Assembly (NCBI GenBank): GCA_016794525.1
Contig: JAEUJY010000166.1
Coordinates: forward strand, 1 to 64,000
Length of the DNA: 64,000 nt
Direction of reading: 5' to 3'
DNA from: Myxococcales bacterium
Lineage (GTDB): Bacteria; Myxococcota_A; Polyangia; Haliangiales; Haliangiaceae
Both the position numbers and the translations under genes were made by a program. Positions within the stretch are counted from its first letter, which is position 1, and each line of letters begins with the position of its first letter. This document shows, one piece after another, positions 1 to 64,000 of this stretch. The notes beneath the pieces were generated by a model, which saw only the letters and a program-made list of their open reading frames with translations, ran no database searches and was not told the origin of the DNA.

Positions 1-597
1 GCCGTCGGTGAGCGGATGCCCGCACGCCGCCTCCAGCGCCCGCCGCGTCGCCGTGAACTTGCCCAGCACGGCCGCCGGCACCAGCAGCCGCAGCTCGTGC
101 AGCCGCGCGGCGGGGTCCGGCGGGTCATCCGGCCCGTCGCCTCGCCGCCGCCCGCTCACCATGTCCTCGATCTCCCGCACCGTGTGGTCCGCCGCCGCGG
201 CCAGCCAGTCGGCCTCGGTGTCGACGGTCGCGACCCGCGTCAGCTCGCGCGCCGCGCTGTATGCGACGTCGCCGGCGCTCATGGCCGCGCGCAGCTTTGG
301 CAGCGCCATCAGCGCGTCGGCGACCCGCAAGCGCTCGCGCGCGACCGCCGGCGCGTAGCCCAGCACGCGCTCGACGTACTCGAAGAACGAGCCGTAGCCC
401 AGCTCGCGGTGCACGCCGACCGCCCGCGCGCGCCGCAGCCACGTGGCCTCTTCGACGTCGAGCGCCGCCCGCCGCCGCGCCAGCCCGCGTAGCGTTCGGT
501 CGATCTCGCGCCAGTCGTCGGCGGACGGCGCCGCCGTCCGCGGCACTGCGATCGCCGTCCCGCTCACCGTCACTCCGCCCGCAGCACCGTCCAGCAT
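1..597 (-). CDS. DUF222-type HNH endonuclease-family protein, 3' part missing
   Basis: The frame opens at ATG 597 and is still open at base 1, giving 199 N-terminal residues. The visible part matches the helical N-terminal domain of DUF222/HNH proteins common in myxobacteria and actinobacteria: LGYGSFFEYVERVLGY at residues 66-81, an RERLRVADALMALP helix near 87-100 and YSAARELTRVAT at 113-124. In this family a C-terminal HNH nuclease motif normally follows; it would lie outside the window, so nuclease activity cannot be judged here. The physiological role of these proteins is unclear; many copies per genome are usual. A cluster of TGTCCG motifs with a 9-bp hairpin lies just upstream (655-738). 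The family assignment is by recognition of sequence pattern. Confidence 0.8.
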   Translation of the reverse strand, partial: MLDGAAGGVTVSGTAIAVPRTAAPSADDWREIDRTLRGLARRRAALDVEEATWLRRARAVGVHRELGYGSFFEYVERVLGYAPAVARERLRVADALMALPKLRAAMSAGDVAYSAARELTRVATVDTEADWLAAAADHTVREIEDMVSGRRRGDGPDDPPDPAARLHELRLLVPAAVLGKFTATRRALEAACGHPLTDG

Positions 598-654
598 GAC
601 CAGCCCCTCAGCAAGTCGCAGGCCAACCGCAACCCCGCGTTCTCTCGCGTCGCC

Positions 655-738
655 TGTCCGAATCTCGGACGAAATGGCCGGATCCCGGCCGGTTTGTCCG
701 ACTTCCGGCCGTCCACCGGACAGCGGCGCCTGTCCGGT
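655..738. promoter_or_regulatory. Cluster of TGTCCG motifs with two small palindromes
   Basis: The 265-base gap between the HNH-family gene and the YkgJ gene carries TGTCCG three times. One copy forms GTCCGA-ATC-TCGGAC (656-670). Another forms a perfect 9-bp hairpin, ACCGGACAG (715-723) with CTGTCCGGT (730-738) and a 6-nt loop. It lies 60-140 bases upstream of the HNH-family start, so it could be an operator or a leader structure for that gene. No regulator is identified. Confidence 0.3.
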
Positions 739-862
739 TCCGGCCACCGCGCGGCCATGCGGCGCGGCGCGCGTCGACGCAGCCCGCGAGGTGGCTGCCA
801 TGGGAATCCGCGCGGCGTCCCGGCGCGGCGACCGCGCGCGGCAGCCGGATCGACGCGGCGTC

Positions 863-1519
863 TCAGCGGCGGGCGCGGACGCGCAGCGACTCGAACATCA
901 GGCCGCGGGTGCGGGTCTGTTCGACCTCGCGGCGGCGGTCGGGGCCGTCCTCGTCGATCGTCGCGGCGGAGGCGAGCTCGCGGCGCTCGTAGTCGGCCCA
1001 GACGCGAGGGTCGGTGCGGCAGTCGTAGCGGCGGCAGATCGCGGGGCGGTGCGCGTAGACCTCGCAGCCGGTCGGGCCGAGGTGCGCGCAGCGGCCGTCG
1101 GGGCCATGGCGCAGGAGGTACGGGCGGCCGTGCTCCCAGCGCAGGATCCCCTCGTCGAGATCCTGGCTGGAGAGGGGGACGTCGAACCCGCAGCAGCGCG
1201 CGCCGCAGATCGGCAACAGCTCGAGACACGGCGGGCCGTCGTGGGGCGGCTCGGCGTACTTGTCGACGTCGTCTCCGAGCAGCACGCGGCCCGGCGCGTT
1301 GGCGTCGGCGACGTTGATCGCGGGCAGCAGCGCCGCGGCGCGGGCGTCGACCGCGGCCTCGGCGGCGGCGGGATCGGCGGCGGTCGCGGCCACCTGCTCG
1401 CCCAGCGCCACCACGCGCGCCGCCAGCGCGCGCAGGTCGCCGCGCAGCTCCTCGAGCGTGAGCAGGGTCGCCCGCACCGTCTGCAAGAGCTCGGTGGCGG
1501 TCAGCTCGCGTTCGGCCAT
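863..1519 (-). CDS. YkgJ-family cysteine cluster protein
   Basis: 218 residues. The second half carries the Cys pattern of the YkgJ/UPF0153 family, thought to bind zinc or an Fe-S cluster: ICGARCCGFDVPLS, then CAHLGPTGCEVYAHRP and AICRRYDC. The N-terminal ~100 residues are helical and poorly conserved. The ATG at 1519 was chosen because it starts MAERELTATELL, 8 bases after the stop of the upstream outer-membrane protein gene (1528-2511), so the two are probably one operon. The same frame stays open further upstream, but only antisense to the OMP's coding frame. The biochemical role of the family is unknown; many members are annotated as Fe-S oxidoreductase-like or flagellin N-methylase relatives. 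Confidence 0.8.
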   Translation of the reverse strand: MAERELTATELLQTVRATLLTLEELRGDLRALAARVVALGEQVAATAADPAAAEAAVDARAAALLPAINVADANAPGRVLLGDDVDKYAEPPHDGPPCLELLPICGARCCGFDVPLSSQDLDEGILRWEHGRPYLLRHGPDGRCAHLGPTGCEVYAHRPAICRRYDCRTDPRVWADYERRELASAATIDEDGPDRRREVEQTRTRGLMFESLRVRARR

Positions 1520-1527
1520 CGCGCGGC

Positions 1528-2511
1528 CTAGAAGTCGAAGCCGGTCGAGACGGTGAACGTCTTCTGCGCCGCGGCCTGATCGGTCGAGTCGCAGTTGGTC
1601 GTGCGCGAGTTGGTCGTGCACACCGCGTCGGTCGGGCGATCGTCGACCGAGTTGCCGGCCATCGCGTAGGTGCCCTCGAGCGTGATCGCGAAGACGTAGT
1701 AGCGGAGCTTGGCGCCGAAGAACACCCGGTGGCGGATGATGTCGTCCTGGTCGCGGAAGACGAAGTCGAGGTCGCGATCCGCCATGTTGGCGGGGTCGAG
1801 GCCGTCGACGTTGGGCGTGGGGTCGATGACCTCGGAGCGCGGGATGATGATCAGCGCGTCGTAGCCGAGGTACGGGTTGGCGTTCCAGGTGCCGCCGACG
1901 CCGAACTGCTTGCCGATCGACGCGTCGATCGAGATGACGGTCAGGTCGAGATCCTTCTGGCCCATCAGGCGTGAGACCGCGCCGCGCACCGCCAGCGAGG
2001 GGATGGGCAGGTCGTGGTAGCCCTCGTGCAGCGCGAGCTTGGCGTAGCCCTGCGCGGTCCACAGCCGCGAGTCCATCAGGTGGACGGCGCCGGCGCCGAA
2101 CTCGATCGACGGCAGCGGGAACCACATGCCCTTGCGCACGAACAGCCCGAGGTTGGGCAGCATGCCCTCGCCGTGGGCCATCGTGCCGGTGCCGGCGGGG
2201 TCGGGCGACGCCTGCAGCGCGCGCCAGTAGGGGCGGGTCGACGAGATCGACGTCCACGACAGGTCGGCCGAGAACTGGAAGCCGCCGAAGCCCAGCGTGT
2301 CGGCGGGCGTCGACAGCCGCGGCGCCAGCGCGACGCCGAGCTCGCTCACCAGCGAGCGGAACTCGAGGTTCTGGCCGACGGTGTGCGGCATCCCGGCGCC
2401 GTCGTCGACCACGATGCCGAGGCGGCCGAGCACGAGGTCGTTGTCGCCGGCCGCGGCCGCGCGCGGGCAGAGCCCGAGGGCGGCCAGGAGGACCAAGGCA
2501 TTACGCCGCAT
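1528..2511 (-). CDS. Predicted outer-membrane beta-barrel protein
   Basis: 327 residues. A signal peptide is visible (MRRNALVLLAALGL, cleavage probably after PRAAAA, about residue 21). The mature protein has alternating aromatic and hydrophobic strands and ends in TFTVSTGFDF with a C-terminal Phe, the usual outer-membrane barrel insertion signal. A short Cys pair near the C-terminus (VCTTNSRTTNCDS) may form a disulfide in a loop. No specific transporter family was recognised. It precedes the YkgJ gene by 8 bases. Its start faces the enoyl-CoA hydratase gene across a region with a two-hairpin element (2584-2636) that may lie in its leader or promoter. Confidence 0.7.
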   Translation of the reverse strand: MRRNALVLLAALGLCPRAAAAGDNDLVLGRLGIVVDDGAGMPHTVGQNLEFRSLVSELGVALAPRLSTPADTLGFGGFQFSADLSWTSISSTRPYWRALQASPDPAGTGTMAHGEGMLPNLGLFVRKGMWFPLPSIEFGAGAVHLMDSRLWTAQGYAKLALHEGYHDLPIPSLAVRGAVSRLMGQKDLDLTVISIDASIGKQFGVGGTWNANPYLGYDALIIIPRSEVIDPTPNVDGLDPANMADRDLDFVFRDQDDIIRHRVFFGAKLRYYVFAITLEGTYAMAGNSVDDRPTDAVCTTNSRTTNCDSTDQAAAQKTFTVSTGFDF

Positions 2512-2583
2512 TACCGGGAGGGTAGGGCGCGGCCGTCCGTCTCGTCAACACGTCCTGGCCTCTCGCGGGTTTGCGTCTCGGGT

Positions 2584-2636
2584 GGGGGCCCCGCGGGGGC
2601 GTGACCTCGCGGGGGAGGGTTTGGCGACAAACCCTC
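2584..2636 (+). repeat. Two-hairpin element, copy 1 (GCGA-loop family)
   Basis: Hairpin A pairs CCCCGCGGGG (2589-2598) with CCTCGCGGGG (2605-2614) around a GCGTGA loop, with a single G-U pair. Hairpin B pairs GAGGGTTT (2615-2622) with AAACCCTC (2629-2636) and is closed by G-GCGA-C, a GNRA-type tetraloop. The same layout, with different but compensated stem bases, recurs at 30711-30764. Related elements are at 13051-13100 (reverse strand) and 30621-30642. Similarity to the 30711 copy extends upstream to about 2569. This copy lies between the divergent starts of the outer-membrane protein and enoyl-CoA hydratase genes. Confidence 0.75.
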
Positions 2637-2658
2637 GGCAGCGGGGTACCGTGGCTTC

Positions 2659-3435
2659 GTGACCGCCTACGCCACTATCCTCGTCGACACCGGCGCCGTC
2701 GCGCGCATCACGCTCAACCGGCCCGACAAGCGCAACCCGATCGGCCCCGCCACCTGCGGCGAGCTGGTCCACGCGCTGGCGGCGCTGCGCGACGACCCCG
2801 CGGTGCGGGTGATCGTGCTGACCGGCGCCGGCGCGGCGTTCTCGGCCGGCGGCGACCTGTCGGCGATGGGCGGCGGCGGCGCGGCGGCCGGCGGGGTCGC
2901 GCCGGCGTCGCTGGTCGAGCTGTTCACGACGATGCACGCGGTCGGCAAGCCGATCGTCGCGATGGTCAACGGCCACGCGCTGGCCGGCGGGCTGGGGCTG
3001 ATGGTCGCGTGCGACCTGGTGATCGCCGCCGACACCGCGACGTTCGGCACCACCGAGATCCAGGTCGGGCTGTGGCCGATGATGATCACCGCGGAGATCG
3101 TCCGCAACATCGGCCGCAAGGCGACGCTCGAGCTGATGCTGACCGGCAAGCGCCTGACCGCCGCCGAGGCCCAGGCGCTCGGCCTGATCAACCGGGTGGT
3201 GCCGGCGGCCGAGCTCGAGGCCGAGACCGCCAAGCTGACCGCCGACCTCGCCGGCAAGAGCCCGGCCGCGGTGGCGCTCGGGCTGCGCGCGTTCTACCGC
3301 TCGGCCGATCTCGATCACGAGCCGGCGTTGCGCTTCCTCGAGGGCGAGCTGGGCAAGGTGCTGGCGCTCGAAGACGCGGCCGAGGGCATCACCGCGTTCC
3401 TGACCAAGCGCGCGCCGGTGTGGAAAGGCCGCTAG
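2659..3435 (+). CDS. Enoyl-CoA hydratase/isomerase family protein
   Basis: 258 residues, the normal crotonase length. Recognisable crotonase features are LNRPDKRNPIG near the N-terminus (CoA-binding), GAGAAFSAGGDLSAMG (oxyanion-hole region), NGHALAGGLGLMVACDLVIA (second oxyanion glycine and hexamer core) and EIQVGLWPMM. Members hydrate 2-enoyl-CoA in fatty-acid or amino-acid breakdown, but the fold also supports isomerases and hydrolases, so the substrate is not fixed. The start is a GTG; no upstream in-frame start is better placed. It is followed at once by a 19-bp hairpin that begins within the stop codon, so it is probably transcribed alone. Confidence 0.9.
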   Translation: MTAYATILVDTGAVARITLNRPDKRNPIGPATCGELVHALAALRDDPAVRVIVLTGAGAAFSAGGDLSAMGGGGAAAGGVAPASLVELFTTMHAVGKPIVAMVNGHALAGGLGLMVACDLVIAADTATFGTTEIQVGLWPMMITAEIVRNIGRKATLELMLTGKRLTAAEAQALGLINRVVPAAELEAETAKLTADLAGKSPAAVALGLRAFYRSADLDHEPALRFLEGELGKVLALEDAAEGITAFLTKRAPVWKGR

Positions 3436-3475
3436 CGAGCCGAGAAACGGCGCTCGCGCCGTTTCTCGGCTCGCT
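3434..3475 (+). terminator. Strong hairpin overlapping the stop codon of the enoyl-CoA hydratase gene
   Basis: A perfect 19-bp stem (3434-3452 with 3457-3475) encloses a CTCG loop. The left arm starts inside the TAG stop codon at 3433-3435. There is no T-tract, which is common for hairpin terminators in very GC-rich bacteria. It separates the enoyl-CoA hydratase from the nine-gene operon that follows. Confidence 0.65.
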
Positions 3476-3476
3476 C

Positions 3477-3612
<136 letters not shown>

Positions 3613-3714
3613 ACCGCTTGCGCGGTTGGCGTCGGCGCAGTACGCAGGGGCATCCTGACCTGGACCGCTCACCCCGCGCGCCGCCGCCCCGAACAGCTCG
3701 CGCTGATCGCGGCG

Positions 3715-4062
3715 GTGGTGTTGCTGTCGGCGTGGGCGGTGCTGGTGACGCTCGAGGCGCCGTGGCTGGCGGCGCTGGGCGCGGCGCTGATCCTGGTGGC
3801 GGTGGCGCCGTTCTGGCTGCCGACCCACTACCGGCTCGACGACGGCGGCATCGAGGAGCGGCGCTGGCCGCGGCGCCGGCGCCGGACCTGGCCCGAGCTG
3901 CGCCGGGTCGAGGTCGGGCCGCGGGCGCTGCTGCTCTCGCCGTTCGCGCGACCGTCGTGGCTGGATCGCTACCGCGGCATGATCGTGATGTTCGATGGCG
4001 GCGACCGCGCGGCGATCGTGGCCGCGGTGCGGGCCCGGGTCGGCGGCGAGGGCGCGGCGTGA
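3715..4062 (+). CDS. Small membrane protein, first gene of the MutL-type operon
   Basis: 115 residues from the first conventional start, GTG 3715. Two closely spaced hydrophobic segments (MVLLSAWAVLVTLEAPWL and ALGAALILVAVAPFWL) form a membrane hairpin. A basic stretch (RRWPRRRRR) and a small globular C-terminal domain follow, which could be PH-like; that is a guess. The reading frame looks coding further upstream: residues reading LTWTAHPARRRPEQLALIAA precede the start, back to about 3652. No ATG, GTG or TTG is available there, so the true start may be a CTG near 3655 or the GTGs at 3715/3718. It overlaps the next gene by 4 bases. Confidence 0.65.
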   Translation: MVLLSAWAVLVTLEAPWLAALGAALILVAVAPFWLPTHYRLDDGGIEERRWPRRRRRTWPELRRVEVGPRALLLSPFARPSWLDRYRGMIVMFDGGDRAAIVAAVRARVGGEGAA

Positions 4063-4343
4063 CCGCGCGCGACGGGGGCGAGGCGGCGCTGACGGCCGAC
4101 GATCGGGCGATGCTCGACGAGCTGGCCGACGCGATCGCCGCGCGTCGGCTCACCTCGGCGGCGATCTTCTTCCTCGAGTCGATCCAGCCGCTCGGCTACC
4201 TGGGCAGCCAGCTGATGCTGGGGCTGCGGCCGCTGGTGTCGATCGTCTGGCCGTCGCCGCTGCGCTGGGATCAGGTGCAGCGGGTGCTCGAGCAGCGCGG
4301 GTCGATCGAGGCGCTGCTGCGCCGGCTCGAGGCCCGGGCCTAG
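4059..4343 (+). CDS. Small conserved-looking helical protein in the MutL-type operon
   Basis: 94 residues, starting at a GTG that overlaps the previous stop by 4 bases, so translation is probably coupled. Mainly helical, with a central hydrophobic motif FFLESIQPLGYLGSQLML (about residues 32-49) and LVSIVWPSPLRWDQVQRVLE after it. This could be an amphipathic or membrane-associated helix pair. No named family was recognised. Its position, 37 bases before the MutL-type gene and translationally coupled to a membrane protein, suggests an accessory subunit of the same complex. Confidence 0.6.
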   Translation: MTARDGGEAALTADDRAMLDELADAIAARRLTSAAIFFLESIQPLGYLGSQLMLGLRPLVSIVWPSPLRWDQVQRVLEQRGSIEALLRRLEARA

Positions 4344-4380
4344 GCCGGCCCGCGTCGCGCCCGTGATACAACGACGGCCG

Positions 4381-6222
4381 ATGTCCGCGCACCCGCACGC
4401 CGCCCCCGCGATCGATCCGGCGGCGATCCGCTCGGTGATCGCGACCGACTGCGGGTCGACCACGACCAAGGCGATCCTGATCGAGCGCAACGCCGCCGGC
4501 GAGTACCGCCTGACCGCGCGCGGCGAGGCGCCGACGACGGTCGAGGCGCCGGTCGAGGACGTCACCCGCGGCGTGCTCAACGCCGTCCGCGAGATCCAGG
4601 AGCTGCGCGGCCGGCAGTTCCTGTCCGACGGCACCGCCGCGCACCCGCACGGCGCCGACGGCCCGATGATCGTGCGCCCCGAGAAGGACGGCGTCGGCAC
4701 CGACCTCTACATCTCGACCAGCTCGGCCGGCGGCGGGCTGCAGATGATGGTCGCCGGCGTGGTCAAGAACATGACCGCCGAGAGCGCGACCCGCGCGGCG
4801 CTCGGCGCCGGCGCGATCGTCATGGACGCGATCGCGGTCAACGACAGCCGCCTGCCGCACGAGAAGATCGAGCGCATCCGGCAGCTGCGCCCGGACATGA
4901 TCCTCCTGGCCGGCGGCACCGACGGCGGCACCCGCAAGCACGTCGTCGCGCTGGCCGAGCTGTTGCGCGCGGCCCAGCCCCGGCCGCGGCTGGGCGCCGG
5001 CTTCGACCTGCCGGTGATCTACGCCGGCAACCGCGCGGTGCGCGCCGACGTCCAGGGCATCCTCGAGGGCCGGGTCGCGCTGCAGTTCGTCGACAACCTG
5101 CGGCCGACGCTCGAGACCGAGCACCTCGCGCCGGCCCGCGACGCGATCCACGACGTGTTCATGGAGCACGTCATGGCGCAGGCGCCGGGCTACGGCAAGC
5201 TGATGGGCTGGGCCGACGCGCCGATCATGCCGACGCCGGGGGCGATGGGCCTGATCATCCAGGCGCTGGCGGCGCGCGACCAGGTCAACGTCGTCGGCGT
5301 CGACATCGGCGGCGCGACGACCGACGTGTTCAGCGTCTTCGACGGCACCTTCAACCGCACCGTCTCGGCCAACCTCGGCATGTCGTACTCGGTGTCGAAC
5401 GTGCTGGCCGAGGCCGGGCTGGCGTCGATCCAGCGCTGGGTGCCGTTCCCGCTCGATCCCGCCGAGCTGCGCGATCGCATCGGCGGCAAGATGATCCGCC
5501 CGACGACGATCCCCGAGACGCTCGAGGAGCTGAAGATCGAGCAGGCGATCGCCCGCGAGGCGCTGCGGCTGTCGTTCATCCAGCACCGCACGTTCGCGGT
5601 GAAGCTGCACGGCGCGCAGCAGGCGCGGTCGATCGCCGACGCGTTCGCGCAGGGCGGCTCCGACTCGCTGGTCGATCTGATGAAGCTCGACCTGCTGGTC
5701 GGCTCGGGCGGCGTGCTCAGCCACGCGCCGCGCCGCGCGCAGTCGATGCTGATGATGATCGACGCGTTCCTGGTCGAGGGCGTCACCGAGATCGCGGTCG
5801 ACTCGATCTTCATGATGCCGCACCTGGGCGTGCTGTCGACGATCCACCCGGCAGCGGCGACCGAGGTGTTCGAGAAGGACTGCCTGGTCCGGCTGGGCAC
5901 CTGCGTCGCCACCGTCGGCGCGCCCAAGCACGGCCCGGCGCTGACGGTCGAGCTGCGCCTGCCCGGCGGCACCACCACGAAGCTCGAGCTGGCCGCCGGC
6001 GCGCTCGAGCTGGTGCGGCTCGACGACGGCGCGTACGCCGAGGCCACGCTGACCCCGGCCAAGGGCGTCGACGTCGGCGCCGGCCCGGGCGAGCGCCTCG
6101 AGCGCCGGCTGCGCGGCGGCCAGGTCGGGCTGGTGTTCGACGCCCGCGGCCGCCGGCCGCTCGAGGTCGCGGGGGATCAGGCCGCCAAATGGGCCCAGGC
6201 GATGGCCTTGTACCCGAGCTGA
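4381..6222 (+). CDS. mutL: MutL/GlmL-type ASKHA ATPase (glutamate mutase L family)
   Basis: 613 residues. It belongs to the family annotated as methylaspartate (glutamate) mutase accessory protein MutL/GlmL, with the actin/hexokinase/Hsp70 ATPase fold. Visible motifs are the phosphate-1 loop ATDCGSTTTKAIL (about residues 21-33), phosphate-2 VDIGGATTDVF (near 308-318) and the adenosine motif VGSGGVLSHAP (near 440-450). In clostridia the gene sits beside the B12-dependent glutamate mutase genes and may serve in reactivation. Here no mutase subunit gene is nearby; instead it heads a set of membrane proteins. ATG 4381 (MSAHPHAAP) is preferred over ATG 4363, which would add only six residues. The next gene starts 21 bases after its stop. 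Confidence 0.88.
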   Translation: MSAHPHAAPAIDPAAIRSVIATDCGSTTTKAILIERNAAGEYRLTARGEAPTTVEAPVEDVTRGVLNAVREIQELRGRQFLSDGTAAHPHGADGPMIVRPEKDGVGTDLYISTSSAGGGLQMMVAGVVKNMTAESATRAALGAGAIVMDAIAVNDSRLPHEKIERIRQLRPDMILLAGGTDGGTRKHVVALAELLRAAQPRPRLGAGFDLPVIYAGNRAVRADVQGILEGRVALQFVDNLRPTLETEHLAPARDAIHDVFMEHVMAQAPGYGKLMGWADAPIMPTPGAMGLIIQALAARDQVNVVGVDIGGATTDVFSVFDGTFNRTVSANLGMSYSVSNVLAEAGLASIQRWVPFPLDPAELRDRIGGKMIRPTTIPETLEELKIEQAIAREALRLSFIQHRTFAVKLHGAQQARSIADAFAQGGSDSLVDLMKLDLLVGSGGVLSHAPRRAQSMLMMIDAFLVEGVTEIAVDSIFMMPHLGVLSTIHPAAATEVFEKDCLVRLGTCVATVGAPKHGPALTVELRLPGGTTTKLELAAGALELVRLDDGAYAEATLTPAKGVDVGAGPGERLERRLRGGQVGLVFDARGRRPLEVAGDQAAKWAQAMALYPS

Positions 6223-6243
6223 TTCGTTATCTTCCTCCGACCC

Positions 6244-7365
6244 ATGGGCGACGCCTACACCCCCGGCCTGACCGTCACGCGGCGCACCCGCGTGCGCAAG
6301 CCGCGGCGGCTGCCGATGCCGGGCAAGGTGCTGCGCGCGGTGGGCGCGCGGGTCACGTCGCAGGACGTCGTCGCGCGCACCGAGCTGCCGGGCAAGGTCC
6401 ACCTGCTCAACCTGGCCAACGCGCTGGGCGCGCTGCCCGACGAGCTGGCCGCCAAGCTCCTGGTGCAGCCGGGCGGCGCGGTGACCAAGGGCGCGCCGCT
6501 GGCCCGGAGCGTCAGCTTCTTCGGCCTGTTCAAGCACACCGTCGCGTCGCCGATCACCGGCACGCTCGAGTCGGTGTCGGCGGTGACCGGCCAGGCGGTG
6601 CTGCGCGAGCCGCCGGTGCCGGTCGAGGTGCGGGCCTACGTCGACGGCGAGGTGGTCGAGATCCTCGGCGAGGAGGGCGTCGTCGTCGAGACCGAGGCGG
6701 CGCTGATCCAGGGCATCTTCGGGCTGGCCGGCGAGGTCCACGCGCCGATCGCGATGGTGGCCACGAGCTGCGAGCAGCCGCTGACCGCGGCCGACGTCAC
6801 CGCCGCGCACCAGGGCAAGGTGATCGTCGGCGGCGCGCGGGTGTCGCTCGAGGCGATGCGCAAGGCGATGGACCTCGGCGTCGCGGCGATCGTCAGCGGC
6901 GGCTTCGCCTACCAGGACGTGCGCGAGCTGCTCGGCTACGACGTCGGCGTCGCGGTGACCGGGACCGAGGATCTGCCGACGACGCTGGTCGTGACTGAAG
7001 GCTTCGGGGACATCGCGATGGCCAAGGCGACGTTCGCGCTGTTGCAGTCGTTCGACGGCCGGCCGGCGTCGGTGTGCGGCGCCACCCAGATCCGCGCCGG
7101 CGTGATCCGCCCCGAGGTGGTCATCCCGGTCGGCGCCGACGCCGCCGCGGCCGACGACGTCGCGCCGCCGGCCGGCCTGGCGGTGGGCGCGCCGGTGCGC
7201 TGCATCCGCGCGCCGTACTTCGGCAAGCTCGGCACGATCAGCGCGCTGCCGACCGCGCTGCACACGCTGCCGTCGGAGACCAAGGTGCGCGTGGTCGAGG
7301 TGGCGCTGGCCGGCGGCGACGTCGTCACCGTGCCGCGCGCCAACGTCGAGGTGATCGAGCGATGA
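6244..7365 (+). CDS. KOW-domain/barrel-sandwich hybrid protein of the MutL-type operon
   Basis: 373 residues, soluble. The middle (about residues 95-150) looks like a biotinyl/lipoyl-type barrel-sandwich hybrid (ASPITGTLESVSAVTGQAV, then a VPVEVRAYVDGEVVEILGEE strand pair), as in the N-terminus of RnfC. The C-terminus (about 315-373) has a KOW-like barrel: VRCIRAPYFGKLGTISAL, then SETKVRVVEVAL and TVPRANVEVIER. Domain calls are from pattern and are not verified. Proteins like this often follow MutL/GlmL-family genes. It overlaps the next gene by 4 bases (ATGA). It may link the ATPase to the membrane subunits; that is inference. Confidence 0.72.
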   Translation: MGDAYTPGLTVTRRTRVRKPRRLPMPGKVLRAVGARVTSQDVVARTELPGKVHLLNLANALGALPDELAAKLLVQPGGAVTKGAPLARSVSFFGLFKHTVASPITGTLESVSAVTGQAVLREPPVPVEVRAYVDGEVVEILGEEGVVVETEAALIQGIFGLAGEVHAPIAMVATSCEQPLTAADVTAAHQGKVIVGGARVSLEAMRKAMDLGVAAIVSGGFAYQDVRELLGYDVGVAVTGTEDLPTTLVVTEGFGDIAMAKATFALLQSFDGRPASVCGATQIRAGVIRPEVVIPVGADAAAADDVAPPAGLAVGAPVRCIRAPYFGKLGTISALPTALHTLPSETKVRVVEVALAGGDVVTVPRANVEVIER

Positions 7366-8765
7366 GGGCGCTGCTCGTCGGCCCGATCGTCGCGCTCGCG
7401 CTCGGGCTCGCCGCCAGCGCGGCGGCGCAGCCGAGCCTGACCCCGTTCCCCGCCGACCCGGTCGGGCCGCGGCCGGCGCCGCCGCCGGGCCTGCCGACCT
7501 CGCCGACCCAGCCATCCCCGCGGCCGCAGATCGAGCCGCCGCCCGTCGAGGCGGCGGTGCCCGGCGTGACCGACCTCGAGGTCGTGGCGCCGAAGAACGA
7601 CGACGGCCGCCACCTGCGGGTGACGTTCAAGCGCGCGCCCGACGTCGCCGACGACGTCGTCACGGCGGTGTTCCGCCGGCCTCACGGCGCGGTCGGCGCG
7701 CCGCCGGTGTACCCGACGCTGCTGGCGCCCGCCGTCGGGACCGCGCCACGCGAATGGGATCCGACCTTCGCCGGCGCGCCCGGCGTCGCGGTCGGCGCGC
7801 CCGCCACCGGCGACGCGATCGGCCCGTGGACCCTGACCGCGCTGCTCGAGGGCGGCGAGGACGCGCTGGTCGACGAGGTGCCGCCGGGGGGCACCTACGA
7901 GTACGTCGTCGCCGAGCTACGCCGCGGGCCGGGCAAGGCGGTCGTCGCCAGCTCGGTCGGCGCGGCGATCGGCCCGCGCACCCCCGAGGCCGCGCTGTTC
8001 AACACCGCCCGGGGCGGCTACCTCGGCATCGTGCTCTTGATCGCCGGGCTGATCGGCTACTACGTGCGCGCGGCCAAGGCCAAGAAGCAGGACCTGTACG
8101 TGCGGCGCCTGCCCGGCGTCGACGCGATCGAGGACTCGATCGGCCGCTCGACCGAGATGGGCCGGCCGGTGCTGTACGTGACCGGCCTCGAGGACATCCA
8201 GAACATCCAGACCATCGCGTCCTTGCTCATCCTCGGCCACGTCGCCGAGAAGACCGCGCAGTACGACACCGACCTCACCGTCGCCAACTACTACCCGCTG
8301 ACGATGGTGGTGGCCGAGGAGGTGGTGCGCCAGGGCTACGCCAACGCCGGCCGGGTCGACGCCCACCGGCCCGAGCGCTGCCTGTTCATCACCGCCGAGC
8401 AGTTCGCGTTCGCCGCCGGCGTCAGCGGCATCATCCTGCGCGATCGGCCGGCGACCAACATCTACTTCGGCACGTTCTACGGCGAGTCGCTGCTGCTGGC
8501 CGAGACCGGCTTCCTCACCGGCGCGGTGCAGATCGCCGGCACCGCCGAGCTGACCCAGCTGCCGTTCTTCATCACCGCCTGCGACTACACGCTGATCGGC
8601 GAGGAGCTGTACGCGGCGTCGGCGTACCTGACCAAGGAGCCCACCTTGCTCGCCAACCTCAAGGCGGCCGACGCGTTCAAGATCCTGGCGATGCTGTTCA
8701 TCGTGATCGGCGTGACGCTGGCGACGATGGGCGTCTTCGACCTCGGCCCGGCGGTGTTCCAGTGA
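7362..8765 (+). CDS. DUF6754-like membrane protein of the MutL-type operon
   Basis: 467 residues. N-terminal signal peptide (LLVGPIVALALGLAASAAAQ), a Pro-rich linker, a fibronectin-like extracytoplasmic region (about 65-210), a transmembrane helix at about 218-237 (YLGIVLLIAGLIGYYV), a cytoplasmic domain of about 190 residues, and a C-terminal helix (FKILAMLFIVIGVTLATMGV). The cytoplasmic part has well-conserved-looking stretches such as GRPVLYVTGLEDIQNIQT and TNIYFGTFYGESLLLAETG. I associate this with DUF6754, known from MutL-type clusters, but the name is from memory. No enzyme motif is evident. ATG 7362 overlaps the previous stop and its own stop overlaps the next GTG, so coupling is tight on both sides. 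Confidence 0.7.
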   Translation: MRALLVGPIVALALGLAASAAAQPSLTPFPADPVGPRPAPPPGLPTSPTQPSPRPQIEPPPVEAAVPGVTDLEVVAPKNDDGRHLRVTFKRAPDVADDVVTAVFRRPHGAVGAPPVYPTLLAPAVGTAPREWDPTFAGAPGVAVGAPATGDAIGPWTLTALLEGGEDALVDEVPPGGTYEYVVAELRRGPGKAVVASSVGAAIGPRTPEAALFNTARGGYLGIVLLIAGLIGYYVRAAKAKKQDLYVRRLPGVDAIEDSIGRSTEMGRPVLYVTGLEDIQNIQTIASLLILGHVAEKTAQYDTDLTVANYYPLTMVVAEEVVRQGYANAGRVDAHRPERCLFITAEQFAFAAGVSGIILRDRPATNIYFGTFYGESLLLAETGFLTGAVQIAGTAELTQLPFFITACDYTLIGEELYAASAYLTKEPTLLANLKAADAFKILAMLFIVIGVTLATMGVFDLGPAVFQ

Positions 8766-9682
8766 AGAAGACCGTGCCGCTGGTGATCGGCATGATCTTC
8801 GGCGCGTTCGCGCTGGCCGAGTTCTACATCCCGCACCACCAGGTGGGCGCGCTGTCCAACGAGTTCCGCTCGTGGGCGGCGATCCTGTCGGCGTCGGCGT
8901 TCATCATCGGCGGCATCAACATCCTGCAGGTCACGTGGCCCAAGATCCGGCGGCGCGAGCCCGACTGGGGCTACAAGGCGGTGCTGCTGGCGGCGGCGGC
9001 GGTGATGCTGGTGGTCGGCCTGCCGTGGCACAAGCTGGGCGATCCGCCGAGCCGTCCCACCGTGACGTTCGGGCCGAGCCTGCCGCCGCCGGCGGCCGGC
9101 GAGCGGCCGGCGCTGCCGGCGGTGTTCATCCAGGTGCCGGCCGGCGTGACCTACCAGATCGGCGCCACCGTCGGCGCCAGCACCGGCGGCCTCGAGGCGG
9201 TGCGGGTCGAGCCCGGCGAGGTGACGATCAAGCTGTCGCGGCGGGTGGCCGGTTACCGCCCGCTCGAGACCAAGGTCAACCTGGCCCCGCGCGACACCAT
9301 CACCGTCGAGGGCGATCCGCCGATGCTGTGGGGGCGCGACGGCCGGGTGTTCGTGTGGATCTACGATCACGTCTTCGGCCCGGCCAACGCGACCTTGTTC
9401 GCGCTGCTGGCCTTCTTCGTCGCGTCGGCGGCGTTCCGCGCGTTCCGGGCCCGCAACGCCGAGGCCGCGCTGCTGCTGGGCGCGGCGATCTTCATGATGC
9501 TGGGCCGCGCGCCGCTGGGCCGCGCCATCTCCGACGTGCTGCCCGACCTCGCGCAGTGGCTGCTCGACGTGCCGTCCAACGGCGGCCGCCGCGCGATCAT
9601 GATGGGCGCGGCGATCGGCGCGATCGCCACCGGCCTGCGGGTCATCCTCGGGCTCGAGCGCTCGCACCTGGGGAACGACTGA
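8762..9682 (+). CDS. Six-helix membrane protein of the MutL-type operon
   Basis: 306 residues from GTG 8762, which overlaps the preceding TGA by 4 bases. Three helices come first (VPLVIGMIFGAFALAEFYI, WAAILSASAFIIGGINIL, AVLLAAAAVMLVVGLPW). Then comes a beta-rich extracytoplasmic domain (about 100-195) containing VFIQVPAGVTYQIGATVGA and VRVEPGEVTIKLSRRVAGY, which resembles a carbohydrate-binding or PEGA-like sandwich only loosely. Three more helices follow (TLFALLAFFVASAAF, AALLLGAAIFMMLG, IMMGAAIGAIATGLRVILG). No known family was recognised. The topology suggests a structural or channel-like subunit. Confidence 0.68.
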   Translation: MKKTVPLVIGMIFGAFALAEFYIPHHQVGALSNEFRSWAAILSASAFIIGGINILQVTWPKIRRREPDWGYKAVLLAAAAVMLVVGLPWHKLGDPPSRPTVTFGPSLPPPAAGERPALPAVFIQVPAGVTYQIGATVGASTGGLEAVRVEPGEVTIKLSRRVAGYRPLETKVNLAPRDTITVEGDPPMLWGRDGRVFVWIYDHVFGPANATLFALLAFFVASAAFRAFRARNAEAALLLGAAIFMMLGRAPLGRAISDVLPDLAQWLLDVPSNGGRRAIMMGAAIGAIATGLRVILGLERSHLGND

Positions 9683-10632
9683 TGGCCGCCGCCCGCGAGC
9701 ACTGGAGCGAGCGCCTGCAGCGCTTCGATCGCCGCTGGATCTTCCTGGTCATGGCGATCGCGGTGGTGGTCCCGCTGTTCTGGCCGCTGGGCCTGCCGGC
9801 CAAGCCCGACGCGATGACCAAGGCGGCGTACAACGCCGTCGAGGCGCTGCCGACCTGCACGCTCAAGCCCGGCACCCACGAGCCGGCGCCGGGCTCGCCG
9901 CGCTGCCCGCGGGTGTTCATCTCGCTCGACCTGGATCCGGCCTCGACGCCGGAGATCGAGCCGTTCTACCGCGCGGTCGTGCTGCACCTGAAGCGCAAGC
10001 ACGCGCAGCTGGTGATCGCGACCACCTGGTACCAGGCGCCACCGCTGGTCGAGCGCTACCTGCGCGAGACCATCGACGTGGCGATCGCGCCCGAGGGCAC
10101 CGACGGCTACGCCGGCGCCCCCGATCGCGCGTACGAGAAGAACGTCGACTACGTCAACCTCGGCTTCCGCGACGGCAAGGGCGCGATCATCCAGCAGTTC
10201 GGCACCGACCTGCGCGGCGCGTTCGACGGCCGCGCCGACGACGGCACGCCGCTCGACCGCATCCCGATGATGCAGGGCCTGAACAAGCTGAAGGACTTCG
10301 ACCTGATCGTGCTGGTCAGCGCCGGCTCGCCGGGCGCCAAGGAGTACGTCCAGTTCGTCGGCACCCGCGAGAAGCTGCCGATGATCGCCGCGTGCACCGC
10401 GGTGTCGACCACCGACCTGGCGCCGTACTTCCAGACCGGCCAGCTGGTCGGGCTGGTCGGCGGCATGGCCGGCTCGGCCGGCTACGAGAACCTGGTCGGC
10501 AAGCCCGGGGCCGGCACCGCCGGCGCCGACGTGCTCAACATCGCCAACCTGGTCGTGATCGCCGCGATCATCTTCGGCAACGTCGTGTTCTTCGCCGGGC
10601 GCGCCCACCGCCGCCGGGGAGGTCGGTCGTGA
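9682..10632 (+). CDS. Bitopic protein with a large extracytoplasmic domain, MutL-type operon
   Basis: 316 residues, start ATG 9682 sharing one base with the previous stop. One N-terminal helix (WIFLVMAIAVVVPLFWPLGL) and one C-terminal helix (IANLVVIAAIIFGNVVFFAG) bracket about 240 residues that should face the periplasm or cell exterior. That domain has a Rossmann-like rhythm (FISLDLDPAS, AQLVIATTWYQAPP, FDLIVLVSAGSPGAKEYVQF, PMIAACTAVSTTDLAPYF), which may hint at a periplasmic-binding or flavodoxin-like fold. Function unknown. It overlaps the next gene by 4 bases. Confidence 0.68.
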   Translation: MAAAREHWSERLQRFDRRWIFLVMAIAVVVPLFWPLGLPAKPDAMTKAAYNAVEALPTCTLKPGTHEPAPGSPRCPRVFISLDLDPASTPEIEPFYRAVVLHLKRKHAQLVIATTWYQAPPLVERYLRETIDVAIAPEGTDGYAGAPDRAYEKNVDYVNLGFRDGKGAIIQQFGTDLRGAFDGRADDGTPLDRIPMMQGLNKLKDFDLIVLVSAGSPGAKEYVQFVGTREKLPMIAACTAVSTTDLAPYFQTGQLVGLVGGMAGSAGYENLVGKPGAGTAGADVLNIANLVVIAAIIFGNVVFFAGRAHRRRGGRS

Positions 10633-11633
10633 CCGCGCTGCCGTGGATCGACGTCGTCGGCTACTGGGTCGGCATCTTCATCACGTTCTGCTGCCTCTCG
10701 TTCCTGTACAAGGACAACCCGTTCTACAAGCTGATCGAGCACCTCTTCATCGGCGTTTCGGTCGGCTACCTGATCGTCCTGCAGTACGGCGACAACATCG
10801 AGCCCAAGGTCGTCGACGCGATCTTCGGCGGCGGCGTCCACGGCGTCTGGCTGGCGCTGCGCGCGGTCGCGCTGGTGCTGGTGGTGATGATGTTCGTCAA
10901 GGTGCTGCAGCCGCGCTGGGCGTGGCTGGGGCGCTACCCGCTGGCGTTCGTCGTCGCGTTCTACGCCGGCCTGCAGGTCAACGCGGTCGCGCAGTCCGAG
11001 CTGGGCGAGCAGATCAAGTTCTCGGCCGGCTCGATCGACGCGCCCAAGGTCGACCTCAACCACGCCGCGCCCGAGGCGCTGACCGCGCTGCCGGGCAGCT
11101 CGCCGGCGGTGGCCAAGAAGTGGATCGCCGAGCGCGCGCAGCGGCCGTTCGCCAGCCTCGACGACGCCGCCACCCGGCCCAGCCTGACGCCGCTCGAGCG
11201 CGACGACCTGGCGGCGGCCCGGGGCTCGCTGGTCGGCCTCGACGCCCGGGCCGCGGTCGAGCCCGGGCACCACGACGGCTTCGGCATCGCCTCGAACCTG
11301 CTGCTCCTGGCCGGGCTGCTGGCGTCGCTGGTGTACTTCTACTTCTCGGTCGCCCACCGCGGGCCGATCGGCGGCATCTCCCGGTTCGGCGTGTGGACGC
11401 TGATGATCGGGTTCGGCGCCAGCTTCGGCCTGACCGTCCAGGGCCGCATCTCGCTGGCCATCGGCCGCGCCTACGACGTGCTCGGGCGCACGCTGGCGCC
11501 CCAGGACGCCGCCCGGGTCCACGGCCCGCTGGTGTCGCTGGTGTCGATCGGGCTCATCACCGCCGGCATCGTCATCTGGGAGCGGCGGACCCGGGATCGT
11601 GGTGACGGGCCTGGCGCCGACGGCCAGAGCTGA
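10629..11633 (+). CDS. Polytopic membrane protein with a helix-hairpin-helix insert, MutL-type operon
   Basis: 334 residues from GTG 10629. About four helices come first (VGIFITFCCLSFLY, LFIGVSVGYLIVLQY, ALRAVALVLVVMMFVKVL, LAFVVAFYAGLQVNAV) and three follow (NLLLLAGLLASLVYFYFS, TLMIGFGASFGLTV, LVSIGLITAGIVIWE). Between them, about residues 138-180, sits a ComEA-type helix-hairpin-helix: VDLNHAAPEALTALPG, then AVAKKWIAERAQRPFASLDD. HhH motifs usually bind DNA or act as protein contacts; finding one between membrane helices is unusual. Fifteen bases separate its stop from the LolC/E-like gene. Confidence 0.68.
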   Translation: MTALPWIDVVGYWVGIFITFCCLSFLYKDNPFYKLIEHLFIGVSVGYLIVLQYGDNIEPKVVDAIFGGGVHGVWLALRAVALVLVVMMFVKVLQPRWAWLGRYPLAFVVAFYAGLQVNAVAQSELGEQIKFSAGSIDAPKVDLNHAAPEALTALPGSSPAVAKKWIAERAQRPFASLDDAATRPSLTPLERDDLAAARGSLVGLDARAAVEPGHHDGFGIASNLLLLAGLLASLVYFYFSVAHRGPIGGISRFGVWTLMIGFGASFGLTVQGRISLAIGRAYDVLGRTLAPQDAARVHGPLVSLVSIGLITAGIVIWERRTRDRGDGPGADGQS

Positions 11634-11648
11634 TAGGTTCCACGGCGC

Positions 11649-13046
<1,398 letters not shown>

Positions 13047-13050
13047 CCAG

Positions 13051-13100
13051 GGAGGTGTGTCGCCACACCTCCCCTCGATCCCGGCAAAGCCGGGATCGAG
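13051..13100 (-). repeat. Two-hairpin element, copy 2 (reverse orientation)
   Basis: Read on the minus strand this has the same order as the other copies: a 12-bp hairpin (13074-13085 with 13089-13100, triloop), then a hairpin with GGAGGTGT arms closed by G-GCGA-C. On the plus strand these appear as GGAGGTGTG-TCGC-CACACCTCC and the second stem. It begins 5 bases after the stop of the LolC/E-like gene and lies 126 bases before the end of the converging kinase gene, so it may also act as a bidirectional terminator for the nine-gene operon. Confidence 0.7.
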
Positions 13101-13225
13101 CCTCCCCTTCAAGACGGCTGTCCGCCCGGCCTTCCGGATGACGCGTCGCGGTCGGGCGGGGCGCGCGACGTGAACCGGATCGCCCAGCGCGGGCGGCGTG
13201 AACCGACGGCGGCCGCGTGCTGTGG

Positions 13226-16200
13226 TCAGGCGCCGAGGAGGCGGAGCAGGGCGACCGGGGCGACGGCGCCGCGGCGCTGCAGCTCGGCGACGACGGCGGC
13301 GTGCTCGGCCGCGCCGGCGGTGCCGCCGACGAGGGTGGCGACGCGGGCGCGGGCGGCGAGCGCGAACCCGGCCATGCCGGCGGCGGTGGCGGCGCGGCCG
13401 GCCTCGACGTAGGCGGCGCGGGCGCGGGCGGGCTCGTCGCGTAGCTCGGCGAGGTGACCGCGGGCCAGCGCGGCGAGCGGGACGGCCCAGTCGGCGCCCT
13501 CGCGCTCGACCCGCTGCACGCAGTCCTGCGCGACCCGCAGGCGCGCCGCGCGATCGTGGGGCTCGGCGGCGGCCGCCGCCAGCGCGGCGCGGGCGTGCAG
13601 CAGGTCGGCCTCGACGCGGGTGAGCTGCAGGCCGATCAGCGGCGACCGCCACAGCCGCGGCCAGGTGGCGTCGATCGTCGCCAGCGCCCGCGCCGCGTCG
13701 CCGCGGTACAGGTCGACGCTGGCGGCGGCGACGGTCCGGAAGTAGTGGTGGAGGTGGAACTCGTCGTCGTCGGTGCGGTGGTCGAAGCCGGCGTGGGCCA
13801 TCGCCAGCGCGTCGGCCGGGCGATCGACGATCAGCCAGTACAGGTTGCCACGGCCGGTGCGCAGCCCGCCCAGCGCGTGGACGTCGCCGAGCTCTTCGGC
13901 CTCGGCCAGCTGGCGCGGGATCGACGCGATCAGCCCGGCGAGGTCGCCGAGGTACCAGCGGGCGGCGGGCTGGAAGAACTGCACGAGGTTGAGCGCCCAG
14001 CGCACGCCGACGTAGTCGCGCTGCTGCGCCTCGGCGGCGCGCAGCCGGCGATCGGCCTCGCGCCAGCGCCCGGCCAGGGCGGCGGCGACGCCGGCGCCGC
14101 CCTCGAGCAGCGCGGTCAGCTCGGGCCGGCCGAGCTCCTCGCACAGCGCCCGGGCCGCGGCCTCGACCGCCGCGGTGGCGGCCGCGGTCTTGGTGCCGCC
14201 GTGGGCGGTGTGGCCGATCTCGATGCACAGCACGCGCGCCACCCGCTCGGGATCGCCGAGCGCGCGCGCGGCGTCGAGCAGGTGCAGCTGCGGCACCCGG
14301 GCCAGCGCCGGGTTGACGTACGCCAGGCCGGCGGTCAACGACCACAGCGTGTCGACGACGGCGCGCTCGCGGTCGGTGGCCTGCTCGGGCGGGCGCCGGG
14401 TGAAGCCGAAGCCGCGGACCCGGCGGGCCAGCCCCTCGGCGAGCAGCTTGGCCGCGCCGGCGGTGCGGCCGAGCGTGACGCCGGCGCCGAGCTCGTCGCA
14501 CAGCGCCTGCGCGTCGGCCAGGCCGCGCCGCAGGTCGCCGGTGCGCAGCGCGTACTCGATCTGCATGCGCCGCAGCGCGATGGCCTCGTCGGGGCTGGCG
14601 TCGGGCAGCGCCGCCGCCAGCGTCGCCAGCGCCGCCTCGAGGCGCCCGACGTTGGCGTGGCACTCGGCCTGCCGGCGGCGCAGCGCGACCCGGTGGGCCG
14701 GCGTCGCCGCGCCGGCCAGCGCGACCTCGTACATCGCCGCGGCGTGGCGGAACGCGAGGCTGGCCTCGGCCGCCACCGCGGCGCGCTCGGCGTGGGGCGC
14801 GGCGCGGGCCGGCTCGCCGGCGGCGCGCCAGTGCGCGACCAGCTCGTCGAGCGGCGGCGCCGGCAGCCGCTCCAGCTCGGCGGCGAGCCGGGCGTGCAGC
14901 GCGGCGGCGGCGGCGGGCGGCAGCGACGCCAGCACCGCGGCGCGGATGCGATCGTGGTACGGCTCGACGTACCACTCGCCGTGGGCCTTGCCGCCCACCA
15001 GCAGCCGCTCGCTGCACAGCCGGGTCAGCGCGGCCAGCCCGTCGCCCAGCCCGGCGGCGGCGATCGCGAACGGCAGCGGCCGCGCCGCCACCGCCGCCAG
15101 CGCCAGCAGCGCCCGGGCGTCGTCGTCGAGCGCGGCCAGCCGGCGGGCCAGCACCTGCTCGAGGCTGGCCGGCGCGGCCGCGGCGTCGGCGGCGCGGTGG
15201 CGGGCCAGCTCGACCAGCAGGAAAGGCGTGCCCGCGGCCTCGTCGTCGAGGGCGGCGTCGTCGGCGCCGATCGCCGCGCGCAGCGCGTGGGCCGCGGCGG
15301 GATCGAGCGGGCCGACCGCGAGATCGCGGACGACGATCGGCGAGCGGCCGCTGGGCTGGGCGACGTCGGTCAGCCGCACCGTCGGTGTCCCCGCGTCGGT
15401 GGGCAGCGCCGCGGCGGGGGTGTCGAGCGGCCGCGACGACAGCACGAACAGCGCGCCGGTGCCGACGAAGTAGCGCACCAGCTCGCCGAGCAGGCCGGCG
15501 GTGTCGGCGTTGCTCCACTGCATGTCGTCGAGGAAGACCACCGGCAGGCGATCGCCGGCCAGCTGCTGGATCAGCTCGGCGCACGCGGTCACGGCGCGCC
15601 GCCGCAGCTCGGCCGGATCGGCCGGCACCCGCCCCAGCGCGCGCGCGGTCGCGACCGCCTGCACCCGGGCCAGCGCCGGGAACAGCCGGGCCAGCGCGGC
15701 GACGTCCCGCGGCATCAGCGCCGCCGCGCGATCGGCCGGCAGCGCGGCCAGCGCGTTGGCGAGCGCGTCGACCATCGTCTCGATGGCCGGGTAGGGCACG
15801 GTCTCGCGCTGGTGACAGCGGCCGGTCAGCGCCAGCGCGGCGCCCGGCTCGAGGCCGGCGAGGTAGTGGCGCACCAACGCGGTCTTGCCGATGCCGGAGG
15901 CGCCGGTCATCGACACGACGACGCTGTCGCCGTCGCGCGCGGTGGCGAACGCCGCGGCCAGCGCGGCCAGCTCGGCGCCGCGGCCGACGAACGGCAGCGC
16001 CGCGGTGCGCTCGGCCACCGCGCGGGTGGCCGACGTCGGCTGGCGCCCCAGCGCCGCCAGCAGCACCGCGCCGTCGCCGCGGCGCGCCGGATCGCGATCG
16101 AGCAGCCGCGTGCAGGCGTGGTCGAGCTCGGGCGGCACCGTCGGCACCAGCGCGCGCGGCGGCGGCGGATCCTCGGCGACCCGGCGCGCCATCACCTGAT

Positions 16201-16942
16201 CGCGGGTGCCGCGGAACGGGCGCACGCCGGTGAGCGCCTCGTACAGCATGACGCCGACGCTGTACCAGTCGGCGGCGGCGGTCAGCGGCCGATCGAGCAC
16301 CTGCTCGGGCGACATGTAGCCGGGGGTGCCGACCGCCGACGCCTCGTGGGTGCGCTCGGGATCGCCGCCGTGGCGGACGTCGCCGCTGATCAGCCCGAAG
16401 TCGAGCACGACCACCCGGCCGGCGGCGGTGACCAGCACGTTGGACGGCTTGAGGTCGCGGTGGACCTTGCCGGTGGCGTGGATCGCGGCGACCGCGTCGG
16501 CCAGCTGGAAGAACCGATCGCGCACGCGCTCGAGATCGGCCGGGCGGGCCTCGCTCGGCGGCGGCGCGGTGTCGCCGCGGCCGGCGCCGCTGCCCAGGCG
16601 CAGGCCGAGGTGCTCGTGGATCGGCACGCCCGCGACCAGCTCCATCGTGAACCACGGCGGATCGTCGGTGAGGAACAGCTCGTAGAGCCGCACCAGGTTG
16701 GGGTGGACGACGTCGCGCAGCGTGCGGAACTCGCGCTTGAAGCGGTACAGCGCGGTGGTGTCGTGGTCGGCGCTCAGGACCTTCAGCGCCACCTCGCGGC
16801 CGAGCACCATGTCGAGCGCGCGGTAGACCGTGCCGTGGGCGCCCTGGCCGAGCCGGCCGAGCACGAAGAAGCGATCGGGCGCCTCCCACGCCGGGCTGGC
16901 CGGGGCGCGCTGCGGCTCGGAACCGTCCCCCCGGCTCGACAT
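13226..16942 (-). CDS. Ser/Thr protein kinase fused to an AAA-type ATPase and helical repeats (PknK-like)
   Basis: 1238 residues. Hanks kinase domain at about 25-300: glycine loop LGRLGQGAHG, lysine in VALKVL (~54), catalytic loop HRDLKPSNVLV (~160), DFGLIS and a YMSPEQV activation segment. Next comes an AAA/STAND-like ATPase with P-loop GASGIGKTALVRHY (~344-357) and Walker B LPVVFLDDMQW (~467). Then about 600 residues of Ala/Leu-rich helical repeats, probably TPR-like. No membrane helix is seen, so it is likely cytoplasmic. This architecture is shared with PknK-type regulators, which couple phosphorylation to ligand-gated assembly. The stop converges on the LolC/E-like gene; the lipoprotein gene upstream ends 54 bases before its start. 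Confidence 0.9.
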   Translation of the reverse strand: MSSRGDGSEPQRAPASPAWEAPDRFFVLGRLGQGAHGTVYRALDMVLGREVALKVLSADHDTTALYRFKREFRTLRDVVHPNLVRLYELFLTDDPPWFTMELVAGVPIHEHLGLRLGSGAGRGDTAPPPSEARPADLERVRDRFFQLADAVAAIHATGKVHRDLKPSNVLVTAAGRVVVLDFGLISGDVRHGGDPERTHEASAVGTPGYMSPEQVLDRPLTAAADWYSVGVMLYEALTGVRPFRGTRDQVMARRVAEDPPPPRALVPTVPPELDHACTRLLDRDPARRGDGAVLLAALGRQPTSATRAVAERTAALPFVGRGAELAALAAAFATARDGDSVVVSMTGASGIGKTALVRHYLAGLEPGAALALTGRCHQRETVPYPAIETMVDALANALAALPADRAAALMPRDVAALARLFPALARVQAVATARALGRVPADPAELRRRAVTACAELIQQLAGDRLPVVFLDDMQWSNADTAGLLGELVRYFVGTGALFVLSSRPLDTPAAALPTDAGTPTVRLTDVAQPSGRSPIVVRDLAVGPLDPAAAHALRAAIGADDAALDDEAAGTPFLLVELARHRAADAAAAPASLEQVLARRLAALDDDARALLALAAVAARPLPFAIAAAGLGDGLAALTRLCSERLLVGGKAHGEWYVEPYHDRIRAAVLASLPPAAAAALHARLAAELERLPAPPLDELVAHWRAAGEPARAAPHAERAAVAAEASLAFRHAAAMYEVALAGAATPAHRVALRRRQAECHANVGRLEAALATLAAALPDASPDEAIALRRMQIEYALRTGDLRRGLADAQALCDELGAGVTLGRTAGAAKLLAEGLARRVRGFGFTRRPPEQATDRERAVVDTLWSLTAGLAYVNPALARVPQLHLLDAARALGDPERVARVLCIEIGHTAHGGTKTAAATAAVEAAARALCEELGRPELTALLEGGAGVAAALAGRWREADRRLRAAEAQQRDYVGVRWALNLVQFFQPAARWYLGDLAGLIASIPRQLAEAEELGDVHALGGLRTGRGNLYWLIVDRPADALAMAHAGFDHRTDDDEFHLHHYFRTVAAASVDLYRGDAARALATIDATWPRLWRSPLIGLQLTRVEADLLHARAALAAAAAEPHDRAARLRVAQDCVQRVEREGADWAVPLAALARGHLAELRDEPARARAAYVEAGRAATAAGMAGFALAARARVATLVGGTAGAAEHAAVVAELQRRGAVAPVALLRLLGA

Positions 16943-16996
16943 CGTCGCGCGATACTACCGCGAGGCCGACGGCCGGCGCCGAGCGCAGGTCGCGGA

Positions 16997-17641
16997 TCAG
17001 GTGCCAGGGGCGACGATCGCCTCGGCGCCGACCACCGCCAGCGACACGTCGCGCAGCGCCGAGGTCGCGGTGATGATCATCGCGGTGCCGTCGATGTGGG
17101 CGGCCAGGTCGGCGCGCAGCGCGCCGGTGGCGTCGGCGGTGACCGCGACGGCGAACCGGGTGCGCGGCGCCTTGCGCAGCCCGAGCGGCACGTGGTCGCC
17201 GTCGGCGTCGACCAGCGACCAGTCGAGGATCAGGTCGGCCTGGCCGGTGCCGACCAGCGCGTCGCCGGGGACCTCGTCGGGCAGCGCCACCGCGAGCTGG
17301 GTGCCCAGGCGCAGCACCAGGTCGGTGAAGCGCACCGGGCGGTCGGCGATCATGCCGGCGGGCAGCGTGACGTCGGCCAGCGGCAAGGTCAGGTCCTCGA
17401 CCAGCAGGTAGCCGTCGGCGGTGGTGCGCACGACAACCTGGCCGCCGGTGATCGCCGGCGCGATCGCGAGCGCGTGGCCGCTGGCCACGGCGGTGGCGTC
17501 GAGGTCGCTGTCGGTGGTCACGGCCAGCTGGGCGCGATCGGCGAGGCGATCGACCAGCGGGACCGGGGCGCCGGCGGGGTCGAAGCCGCAGGCGGCGGTG
17601 GCGGCGAGCGCGGCGGCGGTGGCGGCGAGGGGGAGGTTCAT
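16997..17641 (-). CDS. Predicted lipoprotein of unknown function
   Basis: 214 residues from ATG 17641. The N-terminus MNLPLAATAAALAATAAC is a lipoprotein signal with the modified cysteine at 18. The mature part is rich in beta strands and acidic residues (VTTDSDLDATAVASGHALAI, LILDWSLVDADGDHVPLG), resembling immunoglobulin-like or lipid-binding sandwich domains, but no family was recognised. The frame stays open to 17743 through an AT-rich stretch. That extension has no lipobox and runs over a likely promoter, so the internal ATG is preferred. It may form an operon with the kinase gene downstream. Confidence 0.65.
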   Translation of the reverse strand: MNLPLAATAAALAATAACGFDPAGAPVPLVDRLADRAQLAVTTDSDLDATAVASGHALAIAPAITGGQVVVRTTADGYLLVEDLTLPLADVTLPAGMIADRPVRFTDLVLRLGTQLAVALPDEVPGDALVGTGQADLILDWSLVDADGDHVPLGLRKAPRTRFAVAVTADATGALRADLAAHIDGTAMIITATSALRDVSLAVVGAEAIVAPGT

Positions 17642-17706
17642 GGCCCCAGTCGTAGTCACCACGGCGCGGCCGGCAACCGCCCGGCTCGACGTGAATCTGC
17701 AACTTG

Positions 17707-17721
17707 TTGACTTTGGGTCAA
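17707..17721. promoter_or_regulatory. TTGAC-N5-GTCAA palindrome in an AT-rich divergent promoter region
   Basis: The 245-base gap between the lipoprotein gene and the YcaO gene contains an AT-rich island (about 17700-17745) unlike its surroundings. It holds TTGAC (17707-17711) and GTCAA (17717-17721), inverted around five bases, the form expected of a dimeric repressor or activator site. TTGACT also resembles a -35 box, but no well-spaced -10 box was found on the plus strand. It could control the lipoprotein-kinase genes, the YcaO-TfuA genes, or both. Confidence 0.4.
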
Positions 17722-17886
17722 TAAAAGATGAAGAAAGATTCATGAATGCCGGTCGTCCGGGCCGCGCCCGAAGGCGCTTCGTAGCGGCGCGTACGCCGCG
17801 GCGCCTGGGCGATCGCCGCCGCCGGCGCGCCGATCGGCCGCGCGCGCGATCGACTTGCCGCCGCGCTGGCCCTACTGTGCGCCGCC

Positions 17887-19071
17887 GTGATCGCGACCGT
17901 CTTCGGTGAGCCGCTGGCCGCGCCCGTGCGCGCGCGCACCGGCACGCTGCGCGCCGCGACCCTCGCCGCGACGTGGCGGCGGTTCGCGCCGGTGGCGCCG
18001 CGGATCGGGCTCACGCGGCTGGCCGACCTGACCGACCTCGACGCGCTCGGCGTGCCGGTGTGGGCGGCGATCCGCCCGATGGGGCGCTCGCTGTCGTCGG
18101 CGCAGGGCAAGGGCGTGACGTCGCTCGCGGCCAAGGTGTCGGCGCTGATGGAGAGCATCGAGACCTGGCACGCCGAGCAGCGCCGGCCCGATCGGCTGGC
18201 CAGCGCGCGGGCGCTGGGCGCGGCGACGATCGCGCGGGCGCGGGCGCTGCCGCGGCACCCGCGGCGGTTCGCCGTCGACGCGGTGCGGCCGTGGGTGCGC
18301 GGCGTCGCGCTGCCGAGCGGCCGCCCGGCGTGGATCCCGTGGGAGGCGGTGACGCTCGACACCGTCGCGGCCGCCGCCGCGCCGCCGCTGTTCGACGTGT
18401 CGTCCAACGGCCTGGCCTCGGGCAACACGCTCGGCGAGGCGATCGTCCACGGCCTGAGCGAGGTGATCGAGCGCGACGCCGAGGCCACGTGGCGGCTGAC
18501 CGGCCACGATCGCCGGGTCGTCCTCGACACGATCGCCGATCGCGCGGTGCGCGGGCTGATCGATCGCGTCACCGGGGCCGGCGCGCGGCTGTGGCTGTGG
18601 GACCTGACCTCCGACGTCGGCGTGCCGGTGTTCGGCTGCGGGCTGATGCACGATCCGGCCGAGCCGACCTGGCGCGCGGTCGGCTTCTACCAGGGCTTCG
18701 GCTGCCACCTCGACCCGGTCATCGCGATGGCGCGGGCGATCACCGAGGCGGTGCAGACCCGGATGACGTACATCGCCGGCGCCCGCGACGACTTCTTCCC
18801 GCACGACTACCGCCGCGCCACCGATCGCGTGGTGCTGCGGCGGATCTGGCGGCGCTACGCGGCGCCGCCCGACGAGTCGATCGACGCCCGCGCCTACGCC
18901 CGCCCGCGGATCGCCGACCTCGGCGCCGCGCTGGCGACGCTGCTCGACGCGCTCGCCGCCGCCGGCAGCCCCGAGGTGCTGGTCGCCGATCTGCGGCAGC
19001 CGGGCTTCGGCGTGCCGGTGGTCAAGGTGCTGGTGCCGGGGCGCGCGACGGCGCTCGAGGGGCTGGGCTGA
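17887..19071 (+). CDS. ycaO: YcaO-family cyclodehydratase/thioamidation ATPase
   Basis: 394 residues, GTG start. YcaO enzymes use ATP to activate backbone amides, forming azolines or, with TfuA, thioamides. The glutamate-rich ATP site is visible as ALMESIETWHAE (about 86-97), followed by SSNGLASGNTLGEAIVHGLS and EVIERDAEATW (about 175-205). The C-terminus ends in VPVVKVLVPGRATALEGLG and lacks the PxPxP tail of azoline-forming YcaOs, which fits a thioamide or non-azole role. Its stop overlaps the TfuA start by one base. No precursor peptide, ThiF/E1-like partner or protease gene is next to it, so the substrate must be encoded elsewhere or be a housekeeping protein. Confidence 0.92.
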   Translation: MIATVFGEPLAAPVRARTGTLRAATLAATWRRFAPVAPRIGLTRLADLTDLDALGVPVWAAIRPMGRSLSSAQGKGVTSLAAKVSALMESIETWHAEQRRPDRLASARALGAATIARARALPRHPRRFAVDAVRPWVRGVALPSGRPAWIPWEAVTLDTVAAAAAPPLFDVSSNGLASGNTLGEAIVHGLSEVIERDAEATWRLTGHDRRVVLDTIADRAVRGLIDRVTGAGARLWLWDLTSDVGVPVFGCGLMHDPAEPTWRAVGFYQGFGCHLDPVIAMARAITEAVQTRMTYIAGARDDFFPHDYRRATDRVVLRRIWRRYAAPPDESIDARAYARPRIADLGAALATLLDALAAAGSPEVLVADLRQPGFGVPVVKVLVPGRATALEGLG

Positions 19072-19814
19072 TGGCGCGGCTGATGGCGCGGCGCGCCGGC
19101 GGCACGATCGTCTTCCTCGGCCCGAGCCTGCCGGCGGCCGAGGCGCGCGCGCGGCTGCCCGGCGCCGAGCTGGCGCCGCCGGTGGCGGTGCTCGACGTGG
19201 CGCGCCTGCTGCGGCGCCGCCAGCCGGCGCGGCTGGCGATCGTCGACGGCTACTTCGAGCGCATGGCCGCGGTGTGGCACAAGGAGCTCCTGCTCGCGCT
19301 CGAGCTGGGCGTCGAGGTGTGGGGCGCGGCGTCGATGGGCGCGCTGCGCGCCGCCGAGCTCGATCGCCACGGCATGCGCGGCGTCGGCGCGATCTACCAG
19401 GCCTACCGGCGCGGCCGGCTGACCAGCGACGCCGAGGTCGCGGTGGCGCACCTGCCCGCCGAGGGCGGCTACCTGGCGGTGTCGGTGCCGCTGGTCAACG
19501 TGCGCGCGCAGGTCGCGCGGGCCCGGACCGCGCGGGTGCTCGACGCCGCGACCGCGCGCGCGACGATCGCCGCCGCCGCGGCGGTGCCGTACTGGGATCG
19601 CACCTGGGACGCGGTCGACGCCGCGCTGCCGGCGGCGACGCGGGCGCGGTTCGCGGCGTGGCGCGCGGCGCACCCGTTCGATCAGAAGGCCGCCGACGCG
19701 CGCGCGCTGCTCGACGCGCTGGCCGCGACGCCGCCGACGCCGCCGGCCGCGGCGCCGGTGCCGCGGACGTGGGCGTTCACGCAGCTGCTGGCGCTCGCCG
19801 CGCGCCGCCGCTAG
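19071..19814 (+). CDS. tfuA: TfuA-like protein, YcaO partner
   Basis: 247 residues, start ATG 19071 sharing one base with the YcaO stop. The family core is visible: IVFLGPSLPAAEARARLPGA at the N-terminus, LAIVDGYFERMAAVWHKELL and the diagnostic GVEVWGAASMGALRAAELD (about 80-98). TfuA proteins partner with YcaO; in archaeal McrA and in thioviridamide-type RiPPs the pair installs thioamides, TfuA probably delivering sulfide. The last ~50 residues are Ala/Pro-rich and less conserved. It converges with the kinase gene at 19824 with nine bases between stops. Confidence 0.9.
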   Translation: MARLMARRAGGTIVFLGPSLPAAEARARLPGAELAPPVAVLDVARLLRRRQPARLAIVDGYFERMAAVWHKELLLALELGVEVWGAASMGALRAAELDRHGMRGVGAIYQAYRRGRLTSDAEVAVAHLPAEGGYLAVSVPLVNVRAQVARARTARVLDAATARATIAAAAAVPYWDRTWDAVDAALPAATRARFAAWRAAHPFDQKAADARALLDALAATPPTPPAAAPVPRTWAFTQLLALAARRR

Positions 19815-19823
19815 GGCGCGCGG

Positions 19824-21494
19824 CTACAGCTCGATGCCCGCGGCCTTGCAGGCGCGCTTGGCCTGGGCCTTGAGCCGCGGCTTCGAGACGCTGCGCAGCG
19901 CGGCCTTGGCGGCGCCGAGATCCTGGTTCTGGCAGTAGGCCTCGGCGCGGATCGCGAACAACACCTGCGCCGTCGGGAACTTGTTGAGCGCGGCGCGCGT
20001 GACCTGCAGCGCGGCGTCGGGGTCGCCGGCGCGCAGCGCGGCGCGGGCCTCGGCCGCCGCGGCGCGCACGTCGGGCGGGTCGGCGTCCTCGGCGGGCTCG
20101 TCGGCGCCGGCGTCGACGCGCGGCGTGGCCGGCCGGGCGTCGGTGGGGCGGGCGGCGCGGGCGTCGCTGGGCGCGGCGGCGTCGGTGGGCGCGGCGCCGG
20201 CGTCGACGAGGTCCGGCGGCGGCACCACCACCGCGCCGTCGATCGCAGGCGCGGTCGGCGCGGCGTCGACCGGCGCGCTGGCCACCACCGCGGCGTCGAT
20301 CGCGGTCGCGGGCGACGGCGTGGTCGGCTTGCCGCCGCCGCCGCCGAGCACCACCACCGCGGCCACCGCCGCGCCGGCGAGCACCACCACCGCGCCGACG
20401 ATCGCGCCGGTGCGCTTCTTCGGCGGCGTCGCCAGCGCCGGCGCCGAGGCCACGGTCTGCGCCGACGCCACCGGCCCGGCCTTGAGCGCCTCGCGGGCCT
20501 GGCTGGCCAGCGCGCTGCCGTGATCGCCCGAGCCCACGGTCTGCGCGAACGCGTCCTGGGTGCTCTGCTTGGTCGGCGTGGCCGGCCCCACCGCCGGCCG
20601 CACGTTGGTCGGGATCGGCGCGCGGCCGGTGGCCAGCGGCGAGCCGGTCAGCGCCTCGACGAACGCCGCGACGTCGGGCCAGCGCTCCTCCGGCTTCTTG
20701 GCCAGCGCGCGGTCGACCGCGGCGACGGCCGCCGCCGGGACGCCGGGCGCCAGGCTCGCCACCGACGGCGCCGGGTCGAACACCACCTTGAACACCACCT
20801 CGGGGATGGTGGCGCCGCCGAACGCCGGCTGGCCGGTGAGCATCTCGTACACCACCGCCCCGAGCGCGAAGACGTCGGTGCGGCCGTCGACCTGATCGTG
20901 GCGGCCGGTGGCCTGCTCGGGCGCCATGTACTGCGGCGTGCCCAGCATCTGCGTGTCCTGGGTCTTCACCGTGTTCGAGCCGTGGATCTTCGAGATGCCG
21001 AAGTCGAGCACCTTGGCCCGCGGCGGGCCCTCGTCCTGCGGCAGGAGGAAGATGTTGGCGGGCTTGAGATCGCGGTGGACGATGCCCTCGCGGTGCGCCG
21101 CGGCCAGCGCCGCGCCGACCTGGCGGATGATCGGCGCGACCTCGTCGAGCGTCATCGGCCCGCGCCGCAGCCGATCGGCCAGCGACTCGCCGACCAGGAG
21201 CTCGAGCACGAGGTACGGCGTGCCGTCGGGGAGCTGGTTCCAGTCGTGGACCTCGACGATGTTCGGGTGGCCCAGCCGCGACGCGATCTCGGCCTCGCGG
21301 CGGAACCGCGCCAGCGACTCGGCGTCGGCGACGTCGGGGTGGAGGACCTTGATCGCGACCTTCTTGCCCGGCAGCCGGACGTGGCTGGCCACGAACACCG
21401 CGCCCATCCCGCCCCGGCCCAGCAGCCCCTCGACCGTGTAGGTCTCCGCGATCACGGAGCCCACATCGAGGGCCTGGGTCGGTGAATGCGCCAT
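19824..21494 (-). CDS. Transmembrane Ser/Thr protein kinase with C-terminal repeat domain
   Basis: 556 residues from ATG 21494. N-terminal kinase domain: LLGRGGMGAVF, VAIKVL (~46), HRDLKPANIFLL (~138), DFGISK, and YMAPEQATG in the activation segment. A Pro/Thr linker leads to one membrane helix (TGAIVGAVVVLAGAAVAAVVV, about 361-383). Outside is an Asp/Ala/Pro-rich stalk and a small TPR-like domain (about 480-556). This is the PknB-like layout typical of myxobacteria; the external repeats probably sense or bind a partner. The start faces the exported-protein gene at 21522 with only 27 bases between, so the two promoters must overlap the coding starts. Confidence 0.92.
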   Translation of the reverse strand: MAHSPTQALDVGSVIAETYTVEGLLGRGGMGAVFVASHVRLPGKKVAIKVLHPDVADAESLARFRREAEIASRLGHPNIVEVHDWNQLPDGTPYLVLELLVGESLADRLRRGPMTLDEVAPIIRQVGAALAAAHREGIVHRDLKPANIFLLPQDEGPPRAKVLDFGISKIHGSNTVKTQDTQMLGTPQYMAPEQATGRHDQVDGRTDVFALGAVVYEMLTGQPAFGGATIPEVVFKVVFDPAPSVASLAPGVPAAAVAAVDRALAKKPEERWPDVAAFVEALTGSPLATGRAPIPTNVRPAVGPATPTKQSTQDAFAQTVGSGDHGSALASQAREALKAGPVASAQTVASAPALATPPKKRTGAIVGAVVVLAGAAVAAVVVLGGGGGKPTTPSPATAIDAAVVASAPVDAAPTAPAIDGAVVVPPPDLVDAGAAPTDAAAPSDARAARPTDARPATPRVDAGADEPAEDADPPDVRAAAAEARAALRAGDPDAALQVTRAALNKFPTAQVLFAIRAEAYCQNQDLGAAKAALRSVSKPRLKAQAKRACKAAGIEL

Positions 21495-21506
21495 CGCCTG
21501 GCATCG

Positions 21507-21512
21507 TATAAT
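21507..21512 (+). promoter_or_regulatory. Perfect TATAAT -10 box giving a near-leaderless transcript
   Basis: TATAAT lies only 10 bases before ATG 21522. A start 7 bases after it would give a leader of 0-3 bases. No good -35 box is seen 17 bases upstream; that position is inside the divergent kinase gene. In this GC-rich sequence an exact -10 hexamer by chance is uncommon. Confidence 0.5.
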
Positions 21513-21521
21513 GCCCGGACC

Positions 21522-22298
21522 ATGCGCGCAGCCCCTGTCGCCCTCGTCGTGATCGCCACCCTGGTGCCGTGGGGCGCCGCCGACGCCCGGCCCAAGAAGA
21601 AGAAGGCCTCGGAGCTGGTCGACATCAGCGCCGCCCGGGCCCAGCTCAAGGTGCTGACCGACAGCGACGGCGGCATCTACGTGATGGACAGCGGCTACCG
21701 CGACGACACGATGGTGTTCTACGGCGACAAGAAGGTGCTGCACCGGCAGCGCATCATCGGCGGCGGCGCCAACGGCCCGGCGTTCAGCTTCCGCTTCTGG
21801 GCGCCGCGGGTCGATCACCGCACCGACATCGGCAGGAAGGACAACGGCGACTACTTCGTCAGCTGCGGCGATCAGGAGGAGATCCTGAAGCCGCTGGCCG
21901 ACGGCGACGCCCGCGCGGTGCTCGACAAGGCGGCGTTCAAGACCGCGATGTGGAAGTACCAGGGCCACGTGCTGGCCCGCGACGACAGCGGCACCTACTA
22001 CTACGTCGACCGGCTGCGCGACGAGGAGGGCGGCAAGGGCTACCGGATCTTCGTCGGCCCGGCCGGCGCGATGAAGCAGCAGATCATGAAGAACGTGGTC
22101 TCGGACTCGGTCGGCGAGATCTTCTCGACCAAGAACGGCCAGCTGCGGCTGGTGACCTCGAACTCCGAGACCACCTGGATCAAGGGCAACGTCAAGAGCT
22201 CGCTCACGCCGGTGCCGGTCGAGGACAACATCAAGCTGATCTACGGCGACCTCGGGGTCTACCCGGCCGGCCTCGGCACCCCGTGCGACGACCTCTAG
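21522..22298 (+). CDS. Exported protein of unknown function
   Basis: 258 residues from ATG 21522. Signal peptide MRAAPVALVVIATLVPWGAADA, then a basic patch PKKKK. The rest is a soluble, mixed alpha/beta domain with many Tyr, Asp and Lys (DSDGGIYVMDSGYRDDTMVF, RDDSGTYYYVDRLRDEEG), and a repeated GY.. pattern that could be short beta-propeller or YWTD-like blades. No family was recognised. A TATAAT box just upstream suggests an almost leaderless mRNA. The next gene starts 41 bases downstream on the same strand. Confidence 0.65.
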   Translation: MRAAPVALVVIATLVPWGAADARPKKKKASELVDISAARAQLKVLTDSDGGIYVMDSGYRDDTMVFYGDKKVLHRQRIIGGGANGPAFSFRFWAPRVDHRTDIGRKDNGDYFVSCGDQEEILKPLADGDARAVLDKAAFKTAMWKYQGHVLARDDSGTYYYVDRLRDEEGGKGYRIFVGPAGAMKQQIMKNVVSDSVGEIFSTKNGQLRLVTSNSETTWIKGNVKSSLTPVPVEDNIKLIYGDLGVYPAGLGTPCDDL

Positions 22299-22339
22299 CG
22301 GTGACGGAATCGGCGGCGCCGCCGCGGCGTTGGAACGGC

Positions 22340-23077
22340 ATGCGCTCGAGCGGCCTCGCGATCCTCCTGGTGACGATGGCGTGCCACGGCCGCGGCGCCC
22401 CGCGGCCCATCACCAACGCGCCGCCGGCGCCGCCGGCCAGCGGCGCGTTCATGGCCGGGATGTTCGCCGCCGATCGCACGCTGATCTACGACGTGACCCA
22501 GGAGTCGTCGTTCTACGACGATCAGGATCCGGCCGCCGACGCCGACGGCATGGTCAAGACCGCGTCGACCGACCCGGTGACCTGCCACCTCGCGGTCGCG
22601 ACGCTGGGCCGCTACCGGACCGCGACGATCGCGTGCGACGACGACGGCGACGCCGCCACGCTCCGGCCGCGTATCCTCGAGGAGCTGGAGCGCACCTACG
22701 CCACCGACGGCGCGCAGCTGTGGCGGCTCGAGGCCGGCGCGCTGCCGACGACGGTCGCCGAGCTCGAGGCCGCGCTGCCCGCCGCGCCCGATCTGGTGGC
22801 CGGCCAGCCGTCGGCGGAGCAGGGCGGCTACGACGACACCAGCGACGACGACGACGGCGACGGCGACCCCGACGACGGCGAGGACGACGCGCGGTTCGGG
22901 ACCGTCCACCGGGTCACCGCCACCACCGACGGCTGGTGCGTCGAGGACGAGAGCTGGGGCGGCGACGAGGGCGGCGCCAGCTGGTGCGTGTCGGCCAGCC
23001 GCGGCGTCACCTCCGCCACCTGGTACTTCGCCGGCGGCTCGTCGCAGGATCAGCGGGCCGAGCTGCGCGAGCGCTGA
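22340..23077 (+). CDS. Predicted lipoprotein with an acidic run
   Basis: 245 residues from ATG 22340, giving the lipoprotein signal MRSSGLAILLVTMAC (Cys 15). A GTG at 22301 is in frame but would put 13 polar residues before the signal. The mature part is acidic, with an uninterrupted Asp/Gly run (TSDDDDGDGDPDDGEDD, about residues 170-186) that could bind calcium or be disordered. Two Trp/Cys motifs follow (DGWCVEDESWGG and SWCVSA), suggesting a disulfide. No family was recognised. It probably shares a transcript with the exported-protein gene before it. Confidence 0.6.
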   Translation: MRSSGLAILLVTMACHGRGAPRPITNAPPAPPASGAFMAGMFAADRTLIYDVTQESSFYDDQDPAADADGMVKTASTDPVTCHLAVATLGRYRTATIACDDDGDAATLRPRILEELERTYATDGAQLWRLEAGALPTTVAELEAALPAAPDLVAGQPSAEQGGYDDTSDDDDGDGDPDDGEDDARFGTVHRVTATTDGWCVEDESWGGDEGGASWCVSASRGVTSATWYFAGGSSQDQRAELRER

Positions 23078-23105
23078 GCCGCCGCGGCGCGACGCCGCTG
23101 TGGGC

Positions 23106-23146
23106 GATGTCGAGCAGAGCGACATCTGCGGTCAATGTTTCGACAT
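23106..23146. promoter_or_regulatory. Candidate operator before the stress-protein operon
   Basis: GATGTCG (23106-23112) and CGACATC (23120-23126) form a perfect inverted repeat with a 7-base spacer. A third CGACAT (23141-23146) follows exactly 21 bases after the second, two helical turns. This arrangement of one palindrome plus a half site on the same DNA face is typical of an operator. It lies 47-87 bases before the GTG of the first universal stress protein gene. Confidence 0.45.
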
Positions 23147-23180
23147 GGACGACAGCCGCGGCGGGTCGGATAGTGGCGGT

Positions 23181-23185
23181 GGAGG
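23181..23185 (+). promoter_or_regulatory. Ribosome binding site that fixes the GTG start at 23193
   Basis: GGAGG sits 7 bases before GTG 23193. In-frame ATGs further upstream (23100, 23145) lack such a site and would run through the candidate operator. Confidence 0.65.
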
Positions 23186-23192
23186 TGACGTC

Positions 23193-23951
23193 GTGAACCT
23201 GCTCTCGCCGATGACGCGCGCGGTCCGCTCCCCCCGTCGGGGGGCGGCGTTGCTGGCCTTCGCCGGGCCGCCACCTCCGGCGGTGCTGGTCACGATGACC
23301 GCGTGCGCGACCAACCTCGATCGCCGGCTGTCGGCGATCACGACGGGCACCCGGCGCGGCGGAGTCCTGGTGACCGATCTCGACGTCGCCAAGGTCGTGG
23401 CCGCGGTCCGGCGTCGGGCGATCGCCGTCGTCGTGGTGGCGGGGGGCACCACGCCACGCGTCGTCCGTCGGCTGGCGATGCTGACGCAGCGGCCGGTGCT
23501 GGTCGCGCGCACCCGGACCCCGTGGCGCCGCGTGCTCGCCGCCACCGATCTGCGCGGGCCGGGGGCGCCGGTGCTGGCGCTGGCGACCTCTCTCGCGGCC
23601 GAGCGCGACGCCGAGGCCTTCGTGCTGCACAGCGTCGCGCCGTCGTGGGCGACGCCGGCGCTGGCGATCCGGCCGCTGGCCTCGGCGGCGGTGGTCCGCC
23701 GGATGCGGCGCCTGGCGCGGCTCGCCGTGCGCGCGACGCCGCGCCCGCGGGTGCTGCTCGCCAGCGCGGTGCAGCCGGCGCGGGCGATCGTCGAGGCGAT
23801 GACCACCCACGCCGCCGAGCTGGTCGTCGTCGGGATGCGGCGGGCGCGGGCCGGCGTCGGTTGCGCCGAGCGGGTCGTCGCCGACGCGGCCGGCAACGTC
23901 TTGGTCGTGCCGCTGGCGCCGCCGGCCGCCGCCTGGGGGGCGAGGTCATGA
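23193..23951 (+). CDS. Universal stress protein (UspA) family, diverged
   Basis: 252 residues from GTG 23193. Two UspA-like halves can be traced: a degenerate first half, and a second half beginning PWRRVLAATDLRGPGAPVLA and ending AAELVVVGMRRARAGVG, then VVADAAGNVLVVPL. The nucleotide loop G-2x-G-9x-G(S/T) is not intact, so ATP binding is doubtful. UspA proteins act in stress survival; family members without the loop usually do not bind ATP. First gene of a three-gene operon; its stop overlaps the next start by 4 bases. Confidence 0.78.
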   Translation: MNLLSPMTRAVRSPRRGAALLAFAGPPPPAVLVTMTACATNLDRRLSAITTGTRRGGVLVTDLDVAKVVAAVRRRAIAVVVVAGGTTPRVVRRLAMLTQRPVLVARTRTPWRRVLAATDLRGPGAPVLALATSLAAERDAEAFVLHSVAPSWATPALAIRPLASAAVVRRMRRLARLAVRATPRPRVLLASAVQPARAIVEAMTTHAAELVVVGMRRARAGVGCAERVVADAAGNVLVVPLAPPAAAWGARS

Positions 23952-24832
23952 GCGACGCCGACGAGGTCCGCACCGTCCTGGCGGTGACCGATCTCGGCCC
24001 CGCCGGCGCGCTCGCGATCGCCGTGGCCGCGCGCCGCGCGCAGTTGGCGGGCGCGGCGCTGGTCGTCGTCCACGCGATCCCGCCGCAGGCGCTCGTGCGG
24101 CCGCTGTTCCCGCACTGGGGCATCGACGATCCGGTGCGCCAGGCCGAGCTGCCCGTGCGGGTCCGCGACGCCGTCGTCACCCAGGTGGCGACGGCGGCCC
24201 CCGAGATCGCCCCGGCCGAGGTGCTGGTCGAGTCGGGCGGCGGCGCCGAGGTGGCGCTGGCCATCGCCGAGCGGTGCGGCGCCGACCTGATCGTCGTCGG
24301 CCCGACGCCGGCGACCGGCGTCGACGCCGAGCGCGTCGTGCGCCACGCGCACACGCCGGTGCTGATCGCGCGGGAGGGGCCGCGCCGCGGCCCGATCGTC
24401 GCGTGCACCGACTTCTCCGATCCGGCCCTGCCGGCGGTGGCGGCGGCGGCCCGCGAGGCCCGCCGCACCGGCGAGCCGCTGCTGCTCGCGCACGCGCTCG
24501 AGCCGATGCCGGCGACGATGATCGAGTTCGCGCCGCCGGTCCCGACCACGACGCGCCACGAGCTCGAGCGCCGGCGCGAGGCCGACCGGCGGCTGGCGAT
24601 GGCGGCGCAGGCCCACCGGACCGACGCCGCGCCGGTGGTCGTCGAGGGGCCGGTGGTGGGCGCGCTGCTGGCCGAGGTCGAGCGCCGGGCCGCGCGGCTG
24701 CTGGTGATCGGGACCGTCGGCCGCACCGGCATCACCCGGTTCCTGCTCGGCTCGACCGCGGAGGCGCTGGTGCGCGCCGCGCCGTGTACGACGCTGGTGG
24801 TCCGGCTCGATCGCCGCCGAGGCCGCGCGTGA
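23948..24832 (+). CDS. Tandem universal stress protein
   Basis: 294 residues, ATG 23948 overlapping the previous stop by 4 bases. Two UspA domains: residues 1-140 (VRTVLAVTDLGPAGALAIAV, DLIVVGPTPATGVDAERVVR) and 145-294 (GPIVACTDFSDPALPAVAAA). The second ends with the intact ATP-binding signature GTVGRTGITRFLLGSTAEAL and PCTTLVV, while the first has lost it, a common division of labour in tandem UspAs. Cytoplasmic. Coupled to the EctA-like gene by another 4-base overlap. Confidence 0.9.
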   Translation: MSDADEVRTVLAVTDLGPAGALAIAVAARRAQLAGAALVVVHAIPPQALVRPLFPHWGIDDPVRQAELPVRVRDAVVTQVATAAPEIAPAEVLVESGGGAEVALAIAERCGADLIVVGPTPATGVDAERVVRHAHTPVLIAREGPRRGPIVACTDFSDPALPAVAAAAREARRTGEPLLLAHALEPMPATMIEFAPPVPTTTRHELERRREADRRLAMAAQAHRTDAAPVVVEGPVVGALLAEVERRAARLLVIGTVGRTGITRFLLGSTAEALVRAAPCTTLVVRLDRRRGRA

Positions 24833-25299
24833 TCGAGCTGCGCCCGCCGCGGCCGGCCGACGCGCCCGGCATCTGGCGGCTGGCGCCCACCCAGGGTCCC
24901 GACCGCGACAGCCCCTACGCGTTCGTGTTGCTGTGCACCCACTTCGCCGACACCGGCGTGGTCGCCAGCCTCGACGGCGCCATCGTCGGCTACGCGCTCG
25001 GCTATCGGCCGCCGGCCTACCCGCGCGACATGTTCGTGTGGCAGTTCGGCACGGCGATCGGCGCGCCCGAGGACCTCGGCGTGCGCCTGCTCGAGGAGCT
25101 GCTCACGCGGCCCGCGTGCGCGGAGGTCCGCTTCCTGTGCATGACGCGGGGGCCGCGCGATCTGCCGCTGCGCGACCTGCTGGCCGCGGTGAGCCGGCGC
25201 TGCGGGGTCGGGTTGCGCGAGGAGCCGTGCTTCTCGCACACGCTGTTCGCCCGGCCGCACGCGGACGAGGTGCTGTGCCGCGTCGGGCCGCTGCGCTGA
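24829..25299 (+). CDS. EctA-like diaminobutyrate acetyltransferase (GNAT)
   Basis: 156 residues from GTG 24829. The pattern follows EctA, the ectoine-pathway enzyme that acetylates L-2,4-diaminobutyrate: RPPRPADAPGIWRLAP, then SPYAFVLLCTHFADTGVVA, GYRPPAYPRDMFVWQFG and the end HADEVLCRVGPLR. The acetyl-CoA loop is changed: GAPEDLGVRLLEELL replaces the usual RGxGLG, so catalytic competence is uncertain. No ectB, ectC or ectD gene is in the window. The 4-base overlap with a stress protein gene points to a role in stress rather than in an ectoine operon. It could act on another small amine. Confidence 0.7.
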   Translation: MIELRPPRPADAPGIWRLAPTQGPDRDSPYAFVLLCTHFADTGVVASLDGAIVGYALGYRPPAYPRDMFVWQFGTAIGAPEDLGVRLLEELLTRPACAEVRFLCMTRGPRDLPLRDLLAAVSRRCGVGLREEPCFSHTLFARPHADEVLCRVGPLR

Positions 25300-25302
25300 T
25301 CG

Positions 25303-25314
25303 CCGCCGCGGCGG
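25303..25314. terminator. Palindrome between converging genes
   Basis: CCGCCGCGGCGG is a perfect 12-base palindrome in the 18-base gap between the EctA-like gene and argG. A 17-base stretch covering it (25304-25320) recurs exactly at 54415-54431, also between converging stops, which suggests a shared short bidirectional terminator. GC-rich palindromes are easy to find by chance here. Confidence 0.35.
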
Positions 25315-25317
25315 GGC

Positions 25318-27173
<1,856 letters not shown>

Positions 27174-27218
27174 GCGTCGACGATGGCACGCCGCGCCGCC
27201 GCGTGGCAGGGTGGGCGC

Positions 27219-27410
27219 GTGGTCCCCGCCCCGTGCCCGCACCGCGATCGCGTCGACGGCGTCTGCGCCGCGTGCGGCCACTGCGAGCACGACGTCATCC
27301 TCAACGGCGCGTGCCTGGCGTGCGGCTCGACGGCGATCGATCCGGTGGCGCGCTCGCCGCGGCCCGAGCTGGTGCCGGCCGACGCGCTGGTGCGGCGGCC
27401 GCCGCGGTGA
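27219..27410 (+). CDS. Small zinc-ribbon protein
   Basis: 63 residues from GTG 27219, or 75 from ATG 27183 in the same frame. Six cysteines and several histidines lie in CPHRDRVDGVCAACGHCEHD and GACLACGS, fitting one or two small zinc knuckles. The C-terminus RPELVPADALVRRPPR is polar. Its last bases overlap the next GTG start by 4, so it is probably coupled to the membrane-anchored protein that follows. No family name was recognised. The start is not settled. Confidence 0.55.
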   Translation: MVPAPCPHRDRVDGVCAACGHCEHDVILNGACLACGSTAIDPVARSPRPELVPADALVRRPPR

Positions 27411-28117
27411 GCCCGGCGCGGCGTCGGTGGGCCGCGGTCGCGGTGGCGGCGGTGGCGCTCGCCGCGGCGCTGGCGGTGATCGTGGCGCGGCGTCGCGCGG
27501 CGTCGCCGGGGCCTGCCGTCGTGCGCGCGCCGACGCTGGTGAGCTTTCCGCCCGAGGAGGCCTGGCTCGACGCCGCCGGCCGGCGGTTGCTGGCGCGGGT
27601 GCCGTGCGAGGACGACGACCGCGACGACGCGACCGCGGTGTTCGATCCCGCCGCCGCCGCGCCGGCGCTGCGCTGCCCGCGCGCCGCGTGCCTGCCCGGG
27701 TGCGTGGTCGGCGCGCCGCCGGCCGAGCGCGCCGGCCCGCCGCGCTACGACCCGAGCGGCCTGACCTGGGCGGTCGAGCTGGCCCCCGACCTCGACGACG
27801 CGCTGGCGCCGGCGGCGGTGCTGCCGCCCGGCGACGAGCCCGCGGTGGCGATCCGCTGGGCCCCGGCGCGCGGGCTGGACCCGGCGTGGCGGGCGCAGGC
27901 GCAGCGAGGCACCGCGAGCCGCGTGGTGTTCACGTACCGCAGCCCGCGCGGTGCGGTCGCCCGGTTCGCGGTGGCGCCGACGATCACCCGCGGCTACGCC
28001 GCGACGCTGGTCACGATCGTGCCGCTGGCCGACGGCGCGATCGCGTGGATCCTGTCGGGCAACCAGCGCGACGACGACGATCGCCAGGCCACCGCCTGGC
28101 TGGCGATGCCACCGTGA
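27407..28117 (+). CDS. Membrane-anchored protein of unknown function
   Basis: 236 residues from GTG 27407, overlapping the zinc-ribbon gene by 4 bases. A basic start and one uncleaved-looking helix (WAAVAVAAVALAAALAVIVA) anchor it with the rest probably outside. The exported part has a short Cys cluster (RCPRAACLPGCVVGAPP, about 89-105) and ends in a beta-rich domain with VVFTYRSPRGAVARFAV and GAIAWILSGNQRDDDDRQ. No family was recognised. Confidence 0.55.
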   Translation: MSPARRRWAAVAVAAVALAAALAVIVARRRAASPGPAVVRAPTLVSFPPEEAWLDAAGRRLLARVPCEDDDRDDATAVFDPAAAAPALRCPRAACLPGCVVGAPPAERAGPPRYDPSGLTWAVELAPDLDDALAPAAVLPPGDEPAVAIRWAPARGLDPAWRAQAQRGTASRVVFTYRSPRGAVARFAVAPTITRGYAATLVTIVPLADGAIAWILSGNQRDDDDRQATAWLAMPP

Positions 28118-28192
28118 GCTGGCCGACAGTCGTAACGCCGCCCGTGCGGCGGTGCTTGTGAGGCTGCGGGCCCGGGTGTATTTAGCCCGCCG

Positions 28193-29269
28193 ATGAGGAA
28201 CCTGGCCTACTTCGCCCTGATCGCGGCGGCGGCGTGCGGCGGCGCGCCCGCGGGCAACGGCGACGACATCCTGCTGATCGACGCGCGGAGCACCGGTGGT
28301 GACGGCGGCGGCGCCGGCGACGGCGATGGCGGCGCGCCGATCGACGCGCCGGGCAACGGCGTGCCGGCGCTGCGCCACTGCACCGGGCGCGCGTTCACGC
28401 CGACGCCGGCGGCCGGGTTCGCCACCGTCGGCGGCACGCTGGTCGCGCTGGGCGGCGCCGCCAACCACGGCGGCGAGGACATCGTGACCCCGCCGGGCAC
28501 GCCGGTGTCGGCGCGCGCCCGCTTCACCTACGGCACCACCGCGACCGCGCTCGATCAGGAGCCGGTGGCGGTGTGGCTCGACGACTGCAACGGCTGGCAC
28601 GCGCTGGGCACGCACACCACCGCGGCCGGCCAGCTCGACGTGCCGGTCGACGTCACGCTCGCGCCCGGCATCTACGAGGCGCGGTTCGAGGTGCTGGGCG
28701 ACGCCAGCGTCACCGTCAGCTACCTGTGGATCCTGCCGACCGGCAGCCACATCGCGGTGACCGACATCGACGGCACGCTCACCACCAGCGACACCGAGCT
28801 GTTCGTGCAGATCCTGCTCAACAGCTACGTGCCGACGGCGTACCCGAGCGCGGCCGCGCTGACTACCACCCACGCCGCCAAGCACCACGTCGTCGCGTAC
28901 ATCACCGGGCGGCCGACGTTCCTGGCGATCGCCAGCCGGCAGTGGCTGGCCGACCTCGGCTTCGCGCCGGGGCCGCTGCACCTGACGACCACCACCGCCG
29001 AGGGCCTGCCCACCAACACCGGCGTCGGCGACTACAAGAAGGCGTGGCTGCAATCGCTGACGGCCAAGGGCTACGTCCTCGACCTGGCCTACGGCAACGC
29101 CACCACCGACATCTACGCGTACGAGGGCGCCGGCATCGCCGACACCAAGCAGTGGATCATCGGCACGAACGCCGGGATGAACGGCACCAACGCGGTGATG
29201 GACAGCTGGGCGGCGCGGGTGGCCGAGGTGCAGGCGATGCCGGTGGTCGCGCAGCCGTTCTCGCCCTGA
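28193..29269 (+). CDS. Lipoprotein with a lipin-like (LNS2-type) HAD phosphatase domain
   Basis: 358 residues. Lipoprotein signal MRNLAYFALIAAAAC (Cys 15), then a Gly/Asp-rich linker. An immunoglobulin-like middle region (about 65-180) leads into a HAD-type domain from about 188. The DxDGT nucleophile motif is IAVTDIDGTLTTSD (Asp 191 and 193), followed by VVAYITGRPTFLA and YGNATTDIYAYEGAGI. This is the pattern of the LNS2 domain of lipins (phosphatidate phosphatase) and PITP-like proteins. In those eukaryotic proteins it acts at membranes; here it would be on the cell surface or in the periplasm. Substrate unknown; phosphatidate is a reasonable guess. Confidence 0.72.
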   Translation: MRNLAYFALIAAAACGGAPAGNGDDILLIDARSTGGDGGGAGDGDGGAPIDAPGNGVPALRHCTGRAFTPTPAAGFATVGGTLVALGGAANHGGEDIVTPPGTPVSARARFTYGTTATALDQEPVAVWLDDCNGWHALGTHTTAAGQLDVPVDVTLAPGIYEARFEVLGDASVTVSYLWILPTGSHIAVTDIDGTLTTSDTELFVQILLNSYVPTAYPSAAALTTTHAAKHHVVAYITGRPTFLAIASRQWLADLGFAPGPLHLTTTTAEGLPTNTGVGDYKKAWLQSLTAKGYVLDLAYGNATTDIYAYEGAGIADTKQWIIGTNAGMNGTNAVMDSWAARVAEVQAMPVVAQPFSP

Positions 29270-29292
29270 CGGCGGGGCGGGCGCTCACGCGC

Positions 29293-30144
29293 TCACAGAT
29301 CGATCGCGTCGAGGTCGGCGTCGGCGAAGGCGCGCGGGGGCGACGGCGGCGCGGGCGCGGCGGGCGGCGGGCTCGCCGGTGCGGGCGTGCTGGCGACGGC
29401 CCGGCACAGCGAGCAGCTCGCCGGCAGGTGCGGCGCGTCCCGGCGATGCAGGTCGAGCACCGCGCGCGACAGCTGGGCTAGCTCGCGGCGCACCTCGCGG
29501 CGGCGGCCGGCCACGCGCTCGATCCGCATGTCGTCGTAGCCGGTGGTCTGGTGCCGCATCCACGCGATCACCGCGGCGGCGGCGCGCTCGTCGATGCTGA
29601 TGCGCTGGGTGCGGGCGACGGTGCCGCTGCCGACCGGCGTGGCGTGGGCCGCGACCCGGGCCGCCACCGCGTCGCCCAGCGCCCCCCACCGCGGCGCGAA
29701 CCGCAGGAACGCCCGCACCTCCTGCTCGAACGACACGGCGTACGCGGCCTGCGCGCGATCGCGGCGATCGCGATCGCTGGCGCGGCGGCGCGCGTAGCCC
29801 TCGGTCGCGCGCTCGGCCTCGATCGCCACCCGCGCCGCGTCGATGTGCGCGCGCGGCGCCCACAGCCCGCGGGAGAACTGCTTGCGCCCGCGCTGCTCGA
29901 TCACCGCCCACGACGGGCCCGCGGCCTTGACCCGGCGGGTCAGGCCGGCGTCGCCGGGCGGCAGGCAGGCCCAGTCGGCGGGCGGCGTCAGGCGGCGGCC
30001 GTCGGGGTGGACGAACACCCGCGGGTCGGCGGTCGGTGCGAGGACGAGCGATTCCGGCATCGGCGTGGCGCGACCATGCCGCAGCCGGCGGCGGCGGGCG
30101 AGCGGGCCGTCGGTGATCCGGCCCCGGGATCGCGCGCGCGCCAT
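29293..30144 (-). CDS. DUF2293 domain protein
   Basis: 283 residues from ATG 30144; ATG 30060 (MPESLVLAPTADPRVF) is an alternative that drops a very basic 28-residue lead. The DUF2293 core is near residues 205-250: TTGYDDMRIERVAGRRREVR and RELAQLSRAVLDLHR. The C-terminus has a single CSLC pair and a Pro-rich tail. The family is found in bacteria and fungi and has no known function; the basic helix may bind nucleic acid. It diverges from the DUF4259 gene with 29 bases between the longest forms. Confidence 0.72.
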   Translation of the reverse strand: MARARSRGRITDGPLARRRRLRHGRATPMPESLVLAPTADPRVFVHPDGRRLTPPADWACLPPGDAGLTRRVKAAGPSWAVIEQRGRKQFSRGLWAPRAHIDAARVAIEAERATEGYARRRASDRDRRDRAQAAYAVSFEQEVRAFLRFAPRWGALGDAVAARVAAHATPVGSGTVARTQRISIDERAAAAVIAWMRHQTTGYDDMRIERVAGRRREVRRELAQLSRAVLDLHRRDAPHLPASCSLCRAVASTPAPASPPPAAPAPPSPPRAFADADLDAIDL

Positions 30145-30173
30145 CGACGGCCGCCTCGCGGTAGCATCGGCGC

Positions 30174-30596
30174 ATGGGCGCCTGGGGCTCCGGCCCGTTC
30201 GAGAACGACGACGCGTGTGACTGGCTCGACGAGCTCGCCGACGGCGGCGTCGCGGCGCTGCGCGAGGCGCTGGCGCTCGCCGACGACGCCGAGTACCTCG
30301 AGGCGCCCGACGGCTCGGTGGTGGTCGCCGCCGCCGAGGTGGTCGCGCGGATGGCCGCGGCCGCCAGCGACGACGAGCCCGAGGAGGCCGACGCCGACGC
30401 CGAGCTGCCCGACGAGGTGACCGCGTTCCTCGCCAGCTGCGGGCCGCCGGCCACCACGCTGATCGCCGCCGCCCGGGCCGCCCTCGATCGCGTCACCGCC
30501 GACGACTCCGAGCTGCGCGAGCTGTGGCAGGACGCCGAGGGCGGCGCGTGGCAGGCGGCGATCGACGATCTCAAGCGCCGGCTGGCGCAGCGCTGA
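30174..30596 (+). CDS. DUF4259 domain protein
   Basis: 140 residues. The N-terminus MGAWGSGPFENDDACDWLDE is the DUF4259 signature; LEAPDGSVVVAAAEVVARM follows, and the protein ends in an acidic helix and WQDAEGGAWQAAIDDLKRRL. Small cytoplasmic protein of unknown function. A GCGA-loop hairpin element sits 25 bases after its stop and may end the transcript. Confidence 0.82.
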   Translation: MGAWGSGPFENDDACDWLDELADGGVAALREALALADDAEYLEAPDGSVVVAAAEVVARMAAAASDDEPEEADADAELPDEVTAFLASCGPPATTLIAAARAALDRVTADDSELRELWQDAEGGAWQAAIDDLKRRLAQR

Positions 30597-30620
30597 CCTG
30601 CCGAGTTCCAGCCCGCCGAG

Positions 30621-30642
30621 GGAGGTGCGGCGACGCACCTCC
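30621..30642 (+). repeat. GCGA-loop hairpin element, single-hairpin copy
   Basis: GGAGGTGC (30621-30628) pairs with GCACCTCC (30635-30642) around G-GCGA-C, the same closing pair and tetraloop as the copies at 2584, 13051 and 30711. Hairpin A is absent here. It is followed by a CTCAGTGCT string that also follows the 30711 copy. It lies just 3' of the DUF4259 gene. Confidence 0.65.
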
Positions 30643-30710
30643 GGAACCTCAGTGCTCGTAAGTCTTTCGGCCGAGCACCGACCCATGCGCCAGGCGTTTC
30701 GCGTCTTGGG

Positions 30711-30764
30711 AGGGGGCCCCGTCGGGGCATGACCCGACGGGGGAGGGCGTGGCGACACGCCCTC
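30711..30764 (+). repeat. Two-hairpin element, copy 4
   Basis: Hairpin A is a perfect 10-bp stem, CCCCGTCGGG (30717-30726) with CCCGACGGGG (30733-30742) and a GCATGA loop. Hairpin B is GAGGGCGT (30743-30750) with ACGCCCTC (30757-30764), closed by G-GCGA-C. Compared with copy 1 several paired positions have changed together while loops and layout stay fixed. It ends 8 bases before the stop of the small exported-protein gene on the minus strand. The 175-base gap 30597-30771 holds only this and the single-hairpin copy. Confidence 0.75.
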
Positions 30765-30771
30765 GAGGAAC

Positions 30772-31023
30772 TCAGTGCTGGTTGTCGAACTTGATGCCCA
30801 GCTCGACCTCGTCGATCGCCTGCTTGAGCAGCACGATCGCCTTGGCGCGGTGGCCGCCCTTGTCGGGCGTCGCCTGATCGAGCTGGGCGCGGGCCTTCTT
30901 CATGTCGACCAGCGCGCCGCGCATGTGCGGCTGGCGATCGGCGATGGCGGGGGCGATCACCGTGGTGGTGACCAGGCCGGCGAGGAGTGCGAAGGAGGTG
31001 AGCTTCCAGGGGTTGGTGCGCAT
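30772..31023 (-). CDS. Small exported helical protein
   Basis: 83 residues. Signal peptide WKLTSFALLAGLVTTTVIAPAIA (about residues 6-28). The mature ~55 residues form two helices: HMRGALVDMKKARAQLDQA, then DKGGHRAKAIVLLKQAIDEV, ending EVELGIKFDNQH. I have seen this DKGGHR..A helical-pair pattern in small exported proteins of planctomycetes and other bacteria, but no function is known. A two-hairpin repeat element lies immediately 3'. Confidence 0.68.
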   Translation of the reverse strand: MRTNPWKLTSFALLAGLVTTTVIAPAIADRQPHMRGALVDMKKARAQLDQATPDKGGHRAKAIVLLKQAIDEVELGIKFDNQH

Positions 31024-31081
31024 GTGGCTCTGACCGCACCGGCGCCCGAAGGTTAGGCGGAGGCTCCGAAATCGTCGGGCG

Positions 31082-31804
31082 CTACGGCTCGTCCTTGCGC
31101 CAGCAGGTGACCTTGCCGTGATCCGGCGACCCCTTCACCACCTGGCAGAAGTACCCGGCGCTGCGGCCCGGCCCGGCGGCCGGGGTGTCGGGGCGCGGCC
31201 CCCAGTGCTCGCCGTCGCCTTGCAGATCGCACCACACGCCGGTCGGCGACGGCGGCATGCCGTCGGGCGTGTCGGCGCGGCGCAGCAGGTTGCGCTGCTC
31301 CCAGCCGGTCGGCGTCGCGGTGCAGCGCACGTCGGCGGGCGCGACCCGGTTGGGCACCGGTGGTGGCGGTGGGCGGCGATCGCAGACGAACACCGCCGGA
31401 TCGGTGGTGCGGTGGCACACCGCGGTCGGTCGGCCGCAGCCGACGGTGTCGGCCACGACCAGCAGCGCCTCGCCGGCGGGGCAGCCCGGGGCGCCGACGC
31501 AGGCGCAGGGGCAGTCGGTGGAATCGGCCACGCACGGCGCGCAGCCCCACGTCTGTCCGGCGCGGCACTCGCCCACCATCGGCACCGAGCGCGGGGCCTC
31601 GGTCGGGTCCGGGGTGCCGGCGGCGTCGGTCGTGGTCGCCGTGCCGGTCGCCGTCGTGCCAGTCGTCGCCGCGCCGGTCGCCGTCGTGCCGGTCGTCGTC
31701 GCGCCGGTCCCGCCGGCGCGCGCGAGGGGACCGGTCGGCGGTGGCGTGCACGCGGCGAGCGCGGCGGCGGTGCACAGCGAGGCCCAGGCGATGCGGAGGC
31801 GCAT
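31082..31804 (-). CDS. Predicted lipoprotein with Thr/Gly/Ala stalk and Cys-rich head
   Basis: 240 residues. Lipoprotein signal MRLRIAWASLCTAAALAAC (Cys 19). Residues 30-65 are a low-complexity Thr/Ala/Gly stalk encoded by imperfect tandem repeats. The head has about eleven cysteines (QTWGCAPCVADSTDCPCACV, GCPAGEALL and others), so it is probably disulfide-stabilised on the surface. No family was recognised. It follows the PhnA-like gene by 21 bases on the same strand and may be cotranscribed. Confidence 0.6.
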   Translation of the reverse strand: MRLRIAWASLCTAAALAACTPPPTGPLARAGGTGATTTGTTATGAATTGTTATGTATTTDAAGTPDPTEAPRSVPMVGECRAGQTWGCAPCVADSTDCPCACVGAPGCPAGEALLVVADTVGCGRPTAVCHRTTDPAVFVCDRRPPPPPVPNRVAPADVRCTATPTGWEQRNLLRRADTPDGMPPSPTGVWCDLQGDGEHWGPRPDTPAAGPGRSAGYFCQVVKGSPDHGKVTCWRKDEP

Positions 31805-31825
31805 CGGCCGATGATACCGCCGCGA

Positions 31826-32173
31826 TCAGGCCTTGCGCAGGAACTCGGGCTTGAGCATCACGCTGAGGTTGTCGACCTTGCAGTCGACCGCGTGGTCGCC
31901 GTCGGCGAGGCGGATGTTGGTGATCTTGGTGCCCTGCTTGAGCGTCACCGACGAGCCCTTCACCTTCAGGCTCTTGATCAGCACCACCGCGTCGCCGTTG
32001 GCGAGCGGCACGCCGTTGACGTCGCGCACCACGCCGTCGTCCTCGGGCGCGGCCTCCGCGGCGGGCGCGGCCCCGAGCGACCACTCGTGGCCGCAGTCGG
32101 CGCACACCCAGCGCTCGCCATCCGGGTACACGTTGGGCTGCGCGCAGCGCGGGCAGGTCGACGGCTCGTCCAT
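31826..32173 (-). CDS. PhnA/YjdM family zinc-ribbon protein
   Basis: 115 residues from ATG 32173, close to the family length of about 111. N-terminal zinc ribbon CPRCAQPNVYPDGERWVCAD with a second CxxC (ADCGHEW), then the conserved C-terminal barrel: VRDVNGVPLANGDAVVLIKS and KGSSVTLKQGTKITNIRL. The name comes from the phosphonate region of E. coli, but YjdM is not needed for phosphonate use and its true role is unknown. Cytoplasmic. Confidence 0.9.
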   Translation of the reverse strand: MDEPSTCPRCAQPNVYPDGERWVCADCGHEWSLGAAPAAEAAPEDDGVVRDVNGVPLANGDAVVLIKSLKVKGSSVTLKQGTKITNIRLADGDHAVDCKVDNLSVMLKPEFLRKA

Positions 32174-32243
32174 CGCGGGCTTGTCGCAGAACCGCGGGCC
32201 GCGCGCAACGGCCGCGGCCCCGACACGTCGTCGCGGCCCCGCC

Positions 32244-33080
32244 TCACAGCGCCGCCCAGGCCCGCATGGCCCGGACGCCGGCGGCGCGCCCGCGCTGGTA
32301 GTCGGCGAGCAGCACGTCGACGTCGCGGGTGATCCGGCTGGTGCGCAGGCCGTCGGGCGCGACGTGGACCACGCGACAGTCAACGGGCGGCCGCGCGATG
32401 AAGGCGCGGGCGCGCGAGTAGATCGCGCGGTAGCGCCGGAACGCGGCCACCAGCGCCGGGTGCTCGCGCAACAGCCGCGCCGCCAGCGCGCACTCGACGC
32501 GCGACGGCCCCGGGAAGTCCGATGGCCGCGAGCGGATCACCAGGATGCGGCGGGCGCCGCGCTGGTACGCCTCCTCGACCGGGATCGGCGCGCCGAGGCC
32601 GCCGTCGGTGAACGCGCGGCCGTCGACCTCGACGAAGCGGCGGAACAGCACCGGCACCGCCGACGACGCCTGGAGCACCTGCGACATCGACGCCGCGTCG
32701 GGCTCGAACCACACCGGCGCGCCGGTGTCGACCGCGGTGGCCGCCACCACCAGCCGCGTCGGGCCGGCGACGATCGCCGCGGCGTCGAGCGGGTCCTCGC
32801 GCTCGAACGCGTCCCACAGGTAGTCGATGTCCAGCCAGTGGCCCCCGCGCAGGAAGCGGCCGGCGTCGACGAACTCGCGGCGGCGCATCTGGTTGAAGAA
32901 GCAGCGGCGGTTCCGGCCGTGCTGGCGGGCCAGGTGCGACGACAGGTTGCAGGCGCCGGCCGAGCTGCCGATCGCCAGGTCGAACGGCGCGAAGTCCTGC
33001 TCGAGGAACACGTCGAGCACGCCGGCCGCGAAGACGCCGCGCATGGCGCCTCCTTCGACGACGATCGCGGCGTGCGACAT
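32244..33080 (-). CDS. Patatin-like phospholipase (YjjU type)
   Basis: 278 residues from ATG 33080. Serine hydrolase of the patatin fold: oxyanion motif EGGAMRG (9-15), nucleophile elbow GSSAG (38-42, Ser 40) and the catalytic aspartate in FTDGGLGAPI. Further family marks are ARQHGRNRRCFFNQMRR and SRPSDFPG. Members hydrolyse phospholipids or acyl esters; the YjjU branch is bacterial and intracellular with no known substrate. An upstream extension is open but lacks conservation. It diverges from the BON-domain gene with 91 bases between. Confidence 0.9.
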   Translation of the reverse strand: MSHAAIVVEGGAMRGVFAAGVLDVFLEQDFAPFDLAIGSSAGACNLSSHLARQHGRNRRCFFNQMRRREFVDAGRFLRGGHWLDIDYLWDAFEREDPLDAAAIVAGPTRLVVAATAVDTGAPVWFEPDAASMSQVLQASSAVPVLFRRFVEVDGRAFTDGGLGAPIPVEEAYQRGARRILVIRSRPSDFPGPSRVECALAARLLREHPALVAAFRRYRAIYSRARAFIARPPVDCRVVHVAPDGLRTSRITRDVDVLLADYQRGRAAGVRAMRAWAAL

Positions 33081-33160
33081 GAGGCCGCGCAGTCTCGCAG
33101 GTTTGGCGGGCCGTGGCGACGCCGGTTGACGCGCGCGCGGTCGTGGCCACCGTGGACGAC

Positions 33161-33166
33161 AGGAGG
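33161..33166 (+). promoter_or_regulatory. Canonical Shine-Dalgarno for the BON gene
   Basis: AGGAGG ends 5 bases before ATG 33172. Full-length sites are rare in this window, so this gene is probably well translated. A TTGACG at 33126-33131 could be a -35 box but no -10 was found. Confidence 0.6.
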
Positions 33167-33171
33167 TTGTC

Positions 33172-33543
33172 ATGACGACCCCGACCCGCCCCGGTCACGC
33201 GCACGGCGAGCATGTGATCCCGCGCTCCTACGACGAGCTCGTCCGGGAGACCATGGTGCTGCCCGACGGCTCGCACCGGCCGACCCTGGCCGAGGAGCAG
33301 GAAGCGCTGCGGCGGGCGCCGCCCCCGTTCGCGCCCGGGGCGCGGCTGACGCCGATCCGGTGGGCGCTGGGCGCGCTCGACGACATCGATCTCCACGGGC
33401 TCGAGCTCGCGCTCGCGGGCGGTCGGGTCGTCCTGACCGGCACCGTGGCCAGCCGCGCCGATCGCGAGCGCGTCGTCGCGGCGATCGAGGCGGTCCCGGG
33501 CGTCGAGGGTATCGACGATCGGCTGCGGATCCTGGGCGGCTGA
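33172..33543 (+). CDS. BON-domain protein
   Basis: 123 residues with no signal peptide. The N-terminal half is polar (PRSYDELVRETMVLPDGS). The C-terminal half is a BON domain: LHGLELALAGGRVVLTGTVA, then SRADRERVVAAIEAVPGVEG and IDDRLRILGG. BON domains bind phospholipid or partner proteins, often in stress or envelope roles (OsmY type). Without an export signal this copy would be cytoplasmic. It has a perfect ribosome binding site. It converges with the MazF-like gene, 10 bases between stops. Confidence 0.85.
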   Translation: MTTPTRPGHAHGEHVIPRSYDELVRETMVLPDGSHRPTLAEEQEALRRAPPPFAPGARLTPIRWALGALDDIDLHGLELALAGGRVVLTGTVASRADRERVVAAIEAVPGVEGIDDRLRILGG

Positions 33544-33553
33544 GGTCCCGGGG

Positions 33554-33940
33554 CTACCGCCGGAAGTACGAGGTCTGCTGGAAGCGCAGGCCGGCGACGA
33601 TCTGGTCGACGCGGGCCTGCGACAGCGCGCCGATGCGCGCGCCGAGCCGGGCCTTGGGGATCGACGACACCTGCGAGACCACGACGACGCTCTGCGTCGG
33701 GAGGTCGCCCTCGCCCGGCGCGAGCAACACGTTGCCGGGCTCGCTGGCGCGGTGCAGGTTCGTGGTCAGCGCGCAGACGATGACGGTGGTCACGCGCGCG
33801 TGGTTGAAGACGTCGTCCTGCACCACGACGTGGGGGTGGGCGTAGGGCGGCGCGGGGCCGCGCGTGTCGTCGCCGGGGACCCAGTACACCTCGCCGCGGT
33901 AGATCGGCGCGCCGCCGGGGCGGTCGGGTGGGGCGTCCAT
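33554..33940 (-). CDS. MazF/PemK-type endoribonuclease-fold toxin, no antitoxin seen
   Basis: 128 residues. PemK/MazF core: YRGEVYWVPGDDTRGP, PHVVVQDDVFNHARVTTVIV, CALTTNLHRASEPGNVLL and SVVVVSQVSSIPKARLGAR, ending RVDQIVAGLRFQQ. MazF toxins cleave mRNA or tRNA at short sites. Its antitoxin is normally encoded just upstream with overlap; upstream here (33941-34008) is the divergent promoter of the beta-propeller gene, with no room for one. It may be a solitary toxin, have a distant antitoxin, or have taken another role. Confidence 0.88.
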   Translation of the reverse strand: MDAPPDRPGGAPIYRGEVYWVPGDDTRGPAPPYAHPHVVVQDDVFNHARVTTVIVCALTTNLHRASEPGNVLLAPGEGDLPTQSVVVVSQVSSIPKARLGARIGALSQARVDQIVAGLRFQQTSYFRR

Positions 33941-34008
33941 GGCCGAGGATACTGCGCCAACCGGCGATCGGTCCGATACGAAGTCGGCGCAGCGCGCTCT
34001 ACCCGGGC

Positions 34009-35166
<1,158 letters not shown>

Positions 35167-35203
35167 CCGCGTCGTTGGCCCGAGGTTCGCTAGGCTCGCG
35201 GCC

Positions 35204-36754
35204 ATGGCTGTCTTCGCGCGTGCAAGTCTGGTGATCGCGGCGCTGGGGGTGGGGTGTGCGGCGCCGCGTGCGACCGTGGTCGCGACACCCCCTGCGACGG
35301 TCGCGGTCGCGGTCGCGCCGCCGGCCGCGGCCCCGCCGCCACCCGACGCGGCCCCCGTGCCGCCCGCGCTGCCGGTCGCGGTCACGTTCCTCGTGCGCGC
35401 CGATCGCGCGAGCCCGTGGCGGCCGATCGACGATCCGGCGCGGCTGGCCGCGCTGCGCGCCGCGATCGACAACGAGCCGGCGCGGTTCGCGCTGGTGCTG
35501 TACGCGCTGGCGTGGGAGCTGGCGCCGCCGCCGGCGCCGGCGCCCGCCGCGCCGACCTTGTTCATCGGCGTCGAGGAGGGCGGCAACCACGCCGAGGTCG
35601 GGCTGACGGTGATCGACGGCGACGCGACGCTCGCGTTGCCGCAGCTGCCGTACCTGCGGCTGGCCGACGACCGCGAGACGCTGCGCGGGACGTTGCTGCA
35701 CGAGACCGGCCACGCCGCCCACGCGCTGCTCGCCCGCGCGCGCGCCGACGCCGCGCCGCTCGCCGACGGCGGGGTCGCGCCGATCCCGCACTCGACCGCG
35801 GCGGTGACCGATCGGCGCACCGCGCTGGCCGAGGGCCTGGCGATCAGCCTCGAGACGATCGCCGCGCACTGCGGCCGCGATCCCGACGTGCGGCGGTTCT
35901 ACGACCACGCGTCGCCGCGCCACGGCCCGACCGGCGACAAGGCCGGCGAGTACTTCTTCGCGGCGCGCGACCTGATGACCTACGCGCAGACCTTCGCCCG
36001 CTACCAGGCGGTGCGCGACGGCGCGTTCGGGTTCGAGCCGGCGCTGCGCCGCGACTACCTGCGGGTGCAGCTCGACCCGGCGCGCGATCTGCGCACGCTG
36101 CGCGACCCCGGCTCGCTGGTGGCGTCCGAGGGCTTCGTCGCCAGCGTGCTCTTTCAGCTGATCGCCGCCGACGGCTGCGGCGACGACCTCGCCGCGCTCG
36201 CGCCGCGCTACCGCGCGCTGTGGCAGGCGCTGGCGACCGCCGAGACCACCGCCGGCCCCCTCGACGCGGCGCCGCTGCTCGACGTGGTCGCCGCCCGGGG
36301 CGCGCCGGCCATCGCGGCGTTCCTCGACCTGTCCCACGGCGCGACCGTCGACCCCGACGCCGCGGCGCAGTGGGCGGCGCTGTACGACGCCGCGCTCACC
36401 GTCGACATCGCGACGCGCAAGCGGCTGATGACCGAGTCCGAGCCGCGGCGGGCGCGGTGGCTGGCCGACGCGATCGCCGACCCCGCGATCCTGGCGCGCC
36501 GGCTCGGCCCGGTGGTGCCGGTCGAGGTCGCCGCGGTCGCGGTGCGGCTGGCAGCGTTCGGCGACGCGCAGCCGCTACGCTTCGACGTCAACGCCTGCGG
36601 CGCGGCGATGCTCGAGCTGGTGCCGGGCTGGGACCGCGCGGCGGTGGCGACGATCCTGGCCGAGCGAGCCCGGGCGCCGTTCGCCAGCTACGCCGATCTG
36701 ATCCAGCGGCTGCGCGCCCGGCGGGTGAAGGTCGCCGCTCTGGCGGCAGGCTGA
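35204..36754 (+). CDS. Lipoprotein with HExxH metallopeptidase-like site and C-terminal helix-hairpin-helix
   Basis: 516 residues. Lipoprotein signal MAVFARASLVIAALGVGC (Cys 18) and a Pro/Ala-rich stalk to about 58. A zinc site is suggested by TLLHETGHAAHALL (HETGH at 166-170), with a possible third ligand Glu in ALAEGLAISLE (~210), the gluzincin spacing. The middle is helical. The last ~57 residues are a ComEA-like helix-hairpin-helix: FDVNACGAAMLELVPGWDRA, then APFASYADLIQRLRAR. A surface protease ending in a DNA-binding-type motif is unusual. The family was not recognised; peptidase activity is inference from the motif. Confidence 0.65.
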   Translation: MAVFARASLVIAALGVGCAAPRATVVATPPATVAVAVAPPAAAPPPPDAAPVPPALPVAVTFLVRADRASPWRPIDDPARLAALRAAIDNEPARFALVLYALAWELAPPPAPAPAAPTLFIGVEEGGNHAEVGLTVIDGDATLALPQLPYLRLADDRETLRGTLLHETGHAAHALLARARADAAPLADGGVAPIPHSTAAVTDRRTALAEGLAISLETIAAHCGRDPDVRRFYDHASPRHGPTGDKAGEYFFAARDLMTYAQTFARYQAVRDGAFGFEPALRRDYLRVQLDPARDLRTLRDPGSLVASEGFVASVLFQLIAADGCGDDLAALAPRYRALWQALATAETTAGPLDAAPLLDVVAARGAPAIAAFLDLSHGATVDPDAAAQWAALYDAALTVDIATRKRLMTESEPRRARWLADAIADPAILARRLGPVVPVEVAAVAVRLAAFGDAQPLRFDVNACGAAMLELVPGWDRAAVATILAERARAPFASYADLIQRLRARRVKVAALAAG

Positions 36755-36825
36755 CCGGCGGCGGCGCCGGCGCGGGCCGGTCGATTTCGTCTGACGTCGC
36801 GCCGGCCGGGGCTGTTTCCGGGTGC

Positions 36826-37710
36826 ATGTCCCTGCTCCCGAACACTGCCGGCGCGGTCCGCTGGTCGCTCGTCGCCGTCGTCGCCCTCGTCGCCGGGTGC
36901 GGCATCGGCTACGGGCAGAAGGTCCAGTCGAGCACGATCGGCCGCTACGACGGTGACTACAACATCGACGGCGACCCCGGCTACGAGGGCACGACCGCGT
37001 ACGCGACCACCGGCCATTCGGTCACGCTCTACGACACCAGCGGGATCCTGCTGTCGGTGGCCAGCGGCGCTGGCGCGGCCTACACCGCGCGCCAGAAGGC
37101 CGAGGCCGCGGCGATCGAGCGCGGCGGCAAGGCCGGCGACCGGTTCTCGTACTCGTACCAGGTGTACATGCCGGTGCCCGACAAGCTGACCACGCTCAGC
37201 TACGCGTGGGGCGACACCACCGGCGTCGACAACTCGCGGGCCGACGGCGCCGCGGCGACCGGCTCGTACTTCGAGTTCGACCTGACCGCGCGGCCCAAGA
37301 CCTGGTTCATCGGCGGCGATCAGCTCACGCTGGTGATGAGCGCCAACTGGCAGAACTGGACCGTGACCGGCATCCCCGGCGCGCTGTTCCCGGTCGACGT
37401 CGACCGCATCGGCATGCCGGTCGGGCTGTCCTACGGGCACCTGCTGGTGCCGCACGTGCAGGTCGAGGGCCGGGTGGCGTGGGATCCGCTGTCGCTCGCG
37501 ACGTTCATCAACGGCGCGCACCACGCCGACTACAGCGCCGGCGTCCACGCCTCGGCGCTGATCGCCTCGTGGCTGCGGGTCGAGGCCGACGGCTCGTACC
37601 AGCGGATGCCGCTCGACTTCGGCAAGCGCGACCTGCGGGAGCTCACCGCCAACGTCAACCTGGTGCTGTGGTGGGACGGCCCGGAGTTCTGGCGCGCCAC
37701 GCACAAGTAG
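36826..37710 (+). CDS. Predicted lipoprotein, possibly barrel-forming
   Basis: 294 residues from ATG 36826. Signal MSLLPNTAGAVRWSLVAVVALVAGC with lipidated Cys 25. The mature part has many alternating aromatic/polar strands (FSYSYQVYMPVPDKLTTLSY, TWFIGGDQLTLVMSANWQNW, VGLSYGHLLVPHVQVEGRVA) and ends NVNLVLWWDGPEFWRATHK, suggesting an outer-membrane barrel or a barrel-like sandwich with a lipid anchor. No family was recognised. It follows the metallopeptidase-like gene by 71 bases and converges with a kinase gene 6 bases after its stop. Confidence 0.6.
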   Translation: MSLLPNTAGAVRWSLVAVVALVAGCGIGYGQKVQSSTIGRYDGDYNIDGDPGYEGTTAYATTGHSVTLYDTSGILLSVASGAGAAYTARQKAEAAAIERGGKAGDRFSYSYQVYMPVPDKLTTLSYAWGDTTGVDNSRADGAAATGSYFEFDLTARPKTWFIGGDQLTLVMSANWQNWTVTGIPGALFPVDVDRIGMPVGLSYGHLLVPHVQVEGRVAWDPLSLATFINGAHHADYSAGVHASALIASWLRVEADGSYQRMPLDFGKRDLRELTANVNLVLWWDGPEFWRATHK

Positions 37711-37716
37711 GCGCGG

Positions 37717-39225
37717 TCAGCGCCCGGTCAGCGCGCGCAGCTCCTCGCGGCGCGCGCGCGCCTGCGCCAGCTTGCGGGCGCGCTCGGCGGGCTCGAACTG
37801 GTCCAGCGGATCGCCGGCGCCGTCCTCGAGCGCCGCGACGTACGCCTCGATCGCGGCCAGCGCGCGGTCGTAGCGCCGGGCCCGCGCCCAGGCCTGGGCC
37901 TGGTCGCCGAGCATCGACGGCCAGGCGACCTCGCAGTGCGCGCGCTGGAAGTCGAGGGCGGCGCGCTCGAAGTCGTCGGCCGTGTACGCCGCGGTCGCGC
38001 GATCGTACAGCTCCCCGCCGAGCCGCTTGCGCTCCTCGGCGGTCGCCGCGGGCGGCGTGTCGCAGCGCAGCGGGTCGTACCCGGCGGCGTCGGGGGCCGT
38101 CGCGATCGCCGTCGCCGCGTCCTCGCCGACGGCCGCCGCGCCGTCGCGGCGCGCGCGGCCGCCGCGGTTGAGCGCGAGCGTCACGGCGACGCTGGCGGCG
38201 AGCAGCGCCGCGATCACGACCACCCCGCGCGTCGCGCGCCGCCGCCGGGGCGGTGCCGTCGCCGCGAGGGCTTCGCCGGCCAGCAGCGCGGCGAGGTCCG
38301 CCGCGAACGTGGCCATGTCGGGGTAGCGCGCGGCGCGGTCCTTGGCCATCGCGCGGGCGATGATCGCCTCCACGTCGGCGCTCAGCCCCGGCCGCACGAC
38401 CCGCGGCGGCGTCGGCTCGTCGCTGAGCACCCGCGCCAGCACCGCCATCGGCGAGGCGGCGGGGTGCGGCAGGCGCCCGGTCACGAGCTCGTACAGCACC
38501 GCGCCGAGCGCGTAGACGTCGGCGCGGTGATCGACCTCGTCGCCGCGCGCCTGCTCGGGGGCCATGTACGCCGGGCTGCCGATCACCGCGCCGTCGGCAG
38601 TGGTGACCGCGTCGCGGGCGTCGCCGGCGAGCTGCTTCGACACGCCGAAGTCGACGATCTTCACGTGCTCGCCGTCGGGCCGCGTCGCCACCATCAGGTT
38701 GGCCGGCTTGACGTCGCGGTGGATGATGCCGCGGGCGTGCGCGGCGCCGAGCCCGCGGGCGATCTGCAGCGCGAGGCGGACCGCGCGGCGCTCGTCGAGC
38801 GCGCCCTCGGCGTCGAGCACCCGCGCCAGCGACTCGCCGGGGCACAGCTCCATCGCGATGAACAGGCGGCCGTCGTCGAGCGCGCCGGCGTCGTACACCG
38901 CCGCGACGTGCTCGTGGGTCAGCGCCGCGGCCAGCCGCGCCTCGCGCCGGAACCGCGCGGCCACCCCGCCGCGCTGGCCGCCCAGCAGCTTCACCGCGAC
39001 CCGGCGCCCGAGCTCGCGGTCCTCCATCTCGTAGACCCGCCCGTGCGCGCCCTGGCCGAGCGCCCGCACGACGCGGTAGCGGCCGGCCAGCTCGTCGCCG
39101 GCGCGCAGCTCGTCGGCCCGCGGGGCCGGCCAGGAGGCGACCTCGTCGCCGCTGGCCTCGGTCGGCGCGTCGCCCGCGACGGCCCCGCGCGCGCCGGGGG
39201 AGCCGGGAGGCGACGACGCGGTCAC
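37717..39225 (-). CDS. Transmembrane Ser/Thr protein kinase with C-terminal helical repeats
   Basis: 502 residues. Kinase domain about 45-315: RALGQGAHGRVYEME, VAVKLLGG (~74), IIHRDVKPANLMVA (~168), DFGVSKQL and YMAPEQARGDEVDHRADVYA. A basic patch and one membrane helix follow (TRGVVVIAALLAASVAVTLAL, about 332-353). Outside are a CDTPP motif and TPR-like helices (ELYDRATAAYTADDFERAAL, ARRYDRALAAIEAYVAAL). The design matches the kinase at 19824, but the external domain differs, so each probably answers a different cue. Confidence 0.92.
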   Translation of the reverse strand: MTASSPPGSPGARGAVAGDAPTEASGDEVASWPAPRADELRAGDELAGRYRVVRALGQGAHGRVYEMEDRELGRRVAVKLLGGQRGGVAARFRREARLAAALTHEHVAAVYDAGALDDGRLFIAMELCPGESLARVLDAEGALDERRAVRLALQIARGLGAAHARGIIHRDVKPANLMVATRPDGEHVKIVDFGVSKQLAGDARDAVTTADGAVIGSPAYMAPEQARGDEVDHRADVYALGAVLYELVTGRLPHPAASPMAVLARVLSDEPTPPRVVRPGLSADVEAIIARAMAKDRAARYPDMATFAADLAALLAGEALAATAPPRRRRATRGVVVIAALLAASVAVTLALNRGGRARRDGAAAVGEDAATAIATAPDAAGYDPLRCDTPPAATAEERKRLGGELYDRATAAYTADDFERAALDFQRAHCEVAWPSMLGDQAQAWARARRYDRALAAIEAYVAALEDGAGDPLDQFEPAERARKLAQARARREELRALTGR

Positions 39226-39303
39226 GGCGCCGAGTCTAGCCGCGGCGGCGGCGCGCCGTCGAGGGCGGCGCGGCGGTCGGCGGCGCGGCGGGCGGTCGCT
39301 GGC

Positions 39304-40320
39304 CTACGGGCAGGCGACGCCGGCCGACGACTCGGCGAGCTTGTCCTGGACCATCACGCTGCCGGCGGGGGCCGCGGCCAGCGCGTGCGACCACGCGCAC
39401 CCCGGCGGCGCCATGCCGACGCCGTCGTAGTCCTGCGGGGTGGCGACGTTGATCACCAGCGCGGCGCCGCTGGCGCCGGTCGCCGCCTGGGCCGGCGCGA
39501 TCGCCGTGCGCGCGGCCGTGGCGTCGCTGAAGTAGTAGTCGTCGTCGGGGATGGTGTTGGACGCGCGCCGGGCCTGCACCCCGGCGACCGGCTGGCCGTG
39601 GTAGCGGAACGTCAGCATCACCGCGCCGCGCGCGGCGAAGCCCGTCGTCAGCCCGGCGGTCGTGCTCCAGGCCTGCTCGCTGACGCGCTGCAGGCTGTAC
39701 GCCGGCGCCGGCGGCGCGGGCACGCCGCTGGTCGTCGGCAGCGCCACCACCGTCGGGACGCGCGCGTCAGTGGCCGCGGGCGCGTCGTCCACCACCAGCG
39801 CCGCGAAGCCGAAGGGGGGCGGGGTCGCGTCGGTGACGACGAACCGACCGCAGGTGTCGATCGTCGTGGTCGCGCCGGCCAGCGGGATCGCGCCGGTCGG
39901 CGCCTGGAGGTAGTCGATCACGTCGTAGGCCGTCAGCCGCACCGCGCACGGCCCGGTCGCGGTGGGCTGCGCCGGATCGCAGGCGCTGCCGTCGGCGCCA
40001 GGCAAGGTCAGCGCCGTCACCGTGGCGGCGTCCAGGATCGTCCCGCACAGCGTGATCCGCCCCGGCGCGGGCGCCGGACACGGCGGCTGTGATCCGCAGG
40101 CGAGCGGGGCCGCGTCGATCGGGACGCGCGCGTCGATCGGCGCGTCGATGGCGGGCGCGTCGATGGCGGGCGCGTCGATGGCAGGCGCGTCGATGGCGGG
40201 CGCGTCGATGGCGGGCGCGTCGATGGCGGGCGCGTCGATGGCCGCCGGCGATCCGTCGCTGCACGCGGTCACCATGGCCAGGCCGCACGCGATCATCCAT
40301 CGCATGGAGGGAGGCGTCAT
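39304..40320 (-). CDS. Lipoprotein with seven AIDAP pentapeptide repeats
   Basis: 338 residues. Lipoprotein signal, Cys 20 in RWMIACGLAMVTAC; ATG 40305 is an alternative start with the same lipobox. Directly after the signal come seven tandem AIDAP units, encoded by seven 15-base repeats, forming a spacer. The rest is a Cys-containing beta-rich domain (CPAPAPGRITLCGTILDAAT, GATTTIDTCGRFVVTDATPP) and RYHGQPVAGVQARRAS, which looks like carboxypeptidase-regulatory/PKD-type sandwich segments. No family was recognised. The repeat number is likely to vary between strains. Confidence 0.6.
   Translation of the reverse strand: MTPPSMRWMIACGLAMVTACSDGSPAAIDAPAIDAPAIDAPAIDAPAIDAPAIDAPAIDAPIDARVPIDAAPLACGSQPPCPAPAPGRITLCGTILDAATVTALTLPGADGSACDPAQPTATGPCAVRLTAYDVIDYLQAPTGAIPLAGATTTIDTCGRFVVTDATPPPFGFAALVVDDAPAATDARVPTVVALPTTSGVPAPPAPAYSLQRVSEQAWSTTAGLTTGFAARGAVMLTFRYHGQPVAGVQARRASNTIPDDDYYFSDATAARTAIAPAQAATGASGAALVINVATPQDYDGVGMAPPGCAWSHALAAAPAGSVMVQDKLAESSAGVACP
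40141..40245 (+). repeat. Seven tandem 15-base repeats
   Basis: The unit CGCGTCGATGGCGGG is repeated seven times without gaps, with one base changed in unit 3 and two in unit 7. It encodes the AIDAP repeats on the opposite strand. Length in multiples of three keeps the frame if copy number changes. Confidence 0.95.
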
Positions 40321-40431
40321 CGCCCGAGCTAACCACGCGCGGCGCGGCGTCGGTGGCGCGGCGGCGGGGCGGCCGCCGCGACCGTGATCTAGCTCGCGTC
40401 GCGGCCGCCGCGGTCACCGCGCTCGGGTGAG

Positions 40432-41250
40432 CTACTTCGCCGACAGCGTCGCGTCTTCGACGATCACCGGGTAGCTGTAGCCGGCGCCGAAGTCCTTGTT
40501 GAGCGCGAGCGTGCCGCGAGCGACGACGACGTCGCCGACCGCGACCGGCGCCGCGGTGTCGGCGGTGGTGATCGTCAGGTCGCCGGTGCCGTCCTGCAGG
40601 TGCAGCCAGTTGTGGCCGAGGATCTGCGCGTTGAACTTGACCACCTTGCCGCGGATCGCGATCGGCTTGCCCGCCAGCGGCGCCGGCGCCGCCAGCACCG
40701 CGGCGATCGTCGGCCCGCCGTCGACCGGCTCGATCTTCTCGGTCGGCGTGGCCGGCGCCGCCGGGGGCATCGCGCCGCCGTGGGCCGCCGCGACCGCGCC
40801 CGCGCCGGCCGCGCCGCCGGTGCCGGCCGGCGGCAGCGCGTTGACGAAGTAGATGCGGTCGAACGTGCGGTTGAGCGTGTTGCTGGTGAAGTTGGTCATC
40901 AGCGTGCCGCCCATCATGTCGACCTTGTCGCCGACCGCGAGCTTGGTCTCGGGCCCGGCGACCCACACCTGCTCGCTGCCGAGGTCGAGCTTGGCGTACG
41001 TGTAGCCGCCGGAGTTCATCGTCTCGAGCACCGCGCCGGCGGTCGCCGCCGCCACCGCGGGCGGGGCCGGCATCGGCGGTCGCCCCACCAGGTTCGGCGT
41101 CGCGGCCGCGGCGCTCGGCGCGGCGGGCTGCGCCGCCGTCGTCGGCGGCGTGCCGCTGGCGGCCGGCTCCTTCTTGCAGCCGGTGAGCAGGCCAGCCGTC
41201 AGGCTGGCGCCGAGGAGGACGCGCGTCGCGATCGAAGGCCGGGGGTGCAT
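40432..41250 (-). CDS. Lipoprotein with two OB-fold (NrfJ-like) domains
   Basis: 272 residues. Signal MHPRPSIATRVLLGASLTAGLLTGC (Cys 25), Pro/Ala linker to about 70. First domain: AGAVLETMNSGGYTYAKLDL, EQVWVAGPETKLAVGDKVDM, NFTSNTLNRTFDRIYFVNAL. Second domain, after a Gly/Ala-rich linker: PLAGKPIAIRGKVVKFNAQI, WLHLQDGTGDLTITTAD. These are OB-fold segments of the type seen in NrfJ-like and YhcR-type exported proteins. They may bind a small ligand, a cytochrome partner or nucleic acid. The second domain ends in VVARGTLALNKDFGAGYSYP. Confidence 0.72.
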   Translation of the reverse strand: MHPRPSIATRVLLGASLTAGLLTGCKKEPAASGTPPTTAAQPAAPSAAAATPNLVGRPPMPAPPAVAAATAGAVLETMNSGGYTYAKLDLGSEQVWVAGPETKLAVGDKVDMMGGTLMTNFTSNTLNRTFDRIYFVNALPPAGTGGAAGAGAVAAAHGGAMPPAAPATPTEKIEPVDGGPTIAAVLAAPAPLAGKPIAIRGKVVKFNAQILGHNWLHLQDGTGDLTITTADTAAPVAVGDVVVARGTLALNKDFGAGYSYPVIVEDATLSAK

Positions 41251-41323
41251 GCCGGTGGTCTACCACGCCCGGGCGGCCCGTCGCGTGGCGCATCCGCGGC
41301 GGGGCGTCGCGGCGGGGACGCGA

Positions 41324-42637
41324 TCAGGCCGGGGCGGGGTCGCCCGCCTCGGCGTCGCCCGCCGGTGCGCGGCCCGCGACCGCCACCGCGATCGCCAGAT
41401 CGCCGGCGACGTTGACGGTGGTGCGGCACATGTCGAGCACGCGATCGACGCCGAGGATCAGCGCCAGGCCCTGCGCCGGCACGTCGACCATCTCGAGCAT
41501 CATCGCGATCACCGGCAGCGTCGCGCCGGGGATGCCGGCGGTGCCGATGCCGCCCAGCACGCAGATCAGCATGATCACGAGCTGCTGCCCGAGGCTGAGG
41601 TCGACGCCGTAGACCTGGGCCAGGAACAGCACGGTCACGCCCTCGAACAGCGCCGAGCCGTTCTGGTTCATCGACGCGCCGGCGGTGAGCACGAACCGCG
41701 CGACCGACCGCGGCAGGCCGAGCTCGGTCTCGGCGACCCGCAGCGTCGTCGGCAGGGTCGCGGCCGACGACGCGGTCGCGAACGCGGTGGTGAGCGCCAG
41801 CCGCGATCCGGAGAAGAACCGGCGCGGCCCCATGCCGCCCAGCACCCGCACGAAGACCGGGTACACGACGAACGTGTGCACCAGCAGCGCCGCCAGCACC
41901 GTCGCGACGTAGCCGCCGATCGTCGTGAACAGATCGAGCCCCAGCGTCGCGAAGCTACCGAACAGGAGCGCCGCGACGCCCACCGGCGCGAGGCGCATCA
42001 CCTGCTGGATGAGCCACATCGACACCTCGGCCAGGCCGGCGATCGTCGTGCGCAGCGCGCGCGGCGCCTCGCCCTTGGCCACCGCCAGGCCGACGCCCAG
42101 CACCAGCGCGAAGATGATCAGCCCGAGCATGTCGCCGGTCGCCGCGGCGGCCACCGGGTTGGTCGGGATCATCTGGACGACGCCGCCGAGCCCGGGCCGC
42201 TCGGCGACCTGGATGTCGGGCCCCTTCAGGTGGCTGGCCTGCGCCATCAGCTCGGCGCGGTTCCAGGTGCCGGGCGCGATCACGTTGACCAGCAGCAGCC
42301 CGAGGCCGACCGCGATCGCCGACAGGATCGCGGTGTACGCCAGCGTCCGCACGCCGATCCGGCCCAGCGCCTTGGGATCGAGCTCGGCGACGCCGGTGAC
42401 CAGCGCGGCGAAGATCAGCGGCACCGCCAGCATGAACATCAGCCGCAGGAACACCTGCCCCAGCGGCAGCGTGATCCACCGGATGATCCACTGCACGTCG
42501 GCGGCGCCCAGCACGTCGGCGCTGACCAGGCCGCTGGCGGTGAGGCCGAGCGCGCTGCCGGCGAGCACGCCGTAGAGGATCGCGTGGTGGGGCTTGGGCT
42601 TGGCCGCGGCCGGGCGGGGCGCGTCGTCGACGGTCAT
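41324..42637 (-). CDS. Dicarboxylate/amino acid:cation (Na+ or H+) symporter, DAACS family
   Basis: 437 residues from ATG 42637. GltP/DctA-type membrane transporter. Family marks: FLRLMFMLAVPLIFAALVTG, the serine-rich re-entrant loop TASSAATLPTTLRVAETELG, ASMNQNGSALFEGVTVLFLA, GIGTAGIPGATLPVIAMMLE and the substrate-binding DRVLDMCRTTVNVAGD. About eight membrane helices plus two hairpin loops are expected. Likely substrates are glutamate, aspartate or C4-dicarboxylates. The desaturase gene ends 38 bases before its start on the same strand. Confidence 0.94.
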   Translation of the reverse strand: MTVDDAPRPAAAKPKPHHAILYGVLAGSALGLTASGLVSADVLGAADVQWIIRWITLPLGQVFLRLMFMLAVPLIFAALVTGVAELDPKALGRIGVRTLAYTAILSAIAVGLGLLLVNVIAPGTWNRAELMAQASHLKGPDIQVAERPGLGGVVQMIPTNPVAAAATGDMLGLIIFALVLGVGLAVAKGEAPRALRTTIAGLAEVSMWLIQQVMRLAPVGVAALLFGSFATLGLDLFTTIGGYVATVLAALLVHTFVVYPVFVRVLGGMGPRRFFSGSRLALTTAFATASSAATLPTTLRVAETELGLPRSVARFVLTAGASMNQNGSALFEGVTVLFLAQVYGVDLSLGQQLVIMLICVLGGIGTAGIPGATLPVIAMMLEMVDVPAQGLALILGVDRVLDMCRTTVNVAGDLAIAVAVAGRAPAGDAEAGDPAPA

Positions 42638-42675
42638 GCGCCATCGTGAGGGCACCCGCGCGACGGCGCAAGCCG

Positions 42676-43992
42676 CTACCGCGACGGCGCGCCCAGCGCG
42701 ACGGTCGGGCGACCGAGATCGTGCAGGTAGCCGGCGCACTGGCCGAGCGCCGACCAGAACCCGCGGTAGTCGCGGTACGGCAGGCCGAACTCGGCGCAGG
42801 TCGCGCGCACGACCGGCGAGATCGTCGGGTACAGGTAGATCGACATGCTGGGGAACAGGTGGTGCTCGATCTGGTGGTTGAGCCCGCCCGAGATCCAGTT
42901 GGCGACGCGCGAGCCGGCGCGCCAGTTGGCGCTGCCCTGCACCTGCTGCGTCGCCCAGTGCGCGTCGGGCCGCGGCACCAGCCCGCGCTGCAGGTGGTTC
43001 ACGATGAAGATCGTCTCCATGTAGTACGCGCCGACCGCCATCATCACCAGCGTCGTCAGCACGCCGTGCAGCGGCCCGAGCACGACGATCGGGGCGACGA
43101 CGTGCATCGCGACCCACAGCGCCTTGAACGCGATCACCTTGAGCCACGCGCCGCGCGACACGTGGAACGCGGCGTGGGTGACGCGGCCGCGGCGCAGGTG
43201 CGCGAGGTCGGAGATCAGCCACTTCACCAGCCCGATGCTCATGCCGACGCCGAGGATCACCGTCTGGACGCGGTGGATCGCGCGCCGGCGCAGCGCCGGG
43301 TGGAAGCGCAGGAACGGCGCGCCGATCTCGGCGTCGTTGTCGTGGCCGCTGACGTTGGGCCGGCCGTGGTGCGAGACCTGGTGCGACGCCTGCCACACCA
43401 GGCTCGAGCCGCCGACGAAGTCCATGATCGTGCCGAGCAGGCGGTTGGCGACGCTGCGCCGCGCGACCGCGGCGTGGTTGCCGCTGTGCATCGCGAAGCC
43501 CAGCCGCGCGACGACCAGCCCGCCGAGCACCGCCGCCAGGTACGAGCCGGTCGCCAGCCGCCACGCCCACGCGCCGACGAACAGCGCCAGCAGCACGACC
43601 GCCTCGAGCACCAGCGCCCAGCCGAAGCTGCGGTAGTCGCGGCCGCGGCGGCGCAGCTCGTCGTCGACGCGGGTGCGCACGGCGTCGAAGAACGCCGGGT
43701 CGCCGTAGGGCTCGCGCTCGCCCGGCGCCAGCGTGCCCACCAGGCGCCCCTGCTTGCCGAGCGCGCGGCGCGCCCGATCGAGCGAGGGCCCGGGGTGGTA
43801 CGACTCGAACAGCGTCGTCGCGTGGCGCCCGGCGCCCAGCGTCGCCAGCCCGCCGCCGGGGTGGCGCGGCACGAAGTCGGTCACGTCGTAGACCGCGTCC
43901 TGGACCTCGATCCAGTAGCTACCGTCGCGCCCGTCGTGGCGCGCGACCTCGTCCATGGTCAGCTCGGCGGGCGGCTCGGCGGGCGTCGACAC
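42676..43992 (-). CDS. Cytochrome b5-fused front-end fatty acid desaturase
   Basis: 438 residues. N-terminal cytochrome b5-like domain with heme ligands in RHPGG (His 44) and ESYHPG (His 66). Then the membrane desaturase domain with three histidine boxes: HSGNH (about 169-173), HQVSHH (about 204-209) and QIEHH (about 374-378). A Gln in the first position of the third box marks front-end (delta-5/delta-6 type) desaturases, which add a double bond between an existing one and the carboxyl end. This suggests the host makes polyunsaturated fatty acids, known for some marine-type myxobacteria. The exact position of desaturation cannot be read from the sequence. Confidence 0.92.
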   Translation of the reverse strand: MSTPAEPPAELTMDEVARHDGRDGSYWIEVQDAVYDVTDFVPRHPGGGLATLGAGRHATTLFESYHPGPSLDRARRALGKQGRLVGTLAPGEREPYGDPAFFDAVRTRVDDELRRRGRDYRSFGWALVLEAVVLLALFVGAWAWRLATGSYLAAVLGGLVVARLGFAMHSGNHAAVARRSVANRLLGTIMDFVGGSSLVWQASHQVSHHGRPNVSGHDNDAEIGAPFLRFHPALRRRAIHRVQTVILGVGMSIGLVKWLISDLAHLRRGRVTHAAFHVSRGAWLKVIAFKALWVAMHVVAPIVVLGPLHGVLTTLVMMAVGAYYMETIFIVNHLQRGLVPRPDAHWATQQVQGSANWRAGSRVANWISGGLNHQIEHHLFPSMSIYLYPTISPVVRATCAEFGLPYRDYRGFWSALGQCAGYLHDLGRPTVALGAPSR

Positions 43993-44107
43993 GTGGGCGG
44001 CAGTGTAGAGAGCCGCGCCGTGGCGATTGCCACGGCTTGGTCACGGCTGGCGCAGCGCCGTGCCAGCGACGTGGCGCCGGGGAGACGCGGCCGGTACGCT
44101 CGCGGCG

Positions 44108-44695
44108 ATGAGGTCGTCGTCGATCGCCGCGCTGCTCGGGCTGCTCGTCGGCGGGACGGCGTGCGACCGCCGGGACGGGCCGCCCCAGGTCCAGCCGTTC
44201 ACGATCACCTACGGCGCGACGTGCCTGGTCGAGTACGCCTGCGCGCCAGGGCAGCGCTGCCCGGCGCCGTACGAGTACGACTGCGGGTACACGATGCGGC
44301 CCGACGGCTACGGCTTCACCGATGCCGTGCCGATGGCGCGGCTCGGCGACACCTGTTACCTGCGCGAGGCCGGCTGCACGACCGCGAGCTGCCTGACCCG
44401 CACCTGGCGCTGTCCGCCGCCGCCGCCGAAGGGCCCGCTGCCGGTGGTCGCCTGGACGCTCACGCGCGACCGCACCGGGTGCACCGCGCAGCCGGCGTCA
44501 CGCAGCCGGCTGGCGCCGGCGCTGCCGTCGTTCCCGGTCGCGTGCATCCGGGCCTATCCCGAGGGCGTGACCGAGATCGTGCGCGATCGCGACACCGGCG
44601 CCTGCGCGATCCCCGACGAGCCGTGCCCCGAGGGCGCGCGCTGCGAGCCGGGCGAGGACACGCCGGTGCCGTGCCCCGAGCCGGCGGGGCGGTGA
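44108..44695 (+). CDS. Predicted Cys-rich lipoprotein
   Basis: 195 residues from ATG 44108 giving the signal MRSSSIAALLGLLVGGTAC (Cys 19); the frame is open upstream but without a signal. The mature part has many cysteines (CLVEYACAPGQRCPAPYEYD, DTCYLREAGCTTASC, TRTWRC) and so is probably disulfide-bonded. No family was recognised. Residue +2 is Asp, which in enterobacteria means inner-membrane retention; whether that rule holds here is unknown. Its stop overlaps the DUF6304-like gene by 4 bases. Confidence 0.6.
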   Translation: MRSSSIAALLGLLVGGTACDRRDGPPQVQPFTITYGATCLVEYACAPGQRCPAPYEYDCGYTMRPDGYGFTDAVPMARLGDTCYLREAGCTTASCLTRTWRCPPPPPKGPLPVVAWTLTRDRTGCTAQPASRSRLAPALPSFPVACIRAYPEGVTEIVRDRDTGACAIPDEPCPEGARCEPGEDTPVPCPEPAGR

Positions 44696-45357
44696 CGGTG
44701 ACCGAGGCCCAGTACCCAGCTCGCTACCAGGACGCCCACGGCAGCGAGCCGACGACGATCACCAACGACGGCGCGTGCCTGCGGATGGTCGTGCGCGGCG
44801 TGGCGTGGGTGGGCCGTGACTTCGATCAGCTCGAGCCCGAGGACGGCACGCCGCCCGCGCGCCTCGCGACGTTCACGCTCGCCCATGGCGCGCTGTGCGA
44901 CTGCGCGCTGACGTTCGAGATGCCGGCGGTGGTGGTCGGACCCGGAGGCGCGTCACCCGCGACGATCGCGGTCGCGCTCACGCTCGGGCGCCCGCGGCCG
45001 AGCGGCGGCATCGACGCCGAGGTGGTGCGCTGCGCGCTCACCTGGGCCGGCGGCCGGGTCGAGGGGACTGGCGCCAGCGGCTGGTTCGAGGACGAGCTGC
45101 TCGAGCTCCAGCGCCAGCTCCCGCCGGACGTGTACCTGCGGAGCTGCATCAACTGCCAGTACTCCGACTACAGCCCGGGTGGCCACGGGCTGTTCGGTGA
45201 CCTGCTGTGCTTCCGCAACGTCAAGGCCGCGTACGCCCAGGTCCACTCGAAGGCGACGTTCTGGCCGGTGCTGCCCCTCGCGGAGCGCGCGGTGCAGGAG
45301 ACCGACCACTGCGAGCAGTTCGCGCGGCGCGTCCCCGGCACCGGCTACCGCGGCTGA
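44692..45357 (+). CDS. DUF6304-like protein
   Basis: 221 residues from GTG 44692 (a second GTG at 44698 is equally possible). Cytoplasmic, no signal. The C-terminal region CINCQYSDYSPGGHGLFGDL, then LCFRNVKAAYAQVHSKATFW and FARRVPGTGYRG, is the part I associate with DUF6304, a family seen in Streptomyces and other bacteria. The two CxxC-like cysteines could bind metal. Function unknown. Translationally coupled to the lipoprotein gene upstream; it converges with deoD, 4 bases between stops. Confidence 0.68.
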   Translation: MTVTEAQYPARYQDAHGSEPTTITNDGACLRMVVRGVAWVGRDFDQLEPEDGTPPARLATFTLAHGALCDCALTFEMPAVVVGPGGASPATIAVALTLGRPRPSGGIDAEVVRCALTWAGGRVEGTGASGWFEDELLELQRQLPPDVYLRSCINCQYSDYSPGGHGLFGDLLCFRNVKAAYAQVHSKATFWPVLPLAERAVQETDHCEQFARRVPGTGYRG

Positions 45358-45361
45358 GCGA

Positions 45362-46072
45362 CTACGCGACCTGCGCCGCGAGCGCGAGCGCCAGCTCGAC
45401 CATCTGCGCGAAGCCGCGCTGCCGCTCGTCGGCGGTGGTGTGCGCGCCGGTGAGGACGTGATCGCTCACCGTCAGGATCGACAGCGCGCGCGCGCCGGCG
45501 TGGGCGGCCAGCGTGTACAGCGCCGCGGTCTCCATCTCGGCGGCCAGCACGCCGTGCGCGGCCCACCGCTTCCACCAGTCGTCGTCGCGGGCGTAGAAGG
45601 TGTCGCTGGTCAGCACCGGCCCGACCCGCGGCGGGCGCGGCAGGCCGGCGCCGAGGTCGGCGGCGCGGCGCAAGAGGTCGAAGCTCGCGGTCGGCGCGTA
45701 GTCCATGCCGGCGAAGCGGTGGCGGATCATCGCCGAGTCGGTCGACGCGCTCATCGCCAGCACGACGTCGCCGAGCTCGAGGTCGGGCTGGATCGCGCCG
45801 CAGGTGCCGATCCGGATCAGCACCTTGGCGCCGTAGCCAGCCAGCAGCTCGTGGACGTAGATCGCGCACGACGGCATGCCCATGCCGGTGCTCTGCACCG
45901 ACACCCGGTGCGCGCCGACGCGCCCGGTGTAGCCCAGCGCGCCGCGCACGCGGTTGTGGCAGGTGGCGTCGGTCAGGAACTGCTCGGCGACGAACTGCGC
46001 GCGGAGCGGGTCGCCGGGCAGGAGCACCACCGGCGCGACGTCGCCGGGCGCGGCCTCGAGATGGACGGTCAT
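45362..46072 (-). CDS. deoD: Purine-nucleoside phosphorylase, DeoD type
   Basis: 236 residues, the family length. It cleaves purine (deoxy)nucleosides with phosphate in salvage. Marks: [19 protein letters not shown] (phosphate-binding GDPxR), [55 protein letters not shown] (EMET ribose site) and [13 protein letters not shown] (catalytic Asp). It acts as a cytoplasmic hexamer. The tailed protein gene upstream ends 34 bases before its start. Confidence 0.95.
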
Positions 46073-46106
46073 CCCCGCACAGTACCGGAGCCGGCGGCGG
46101 CGGGGC

Positions 46107-46937
46107 TCACCCGAGCCGGACCTCGCGCGCGCCTTCCCGGGCGAGGTGGCGGATCACGACGCGCGCGTTCTGGGCCATCGGCGCCGCGCGCAAGACCGGC
46201 TCGATGGTGGCGAACAGCTGGTCGGCGTCGAGGCCGTAGAAGTACATCGCGGTCTCGCGCGGACCTTGCCACGCGCCGCGGAAGTCGAGGTCGTCGCCGA
46301 GCGCGGCCGCCAGCTGCTCGAGCAGCTCCTCCAGGCACGTCGGCGTGTAGACCTCCGGGGGCAGGCTCACGCCGTCGAGGTAGATCGCGACGCCCTCGGT
46401 GATGCCGACCGGCTCCTCGACGTCCTCGCCGTCGCGCTGGTAGCGCAACGTCGAGCCCTTGGCCGCGCCGGTCTCGGCGAGGAACCGCCGGATCACCGCC
46501 AGCGCCGCGAACGACGTGATCTCGACGTCGAAGTCGGCCTCCTGGACCTCGCCGTCCTGGCTGCACAGCGTGCCGCCGCCGTCGCCGGGACCGCCGAGCC
46601 CGCCGGCCTCGAGCAGCTCGAACAGCGGATCCTCGTAGCGCTCGCTGCGCTCGCTCGGCGGCAGCGGCTCGACGAGCGTGATGTTGACGGCGATGGGCGT
46701 GGCCGTGGCCTTCGGCTTCCGCGTGGCCTTCGGCGTCGGCCTGGCCTTGGCTTTCGGCGTCGGCTTCCGCGTGGCCTTGGGCTTCGTCTTCGGCGGGGCC
46801 TTCTTCGGCGTGGCCTTCGGCTTCGGCTTCGGCTTCGGCGTGGCCTTGGCCTTGGCCTTGGGCTTGGGCTTCGCCGCCGGCTTGGCGGCGGGTGTGCGCG
46901 TGGCCTTGGGCTTCGCCTTCGTCGGCTTGGTCGGCAT
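46107..46937 (-). CDS. Protein with a histone H1-like Lys/Pro/Ala tail fused to an acidic domain
   Basis: 276 residues. Residues 1-~82 are almost only Lys, Pro, Ala, Thr and Arg ([19 protein letters not shown] and similar), like the histone H1-type tails of bacterial nucleoid proteins. From about 85 the sequence becomes acidic and folded: [60 protein letters not shown] and [18 protein letters not shown]. The C-terminal domain was not recognised. It may tether some function to DNA or polyphosphate. The tail DNA is low complexity and could vary in length. Confidence 0.65.
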
Positions 46938-47032
46938 GCCGCGATCTGAGCCGCGCGTGGCGCGCCGGTCAACCCGCGCGAAATACCATCGCGCGATCGC
47001 CGCGCGCCGCGGCGCTGTGTGACGCTCGGCGC

Positions 47033-47824
47033 ATGTCGTTGACGTTCGTCGATCTCGAGACCGCCAAGACCGCCACCGACCCGGTGCTGGTCACGTCGAG
47101 CCTGGTGCCGAGCCCGTGGTCCGAGGCCGCGAAGGGGCTGTTCCGGCTGGCCCGGGTGCCGGTGCTGGTGGTGCGCCGCGGCCTCGACAAGACCGCCATC
47201 GACGCGTGGACCGGCGTCGACAACGTGCCGGCGCTGCGGTTCGGCATCGAGCCGGTGCGCACCAACTGGGCGCCGATCACCGCGCTGGTGGCGCGGCTCG
47301 GCGCGGGCCGCGGTGGGCCGCCGCTGGTGCCCGAGGCGCCGGCCGCGCGCGCCGCGGCGTACGGGACGCTGCACGAGATCGCCGGCGAGGGCGGCATCGG
47401 CTGGAACGCGCGGCTGGCGATGATCGACGCCGGGCGCACCAGCGACGGCGCCCGCGGCTTCCCGGCGCCGGTGTCGAAGTTCCTCGGCCGCCGCTACGGC
47501 TACGCGCCGGCCGAGATCGAGGCCAGCCGCGCGCGGATGGCGGCGCAGCTGGCGTTCCTCGACGAGCAGCTCGCGGCGCAGCGCCGCGCCGGGCACGCCT
47601 ACTTCGGCGGCGCCGCGCCGTCGGCGATCGACGTCTACGTCGCGACCTTCCTGACGCCGGTCGCCGCGCCGATCAGCGAGGCCGACTGCCCGGGGCTGAC
47701 GCCGCTCCTGCGCCAGGCGTTCGCGACCGCCCACGAGGCGCTCGGCGGGCTGGTGCCGCCGGCGTTGCTCGCGCACCGCGCCCACATGTTCGCCACCCAC
47801 CTGGCGTGGCCGATCGAGCTGTAG
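47033..47824 (+). CDS. Glutathione S-transferase-like protein
   Basis: 263 residues from ATG 47033. N-terminal thioredoxin-like segment (VTSSLVPSPWSEAAKGLFRL, VPVLVVRRGLDKTAIDAWTG, NVPALRFGIEPVRTNW) and a helical C-terminal half (QLAFLDEQLAAQRRAGHAYF, then GGAAPSAIDVYVATFLTPVA, the usual N-capping/hydrophobic-staple region of GSTs). Catalytic residues are not obvious. Cytoplasmic; substrate unknown. It converges with a lipoprotein gene 18 bases away. Confidence 0.78.
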   Translation: MSLTFVDLETAKTATDPVLVTSSLVPSPWSEAAKGLFRLARVPVLVVRRGLDKTAIDAWTGVDNVPALRFGIEPVRTNWAPITALVARLGAGRGGPPLVPEAPAARAAAYGTLHEIAGEGGIGWNARLAMIDAGRTSDGARGFPAPVSKFLGRRYGYAPAEIEASRARMAAQLAFLDEQLAAQRRAGHAYFGGAAPSAIDVYVATFLTPVAAPISEADCPGLTPLLRQAFATAHEALGGLVPPALLAHRAHMFATHLAWPIEL

Positions 47825-47842
47825 GCGTCGCGCGCCCGCGCG

Positions 47843-48487
47843 TCACAAGCAGACGTCGCCGTCGGCGGCGGGGAGGCCGCAGGCCGCGCAGCAGGCGTCG
47901 GCCTCGGCGCTGCAGGTCGCGCAGGTGCCGAGCGCCCAGCCGGCCAGGCACGCGCCGTCGCAGCCGCAGCAGACCGCGGCCTGCGGCGCGGTGCCCATCA
48001 CGATCGCCGGCCGGGTCATGGTCGCGGGCAGCGTGGCCAGCGTCGGCGCGGCGCGCAGCACCAGCGTCGTCGTCGCGGTCGCGGCGTCGACGCGGATGGC
48101 CTCGAGCTCGTGCGCGCTGGCGAACGCGCGGCCGTCGCCGTCGGTGGCGGCGACCGAGACGCTGGTCGGGACCGTCGCGTCGCCGCGCGCGGCGCTCGCC
48201 TCGTCGTGCAGCGCGGCCAGCTCGGCCGGCGTCGTGGTGTAGATCACCTCGCCGCGGGCGTCGCGCACGTCGATGGTGGCCAGGCCGGCGAGCCGCAGCG
48301 CTCGCGTCGTGGCGTCGAAGGTCGCGGTCGCGGCCTGCGCGCGCAGGCGCGGCGCGGTGACGGCGGCGGCGACGTCGGCCGGCGCGGTGGGCGCGCGCAC
48401 CGCGGCGCGGTGCTCGGCGGGCGGGTCGTCCTTGCAGCCGGGGCCGCCGAGGCCCAGCGCGAGCGCGATCAAGACGGCGGGTCGCAT
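47843..48487 (-). CDS. Predicted lipoprotein with Cys-rich C-terminus
   Basis: 214 residues. Signal MRPAVLIALALGLGGPGC (Cys 18). The middle is beta-rich (LRLAGLATIDVRDARGEVIY). The last ~45 residues have ten cysteines in AAVCCGCDGACLAGWALGTC and ATCSAEADACCAACG, suggesting a knotted or metal-binding tail outside the cell. No family was recognised. It diverges from another lipoprotein gene at 48622. Confidence 0.6.
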   Translation of the reverse strand: MRPAVLIALALGLGGPGCKDDPPAEHRAAVRAPTAPADVAAAVTAPRLRAQAATATFDATTRALRLAGLATIDVRDARGEVIYTTTPAELAALHDEASAARGDATVPTSVSVAATDGDGRAFASAHELEAIRVDAATATTTLVLRAAPTLATLPATMTRPAIVMGTAPQAAVCCGCDGACLAGWALGTCATCSAEADACCAACGLPAADGDVCL

Positions 48488-48621
48488 GGGGCCAGCATCC
48501 GCGGCGCGCCAGCCGCTGCCGATATCAAGCCGATGTCAGCGCGACGACGTGCGGGGACGGTCGGGCCAACTCCGGCGGCGCGGCGGTTGCCCGCGGCGGC
48601 GCGCGTGTCGATAGTGCCGCG

Positions 48622-49230
48622 ATGGCTCGAGTCGCGACCGTGCGCCTGGTGATCCTCCTCGTCCTCGGCGCGTGTGGCGGCACGCGCGACGACCCGGCCG
48701 CCTCCAAGGCCGGCGCGGGCTCGGCGGCCGCCGCGCCGCGGCCCGCCGCCAGGCCCGCCGACGATCCGTTCACGCCCCGCGACGTCAGCGGGGTGGCGCT
48801 GGTGCGCGTCGAGGACGCCGTGCCGGGCGCGCCGTTCTCGATCGAGCTGCCGGCCGGGCTGGTGCGCGAGGCCAAGGACGCCTACGTCAACTGGACCTGG
48901 CCCGACGGCACCTTCAACGCGCCGTCGATCACCGTCATGGCGGCCGAGCTGCCGCCGGCGACGCTCGAGGCGGCGGTGGCCGCGGCCAAGCTCACCAGCG
49001 ACCCCGCGCTGGTGGTCGCGACCCAGCAGCAGGTCCACGACGGCTTCCTGGTCAGCGTGCACCGGCCCGACGACCACTACCTGGCGACCGAGCTGACGCG
49101 CACGTTCGGCGGCAAGGCGCTGCGATGCTCGGTTGTCTATCGCACCACCGCCAAGCAAGGGCCGATCCCGGCGCGCGCCCAGACGATCACGCTGGCCGAG
49201 ACGATCTGCGTGTCGCTCGCCCCGCGCTGA
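48622..49230 (+). CDS. Predicted lipoprotein of unknown function
   Basis: 202 residues. Signal MARVATVRLVILLVLGAC (Cys 18), a short Ala/Pro linker, then an alpha/beta domain: GAPFSIELPAGLVREAKDAY, WPDGTFNAPSITVMAAELPP, GFLVSVHRPDDHYLATELTR and LRCSVVYRTT with a second Cys pairing probably with ETICVS. This resembles periplasmic domains of the PsbP/Mog1-like shape, but that is weak. The histidine kinase gene follows 87 bases later. Confidence 0.6.
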   Translation: MARVATVRLVILLVLGACGGTRDDPAASKAGAGSAAAAPRPAARPADDPFTPRDVSGVALVRVEDAVPGAPFSIELPAGLVREAKDAYVNWTWPDGTFNAPSITVMAAELPPATLEAAVAAAKLTSDPALVVATQQQVHDGFLVSVHRPDDHYLATELTRTFGGKALRCSVVYRTTAKQGPIPARAQTITLAETICVSLAPR

Positions 49231-49317
49231 CCGACCGCGCGACGAGATGCCGCGCGGCGCGGCGGCGGCGGCGGGGTAGCGTGGTGAGGCCGCGGCGGTC
49301 GCCCCGGCACCACCGCG

Positions 49318-50343
49318 ATGTCCAGCTCCGAACCGCCCGTCGCCATCGACGACGTCGCGATCGTCGACGCCCTGCCGGCCGCCGTCGTCGTCATCGACGA
49401 TCACGGCACGATCATCCGGGCCAACCCGCGCGCGTGCGAGGTGCTCGATCGCCCGACGCTGCTCGGCCTGTCGATCCACGCCGTGCTGGGGCCGTGGCCG
49501 CTGCCGCCGCTGGCCGAGCCGCTGCGCGCCGAGCGCAACGTCGTGCGGCCCGACGGGACCCCGCGCACCGTCGGCCTGGCCGCGTCGCCGATCCCGGGCG
49601 GCGGCATGGTGATCGTGTTCCAGGATCTGGCGCGGTGGCAGCGGCTGCGCGACGAGCGCGATCGGCTGATGCGCCTGGCGATGGTGGGCGAGGCGCTGCC
49701 GACGATCCTCCACGAGCTCAAGAACCCGCTCGCCGCGCTGATCGCCGCCGGCGAGATCCTGATCGAGGACACCGCCCCGGGCGCGGTGCAGGACCAGCTG
49801 CACGCGATCCTCGGCGAGGCCCGACGGCTGCGGCTCGGGCTCGACGGCATCGGCTCGGTCGGGCGGGCGCTGGCGTCGCCGCGCTACCAGGTCATCGACC
49901 AGGCGTGCCGCGAGGCGTTCAAGGTGCTCGAGTTGCGCGCCAACCGCGCCGGCATCGCCACCCGCTGCGACGTGCGCGACCTGCCGCTGTTGCCGCTCGA
50001 GGCGGCGGTGGTGCGGGCGATGGTGTTCAACCTGGTCAACAACGCCATCCACGCGTGCTCGGCCGGCGCGGCGATCAACCTCCACGCGCGCCTGGTCGAG
50101 GACGGCCGGTGGTTCGAGCTGACCGTCGTCGACACTGGCGCCGGCATGACCCACGACGTGCTGGCACGCTGCACCGAGCTGTTCTACTCGACCAAGCGCA
50201 ACGGCTCGGGCATCGGCCTCGCGGTCGTGCGGCAGGCCGTCGTCGACGCGGGGGGCCGCCTCGACGTCGAGTCGGTGCCGGGGTTCGGCACCGGCATCAC
50301 CGCGCGGATCCCGGTGGCGCCCGCGGCGCGCCCGGCGGCGTGA
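49318..50343 (+). CDS. Cytoplasmic PAS-domain sensor histidine kinase
   Basis: 341 residues, no membrane helix. PAS domain about 12-105 (IVDALPAAVVVIDDHGTIIR, ANPRACEVLD). HisKA domain with phospho-accepting His 132 in TILHELKNPLAAL. Catalytic ATPase domain: N box FNLVNNAIHACSAG, G1 DTGAGM, F/G2 YSTKRNGSGIGLAVV, and GFGTGITARIPV. No response regulator gene is adjacent, so it is an orphan kinase, common in myxobacteria. It converges with the Ser/Thr kinase gene 4 bases after its stop. Confidence 0.93.
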   Translation: MSSSEPPVAIDDVAIVDALPAAVVVIDDHGTIIRANPRACEVLDRPTLLGLSIHAVLGPWPLPPLAEPLRAERNVVRPDGTPRTVGLAASPIPGGGMVIVFQDLARWQRLRDERDRLMRLAMVGEALPTILHELKNPLAALIAAGEILIEDTAPGAVQDQLHAILGEARRLRLGLDGIGSVGRALASPRYQVIDQACREAFKVLELRANRAGIATRCDVRDLPLLPLEAAVVRAMVFNLVNNAIHACSAGAAINLHARLVEDGRWFELTVVDTGAGMTHDVLARCTELFYSTKRNGSGIGLAVVRQAVVDAGGRLDVESVPGFGTGITARIPVAPAARPAA

Positions 50344-50347
50344 GCGC

Positions 50348-52282
<1,935 letters not shown>

Positions 52283-52343
52283 CGCGGCGATGGTACCCCG
52301 GCGCCCGGCGGCCCCGCTACCGCGGCGGGACCTGGCGGGCCGA

Positions 52344-52964
52344 TCACGCGGCGGCGAGGGCGGCGGCCCGGGCGCGCCGCGGCCCGCGGCGGGCGTCGCG
52401 CGCGGCGAGGGTGGCGATCCGCGCGAGCCAGCGATCCCGCGCCGCGGCGTCGAGTTGGCGCGTCCGGTGGATCGTCGTGACGTCGACCGGCGCCAGCCCG
52501 CAGAACGCCAGCGTGCCGCGGCCGAAGCTCGCGTGCAGCGTCCGCCGCAGCGCCAGGCGGTACCACCAGCCGGGGCTGTCCATCGTCGTGATGACGCGGC
52601 TGGCGCGGCCGGCGAGCAGGCCGGTGGGCAGCGCGTGGCCCTCGAAGCGGAACGCCCAGCCCGGCAGGAACACGCGGTCGACGAAGCCGCGCACCACCGC
52701 CGGCGGCGCCGCCCAGTAGGTCGGGAACACCCAGATCAGGTGATCGGCGCGCTCGATCGCCGCGCGGGCCGCGCGCAGGTCGGGCTCGAGCGGCTGGTCG
52801 GCGCGGTAGCCGTGGCGGAGCACCGGGTCGAACCGCAGCGCGGTCAGATCGAGGCGCTCGACGGCGCCGCCGGTCGCGGCGAAGCCGTCGGCGTAGGCCT
52901 GCGCGAGGCGGTGGTTGAACGAGCCAGGGTCGGCGTGGCCGAGCAGCACGAGGGCGTTGGGCAT
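52344..52964 (-). CDS. NAD(P)H-quinone/flavodoxin-like reductase
   Basis: 206 residues from ATG 52964. Flavodoxin-like fold of the NQO1/MdaB type: NALVLLGHADPGSFNHRLAQ at the N-terminus (FMN/FAD phosphate site), ERADHLIWVFPTYWAAPPAV, VRGFVDRVFLPGWAFRF and RVITTMDSPGWWYR. These enzymes reduce quinones by two electrons and protect from oxidative stress. It diverges from a LysR gene with a palindromic operator between (52986-53040), the classic arrangement for a LysR target. Confidence 0.9.
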   Translation of the reverse strand: MPNALVLLGHADPGSFNHRLAQAYADGFAATGGAVERLDLTALRFDPVLRHGYRADQPLEPDLRAARAAIERADHLIWVFPTYWAAPPAVVRGFVDRVFLPGWAFRFEGHALPTGLLAGRASRVITTMDSPGWWYRLALRRTLHASFGRGTLAFCGLAPVDVTTIHRTRQLDAAARDRWLARIATLAARDARRGPRRARAAALAAA

Positions 52965-52985
52965 GGCCTCATCCTGGGCGCCGCA

Positions 52986-53040
52986 GCGATGCGAAAAAAG
53001 CGGTACGATTGCATCGCAGTCATGCGACATCGCATCGCAG
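52986..53040. promoter_or_regulatory. LysR-type operator region between the divergent reductase and regulator genes
   Basis: GCGATGC (52986-52992) is inverted at GCATCGC (53011-53017). A second palindrome, ATGCGA-CA-TCGCAT (53022-53035), covers the LysR start codon. GCATCGCAG occurs directly repeated at 53011 and 53032, 21 bases apart, so both sites face the same side of the helix. An A-run (52994-52999) lies within the first inverted repeat. This fits a LysR regulator binding its own control region and the reductase promoter. Confidence 0.6.
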
Positions 53041-53942
53041 CTCGCCCGCCGCCCGTGCCCGGCCCGTCGCTCGGCCGGGCCGCGTGGGACGACGTCCGCG
53101 TGCTGCTCGCGGTGCTGCGGCACGGCAGCTTCACCGCCGCCGCCCGGGCGCTGGCCACCGAGCAGTCGACGGTCAGCCGGCGGATCGCCGCGCTCGAGGC
53201 GGCGCTGGGCGTGGCGCTGTTCGAGCGCGGGCGGCGCGCGCCGACGCCGACCGAGGCCGCGCGGCGCCTGCGGCCGGCGGCCGAGCGCGTCGAGGCCGAG
53301 GTCGGGCAGCTGATCGACGCCGCCGCCGACCCGCGGCCCGACGCCGTGCGCGGCCGGGTCCGCGTGGCCACCACCGACGAGCTGGCCGCCCACGTGCTGG
53401 TCCCGCAGGCGCTGCCCGGCCTGCGCGCGGCCCACCCGGAGCTCACCGTCGAGCTGATCACCAGCTACGCCGCCGCCGACCTGATCGGGCACCAGGCCGA
53501 CGTCGCCGTGCGGTTCTTCCCGACCACCCGCGGCGAGCTGGTCGGCCGCCGGATCGCGCGGCTGCCGACGGCGATCTTGTGCGCGCGCGGCAAGGCCGCG
53601 GCGTGGCGCCGCCGCCCGCTGACCGAGCTCGACTGGATCGAGGTCGAGCTGGCCGGGCTGGCGACGCCGGAGTCGGCGTGGCTCGCCGCCCACGTCGCGC
53701 GCCCGCCGAGCCTGGTGTGCACCAGCTACCAGGTCCAGCTGGCGGCGATCCGCAGCGGGCTCGGCGTCGGCGTCGGCCCGCGGGCCTACGCGCGGTTCGA
53801 TCGCGGGCTCGACGTCCTCGACGGCGCCGACCTGCCGGCGCTCGACGTCTACCTCGTCACGCGCCGCGCGATCCGCCACCAGCCGCGGATCGCGGTCGTG
53901 CTCGACGCGGTGGCGGCGGCGATCGGCGCGCTGGTGGCGTGA
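53022..53942 (+). CDS. LysR-family transcriptional regulator
   Basis: 306 residues from ATG 53022; ATG 52989 would add 11 residues. Winged helix-turn-helix near the N-terminus: WDDVRVLLAVLRHGSFTAAA, RALATEQSTVSRRIAALEAA, LGVALFERGRRAPTPTEAAR. The effector domain follows (VRVATTDELAAHVLVPQALP, ADVAVRFFPTTRGELVGRRI). It is likely to control the divergent quinone reductase gene and itself through the palindromes at 52986-53040. The effector may be a quinone or electrophile, by analogy with similar pairs. Confidence 0.92.
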   Translation: MRHRIAARPPPVPGPSLGRAAWDDVRVLLAVLRHGSFTAAARALATEQSTVSRRIAALEAALGVALFERGRRAPTPTEAARRLRPAAERVEAEVGQLIDAAADPRPDAVRGRVRVATTDELAAHVLVPQALPGLRAAHPELTVELITSYAAADLIGHQADVAVRFFPTTRGELVGRRIARLPTAILCARGKAAAWRRRPLTELDWIEVELAGLATPESAWLAAHVARPPSLVCTSYQVQLAAIRSGLGVGVGPRAYARFDRGLDVLDGADLPALDVYLVTRRAIRHQPRIAVVLDAVAAAIGALVA

Positions 53943-53980
53943 TCGCGCCGGCCCGCCGCAGGCCGTGCTACGAGCGCGGC

Positions 53981-54412
53981 ATGGGCGAACCGCTGCCGGC
54001 GCACGCCGGGTTCCTGGGCACCTGGGTGCTGCTGCCCGAGACCTGCGTCTACGAGCAGGGCCTGCCGCCGCGCGCGGGCACCTACCGCATCGAGGAGGAC
54101 GGCGCCGCGCTGCGGTTCACGATCGACTGGATCGCCGCCGATGGCACCGCCCACGCGGTGACGTTCGCCGGGCGCCCCGACGGCGTCGCGGTCCCGTTCG
54201 CCGGCGGCGACGCCGTCGACGCGATGTCGATCACGCTGGTGTCGCCCCGCGACCTGCGGTCGGCGGCGTTCTGGCGCGGCCAGGAGCGGATGGTCGCGCA
54301 GCGCCAGCTCGACGCCCGCGGCGACGCGATGCGCGTGACCCAGCTGGTGCGGTTCGCCGACGGCACCAGCGCCGCGAACGTGGCGGTGTATCGCCGCCAC
54401 GCGCCGTCGTGA
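53981..54412 (+). CDS. Small lipocalin-like protein of unknown function
   Basis: 143 residues. No signal peptide. FLGTWVLLPETCVYEQGLPP at the start and GTYRIEEDGAALRFTIDWIA, ending QLVRFADGTSAANVAVYRRH, look like a small antiparallel barrel of the lipocalin or fatty-acid-binding type. The assignment is weak. It lies 38 bases after the LysR gene on the same strand, so it may be under the same regulator. Confidence 0.55.
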   Translation: MGEPLPAHAGFLGTWVLLPETCVYEQGLPPRAGTYRIEEDGAALRFTIDWIAADGTAHAVTFAGRPDGVAVPFAGGDAVDAMSITLVSPRDLRSAAFWRGQERMVAQRQLDARGDAMRVTQLVRFADGTSAANVAVYRRHAPS

Positions 54413-54426
54413 CCCGCCGCGGCGGG
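54413..54426. terminator. Palindrome between converging genes
   Basis: CCCGCCGCGGCGGG is a perfect 14-base palindrome in the 16-base gap between converging stops. The overlapping 17-mer at 54415-54431 is identical to 25304-25320, at another convergent junction. Possible short terminator. Confidence 0.35.
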
Positions 54427-54428
54427 GC

Positions 54429-54722
54429 TCACTCGAGATCGAGCAGCGTGGGGCAGCTGGTCTCGGCGCCGACCGCGGCCGCGTAGCTCGCCTGGTCGGC
54501 CTCGGACTTGGCCGCGCAGCGGCTCGCGCACTCGGCGCGGTCGCCCTCGGCGTCGGCCTGGCCGTACTGCGCCTGCCAGCACTGCGCGACCCGATCGCAG
54601 GCGCCGGCGCAGTCGGTGACGGTGGCCGCCGGGAGCGTCGCGGCGGCGTGGGCGGTGCCCTTGGGCGGACCGCCACAGCTGGCGAGGAGCGCGCAGGCGA
54701 GGAGAGCGGCGACGCGGTGCAT
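54429..54722 (-). CDS. Small Cys-rich lipoprotein
   Basis: 97 residues. Signal MHRVAALLACALLASC (Cys 16). The mature peptide has helices with paired cysteines: VTDCAGACDRVAQCWQAQYG, EGDRAECASRCAAKS and ETSCPTLLDLE. Probably a disulfide-stapled helical hairpin on the cell surface. The CxxxC...CxxxC spacing resembles small myxobacterial surface proteins; no family was recognised. It is 29 bases after the next lipoprotein gene on the same strand. Confidence 0.6.
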   Translation of the reverse strand: MHRVAALLACALLASCGGPPKGTAHAAATLPAATVTDCAGACDRVAQCWQAQYGQADAEGDRAECASRCAAKSEADQASYAAAVGAETSCPTLLDLE

Positions 54723-54751
54723 GGCGCGACGCTACCACGCCCCCTGGCAGG

Positions 54752-55657
54752 TCACGGCGCGCGCACGGTCTCGACCTGGACGAACTGGTCGGCGTAGCTC
54801 TCGAGGATCGCGCAGCCGCGCGGCGTCTCGAGGCGCGCCTGGTGGTGGACCTCGATCCACGCGTTCTCGATGTACGTGCCGATGCCGGTCTCGCCGGCGA
54901 GGATCAGCCGGTCGAGGATCGCCGCCGGGATCGTGACCTGGCCGGCGGCGGCCGGCGCCGCGCACTCGACGTACGCGCGCACGCCGTGGTGATCGCTGTC
55001 GAAGTGGAGGAGCACCTCGGCGTCGGCCGGCGCGGTGATCGGGGTCCACGCGACGTCCATCGGCGCGTGCTCGCGGGCGATCAGCGCGGTGGTCGGCAGC
55101 GCCAGCGGCGGCACGCCGCGCACCGTCGCCGCCAGCGCCGCGACCGGGCCGTCGCCGGCCAGCGCCAGGGTCAAGACGTCGTCGGCGCGGAACAGGCCGG
55201 GGTAGCCCTGCTCGGCGTAGTAGCCGTTGCCGGCGCGCGGCGTGAGCGTCACCGGCGGGGTCGTGCCGGTGACGGTGAACGCGCCGGCCGGCAGCGCCTC
55301 GGGGTAGTCGACGCAGCGCCCCTCGACGTCGCACACCTGGGCGCCGGCGCAGGCTGGCTCGCACAGCGCCGGGCGCGCGCCGACGAACCAGCAGCTCCCC
55401 TCGGTGAGCAGCGTCGCCTCGAGCCGCGGGCGCGGGAACGCCAGCAGCTGGCCGCCGACCTGGCTGCCGATGCGCGCGCTCGCGCCCGGCTCGGCGACGA
55501 CCGAGAAGCGGGCGCTGGGTTCGCGATCGCGGGCGCAGGTAGGATCGATCGGCGGGCCGTCGGCGCCGGCGTCGAGTCCGCCGGCGTCACCGCCGCAGCG
55601 CGCGAGGGCGCCCAGCAACGCGAGCGACCAGGCGGCGCGGGCCATCGACGGCGGCAT
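54752..55657 (-). CDS. Predicted lipoprotein with beta-sandwich domains
   Basis: 301 residues. Signal with lipidated Cys 21 (AAWSLALLGALARC). An Asp/Gly linker (DAGGLDAGADGPPID), then beta-rich regions with Cys pairs: TLLTEGSCWFVGARPALCEP, ACAGAQVCDVEGRCVDYPEA, then a sandwich (GAFTVTGTTPPVTLTP, AEVLLHFDSDHHGVRAYVEC, GTYIENAWIEVHHQARLETP). No family was recognised. Together with the gene at 54429 it forms a two-gene lipoprotein unit. Confidence 0.6.
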   Translation of the reverse strand: MPPSMARAAWSLALLGALARCGGDAGGLDAGADGPPIDPTCARDREPSARFSVVAEPGASARIGSQVGGQLLAFPRPRLEATLLTEGSCWFVGARPALCEPACAGAQVCDVEGRCVDYPEALPAGAFTVTGTTPPVTLTPRAGNGYYAEQGYPGLFRADDVLTLALAGDGPVAALAATVRGVPPLALPTTALIAREHAPMDVAWTPITAPADAEVLLHFDSDHHGVRAYVECAAPAAAGQVTIPAAILDRLILAGETGIGTYIENAWIEVHHQARLETPRGCAILESYADQFVQVETVRAP

Positions 55658-55731
55658 CGGCGCAGCGTAGCAGGGGCGCGCCCGCGTTCGCCGCGATGGC
55701 GACGGCCGTCACGGCGGCGTAGAGTCGCGCG

Positions 55732-56145
55732 GTGCCGCCCGTCCGCCGCGTCCGCCGCGTCCGCCGCGTGATCGCCGTGCTGATCGGCGTCGCGGCCAGC
55801 GGGTGCGGCGGCGCTCGCGTCCGGCCGCCGGCCCCGGCCAACACCTCCGCCACGCCGGCGCCGCTGGGGCCGCCGCCGCCCGAGCCGTGGTTCCACGACA
55901 AGCCCGAGGCGTTCGCCGAGTGCGCCGCCCCGTCGGGGGCGCCGGCGGTGCCGCTGCCGGCGCCGTACCAGCGCTGCGATGGCGCCGAGGAGGCGTGGGC
56001 CAGCCCGCCGGGCGGCAACGAGCTGCACTTCCACTACCGCGCGTTCTCCGCCGCGGTCACCGCCGCGCGTCGCGCCCGCGATCCCGACCTGTGCTGCTAC
56101 CTGGTCTGGGAGTTCCCGCACTTCGGCGGCGACGACGGATCGTAG
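55732..56145 (+). CDS. Small predicted lipoprotein
   Basis: 137 residues from GTG 55732. An Arg-rich start leads to the signal RRVIAVLIGVAASGC (Cys 25). The mature part has PYQRCDGAEEAWASPPGGNE, LHFHYRAFSAAVTAARRARD and PDLCCYLVWEFPHFGGD. A di-Cys (CC) near the end may bind a metal or form disulfides. It looks like a family of small myxobacterial lipoproteins, but no name is known to me. The CrtO-like gene starts 8 bases after its stop. Confidence 0.55.
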   Translation: MPPVRRVRRVRRVIAVLIGVAASGCGGARVRPPAPANTSATPAPLGPPPPEPWFHDKPEAFAECAAPSGAPAVPLPAPYQRCDGAEEAWASPPGGNELHFHYRAFSAAVTAARRARDPDLCCYLVWEFPHFGGDDGS

Positions 56146-56153
56146 GGCGGCCG

Positions 56154-56708
56154 ATGCGGCGCCCGGTGACGCTCGTCGTGCGCGCGGTGCTCGTCGCGGC
56201 CGTGACGGTCGCGTCCGGCGGGCTGCTGGCGCTGGCGTGGCGCGGGCTCGGCGGCGCCAGCGTCGGGTTCGCGATCGCGGTCGTGTGGCTGCCGATGACC
56301 TGGCTCGGGACTGTCAGCCACGTCGTGCCGTTCCGCTTGCCGGCGACCGTCCACGCGCTGCGCGGCTGGGAGCGCGACGGGCGGGCGTACGAGCGCCTGG
56401 GCGTCGCGGCGGTCAAGCGCGCGCTGCGGCGCGGCCCGGTCACGTGGTTCAACCCCGGCCTGCGGCTGCCGCCCGAGCCCACCGCGGCGGGCGTCGCCGC
56501 GCTCGAGCGGCGCATGTGCACCGCCGAGGCTAGCCACGGCGTCCTGCTGGTGCTCACGCTGGGTGTCGTCGGTCACGCCGCGGCGCGCGGCTGGTGGCTG
56601 GCCGCCGCGCTGACGCTCGGCCTCGACGTGTTGATCAACGGCTACCCGGTGATGCTGCAGCGCTACAACCGGGCCCGGCTGCGCGCGCGCTTCGGCGCCG
56701 CCGGCTAG
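56154..56708 (+). CDS. CrtO-like membrane acyltransferase
   Basis: 184 residues. Four hydrophobic segments: LVVRAVLVAAVTVASGGLLA, FAIAVVWLPMTWLGTVSHVV, GVLLVLTLGVVGHAAA and WLAAALTLGLDVLINGYPVM. The pattern YERLGVAAVKRALRRGPVTW and the end INGYPVMLQRYNRARLR recall the glycosyl-diaponeurosporenoate acyltransferase (CrtO) family, which acylates a sugar on a carotenoid. This likeness is moderate and no carotenoid genes are in the window, so the true acceptor is unknown. It is probably coupled to the small lipoprotein gene upstream. Confidence 0.55.
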   Translation: MRRPVTLVVRAVLVAAVTVASGGLLALAWRGLGGASVGFAIAVVWLPMTWLGTVSHVVPFRLPATVHALRGWERDGRAYERLGVAAVKRALRRGPVTWFNPGLRLPPEPTAAGVAALERRMCTAEASHGVLLVLTLGVVGHAAARGWWLAAALTLGLDVLINGYPVMLQRYNRARLRARFGAAG

Positions 56709-56752
56709 CCGAGCGCGCGCGAGGCTCCGCGCGGGGCCACGCGGTCGAGCTG

Positions 56753-57604
56753 TCAGGTCGTCGCGATCAGCAGCTCCTCGGAGTTGGCCGGCGGCCGCAG
56801 CCCGTCGGCGCGATCGGCAAAGTAGCGCGTGGCCAGCGCGTCGGCCGACACGTGCTCGACCGCGCGGAAGCCGGCGCTGCGCGCCATCGCCAGCATCTCG
56901 GCGGGCGTGAAGAAGGTGATGAACGGCGTGCCGCTGGCCCGGGCGCCGCGGGCGGCGGCCTCGATGCCGGGGCGCACGGCGGGGTCGGCGAGCTCGATCG
57001 GCAGCATGAACGACATCACCAGCGTCGAGCCCGGCGCGAGCCCGGCGATCTGCCGCAGCGTGGCGGCGATCGCCTCGGTCGTCAGGTACATGCTCACGCC
57101 GGTCGAGGCCACCACCGCCGGGCGCGCGCGATCGAAGCCGGCCGCGAGCAGCTGCGCGAGCCACGCGTCGCCGCGCTCGAAGTCGACCGGCACCAGCCGC
57201 AGGTGCGCCGGGACGCCGAGCCCGAGCGCGTCGAGGCGCGCGCGCTTCCACGCCTGGGGGCCGGGCTGATCGACCTCGAACACCGTCAGGCGGGCGGCCA
57301 GATCGGCGCGGCGCTGCGCGAAGGTGTCGAGCCCGGCGCCGAGGATCACGTACTGGCCGACGCCGGCGGCAACCCGCGCCTCGACCAGATCTTCGACCGC
57401 CCGCGCCCGGGCGACGATCGACGCGCGGAACGGCCGCGTGAACGCGCTCATGTCCGGGCGATCCCGCCAGCCGGCGTCGGGCTGCGCCAGCGCGAGCCCG
57501 ACCTCGTCGACGAACACGTGCGGCGGGGCGTCGGCCAGGACGTGCAGCGCGCGCCACAGCGCCACGCGGACGGCGGTGTTCTCGGGGCCGGAGGCGGTCG
57601 GCAT
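56753..57604 (-). CDS. SAM-dependent methyltransferase of the leucine carboxyl methyltransferase-like family
   Basis: 283 residues. Typical motifs: SGPENTAVRVALWRAL at the N-terminus, the SAM loop YVILGAGLDTFAQRR (about 86-100), LTVFEVDQPGPQAWKRARLD (acidic SAM ribose contact in FEVD), RPAVVASTGVSMYLTTEAIA and PGSTLVMSFMLP. This is the TIGR00027/PPM-type group common in actinobacteria and myxobacteria, where members O-methylate small molecules or carboxyl groups. Substrate unknown. The start diverges from the MYXO-CTERM protein gene with 67 bases between. Confidence 0.87.
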   Translation of the reverse strand: MPTASGPENTAVRVALWRALHVLADAPPHVFVDEVGLALAQPDAGWRDRPDMSAFTRPFRASIVARARAVEDLVEARVAAGVGQYVILGAGLDTFAQRRADLAARLTVFEVDQPGPQAWKRARLDALGLGVPAHLRLVPVDFERGDAWLAQLLAAGFDRARPAVVASTGVSMYLTTEAIAATLRQIAGLAPGSTLVMSFMLPIELADPAVRPGIEAAARGARASGTPFITFFTPAEMLAMARSAGFRAVEHVSADALATRYFADRADGLRPPANSEELLIATT

Positions 57605-57671
57605 CGCGCGACGTTCGCACGCGGGGGCGCGCCGGACTACCCGGGGCCGGCCGCGCGTTGATCACGCGGTC

Positions 57672-59294
57672 ATGCGCGCCCTGCCGCTCGCCGTGTTGCT
57701 CGTCGCCGCGGGCCTCGCCGCCGGGGCGCCGGCGGCGGGCGCCGACCGCTTCCGCGCGCCGGCGACCGCGACCGGCGGCAACCCTGCCTGGGTGCGGACC
57801 CGGGTCGGCGCCGGCGCCGCGCGCGCCGCCGAGATGGACGAGGTGACGTTCCGCTACGACCTGCGGACCGCGCCCGCGTGGCAAGGCGTCGAGCACGTCG
57901 AGCGCACCGCGCGCCTCCACGAGGTCGACGGCTGGTTGCGGACGCTGCTGGCGACGATGGCGGTCGGCGAGCGGCGCCGCGCGTGGGTCCGCGAGGTCGA
58001 CCCCGACAGCTGCGACCACGTCGATTGCAGCGCGATCCTCCGCGAGGTGGTCGACCTCGAGCTGGTCGCGCTGCGCGCGTTCCACGACCCGCTGCCGGGC
58101 GGGCAGGTGATCGCCAGCGACGGCGGGCGCCGGGTGGCGATCCGCCGCGGGGCGACCGTCGCGTGGGTGCCGGTGCCGTTCGCGATCGAGGCGCTCGACG
58201 AGGTGCGGTCGTCGCCCGGCGGCGTCGAGGTGACGGTCGCGCCGGCGTGCGGCACGGGCGACGTGCGCCTGACCTTCACCCTCGCCCAGCTCGACGCGCG
58301 CCTCGAGGTCGCGGCGGCGCGTCGGCTCGAGCGCCGCCGCCCCGCCGCCGCGATCGCCGGCTACCGGCGGGCGATCGTCTTCGACGCCAGCCTCGACGAG
58401 GCCCACCTCGGGCTGGCGCGCGCGCTGCTGCGGCTGGGGCGGTCGCGCGATGCGGTCGCGGCGGTGGCGCCGGTCCTGGCCCGCAACCCGGTGTGGCTCG
58501 ACTGGCGCACGCTGGTCGAGCCCGGGCTGGCGGCGCTGCGGCGCGAGCCGGAGCTGCAGGCGCTGCGCGCGGTCGCGCCGGGCAGCTTCGACGTCGCGGG
58601 CTTCCGGGTCGGCTACGGCGACGGCGGCGTCACCTACGGCGTCGAGCCTCGCGGCCGCTACCTGGCCGCCCACACGGTCTACGACTGGCGGGCCGAGCGC
58701 TTCGCGCAGGACGCGGTGTCGATCATCGATCGCCGCAGCGGCGCGGTGGCGGCGGTGCTGCCGCTGCGGCTGGTCGGCGGCACCCGCGACCAGGTCGCGA
58801 GCGTCCAGCGCGCGCTGCGCGAGCTGGGCTTCAGCCCGGCGGCCGGCGAGGTCGCGACGATCACGTCGCTCGATCCCGGCCGGGTCTGGCCGATCGACAA
58901 CCGGCTGACGTTCGCGCGCGCCGGCGTCGAGGCGATCCAGTCGCGGCGCGGGGTGGCGATCGCCGGCGCGGCGATCGTCGACGCGACGGCGCCGCCCGTG
59001 GCCGGTCCGATCACCGACGCTCGCCTCCTGCCCGACGCGCTGGTCTTCCACGTCGAGGATCGCCTGGCGTGCTGGGCCGACCCGCACGCGACCGCCGTCG
59101 TGGTGCCGCTGACCGCGCGCCCGCCGCTGCCGGCATCACCGCCCACGGCGCCGCCGCCCGCGGCCCCGCCACCCGACGTGCGCGGGCCTCCATCGGGGTC
59201 GACCGCGGGTTGCGCCGCGGGTGGCCCGGGCGCGGCGCTCATCCTCGGCCTCATCGGCGTCGGGGCCGCTCACCGCCGGCGGAAGACGACGTAG
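57672..59294 (+). CDS. Exported TPR protein with MYXO-CTERM-like sorting tail
   Basis: 540 residues from ATG 57672. Signal peptide LPLAVLLVAAGLAAGAPAAGA. Residues 60-~105 (DEVTFRYDLRTAPAWQGVEH, VDGWLRTLLATMAVGERRRA) are FKBP-like in rhythm but this is unproven. A TPR stretch follows (RRLERRRPAAAIAGYRRAIV, LLRLGRSRDAVAAVAPVLAR), then a long domain without a name. The C-terminus is a Pro-rich stretch, a cysteine (TAGCAAGG), a hydrophobic helix (GAALILGLIGVGA) and RRRK: the layout of the MYXO-CTERM signal, which anchors proteins on the myxobacterial surface after cleavage near the Cys. This is the clearest taxonomic marker in the window. Confidence 0.72.
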   Translation: MRALPLAVLLVAAGLAAGAPAAGADRFRAPATATGGNPAWVRTRVGAGAARAAEMDEVTFRYDLRTAPAWQGVEHVERTARLHEVDGWLRTLLATMAVGERRRAWVREVDPDSCDHVDCSAILREVVDLELVALRAFHDPLPGGQVIASDGGRRVAIRRGATVAWVPVPFAIEALDEVRSSPGGVEVTVAPACGTGDVRLTFTLAQLDARLEVAAARRLERRRPAAAIAGYRRAIVFDASLDEAHLGLARALLRLGRSRDAVAAVAPVLARNPVWLDWRTLVEPGLAALRREPELQALRAVAPGSFDVAGFRVGYGDGGVTYGVEPRGRYLAAHTVYDWRAERFAQDAVSIIDRRSGAVAAVLPLRLVGGTRDQVASVQRALRELGFSPAAGEVATITSLDPGRVWPIDNRLTFARAGVEAIQSRRGVAIAGAAIVDATAPPVAGPITDARLLPDALVFHVEDRLACWADPHATAVVVPLTARPPLPASPPTAPPPAAPPPDVRGPPSGSTAGCAAGGPGAALILGLIGVGAAHRRRKTT

Positions 59295-59501
59295 AGCGCG
59301 CAATGGCGGAGCACGGCGGGGCCGGCCACGTCCCCGAACGCCACCTCCATCGTGGTCGCGGCCTCGGCCAGGCGACGTCGTCCATCGTCGCTTGCGTGCC
59401 CGCGCCGTCGACGTCGCCCCGGAGGTCGCTGTCGAGCTACGCGCGAGTCGTCCGGGGCGTCGGCCAGCGGCAGCGCGGCGGGGGGCGCGTATGATCGCGG
59501 C

Positions 59502-60179
59502 ATGCGCATCGTCGCGGTCGCCGACACGCACCTGTTCCACGACGCGCGCTACGACGTGCCCGACGGTGACGTCTTCGTCCACGCCGGCGACCTGTGCCGG
59601 CGCGGCGATCTCGACGAGCTGGCCGAGGCGGCGCGCTGGATCGCCGCGCTGCCGCACCGCCACAAGCTGATCGTGGCCGGCAACCACGACTGGGCCTTCG
59701 CCCGGCCGGCCGAGGCGGCGCGGGCGCGCGCGCTCCTGGGCACGGCGATCTACCTCGAGGACAGCGGCGTCGAGCTCGACGGGCTGCGCTGCTGGGGCAG
59801 CCCGTGGCAGCCGGCGTTCAACGGCTGGGCGTTCAACCTGCCGCGCGGCGAGGCGCTGCGCGCGGTGTGGGCGCGCATCCCCGCCGGCCTCGACCTGCTG
59901 ATCACCCACAGCCCGCCCGCCGGCATCGGCGATCACGCCGGCTGGGACGACGACGCGCGCGCCGGCTGCGCCGACCTGCGGGCGCGCCTCGCCGAGGTGG
60001 CGCCGCGCCTGCACCTGTTCGGCCACATCCACCAGGACGGCGGCCTGTGGCGCATCGGCGCGACCGTCCACGCCAACGTGACGTCGTGGGAGTGCACGCG
60101 GGCGCCGACGGTGATCGATCTCGAGCCCGGCGGCGTCACGCCGATCGCGGTGCCGCCGGCGCGCCCCGACGTGCCGTGA
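59502..60179 (+). CDS. Metallophosphoesterase (MPPED/239FB type)
   Basis: 225 residues from ATG 59502. Calcineurin-like fold with all metal-site motifs: VADTHLFH (Asp-x-His), VHAGDLCRRGDL, VAGNHDWAF, LITHSPPAGIG and LHLFGHIHQDGG. The family contains cyclic-nucleotide phosphodiesterases; activity on cAMP/cGMP-like substrates is plausible. The 207-base gap upstream (59295-59501) shows no gene that I trust. A small unknown gene follows 65 bases later. Confidence 0.92.
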   Translation: MRIVAVADTHLFHDARYDVPDGDVFVHAGDLCRRGDLDELAEAARWIAALPHRHKLIVAGNHDWAFARPAEAARARALLGTAIYLEDSGVELDGLRCWGSPWQPAFNGWAFNLPRGEALRAVWARIPAGLDLLITHSPPAGIGDHAGWDDDARAGCADLRARLAEVAPRLHLFGHIHQDGGLWRIGATVHANVTSWECTRAPTVIDLEPGGVTPIAVPPARPDVP

Positions 60180-60244
60180 TCAGCGCGCGCGCTTGTCACC
60201 CGACCGGGACGCGGCGGTCGCCGGCGGCGGCTATCACCGACGCC

Positions 60245-60559
60245 ATGGACGCATGCATCCGCTACGCCGGGCGCTACCGGTTCGCGCGTCGCGCCGAGCT
60301 CGACCGCGCGCTCGGGCGGGCGCGCGACCAGCTCGACCTCGAGGACGAGCTGCCGGCGTCGGCCGCGTGGCTGCGCGGCCTGGTCGTCGATGGCGCGACC
60401 GTCACGGTGGCGCTCGCGATCCCGGCGAGCGCCGAGTTGCGGTTCGCGGCCGCCGCGCTGTTCGAGGCGCTGGCGCAGACCGCGGTCGACGGCCTGGTCG
60501 AGGGCACGCTCGACGGGCGGCCGGTCGACTTCTACCCGCCGGGCGCCGCCGACGACTGA
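60245..60559 (+). CDS. Small soluble protein of unknown function
   Basis: 104 residues from ATG 60245. No signal. A mixed alpha/beta chain: RYAGRYRFARRAELDRALGR, WLRGLVVDGATVTVALAIPA, LRFAAAALFEALAQTAVDGL, and ending DGRPVDFYPPGAADD. The length and strand order resemble small ferredoxin-like sandwich domains. No family was recognised. Confidence 0.55.
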   Translation: MDACIRYAGRYRFARRAELDRALGRARDQLDLEDELPASAAWLRGLVVDGATVTVALAIPASAELRFAAAALFEALAQTAVDGLVEGTLDGRPVDFYPPGAADD

Positions 60560-60680
60560 CCCGCGACCGGCGGCCCAGCACACGCCGCGACACCGTGCGA
60601 GGAGCGCGCGCGGCGCGCCGCGAGCCGCTGTCAGCGCCGCCCACCGGCGCGCCCGCCCCCGCCGTGGGACGCTCGTCGCG

Positions 60681-61478
60681 ATGGCGCGCGCGAAGTTGTC
60701 GCTGGTGGCGGTGGCGCTGGGCGCGTGCGCGCACCCGCGGCCGGCGGCCGGCCCGCCGCCACCCGGCGCGGTGGTGGAGGTCGTCGATCCCGGCGCGGCC
60801 CCGCGGCGGGCGCTGCGCTACCGGCCGGTCCGGGGGCTCGATCACCCCGTCGCGCTCACCTGGGGTGGCGGGTGGCGATCGAGCGGCGCCTCGTGCCTGG
60901 GCGCCTTCGACACGCGGGCGCAGTTCGACGACGTGGTGCTCGTCGGGGCCGTGGCCGGCGACCTGCCGGCGGACGCCGCGCTGGCGCTGCGGGGCGGCAC
61001 GACGACCCACCAGGACAACCCGTTCGTCGCCCGCCACGAGATCGAGCTGCGCGCCGTGCTGCCGGCGCGCTACGCGCTGGTCGGCGACGCGAGCGCGGTG
61101 ACCGCGGCGGCGGGTGGCGACGAGCGCTTCGGGCAGGTCGTCCGCGCCGCGCTCCCGCGGTTCCCGCGCCAGGCGATCGGCGTCGGCGCGCGCTGGACCG
61201 TCACCGAGGCGCGCGACGGCGGCACGCGTCGCGTCACCTGGACCCTGCGCGCGATCACCGGCGATCGCGTGACGCTCGCGGCCACGATCGGCGAGCACGC
61301 CGCGCCGCCGGCGTACGCCGCGCCCGGCGACGGCGTCGGGCCGTGGAGCGGGTCGACGGTCGACGTCACGATCGACCTGGCCCGCTTCACCGTCGAGGCC
61401 GCGGTGACCCGCCGGGCCGGTTCCGGCGGCACGTACGAGGACACCGCGGCGACGCTGGTCATCGGCGCGCGCCGCTGA
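60681..61478 (+). CDS. Predicted lipoprotein of unknown function
   Basis: 265 residues. Signal MARAKLSLVAVALGAC (Cys 16). The body is beta-rich (ALRYRPVRGLDHPVALTWGG, HEIELRAVLPARYALV, AIGVGARWTVTEARDGGTRR, VTWTLRAITGDRVTLAATIG, STVDVTIDLARFTVEAAVTR), which suggests a lipid-carrier or barrel-like fold. No family was recognised. It converges with the DUF1905 gene 9 bases after its stop. Confidence 0.6.
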   Translation: MARAKLSLVAVALGACAHPRPAAGPPPPGAVVEVVDPGAAPRRALRYRPVRGLDHPVALTWGGGWRSSGASCLGAFDTRAQFDDVVLVGAVAGDLPADAALALRGGTTTHQDNPFVARHEIELRAVLPARYALVGDASAVTAAAGGDERFGQVVRAALPRFPRQAIGVGARWTVTEARDGGTRRVTWTLRAITGDRVTLAATIGEHAAPPAYAAPGDGVGPWSGSTVDVTIDLARFTVEAAVTRRAGSGGTYEDTAATLVIGARR

Positions 61479-61487
61479 CGCCGCGGC

Positions 61488-61745
61488 TCACCCGCGCGGG
61501 CGCAGCTCGACCTGGACGACGTCGCCGTCGCCCTTGGTGCCGCGGATCTTCTTGGGCACCGCCAGCAGCGTGCCGTGCTGCTTGTCGCGCCAGACGCTGG
61601 TCGCCCAGCTCACGCCGTCGACGGTGGCGAGCACCGGCGTCCGGCCCCAGGCGTGGGTCGCCGGTGGCGCGTGGCGCGCCGGCACCTTGGCGAACGTCCA
61701 GCCGCCGGCGCCGGGGTAGCGGAACAGCTTCGCGCGGAACGTCAC
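61488..61745 (-). CDS. DUF1905 domain protein
   Basis: 85 residues. Matches the small barrel DUF1905: FRAKLFRYPGAGGWTFAKVP, GRTPVLATVDGVSWATSVW and KHGTLLAVPKKIR-type segments (here KQHGTLLAVPKKIRGTKGDG), ending VVQVELRPRG. Often fused to or near DUF5655/YdeI-like proteins; function unknown. The upstream small gene ends 7 bases before its start, so the two are one operon. Confidence 0.85.
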   Translation of the reverse strand: MTFRAKLFRYPGAGGWTFAKVPARHAPPATHAWGRTPVLATVDGVSWATSVWRDKQHGTLLAVPKKIRGTKGDGDVVQVELRPRG

Positions 61746-61752
61746 GGGCCGA

Positions 61753-61965
61753 TCATCGCGCAGCCGGCCCCGGCGCCGCCAGCTCGCGCTCGATCAACGC
61801 CGCCGCGATCTGCAGCGCCCTGATCCGCCGCGCCAGCAGCGTGTGCTGCGCCGTGCCCGGCCGCAGCTTGGGCTGGACCTTCTCGCACTTGCCGATCGTC
61901 GAGACGATCGCCCGCAGCGCCTCCTCGAGTTCGTCCTTCGCGAACGGCTCGGCCGCTGGTGCCAC
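61753..61965 (-). CDS. Small helical conserved-looking protein
   Basis: 70 residues. KDELEEALRAIVSTIGKCEK, VQPKLRPGTAQHTLLARRIR and ALQIAAALIERELA form a helical bundle. A similar KxQxKLxxGTxQHTxL pattern is known to me from small unnamed proteins of Bacillota, where it is also uncharacterised. No signal, no metal motif. It is translated just before the DUF1905 gene. Confidence 0.65.
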   Translation of the reverse strand: MAPAAEPFAKDELEEALRAIVSTIGKCEKVQPKLRPGTAQHTLLARRIRALQIAAALIERELAAPGPAAR

Positions 61966-62045
61966 GGCGGCGATCGTACCGCGCGGGGCGCGGTTCTGGG
62001 GCCCGCGGCGGCACGCGGGCCCCGAACGGGCTAGGGTGTGCCCAC

Positions 62046-62840
62046 ATGAGTTCCATCCGAGACGTGCTGCGGGCCGCGAAGCAGCGAGATCAGAAGGCCT
62101 TCGAGGTCTCGCCGTTCGCCCCGGTGGTCGTCGCCGACTACAAGGCGGCGCTCGCCGCCGGCCTCACGCTCGGCGATCCCGCCGCGATGGGCCTCAAGCC
62201 GCTGGTCGTCGACCGCGCGGGCGGCTACTTCTTGATCTGGGAGCGCGGGCCGATCGCGGGGTGCATCGTCTACCTCGGCTCCGAGGGGCAGCGGTACGTC
62301 GCCGCCAGCAGCGAGGACGAGTTCATCGCGATGCTGCCGTACGGCGACGCGGTGATCGACGCGATGGCGTACTGGGCGCAGCGCCTCACCACGCCGACGG
62401 CCACGGTGGCAGCGCCCGCCGGCCTGACCCCGGCGGACGTCGACGCGCGGCGCGCCGCCGCCGCTCCGGCCGACGCCTGGCTGGTCAAGCTGCTGCCGGC
62501 GATGACCTCCGCCGGCGTCGCGATCGCGCCCGACCCGCTCGCGACGATCGAGGCCGCGAACCGCGCGGTGCTCGTCGAGTGGCGCGCGGTGTGCGAGCGC
62601 CGGTTCGAGACCCAGGCCGTGAAGGCCGACCTCGCGGTGGCGCCGCGCCCCTACCAGGCCACCGCGTTGTTCCAGATCGGCGAGCGGATCCAGCACCCGA
62701 CCTTCGGCGAGGGCGTCGTCGAGGCGCGGCCGGATCCCGGCAAGATGACCGTGTTCTTCAAGTCCGGCCGCAAGGTGCTCGTACAGGCCAAGGAGGCCCC
62801 GCCGGCGCCCGTCGTCAAGGCCCGCGGCCGCCGGCGCTGA
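62046..62840 (+). CDS. Protein with C-terminal Tudor/PcrA-like domain
   Basis: 264 residues from ATG 62046. The N-terminal ~185 residues are not recognised; they include SSIRDVLRAAKQRDQKAFEV and YFLIWERGPIAGCIVYLGSE. Residues about 210-250 (YQATALFQIGERIQHPTFGE, GVVEARPDPGKMTVFFKSGR) match the small Tudor-like domain at the C-terminus of PcrA/UvrD helicases, which contacts RNA polymerase. Standalone copies are common in myxobacteria. The basic tail VVKARGRRR could aid nucleic-acid binding. The role may be transcription-coupled; this is inference. Confidence 0.65.
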   Translation: MSSIRDVLRAAKQRDQKAFEVSPFAPVVVADYKAALAAGLTLGDPAAMGLKPLVVDRAGGYFLIWERGPIAGCIVYLGSEGQRYVAASSEDEFIAMLPYGDAVIDAMAYWAQRLTTPTATVAAPAGLTPADVDARRAAAAPADAWLVKLLPAMTSAGVAIAPDPLATIEAANRAVLVEWRAVCERRFETQAVKADLAVAPRPYQATALFQIGERIQHPTFGEGVVEARPDPGKMTVFFKSGRKVLVQAKEAPPAPVVKARGRRR

Positions 62841-62919
62841 TCGCGCCGACCTCGGCGCCCCCGGCCGGCGTGAAGCTGCAGCCGGTCGCCAGCCCGAGGA
62901 TCACCGACGCGCGCCACAT
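62815..62919 (-). pseudogene. Truncated lipoprotein start (possible remnant)
   Basis: A 34-residue frame reads MWRASVILGLATGCSFTPAG and ends 14 residues later. Its first 20 residues are an ideal lipoprotein signal with Cys 14, typical of lipoproteins in this region, but the chain stops almost at once and its 3' end runs 26 bases into the Tudor-domain gene. It looks like the start of a former lipoprotein gene. It may also be a real very short lipopeptide. Confidence 0.35.
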
Positions 62920-62985
62920 GGACGACCAGTGTACCCCAGGCGCGGGGCCTGGCGCACCGGCGTCGCGCCAGCGCGAGCGCGACGG

Positions 62986-63330
62986 TCAATCGAAGATGTC
63001 CCACCACGAGCGCTTGCGACCCGGGTAGCGGCCGCGGTCGTCGTCGTCGTCGTCGCGGCGGCGGTAGCGGCGGTCGTCGTCGCCAGACCGGCGGTCGTCG
63101 TCGCCAGGCCGGCGGTCGTCGTCGTCGTCGTCGACCCGGGCGCCGGCGGCGCGCGGCGGGGCCTCGCGGAGATCGCGGGGACCGGCCTCGGCGTCGCGCG
63201 CGCGCGCGATCAGCTTCTCGAGTTCGCCGCGATCGAGCCAGATGCCGCGGCAGCGGTCGCAGCGGTCGATGGTGACGCCGTCGCGGTCAAGCTCGAGCAG
63301 CGGGGCGTCGTGGCAGCGGGGACAGTGCAT
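62986..63330 (-). CDS. TFIIB-type zinc-ribbon protein with an acidic/basic tail
   Basis: 114 residues from ATG 63330, chosen because AGGAGA lies 5 bases upstream; the frame is open to 63396 but has no such site. The zinc ribbon CPRCHDAPLLELDRDGVTID, then RCDRCRGIWLDRGELEKLI, is the zf-TFIIB family. The rest is a low-complexity tail of Asp/Arg repeats (DDDRRSGDDDRRYRRRDDDD) encoded by imperfect tandem repeats, ending KRSWWDIFD, a conserved-looking C-terminal peptide. Function unknown; the family is widespread in stress-related operons. Confidence 0.82.
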   Translation of the reverse strand: MHCPRCHDAPLLELDRDGVTIDRCDRCRGIWLDRGELEKLIARARDAEAGPRDLREAPPRAAGARVDDDDDDRRPGDDDRRSGDDDRRYRRRDDDDDDRGRYPGRKRSWWDIFD

Positions 63331-63334
63331 GGAC

Positions 63335-63341
63335 TTCTCCT
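63335..63341 (-). promoter_or_regulatory. Ribosome binding site of the zinc-ribbon gene
   Basis: On the minus strand AGGAGAA lies 4 bases before ATG 63330 and decides that start over the upstream in-frame ATG at 63396. Confidence 0.6.
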
Positions 63342-63396
63342 GGTGGGCGGGGGCGGCCACCGGGGTGGCGCGCCGCGCGTGGGCCGTGGTGGTCAT

Positions 63397-63626
63397 GGCC
63401 CCAACCTGGGGCGTCGCGCGCCCTTCGTCGAATCGAAAGTTCGCATCGAAGACTGCGAGAAAAGCGACATGAAGGCCGAGCGCGGCGAGCGCGGTCGAGC
63501 GTCGCCGTCACCCGGCGGGCAGACACCTGCGGCGGCGCCGACGCGCACGGCTGCGGCCGTGGCGTCGGGATCCCGCGCACTTGCGCGCGGCTGTCACGCT
63601 TGGGCGGCCGCCGACTCTATCTGGGC
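63397..63626. other. Intergenic region with no gene identified
   Basis: 230 bases between the divergent zinc-ribbon and peptidoglycan-binding genes. It is less GC-rich at 63430-63475, where promoters for both directions would fit, but no clear -10/-35 pair was seen. GCGCGCACTTGCGCGC-like symmetry occurs near 63573-63590. Confidence 0.4.
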
Positions 63627-64000
63627 ATGGGAACCCCGGCCCTGCAGGCGCACGACCGCGAACCGGATGGAGCATCGCAGGAGGCCGCGCTCGCCGGCGG
63701 GCACGCCGAGCGCCCGGCGGCCCCCGCGGCGCTCGAGGCCCGCGCGATCCTGGCCGGCGGCGGCGGCGCCAAGGCGCTGGCGGCGTTGCTCCACCAGCAC
63801 CCCGACCAGCGCGAGCCGATCGTCGCCGAGATCCAGCAGCACCCGGCCGGCGGCAACGCGATGTGCGGCGAGGTGCTCGACGAGATGGCCGTGCCCAAGG
63901 GCCCCGAGCCGCTCCTGCGCGTCGGGTCGCGCGGCGAGCCGGTGGTGCGCCTCCAGCAGGGCCTCATCAAGCACGGCGCGACGATCACCGCCGACGGCGC
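63627..64000 (+). CDS. Peptidoglycan-binding domain protein, cut by the window edge
   Basis: 124 residues are present and the frame is open at the right edge. The first ~90 residues are Ala/His/Gln-rich (ARAILAGGGGAKALAALLHQ, HPDQREPIVAEIQQHPAGGN). At about 100 a PG_binding_1 repeat begins: LLRVGSRGEPVVRLQQGLIK, then HGATITADG. No signal peptide is seen. Proteins of this layout, sometimes with DUF4157, are found with extracellular contractile injection systems in myxobacteria, but nothing else here supports that, so it is only a possibility. Confidence 0.75.
   Translation, partial: MGTPALQAHDREPDGASQEAALAGGHAERPAAPAALEARAILAGGGGAKALAALLHQHPDQREPIVAEIQQHPAGGNAMCGEVLDEMAVPKGPEPLLRVGSRGEPVVRLQQGLIKHGATITADG

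Follow-up and report, generated by a model that had tools for sequence, protein, structure and literature searches.

A YcaO-TfuA gene pair of the Kofleriaceae without a substrate gene in cis and its putative role in thioamidation

The adjacent ycaO and tfuA genes found in a 64,000-nucleotide stretch of myxobacterial DNA (the window) appear to encode a working thioamide-forming system that belongs to a clade specific to the Kofleriaceae, and whose substrate, most likely an endogenous protein, would be encoded elsewhere in the genome; on the comparisons summarized below, this explanation is given about an even chance of being correct. The substrate is putatively placed in trans because the pair changes its neighbours among related genomes and no substrate gene accompanies it in cis. 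By analogy with characterised members of the two families, TfuA, a hydrolase that takes sulfide from ThiS-like carriers (PMC13063428), would release sulfide from a thiocarboxylated carrier of this kind, YcaO would activate a backbone amide of the target with ATP and Mg2+, and attack of the sulfide on the activated amide would convert C=O to C=S.

The ycaO gene (17887-19071, plus strand; start GTG at 17887, stop TGA at 19071) encodes a 394-residue TfuA-associated, thioamide-type YcaO with a pI of 10.28. Assignment to the YcaO superfamily follows from a match over nearly the whole Pfam domain (PF02624, 256 bits, model positions 1-323 of 325) together with the motifs GKG (residues 74-76), SALMESIE (85-92), SSNGLASGN (172-180), GLSEVIERD (189-197) and AITEAVQTR (284-292), which we take to be those of the ATP/Mg site; all five are present and are kept in the aligned orthologues. 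MJ1094 (structure 6pe3) is a solved relative (E=2.6e-28). The protein ends in ...VKVLVPGRATALEGLG, its last residues reading ...GRATALEGLG, and lacks PxPxP. The tfuA gene (19071-19814, plus strand) overlaps the ycaO stop by its ATG at 19071 (TGATG) and encodes 247 residues with a pI of 11.3 and the C-terminus PRTWAFTQL; its product is placed in the TfuA family by a match to the full Pfam model (PF07812, 144 bits, positions 1-119 of 119) as well as by adjacency to YcaO, and the TfuA-domain structure 6xp8 is a solved relative (E=1.3e-26). Genes were called with a home-made codon-usage caller, and both members of the pair are judged to be coding since their GC3 of 0.98-0.99 is the same as that of neighbour genes. 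The genome contains one full YcaO and one TfuA, that of the window, with no second TfuA found in it. A second YcaO-like ORF (L002, on contig C93 of genome G000) is partial, short and divergent. PADLOC returned no match for the pair, and its kinase matches only mirror kinase domains.

Among NCBIfam models, YcaO scores highest with that of the McrA-glycine thioamidation enzyme, and the difference between 208.6 bits for this model (methan_mark_1) and 122.1 bits for the SagD-type model favours predicted thioamidation over azoline formation. The missing PxPxP tail and the absence of an E1-like or RRE partner among the neighbour genes likewise do not fit an azoline-forming cyclodehydratase. An earlier, sequence-only reading of this DNA as a thioamide-type pair is supported by the best matches to McrA-thioamidation models. 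YcaO-TfuA thioamidates McrA in Methanosarcina acetivorans (PMC5589413), and the McrA pair (methan_mark_1/ThioGly_TfuA_rel) shares with the window pair adjacent overlapping genes of the same families, the best model match, the lack of a linked precursor and, as a candidate, a protein substrate. Unlike the McrA pair, the window pair is bacterial, falls below both equivalog cut-offs (TIGR03266, 208.6 vs 365 bits; NF033432, the McrA-type TfuA model, 173.8 vs 235.2 bits), has a basic TfuA with a PRTWA tail, and is patchy rather than near-universal in distribution; to our knowledge, McrA itself is not to be expected in a myxobacterium. The same two enzymes occur in the TfuA-type RiPP clusters of bacteria, including myxobacteria (Corallococcus is named), for which thioamidation is established (PMC8120280), but the window differs from such clusters in having no precursor peptide, protease or exporter gene, and a precursor peptide gene in cis is also missing from the orthologous loci. 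The E. coli YcaO, which thioamidates the ribosomal protein uL16 without TfuA (PMC13063428), resembles that of the window in having no linked substrate gene, its target being a bacterial protein encoded in trans, yet differs in its acidity, its TPR domain and the absence of a TfuA. The suggestion that a cellular protein target would be new for bacteria therefore has to be given up, although the E. coli precedent does not involve TfuA. Judged by these sequence features, the window pair is neither an azoline former nor an enzyme of the E. coli YcaO type, and in anatomy it resembles the McrA pair.

The region 16997-21494 holds only a lipoprotein-like gene, the pair and a Ser/Thr kinase gene; as had been read from the sequence before, the pair is not adjoined there by genes for a precursor, a leader-binding protein, a protease or an exporter. 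The lipoprotein-like gene (16997-17641, minus strand, 214 residues) lies upstream and is divergent to ycaO, and is not thought to encode the substrate. Its product is conserved in the nearest relative alone (56% identity), no homologue being found at the other pair loci. Downstream and convergent is the gene for a PknB-type Ser/Thr kinase (19824-21494, minus strand, 556 residues), shared only with the nearest relative, with synteny to its locus L061. Short ORFs of at least 22 codons' worth of residues (>=22 aa) were considered, and the 145 bp before ycaO contain one short candidate, a 55-residue Arg-rich ORF (17742-17909). It was rejected as a precursor since its GC by codon position (0.82/0.83/0.73), compared with a third-position value of 0.98 in local genes, indicates that it is not coding; in the 80%-identical relative it is not conserved, just the first few residues being common. 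A palindrome, TTGACTTTGGGTCAA (17707-17721, strandless), lies in the interval that separates ycaO from the divergent lipoprotein gene; this element, TTGACttNgGTCAA, sits directly upstream of the 145-bp stretch, occurs as a single copy in the window where 0 are expected, is also present in the 80%-identical relative (L031), and is possibly an operator or promoter element.

The closest match in the collection is a Kofleriaceae MAG that is syntenic on both sides of the pair, with 80% identity in YcaO and 73% in TfuA, on a par with neighbour genes. Orthologous pairs (53-80% identity) were found in 17 of 30 genomes of the Kofleriaceae (Myxococcota), distributed over the genus groups g1, g2, g236 and g238, and the 15 orthologues long enough to be placed in a tree form one clade with a support of 99. 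The remaining 13 genomes have no orthologous pair or only distant YcaO relatives, which means that the target can only be an optional or lineage-specific one. At every locus where the contig includes both ycaO and tfuA, the two genes lie side by side. Their surroundings vary by genus group: a lipoprotein gene and a PknB-type kinase gene in g1; a different lipoprotein gene in g2, where at least eight loci also have a kinase-AAA gene a short way downstream; and yet other neighbours in g236 and g238. No substrate gene in cis was found at the orthologous loci in searches that span the adjacent DNA and the profiles used, the genomes being mostly MAGs with broken contigs and several of the loci truncated; an all-against-all comparison gave no conserved short intergenic ORF, its matches being only Arg-rich low-complexity sequence. 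Two individual loci of the clade have features of their own. In the closest relative, a GAGACC/GAGGCC-type tandem repeat of ~0.5 kb (L031, 9440-10000), absent from the window, precedes ycaO and shares its reading frame. In another relative, genes for a BufB-like MNIO, a B12-binding radical SAM protein and a dioxygenase-like protein lie beside the orthologous pair (L143, the same as L032, 4887-11546), which suggests predicted RiPP tailoring in that relative; searches with TIGR04222 and MNIO gave no link of this context to the pair in other genomes.

The TfuA proteins of the clade are strongly basic, with a pI of 9.8-11.4 (median 10.9) at 15 Kofleriaceae loci as against a median of 5.9 for 46 other TfuA proteins, a contrast drawn from a small sample of loci fetched for the analysis. 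Near the C-terminus, 14 of the 15 have RTW, mostly as PRTWA, the exception being a truncated sequence. GC content by itself seems not to account for the basic character, since TfuA proteins of other myxobacteria (L070, L068 and L065) have a pI of 5.2-5.5, and in g2 the genomes with a basic TfuA have an acidic YcaO. The charge and the distinctive C-terminal motif together suggest a specialised partner or substrate, and the charge could match that of an acidic carrier or substrate. More specifically, it may tentatively be proposed, with clearly limited confidence, that the clade carries out a bacterial TfuA-dependent protein thioamidation in which a specialised basic TfuA serves an endogenous folded target that is neither a RiPP nor uL16.

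A somewhat doubtful but serious alternative is that the product of the pair is a thioamidated RiPP, the gene for its short precursor being elsewhere in the genome or having escaped recognition. RiPPs are the usual role of characterised bacterial TfuA pairs (PMC8120280), and the patchy distribution within the family, a point against an endogenous target, is more reminiscent of an accessory RiPP trait than of the essential modification of a protein. Many relatives outside the Kofleriaceae, moreover, adjoin likely precursors: repeat-core proteins with GGKQRFA, SGAKV, SRMAMA or NHN repeats in proteobacteria (Geminicoccaceae and other alphaproteobacteria) and actinobacteria, some of these loci also having ThiF- or MoaD-like genes on visual inspection of the sequences, and Nif11-like genes at L075 and L076. 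Against a RiPP, no precursor lies beside the orthologous Kofleriaceae loci examined, and neither an exporter nor a protease is present; as a rule, the precursor gene of a RiPP lies in cis. The sequence-only reading had named a precursor gene beside the pair in relatives as its own refutation; candidates for such genes are found in proteobacteria and in myxobacteria of other families, and none in the orthologous Kofleriaceae clade.

One of the repeat arrangements is that of the Geminicoccaceae (L042, 9488-9889, L045, L047, L050 and L058), where a protein of 112-133 residues with two to three GGKQRFA-type repeats is encoded directly upstream of ycaO-tfuA and is likely, from its sequence, a multi-core precursor. 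At L035 (12690-14884), L037 (12104-14175) and L038 (12515-14503), ycaO-tfuA is followed by a metallopeptidase-like gene and a gene for a repeat-tail protein (SGAKV or SRMAMA), after which comes a nucleotide cyclase-looking gene. Beside ycaO-tfuA in three families of the class (f3, f6 and f8) lies a gene of ~95-300 codons whose product ends in C-[YT]-x-x-N-[LP]; this family of small proteins has no name (loci L065, L066, L067, L068, L069, L070, L071, L072, L077, L079 and L158-L173), and the members scanned gave no Pfam or NCBIfam match. Profiles were built from pair-adjacent members and whole genomes then searched, and in this small sample 16 matches were obtained in 108 f3 genomes, all 16 lying <=3.5 kb from a TfuA gene (at one of these loci the motif is unreadable); among 377 Myxococcota, a narrower profile matched TfuA-bearing genomes only. 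Two subgroups match each other weakly (E=0.001, probability 21%), comparison with the Geminicoccaceae repeat precursors gave no significant profile similarity, and AlphaFold models (pLDDT 40-45) are too poor to use. The small protein is a candidate substrate or recognition factor at those loci. The profiles gave no match in the window's genome or in the Kofleriaceae genomes searched, and as a substrate of the window pair the protein was rejected for want of a homologue there.

A neighbour gene, i.e. that of a kinase-AAA protein or the divergent lipoprotein gene, is an improbable partner or substrate of the pair. A gene for a 1238-residue Ser/Thr kinase-AAA_16 protein, so assigned by domain matches, is at 13226-16942 (minus strand) of the window. 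Kinase genes that reach into an AAA region are found <=6 kb away in 19 of 49 myxobacterial YcaO/TfuA loci, and because the whole 9.8-Mb genome has only ~11 full-length kinase-AAA genes, one of them would fall within ~10 kb by chance as a ~1% event. The g2 kinase-AAA genes beside the pair form one clade, and a cis partner is possible in that group; those beside the pairs at L065, L068, L069, L070, L071, L072 and L077 encode a distinct family (337-2621 bits to the L070 protein, itself included), the AAA part of the L070 protein resembling the TOMM kinase/cyclase family. Despite this recurrence, the kinase-AAA protein was rejected as a partner in the window: the nearest relative, with its 80% identical YcaO and syntenic locus, has no such gene, and in the tree the window protein groups with an unlinked kinase (G331) outside the linked g2 clade, to which it is not orthologous. 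Its adjacency is probably coincidental. As to the lipoproteins, that of g2 occurs in 24 of 30 family genomes, several of them with no YcaO match, and so is not tied to the pair; the divergent lipoprotein of the window was rejected as a substrate, belonging to another, faster-evolving family.

That the two genes are a non-functional remnant in decay is very unlikely. There is no linked substrate, and several close genomes have lost the pair or lack it, but the frames are open, the motifs intact, the identity to the nearest relative as high as for neighbour genes in both proteins, and the two genes are kept together over four genus groups. Thioamidation of uL16 or another core translation protein, for which E. 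coli YcaO sets a bacterial precedent (PMC13063428), appears the least probable of all, given that the window YcaO scores only 33.7 bits with the E. coli-type model (NF040716, cut-off 700), has a pI of 10.3 compared with 4.4 reported for the E. coli enzyme, is paired with a TfuA whereas none lies near uL16-type YcaOs (PMC13063428), and is missing with its partner from many family genomes.

Assigned enzymes are known for just two protein thioamidations, those of McrA and uL16 (PMC13063428), and the existence in bacteria of a TfuA-YcaO clade that lacks a cis-encoded substrate suggests that there may be a third target. Such a target could be missed by standard proteomics, as its shift of +15.977 Da mimics oxidation. 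In other myxobacteria, the C-[YT]-x-x-N-[LP] family tied to YcaO-TfuA offers a directly testable set of candidate substrates.
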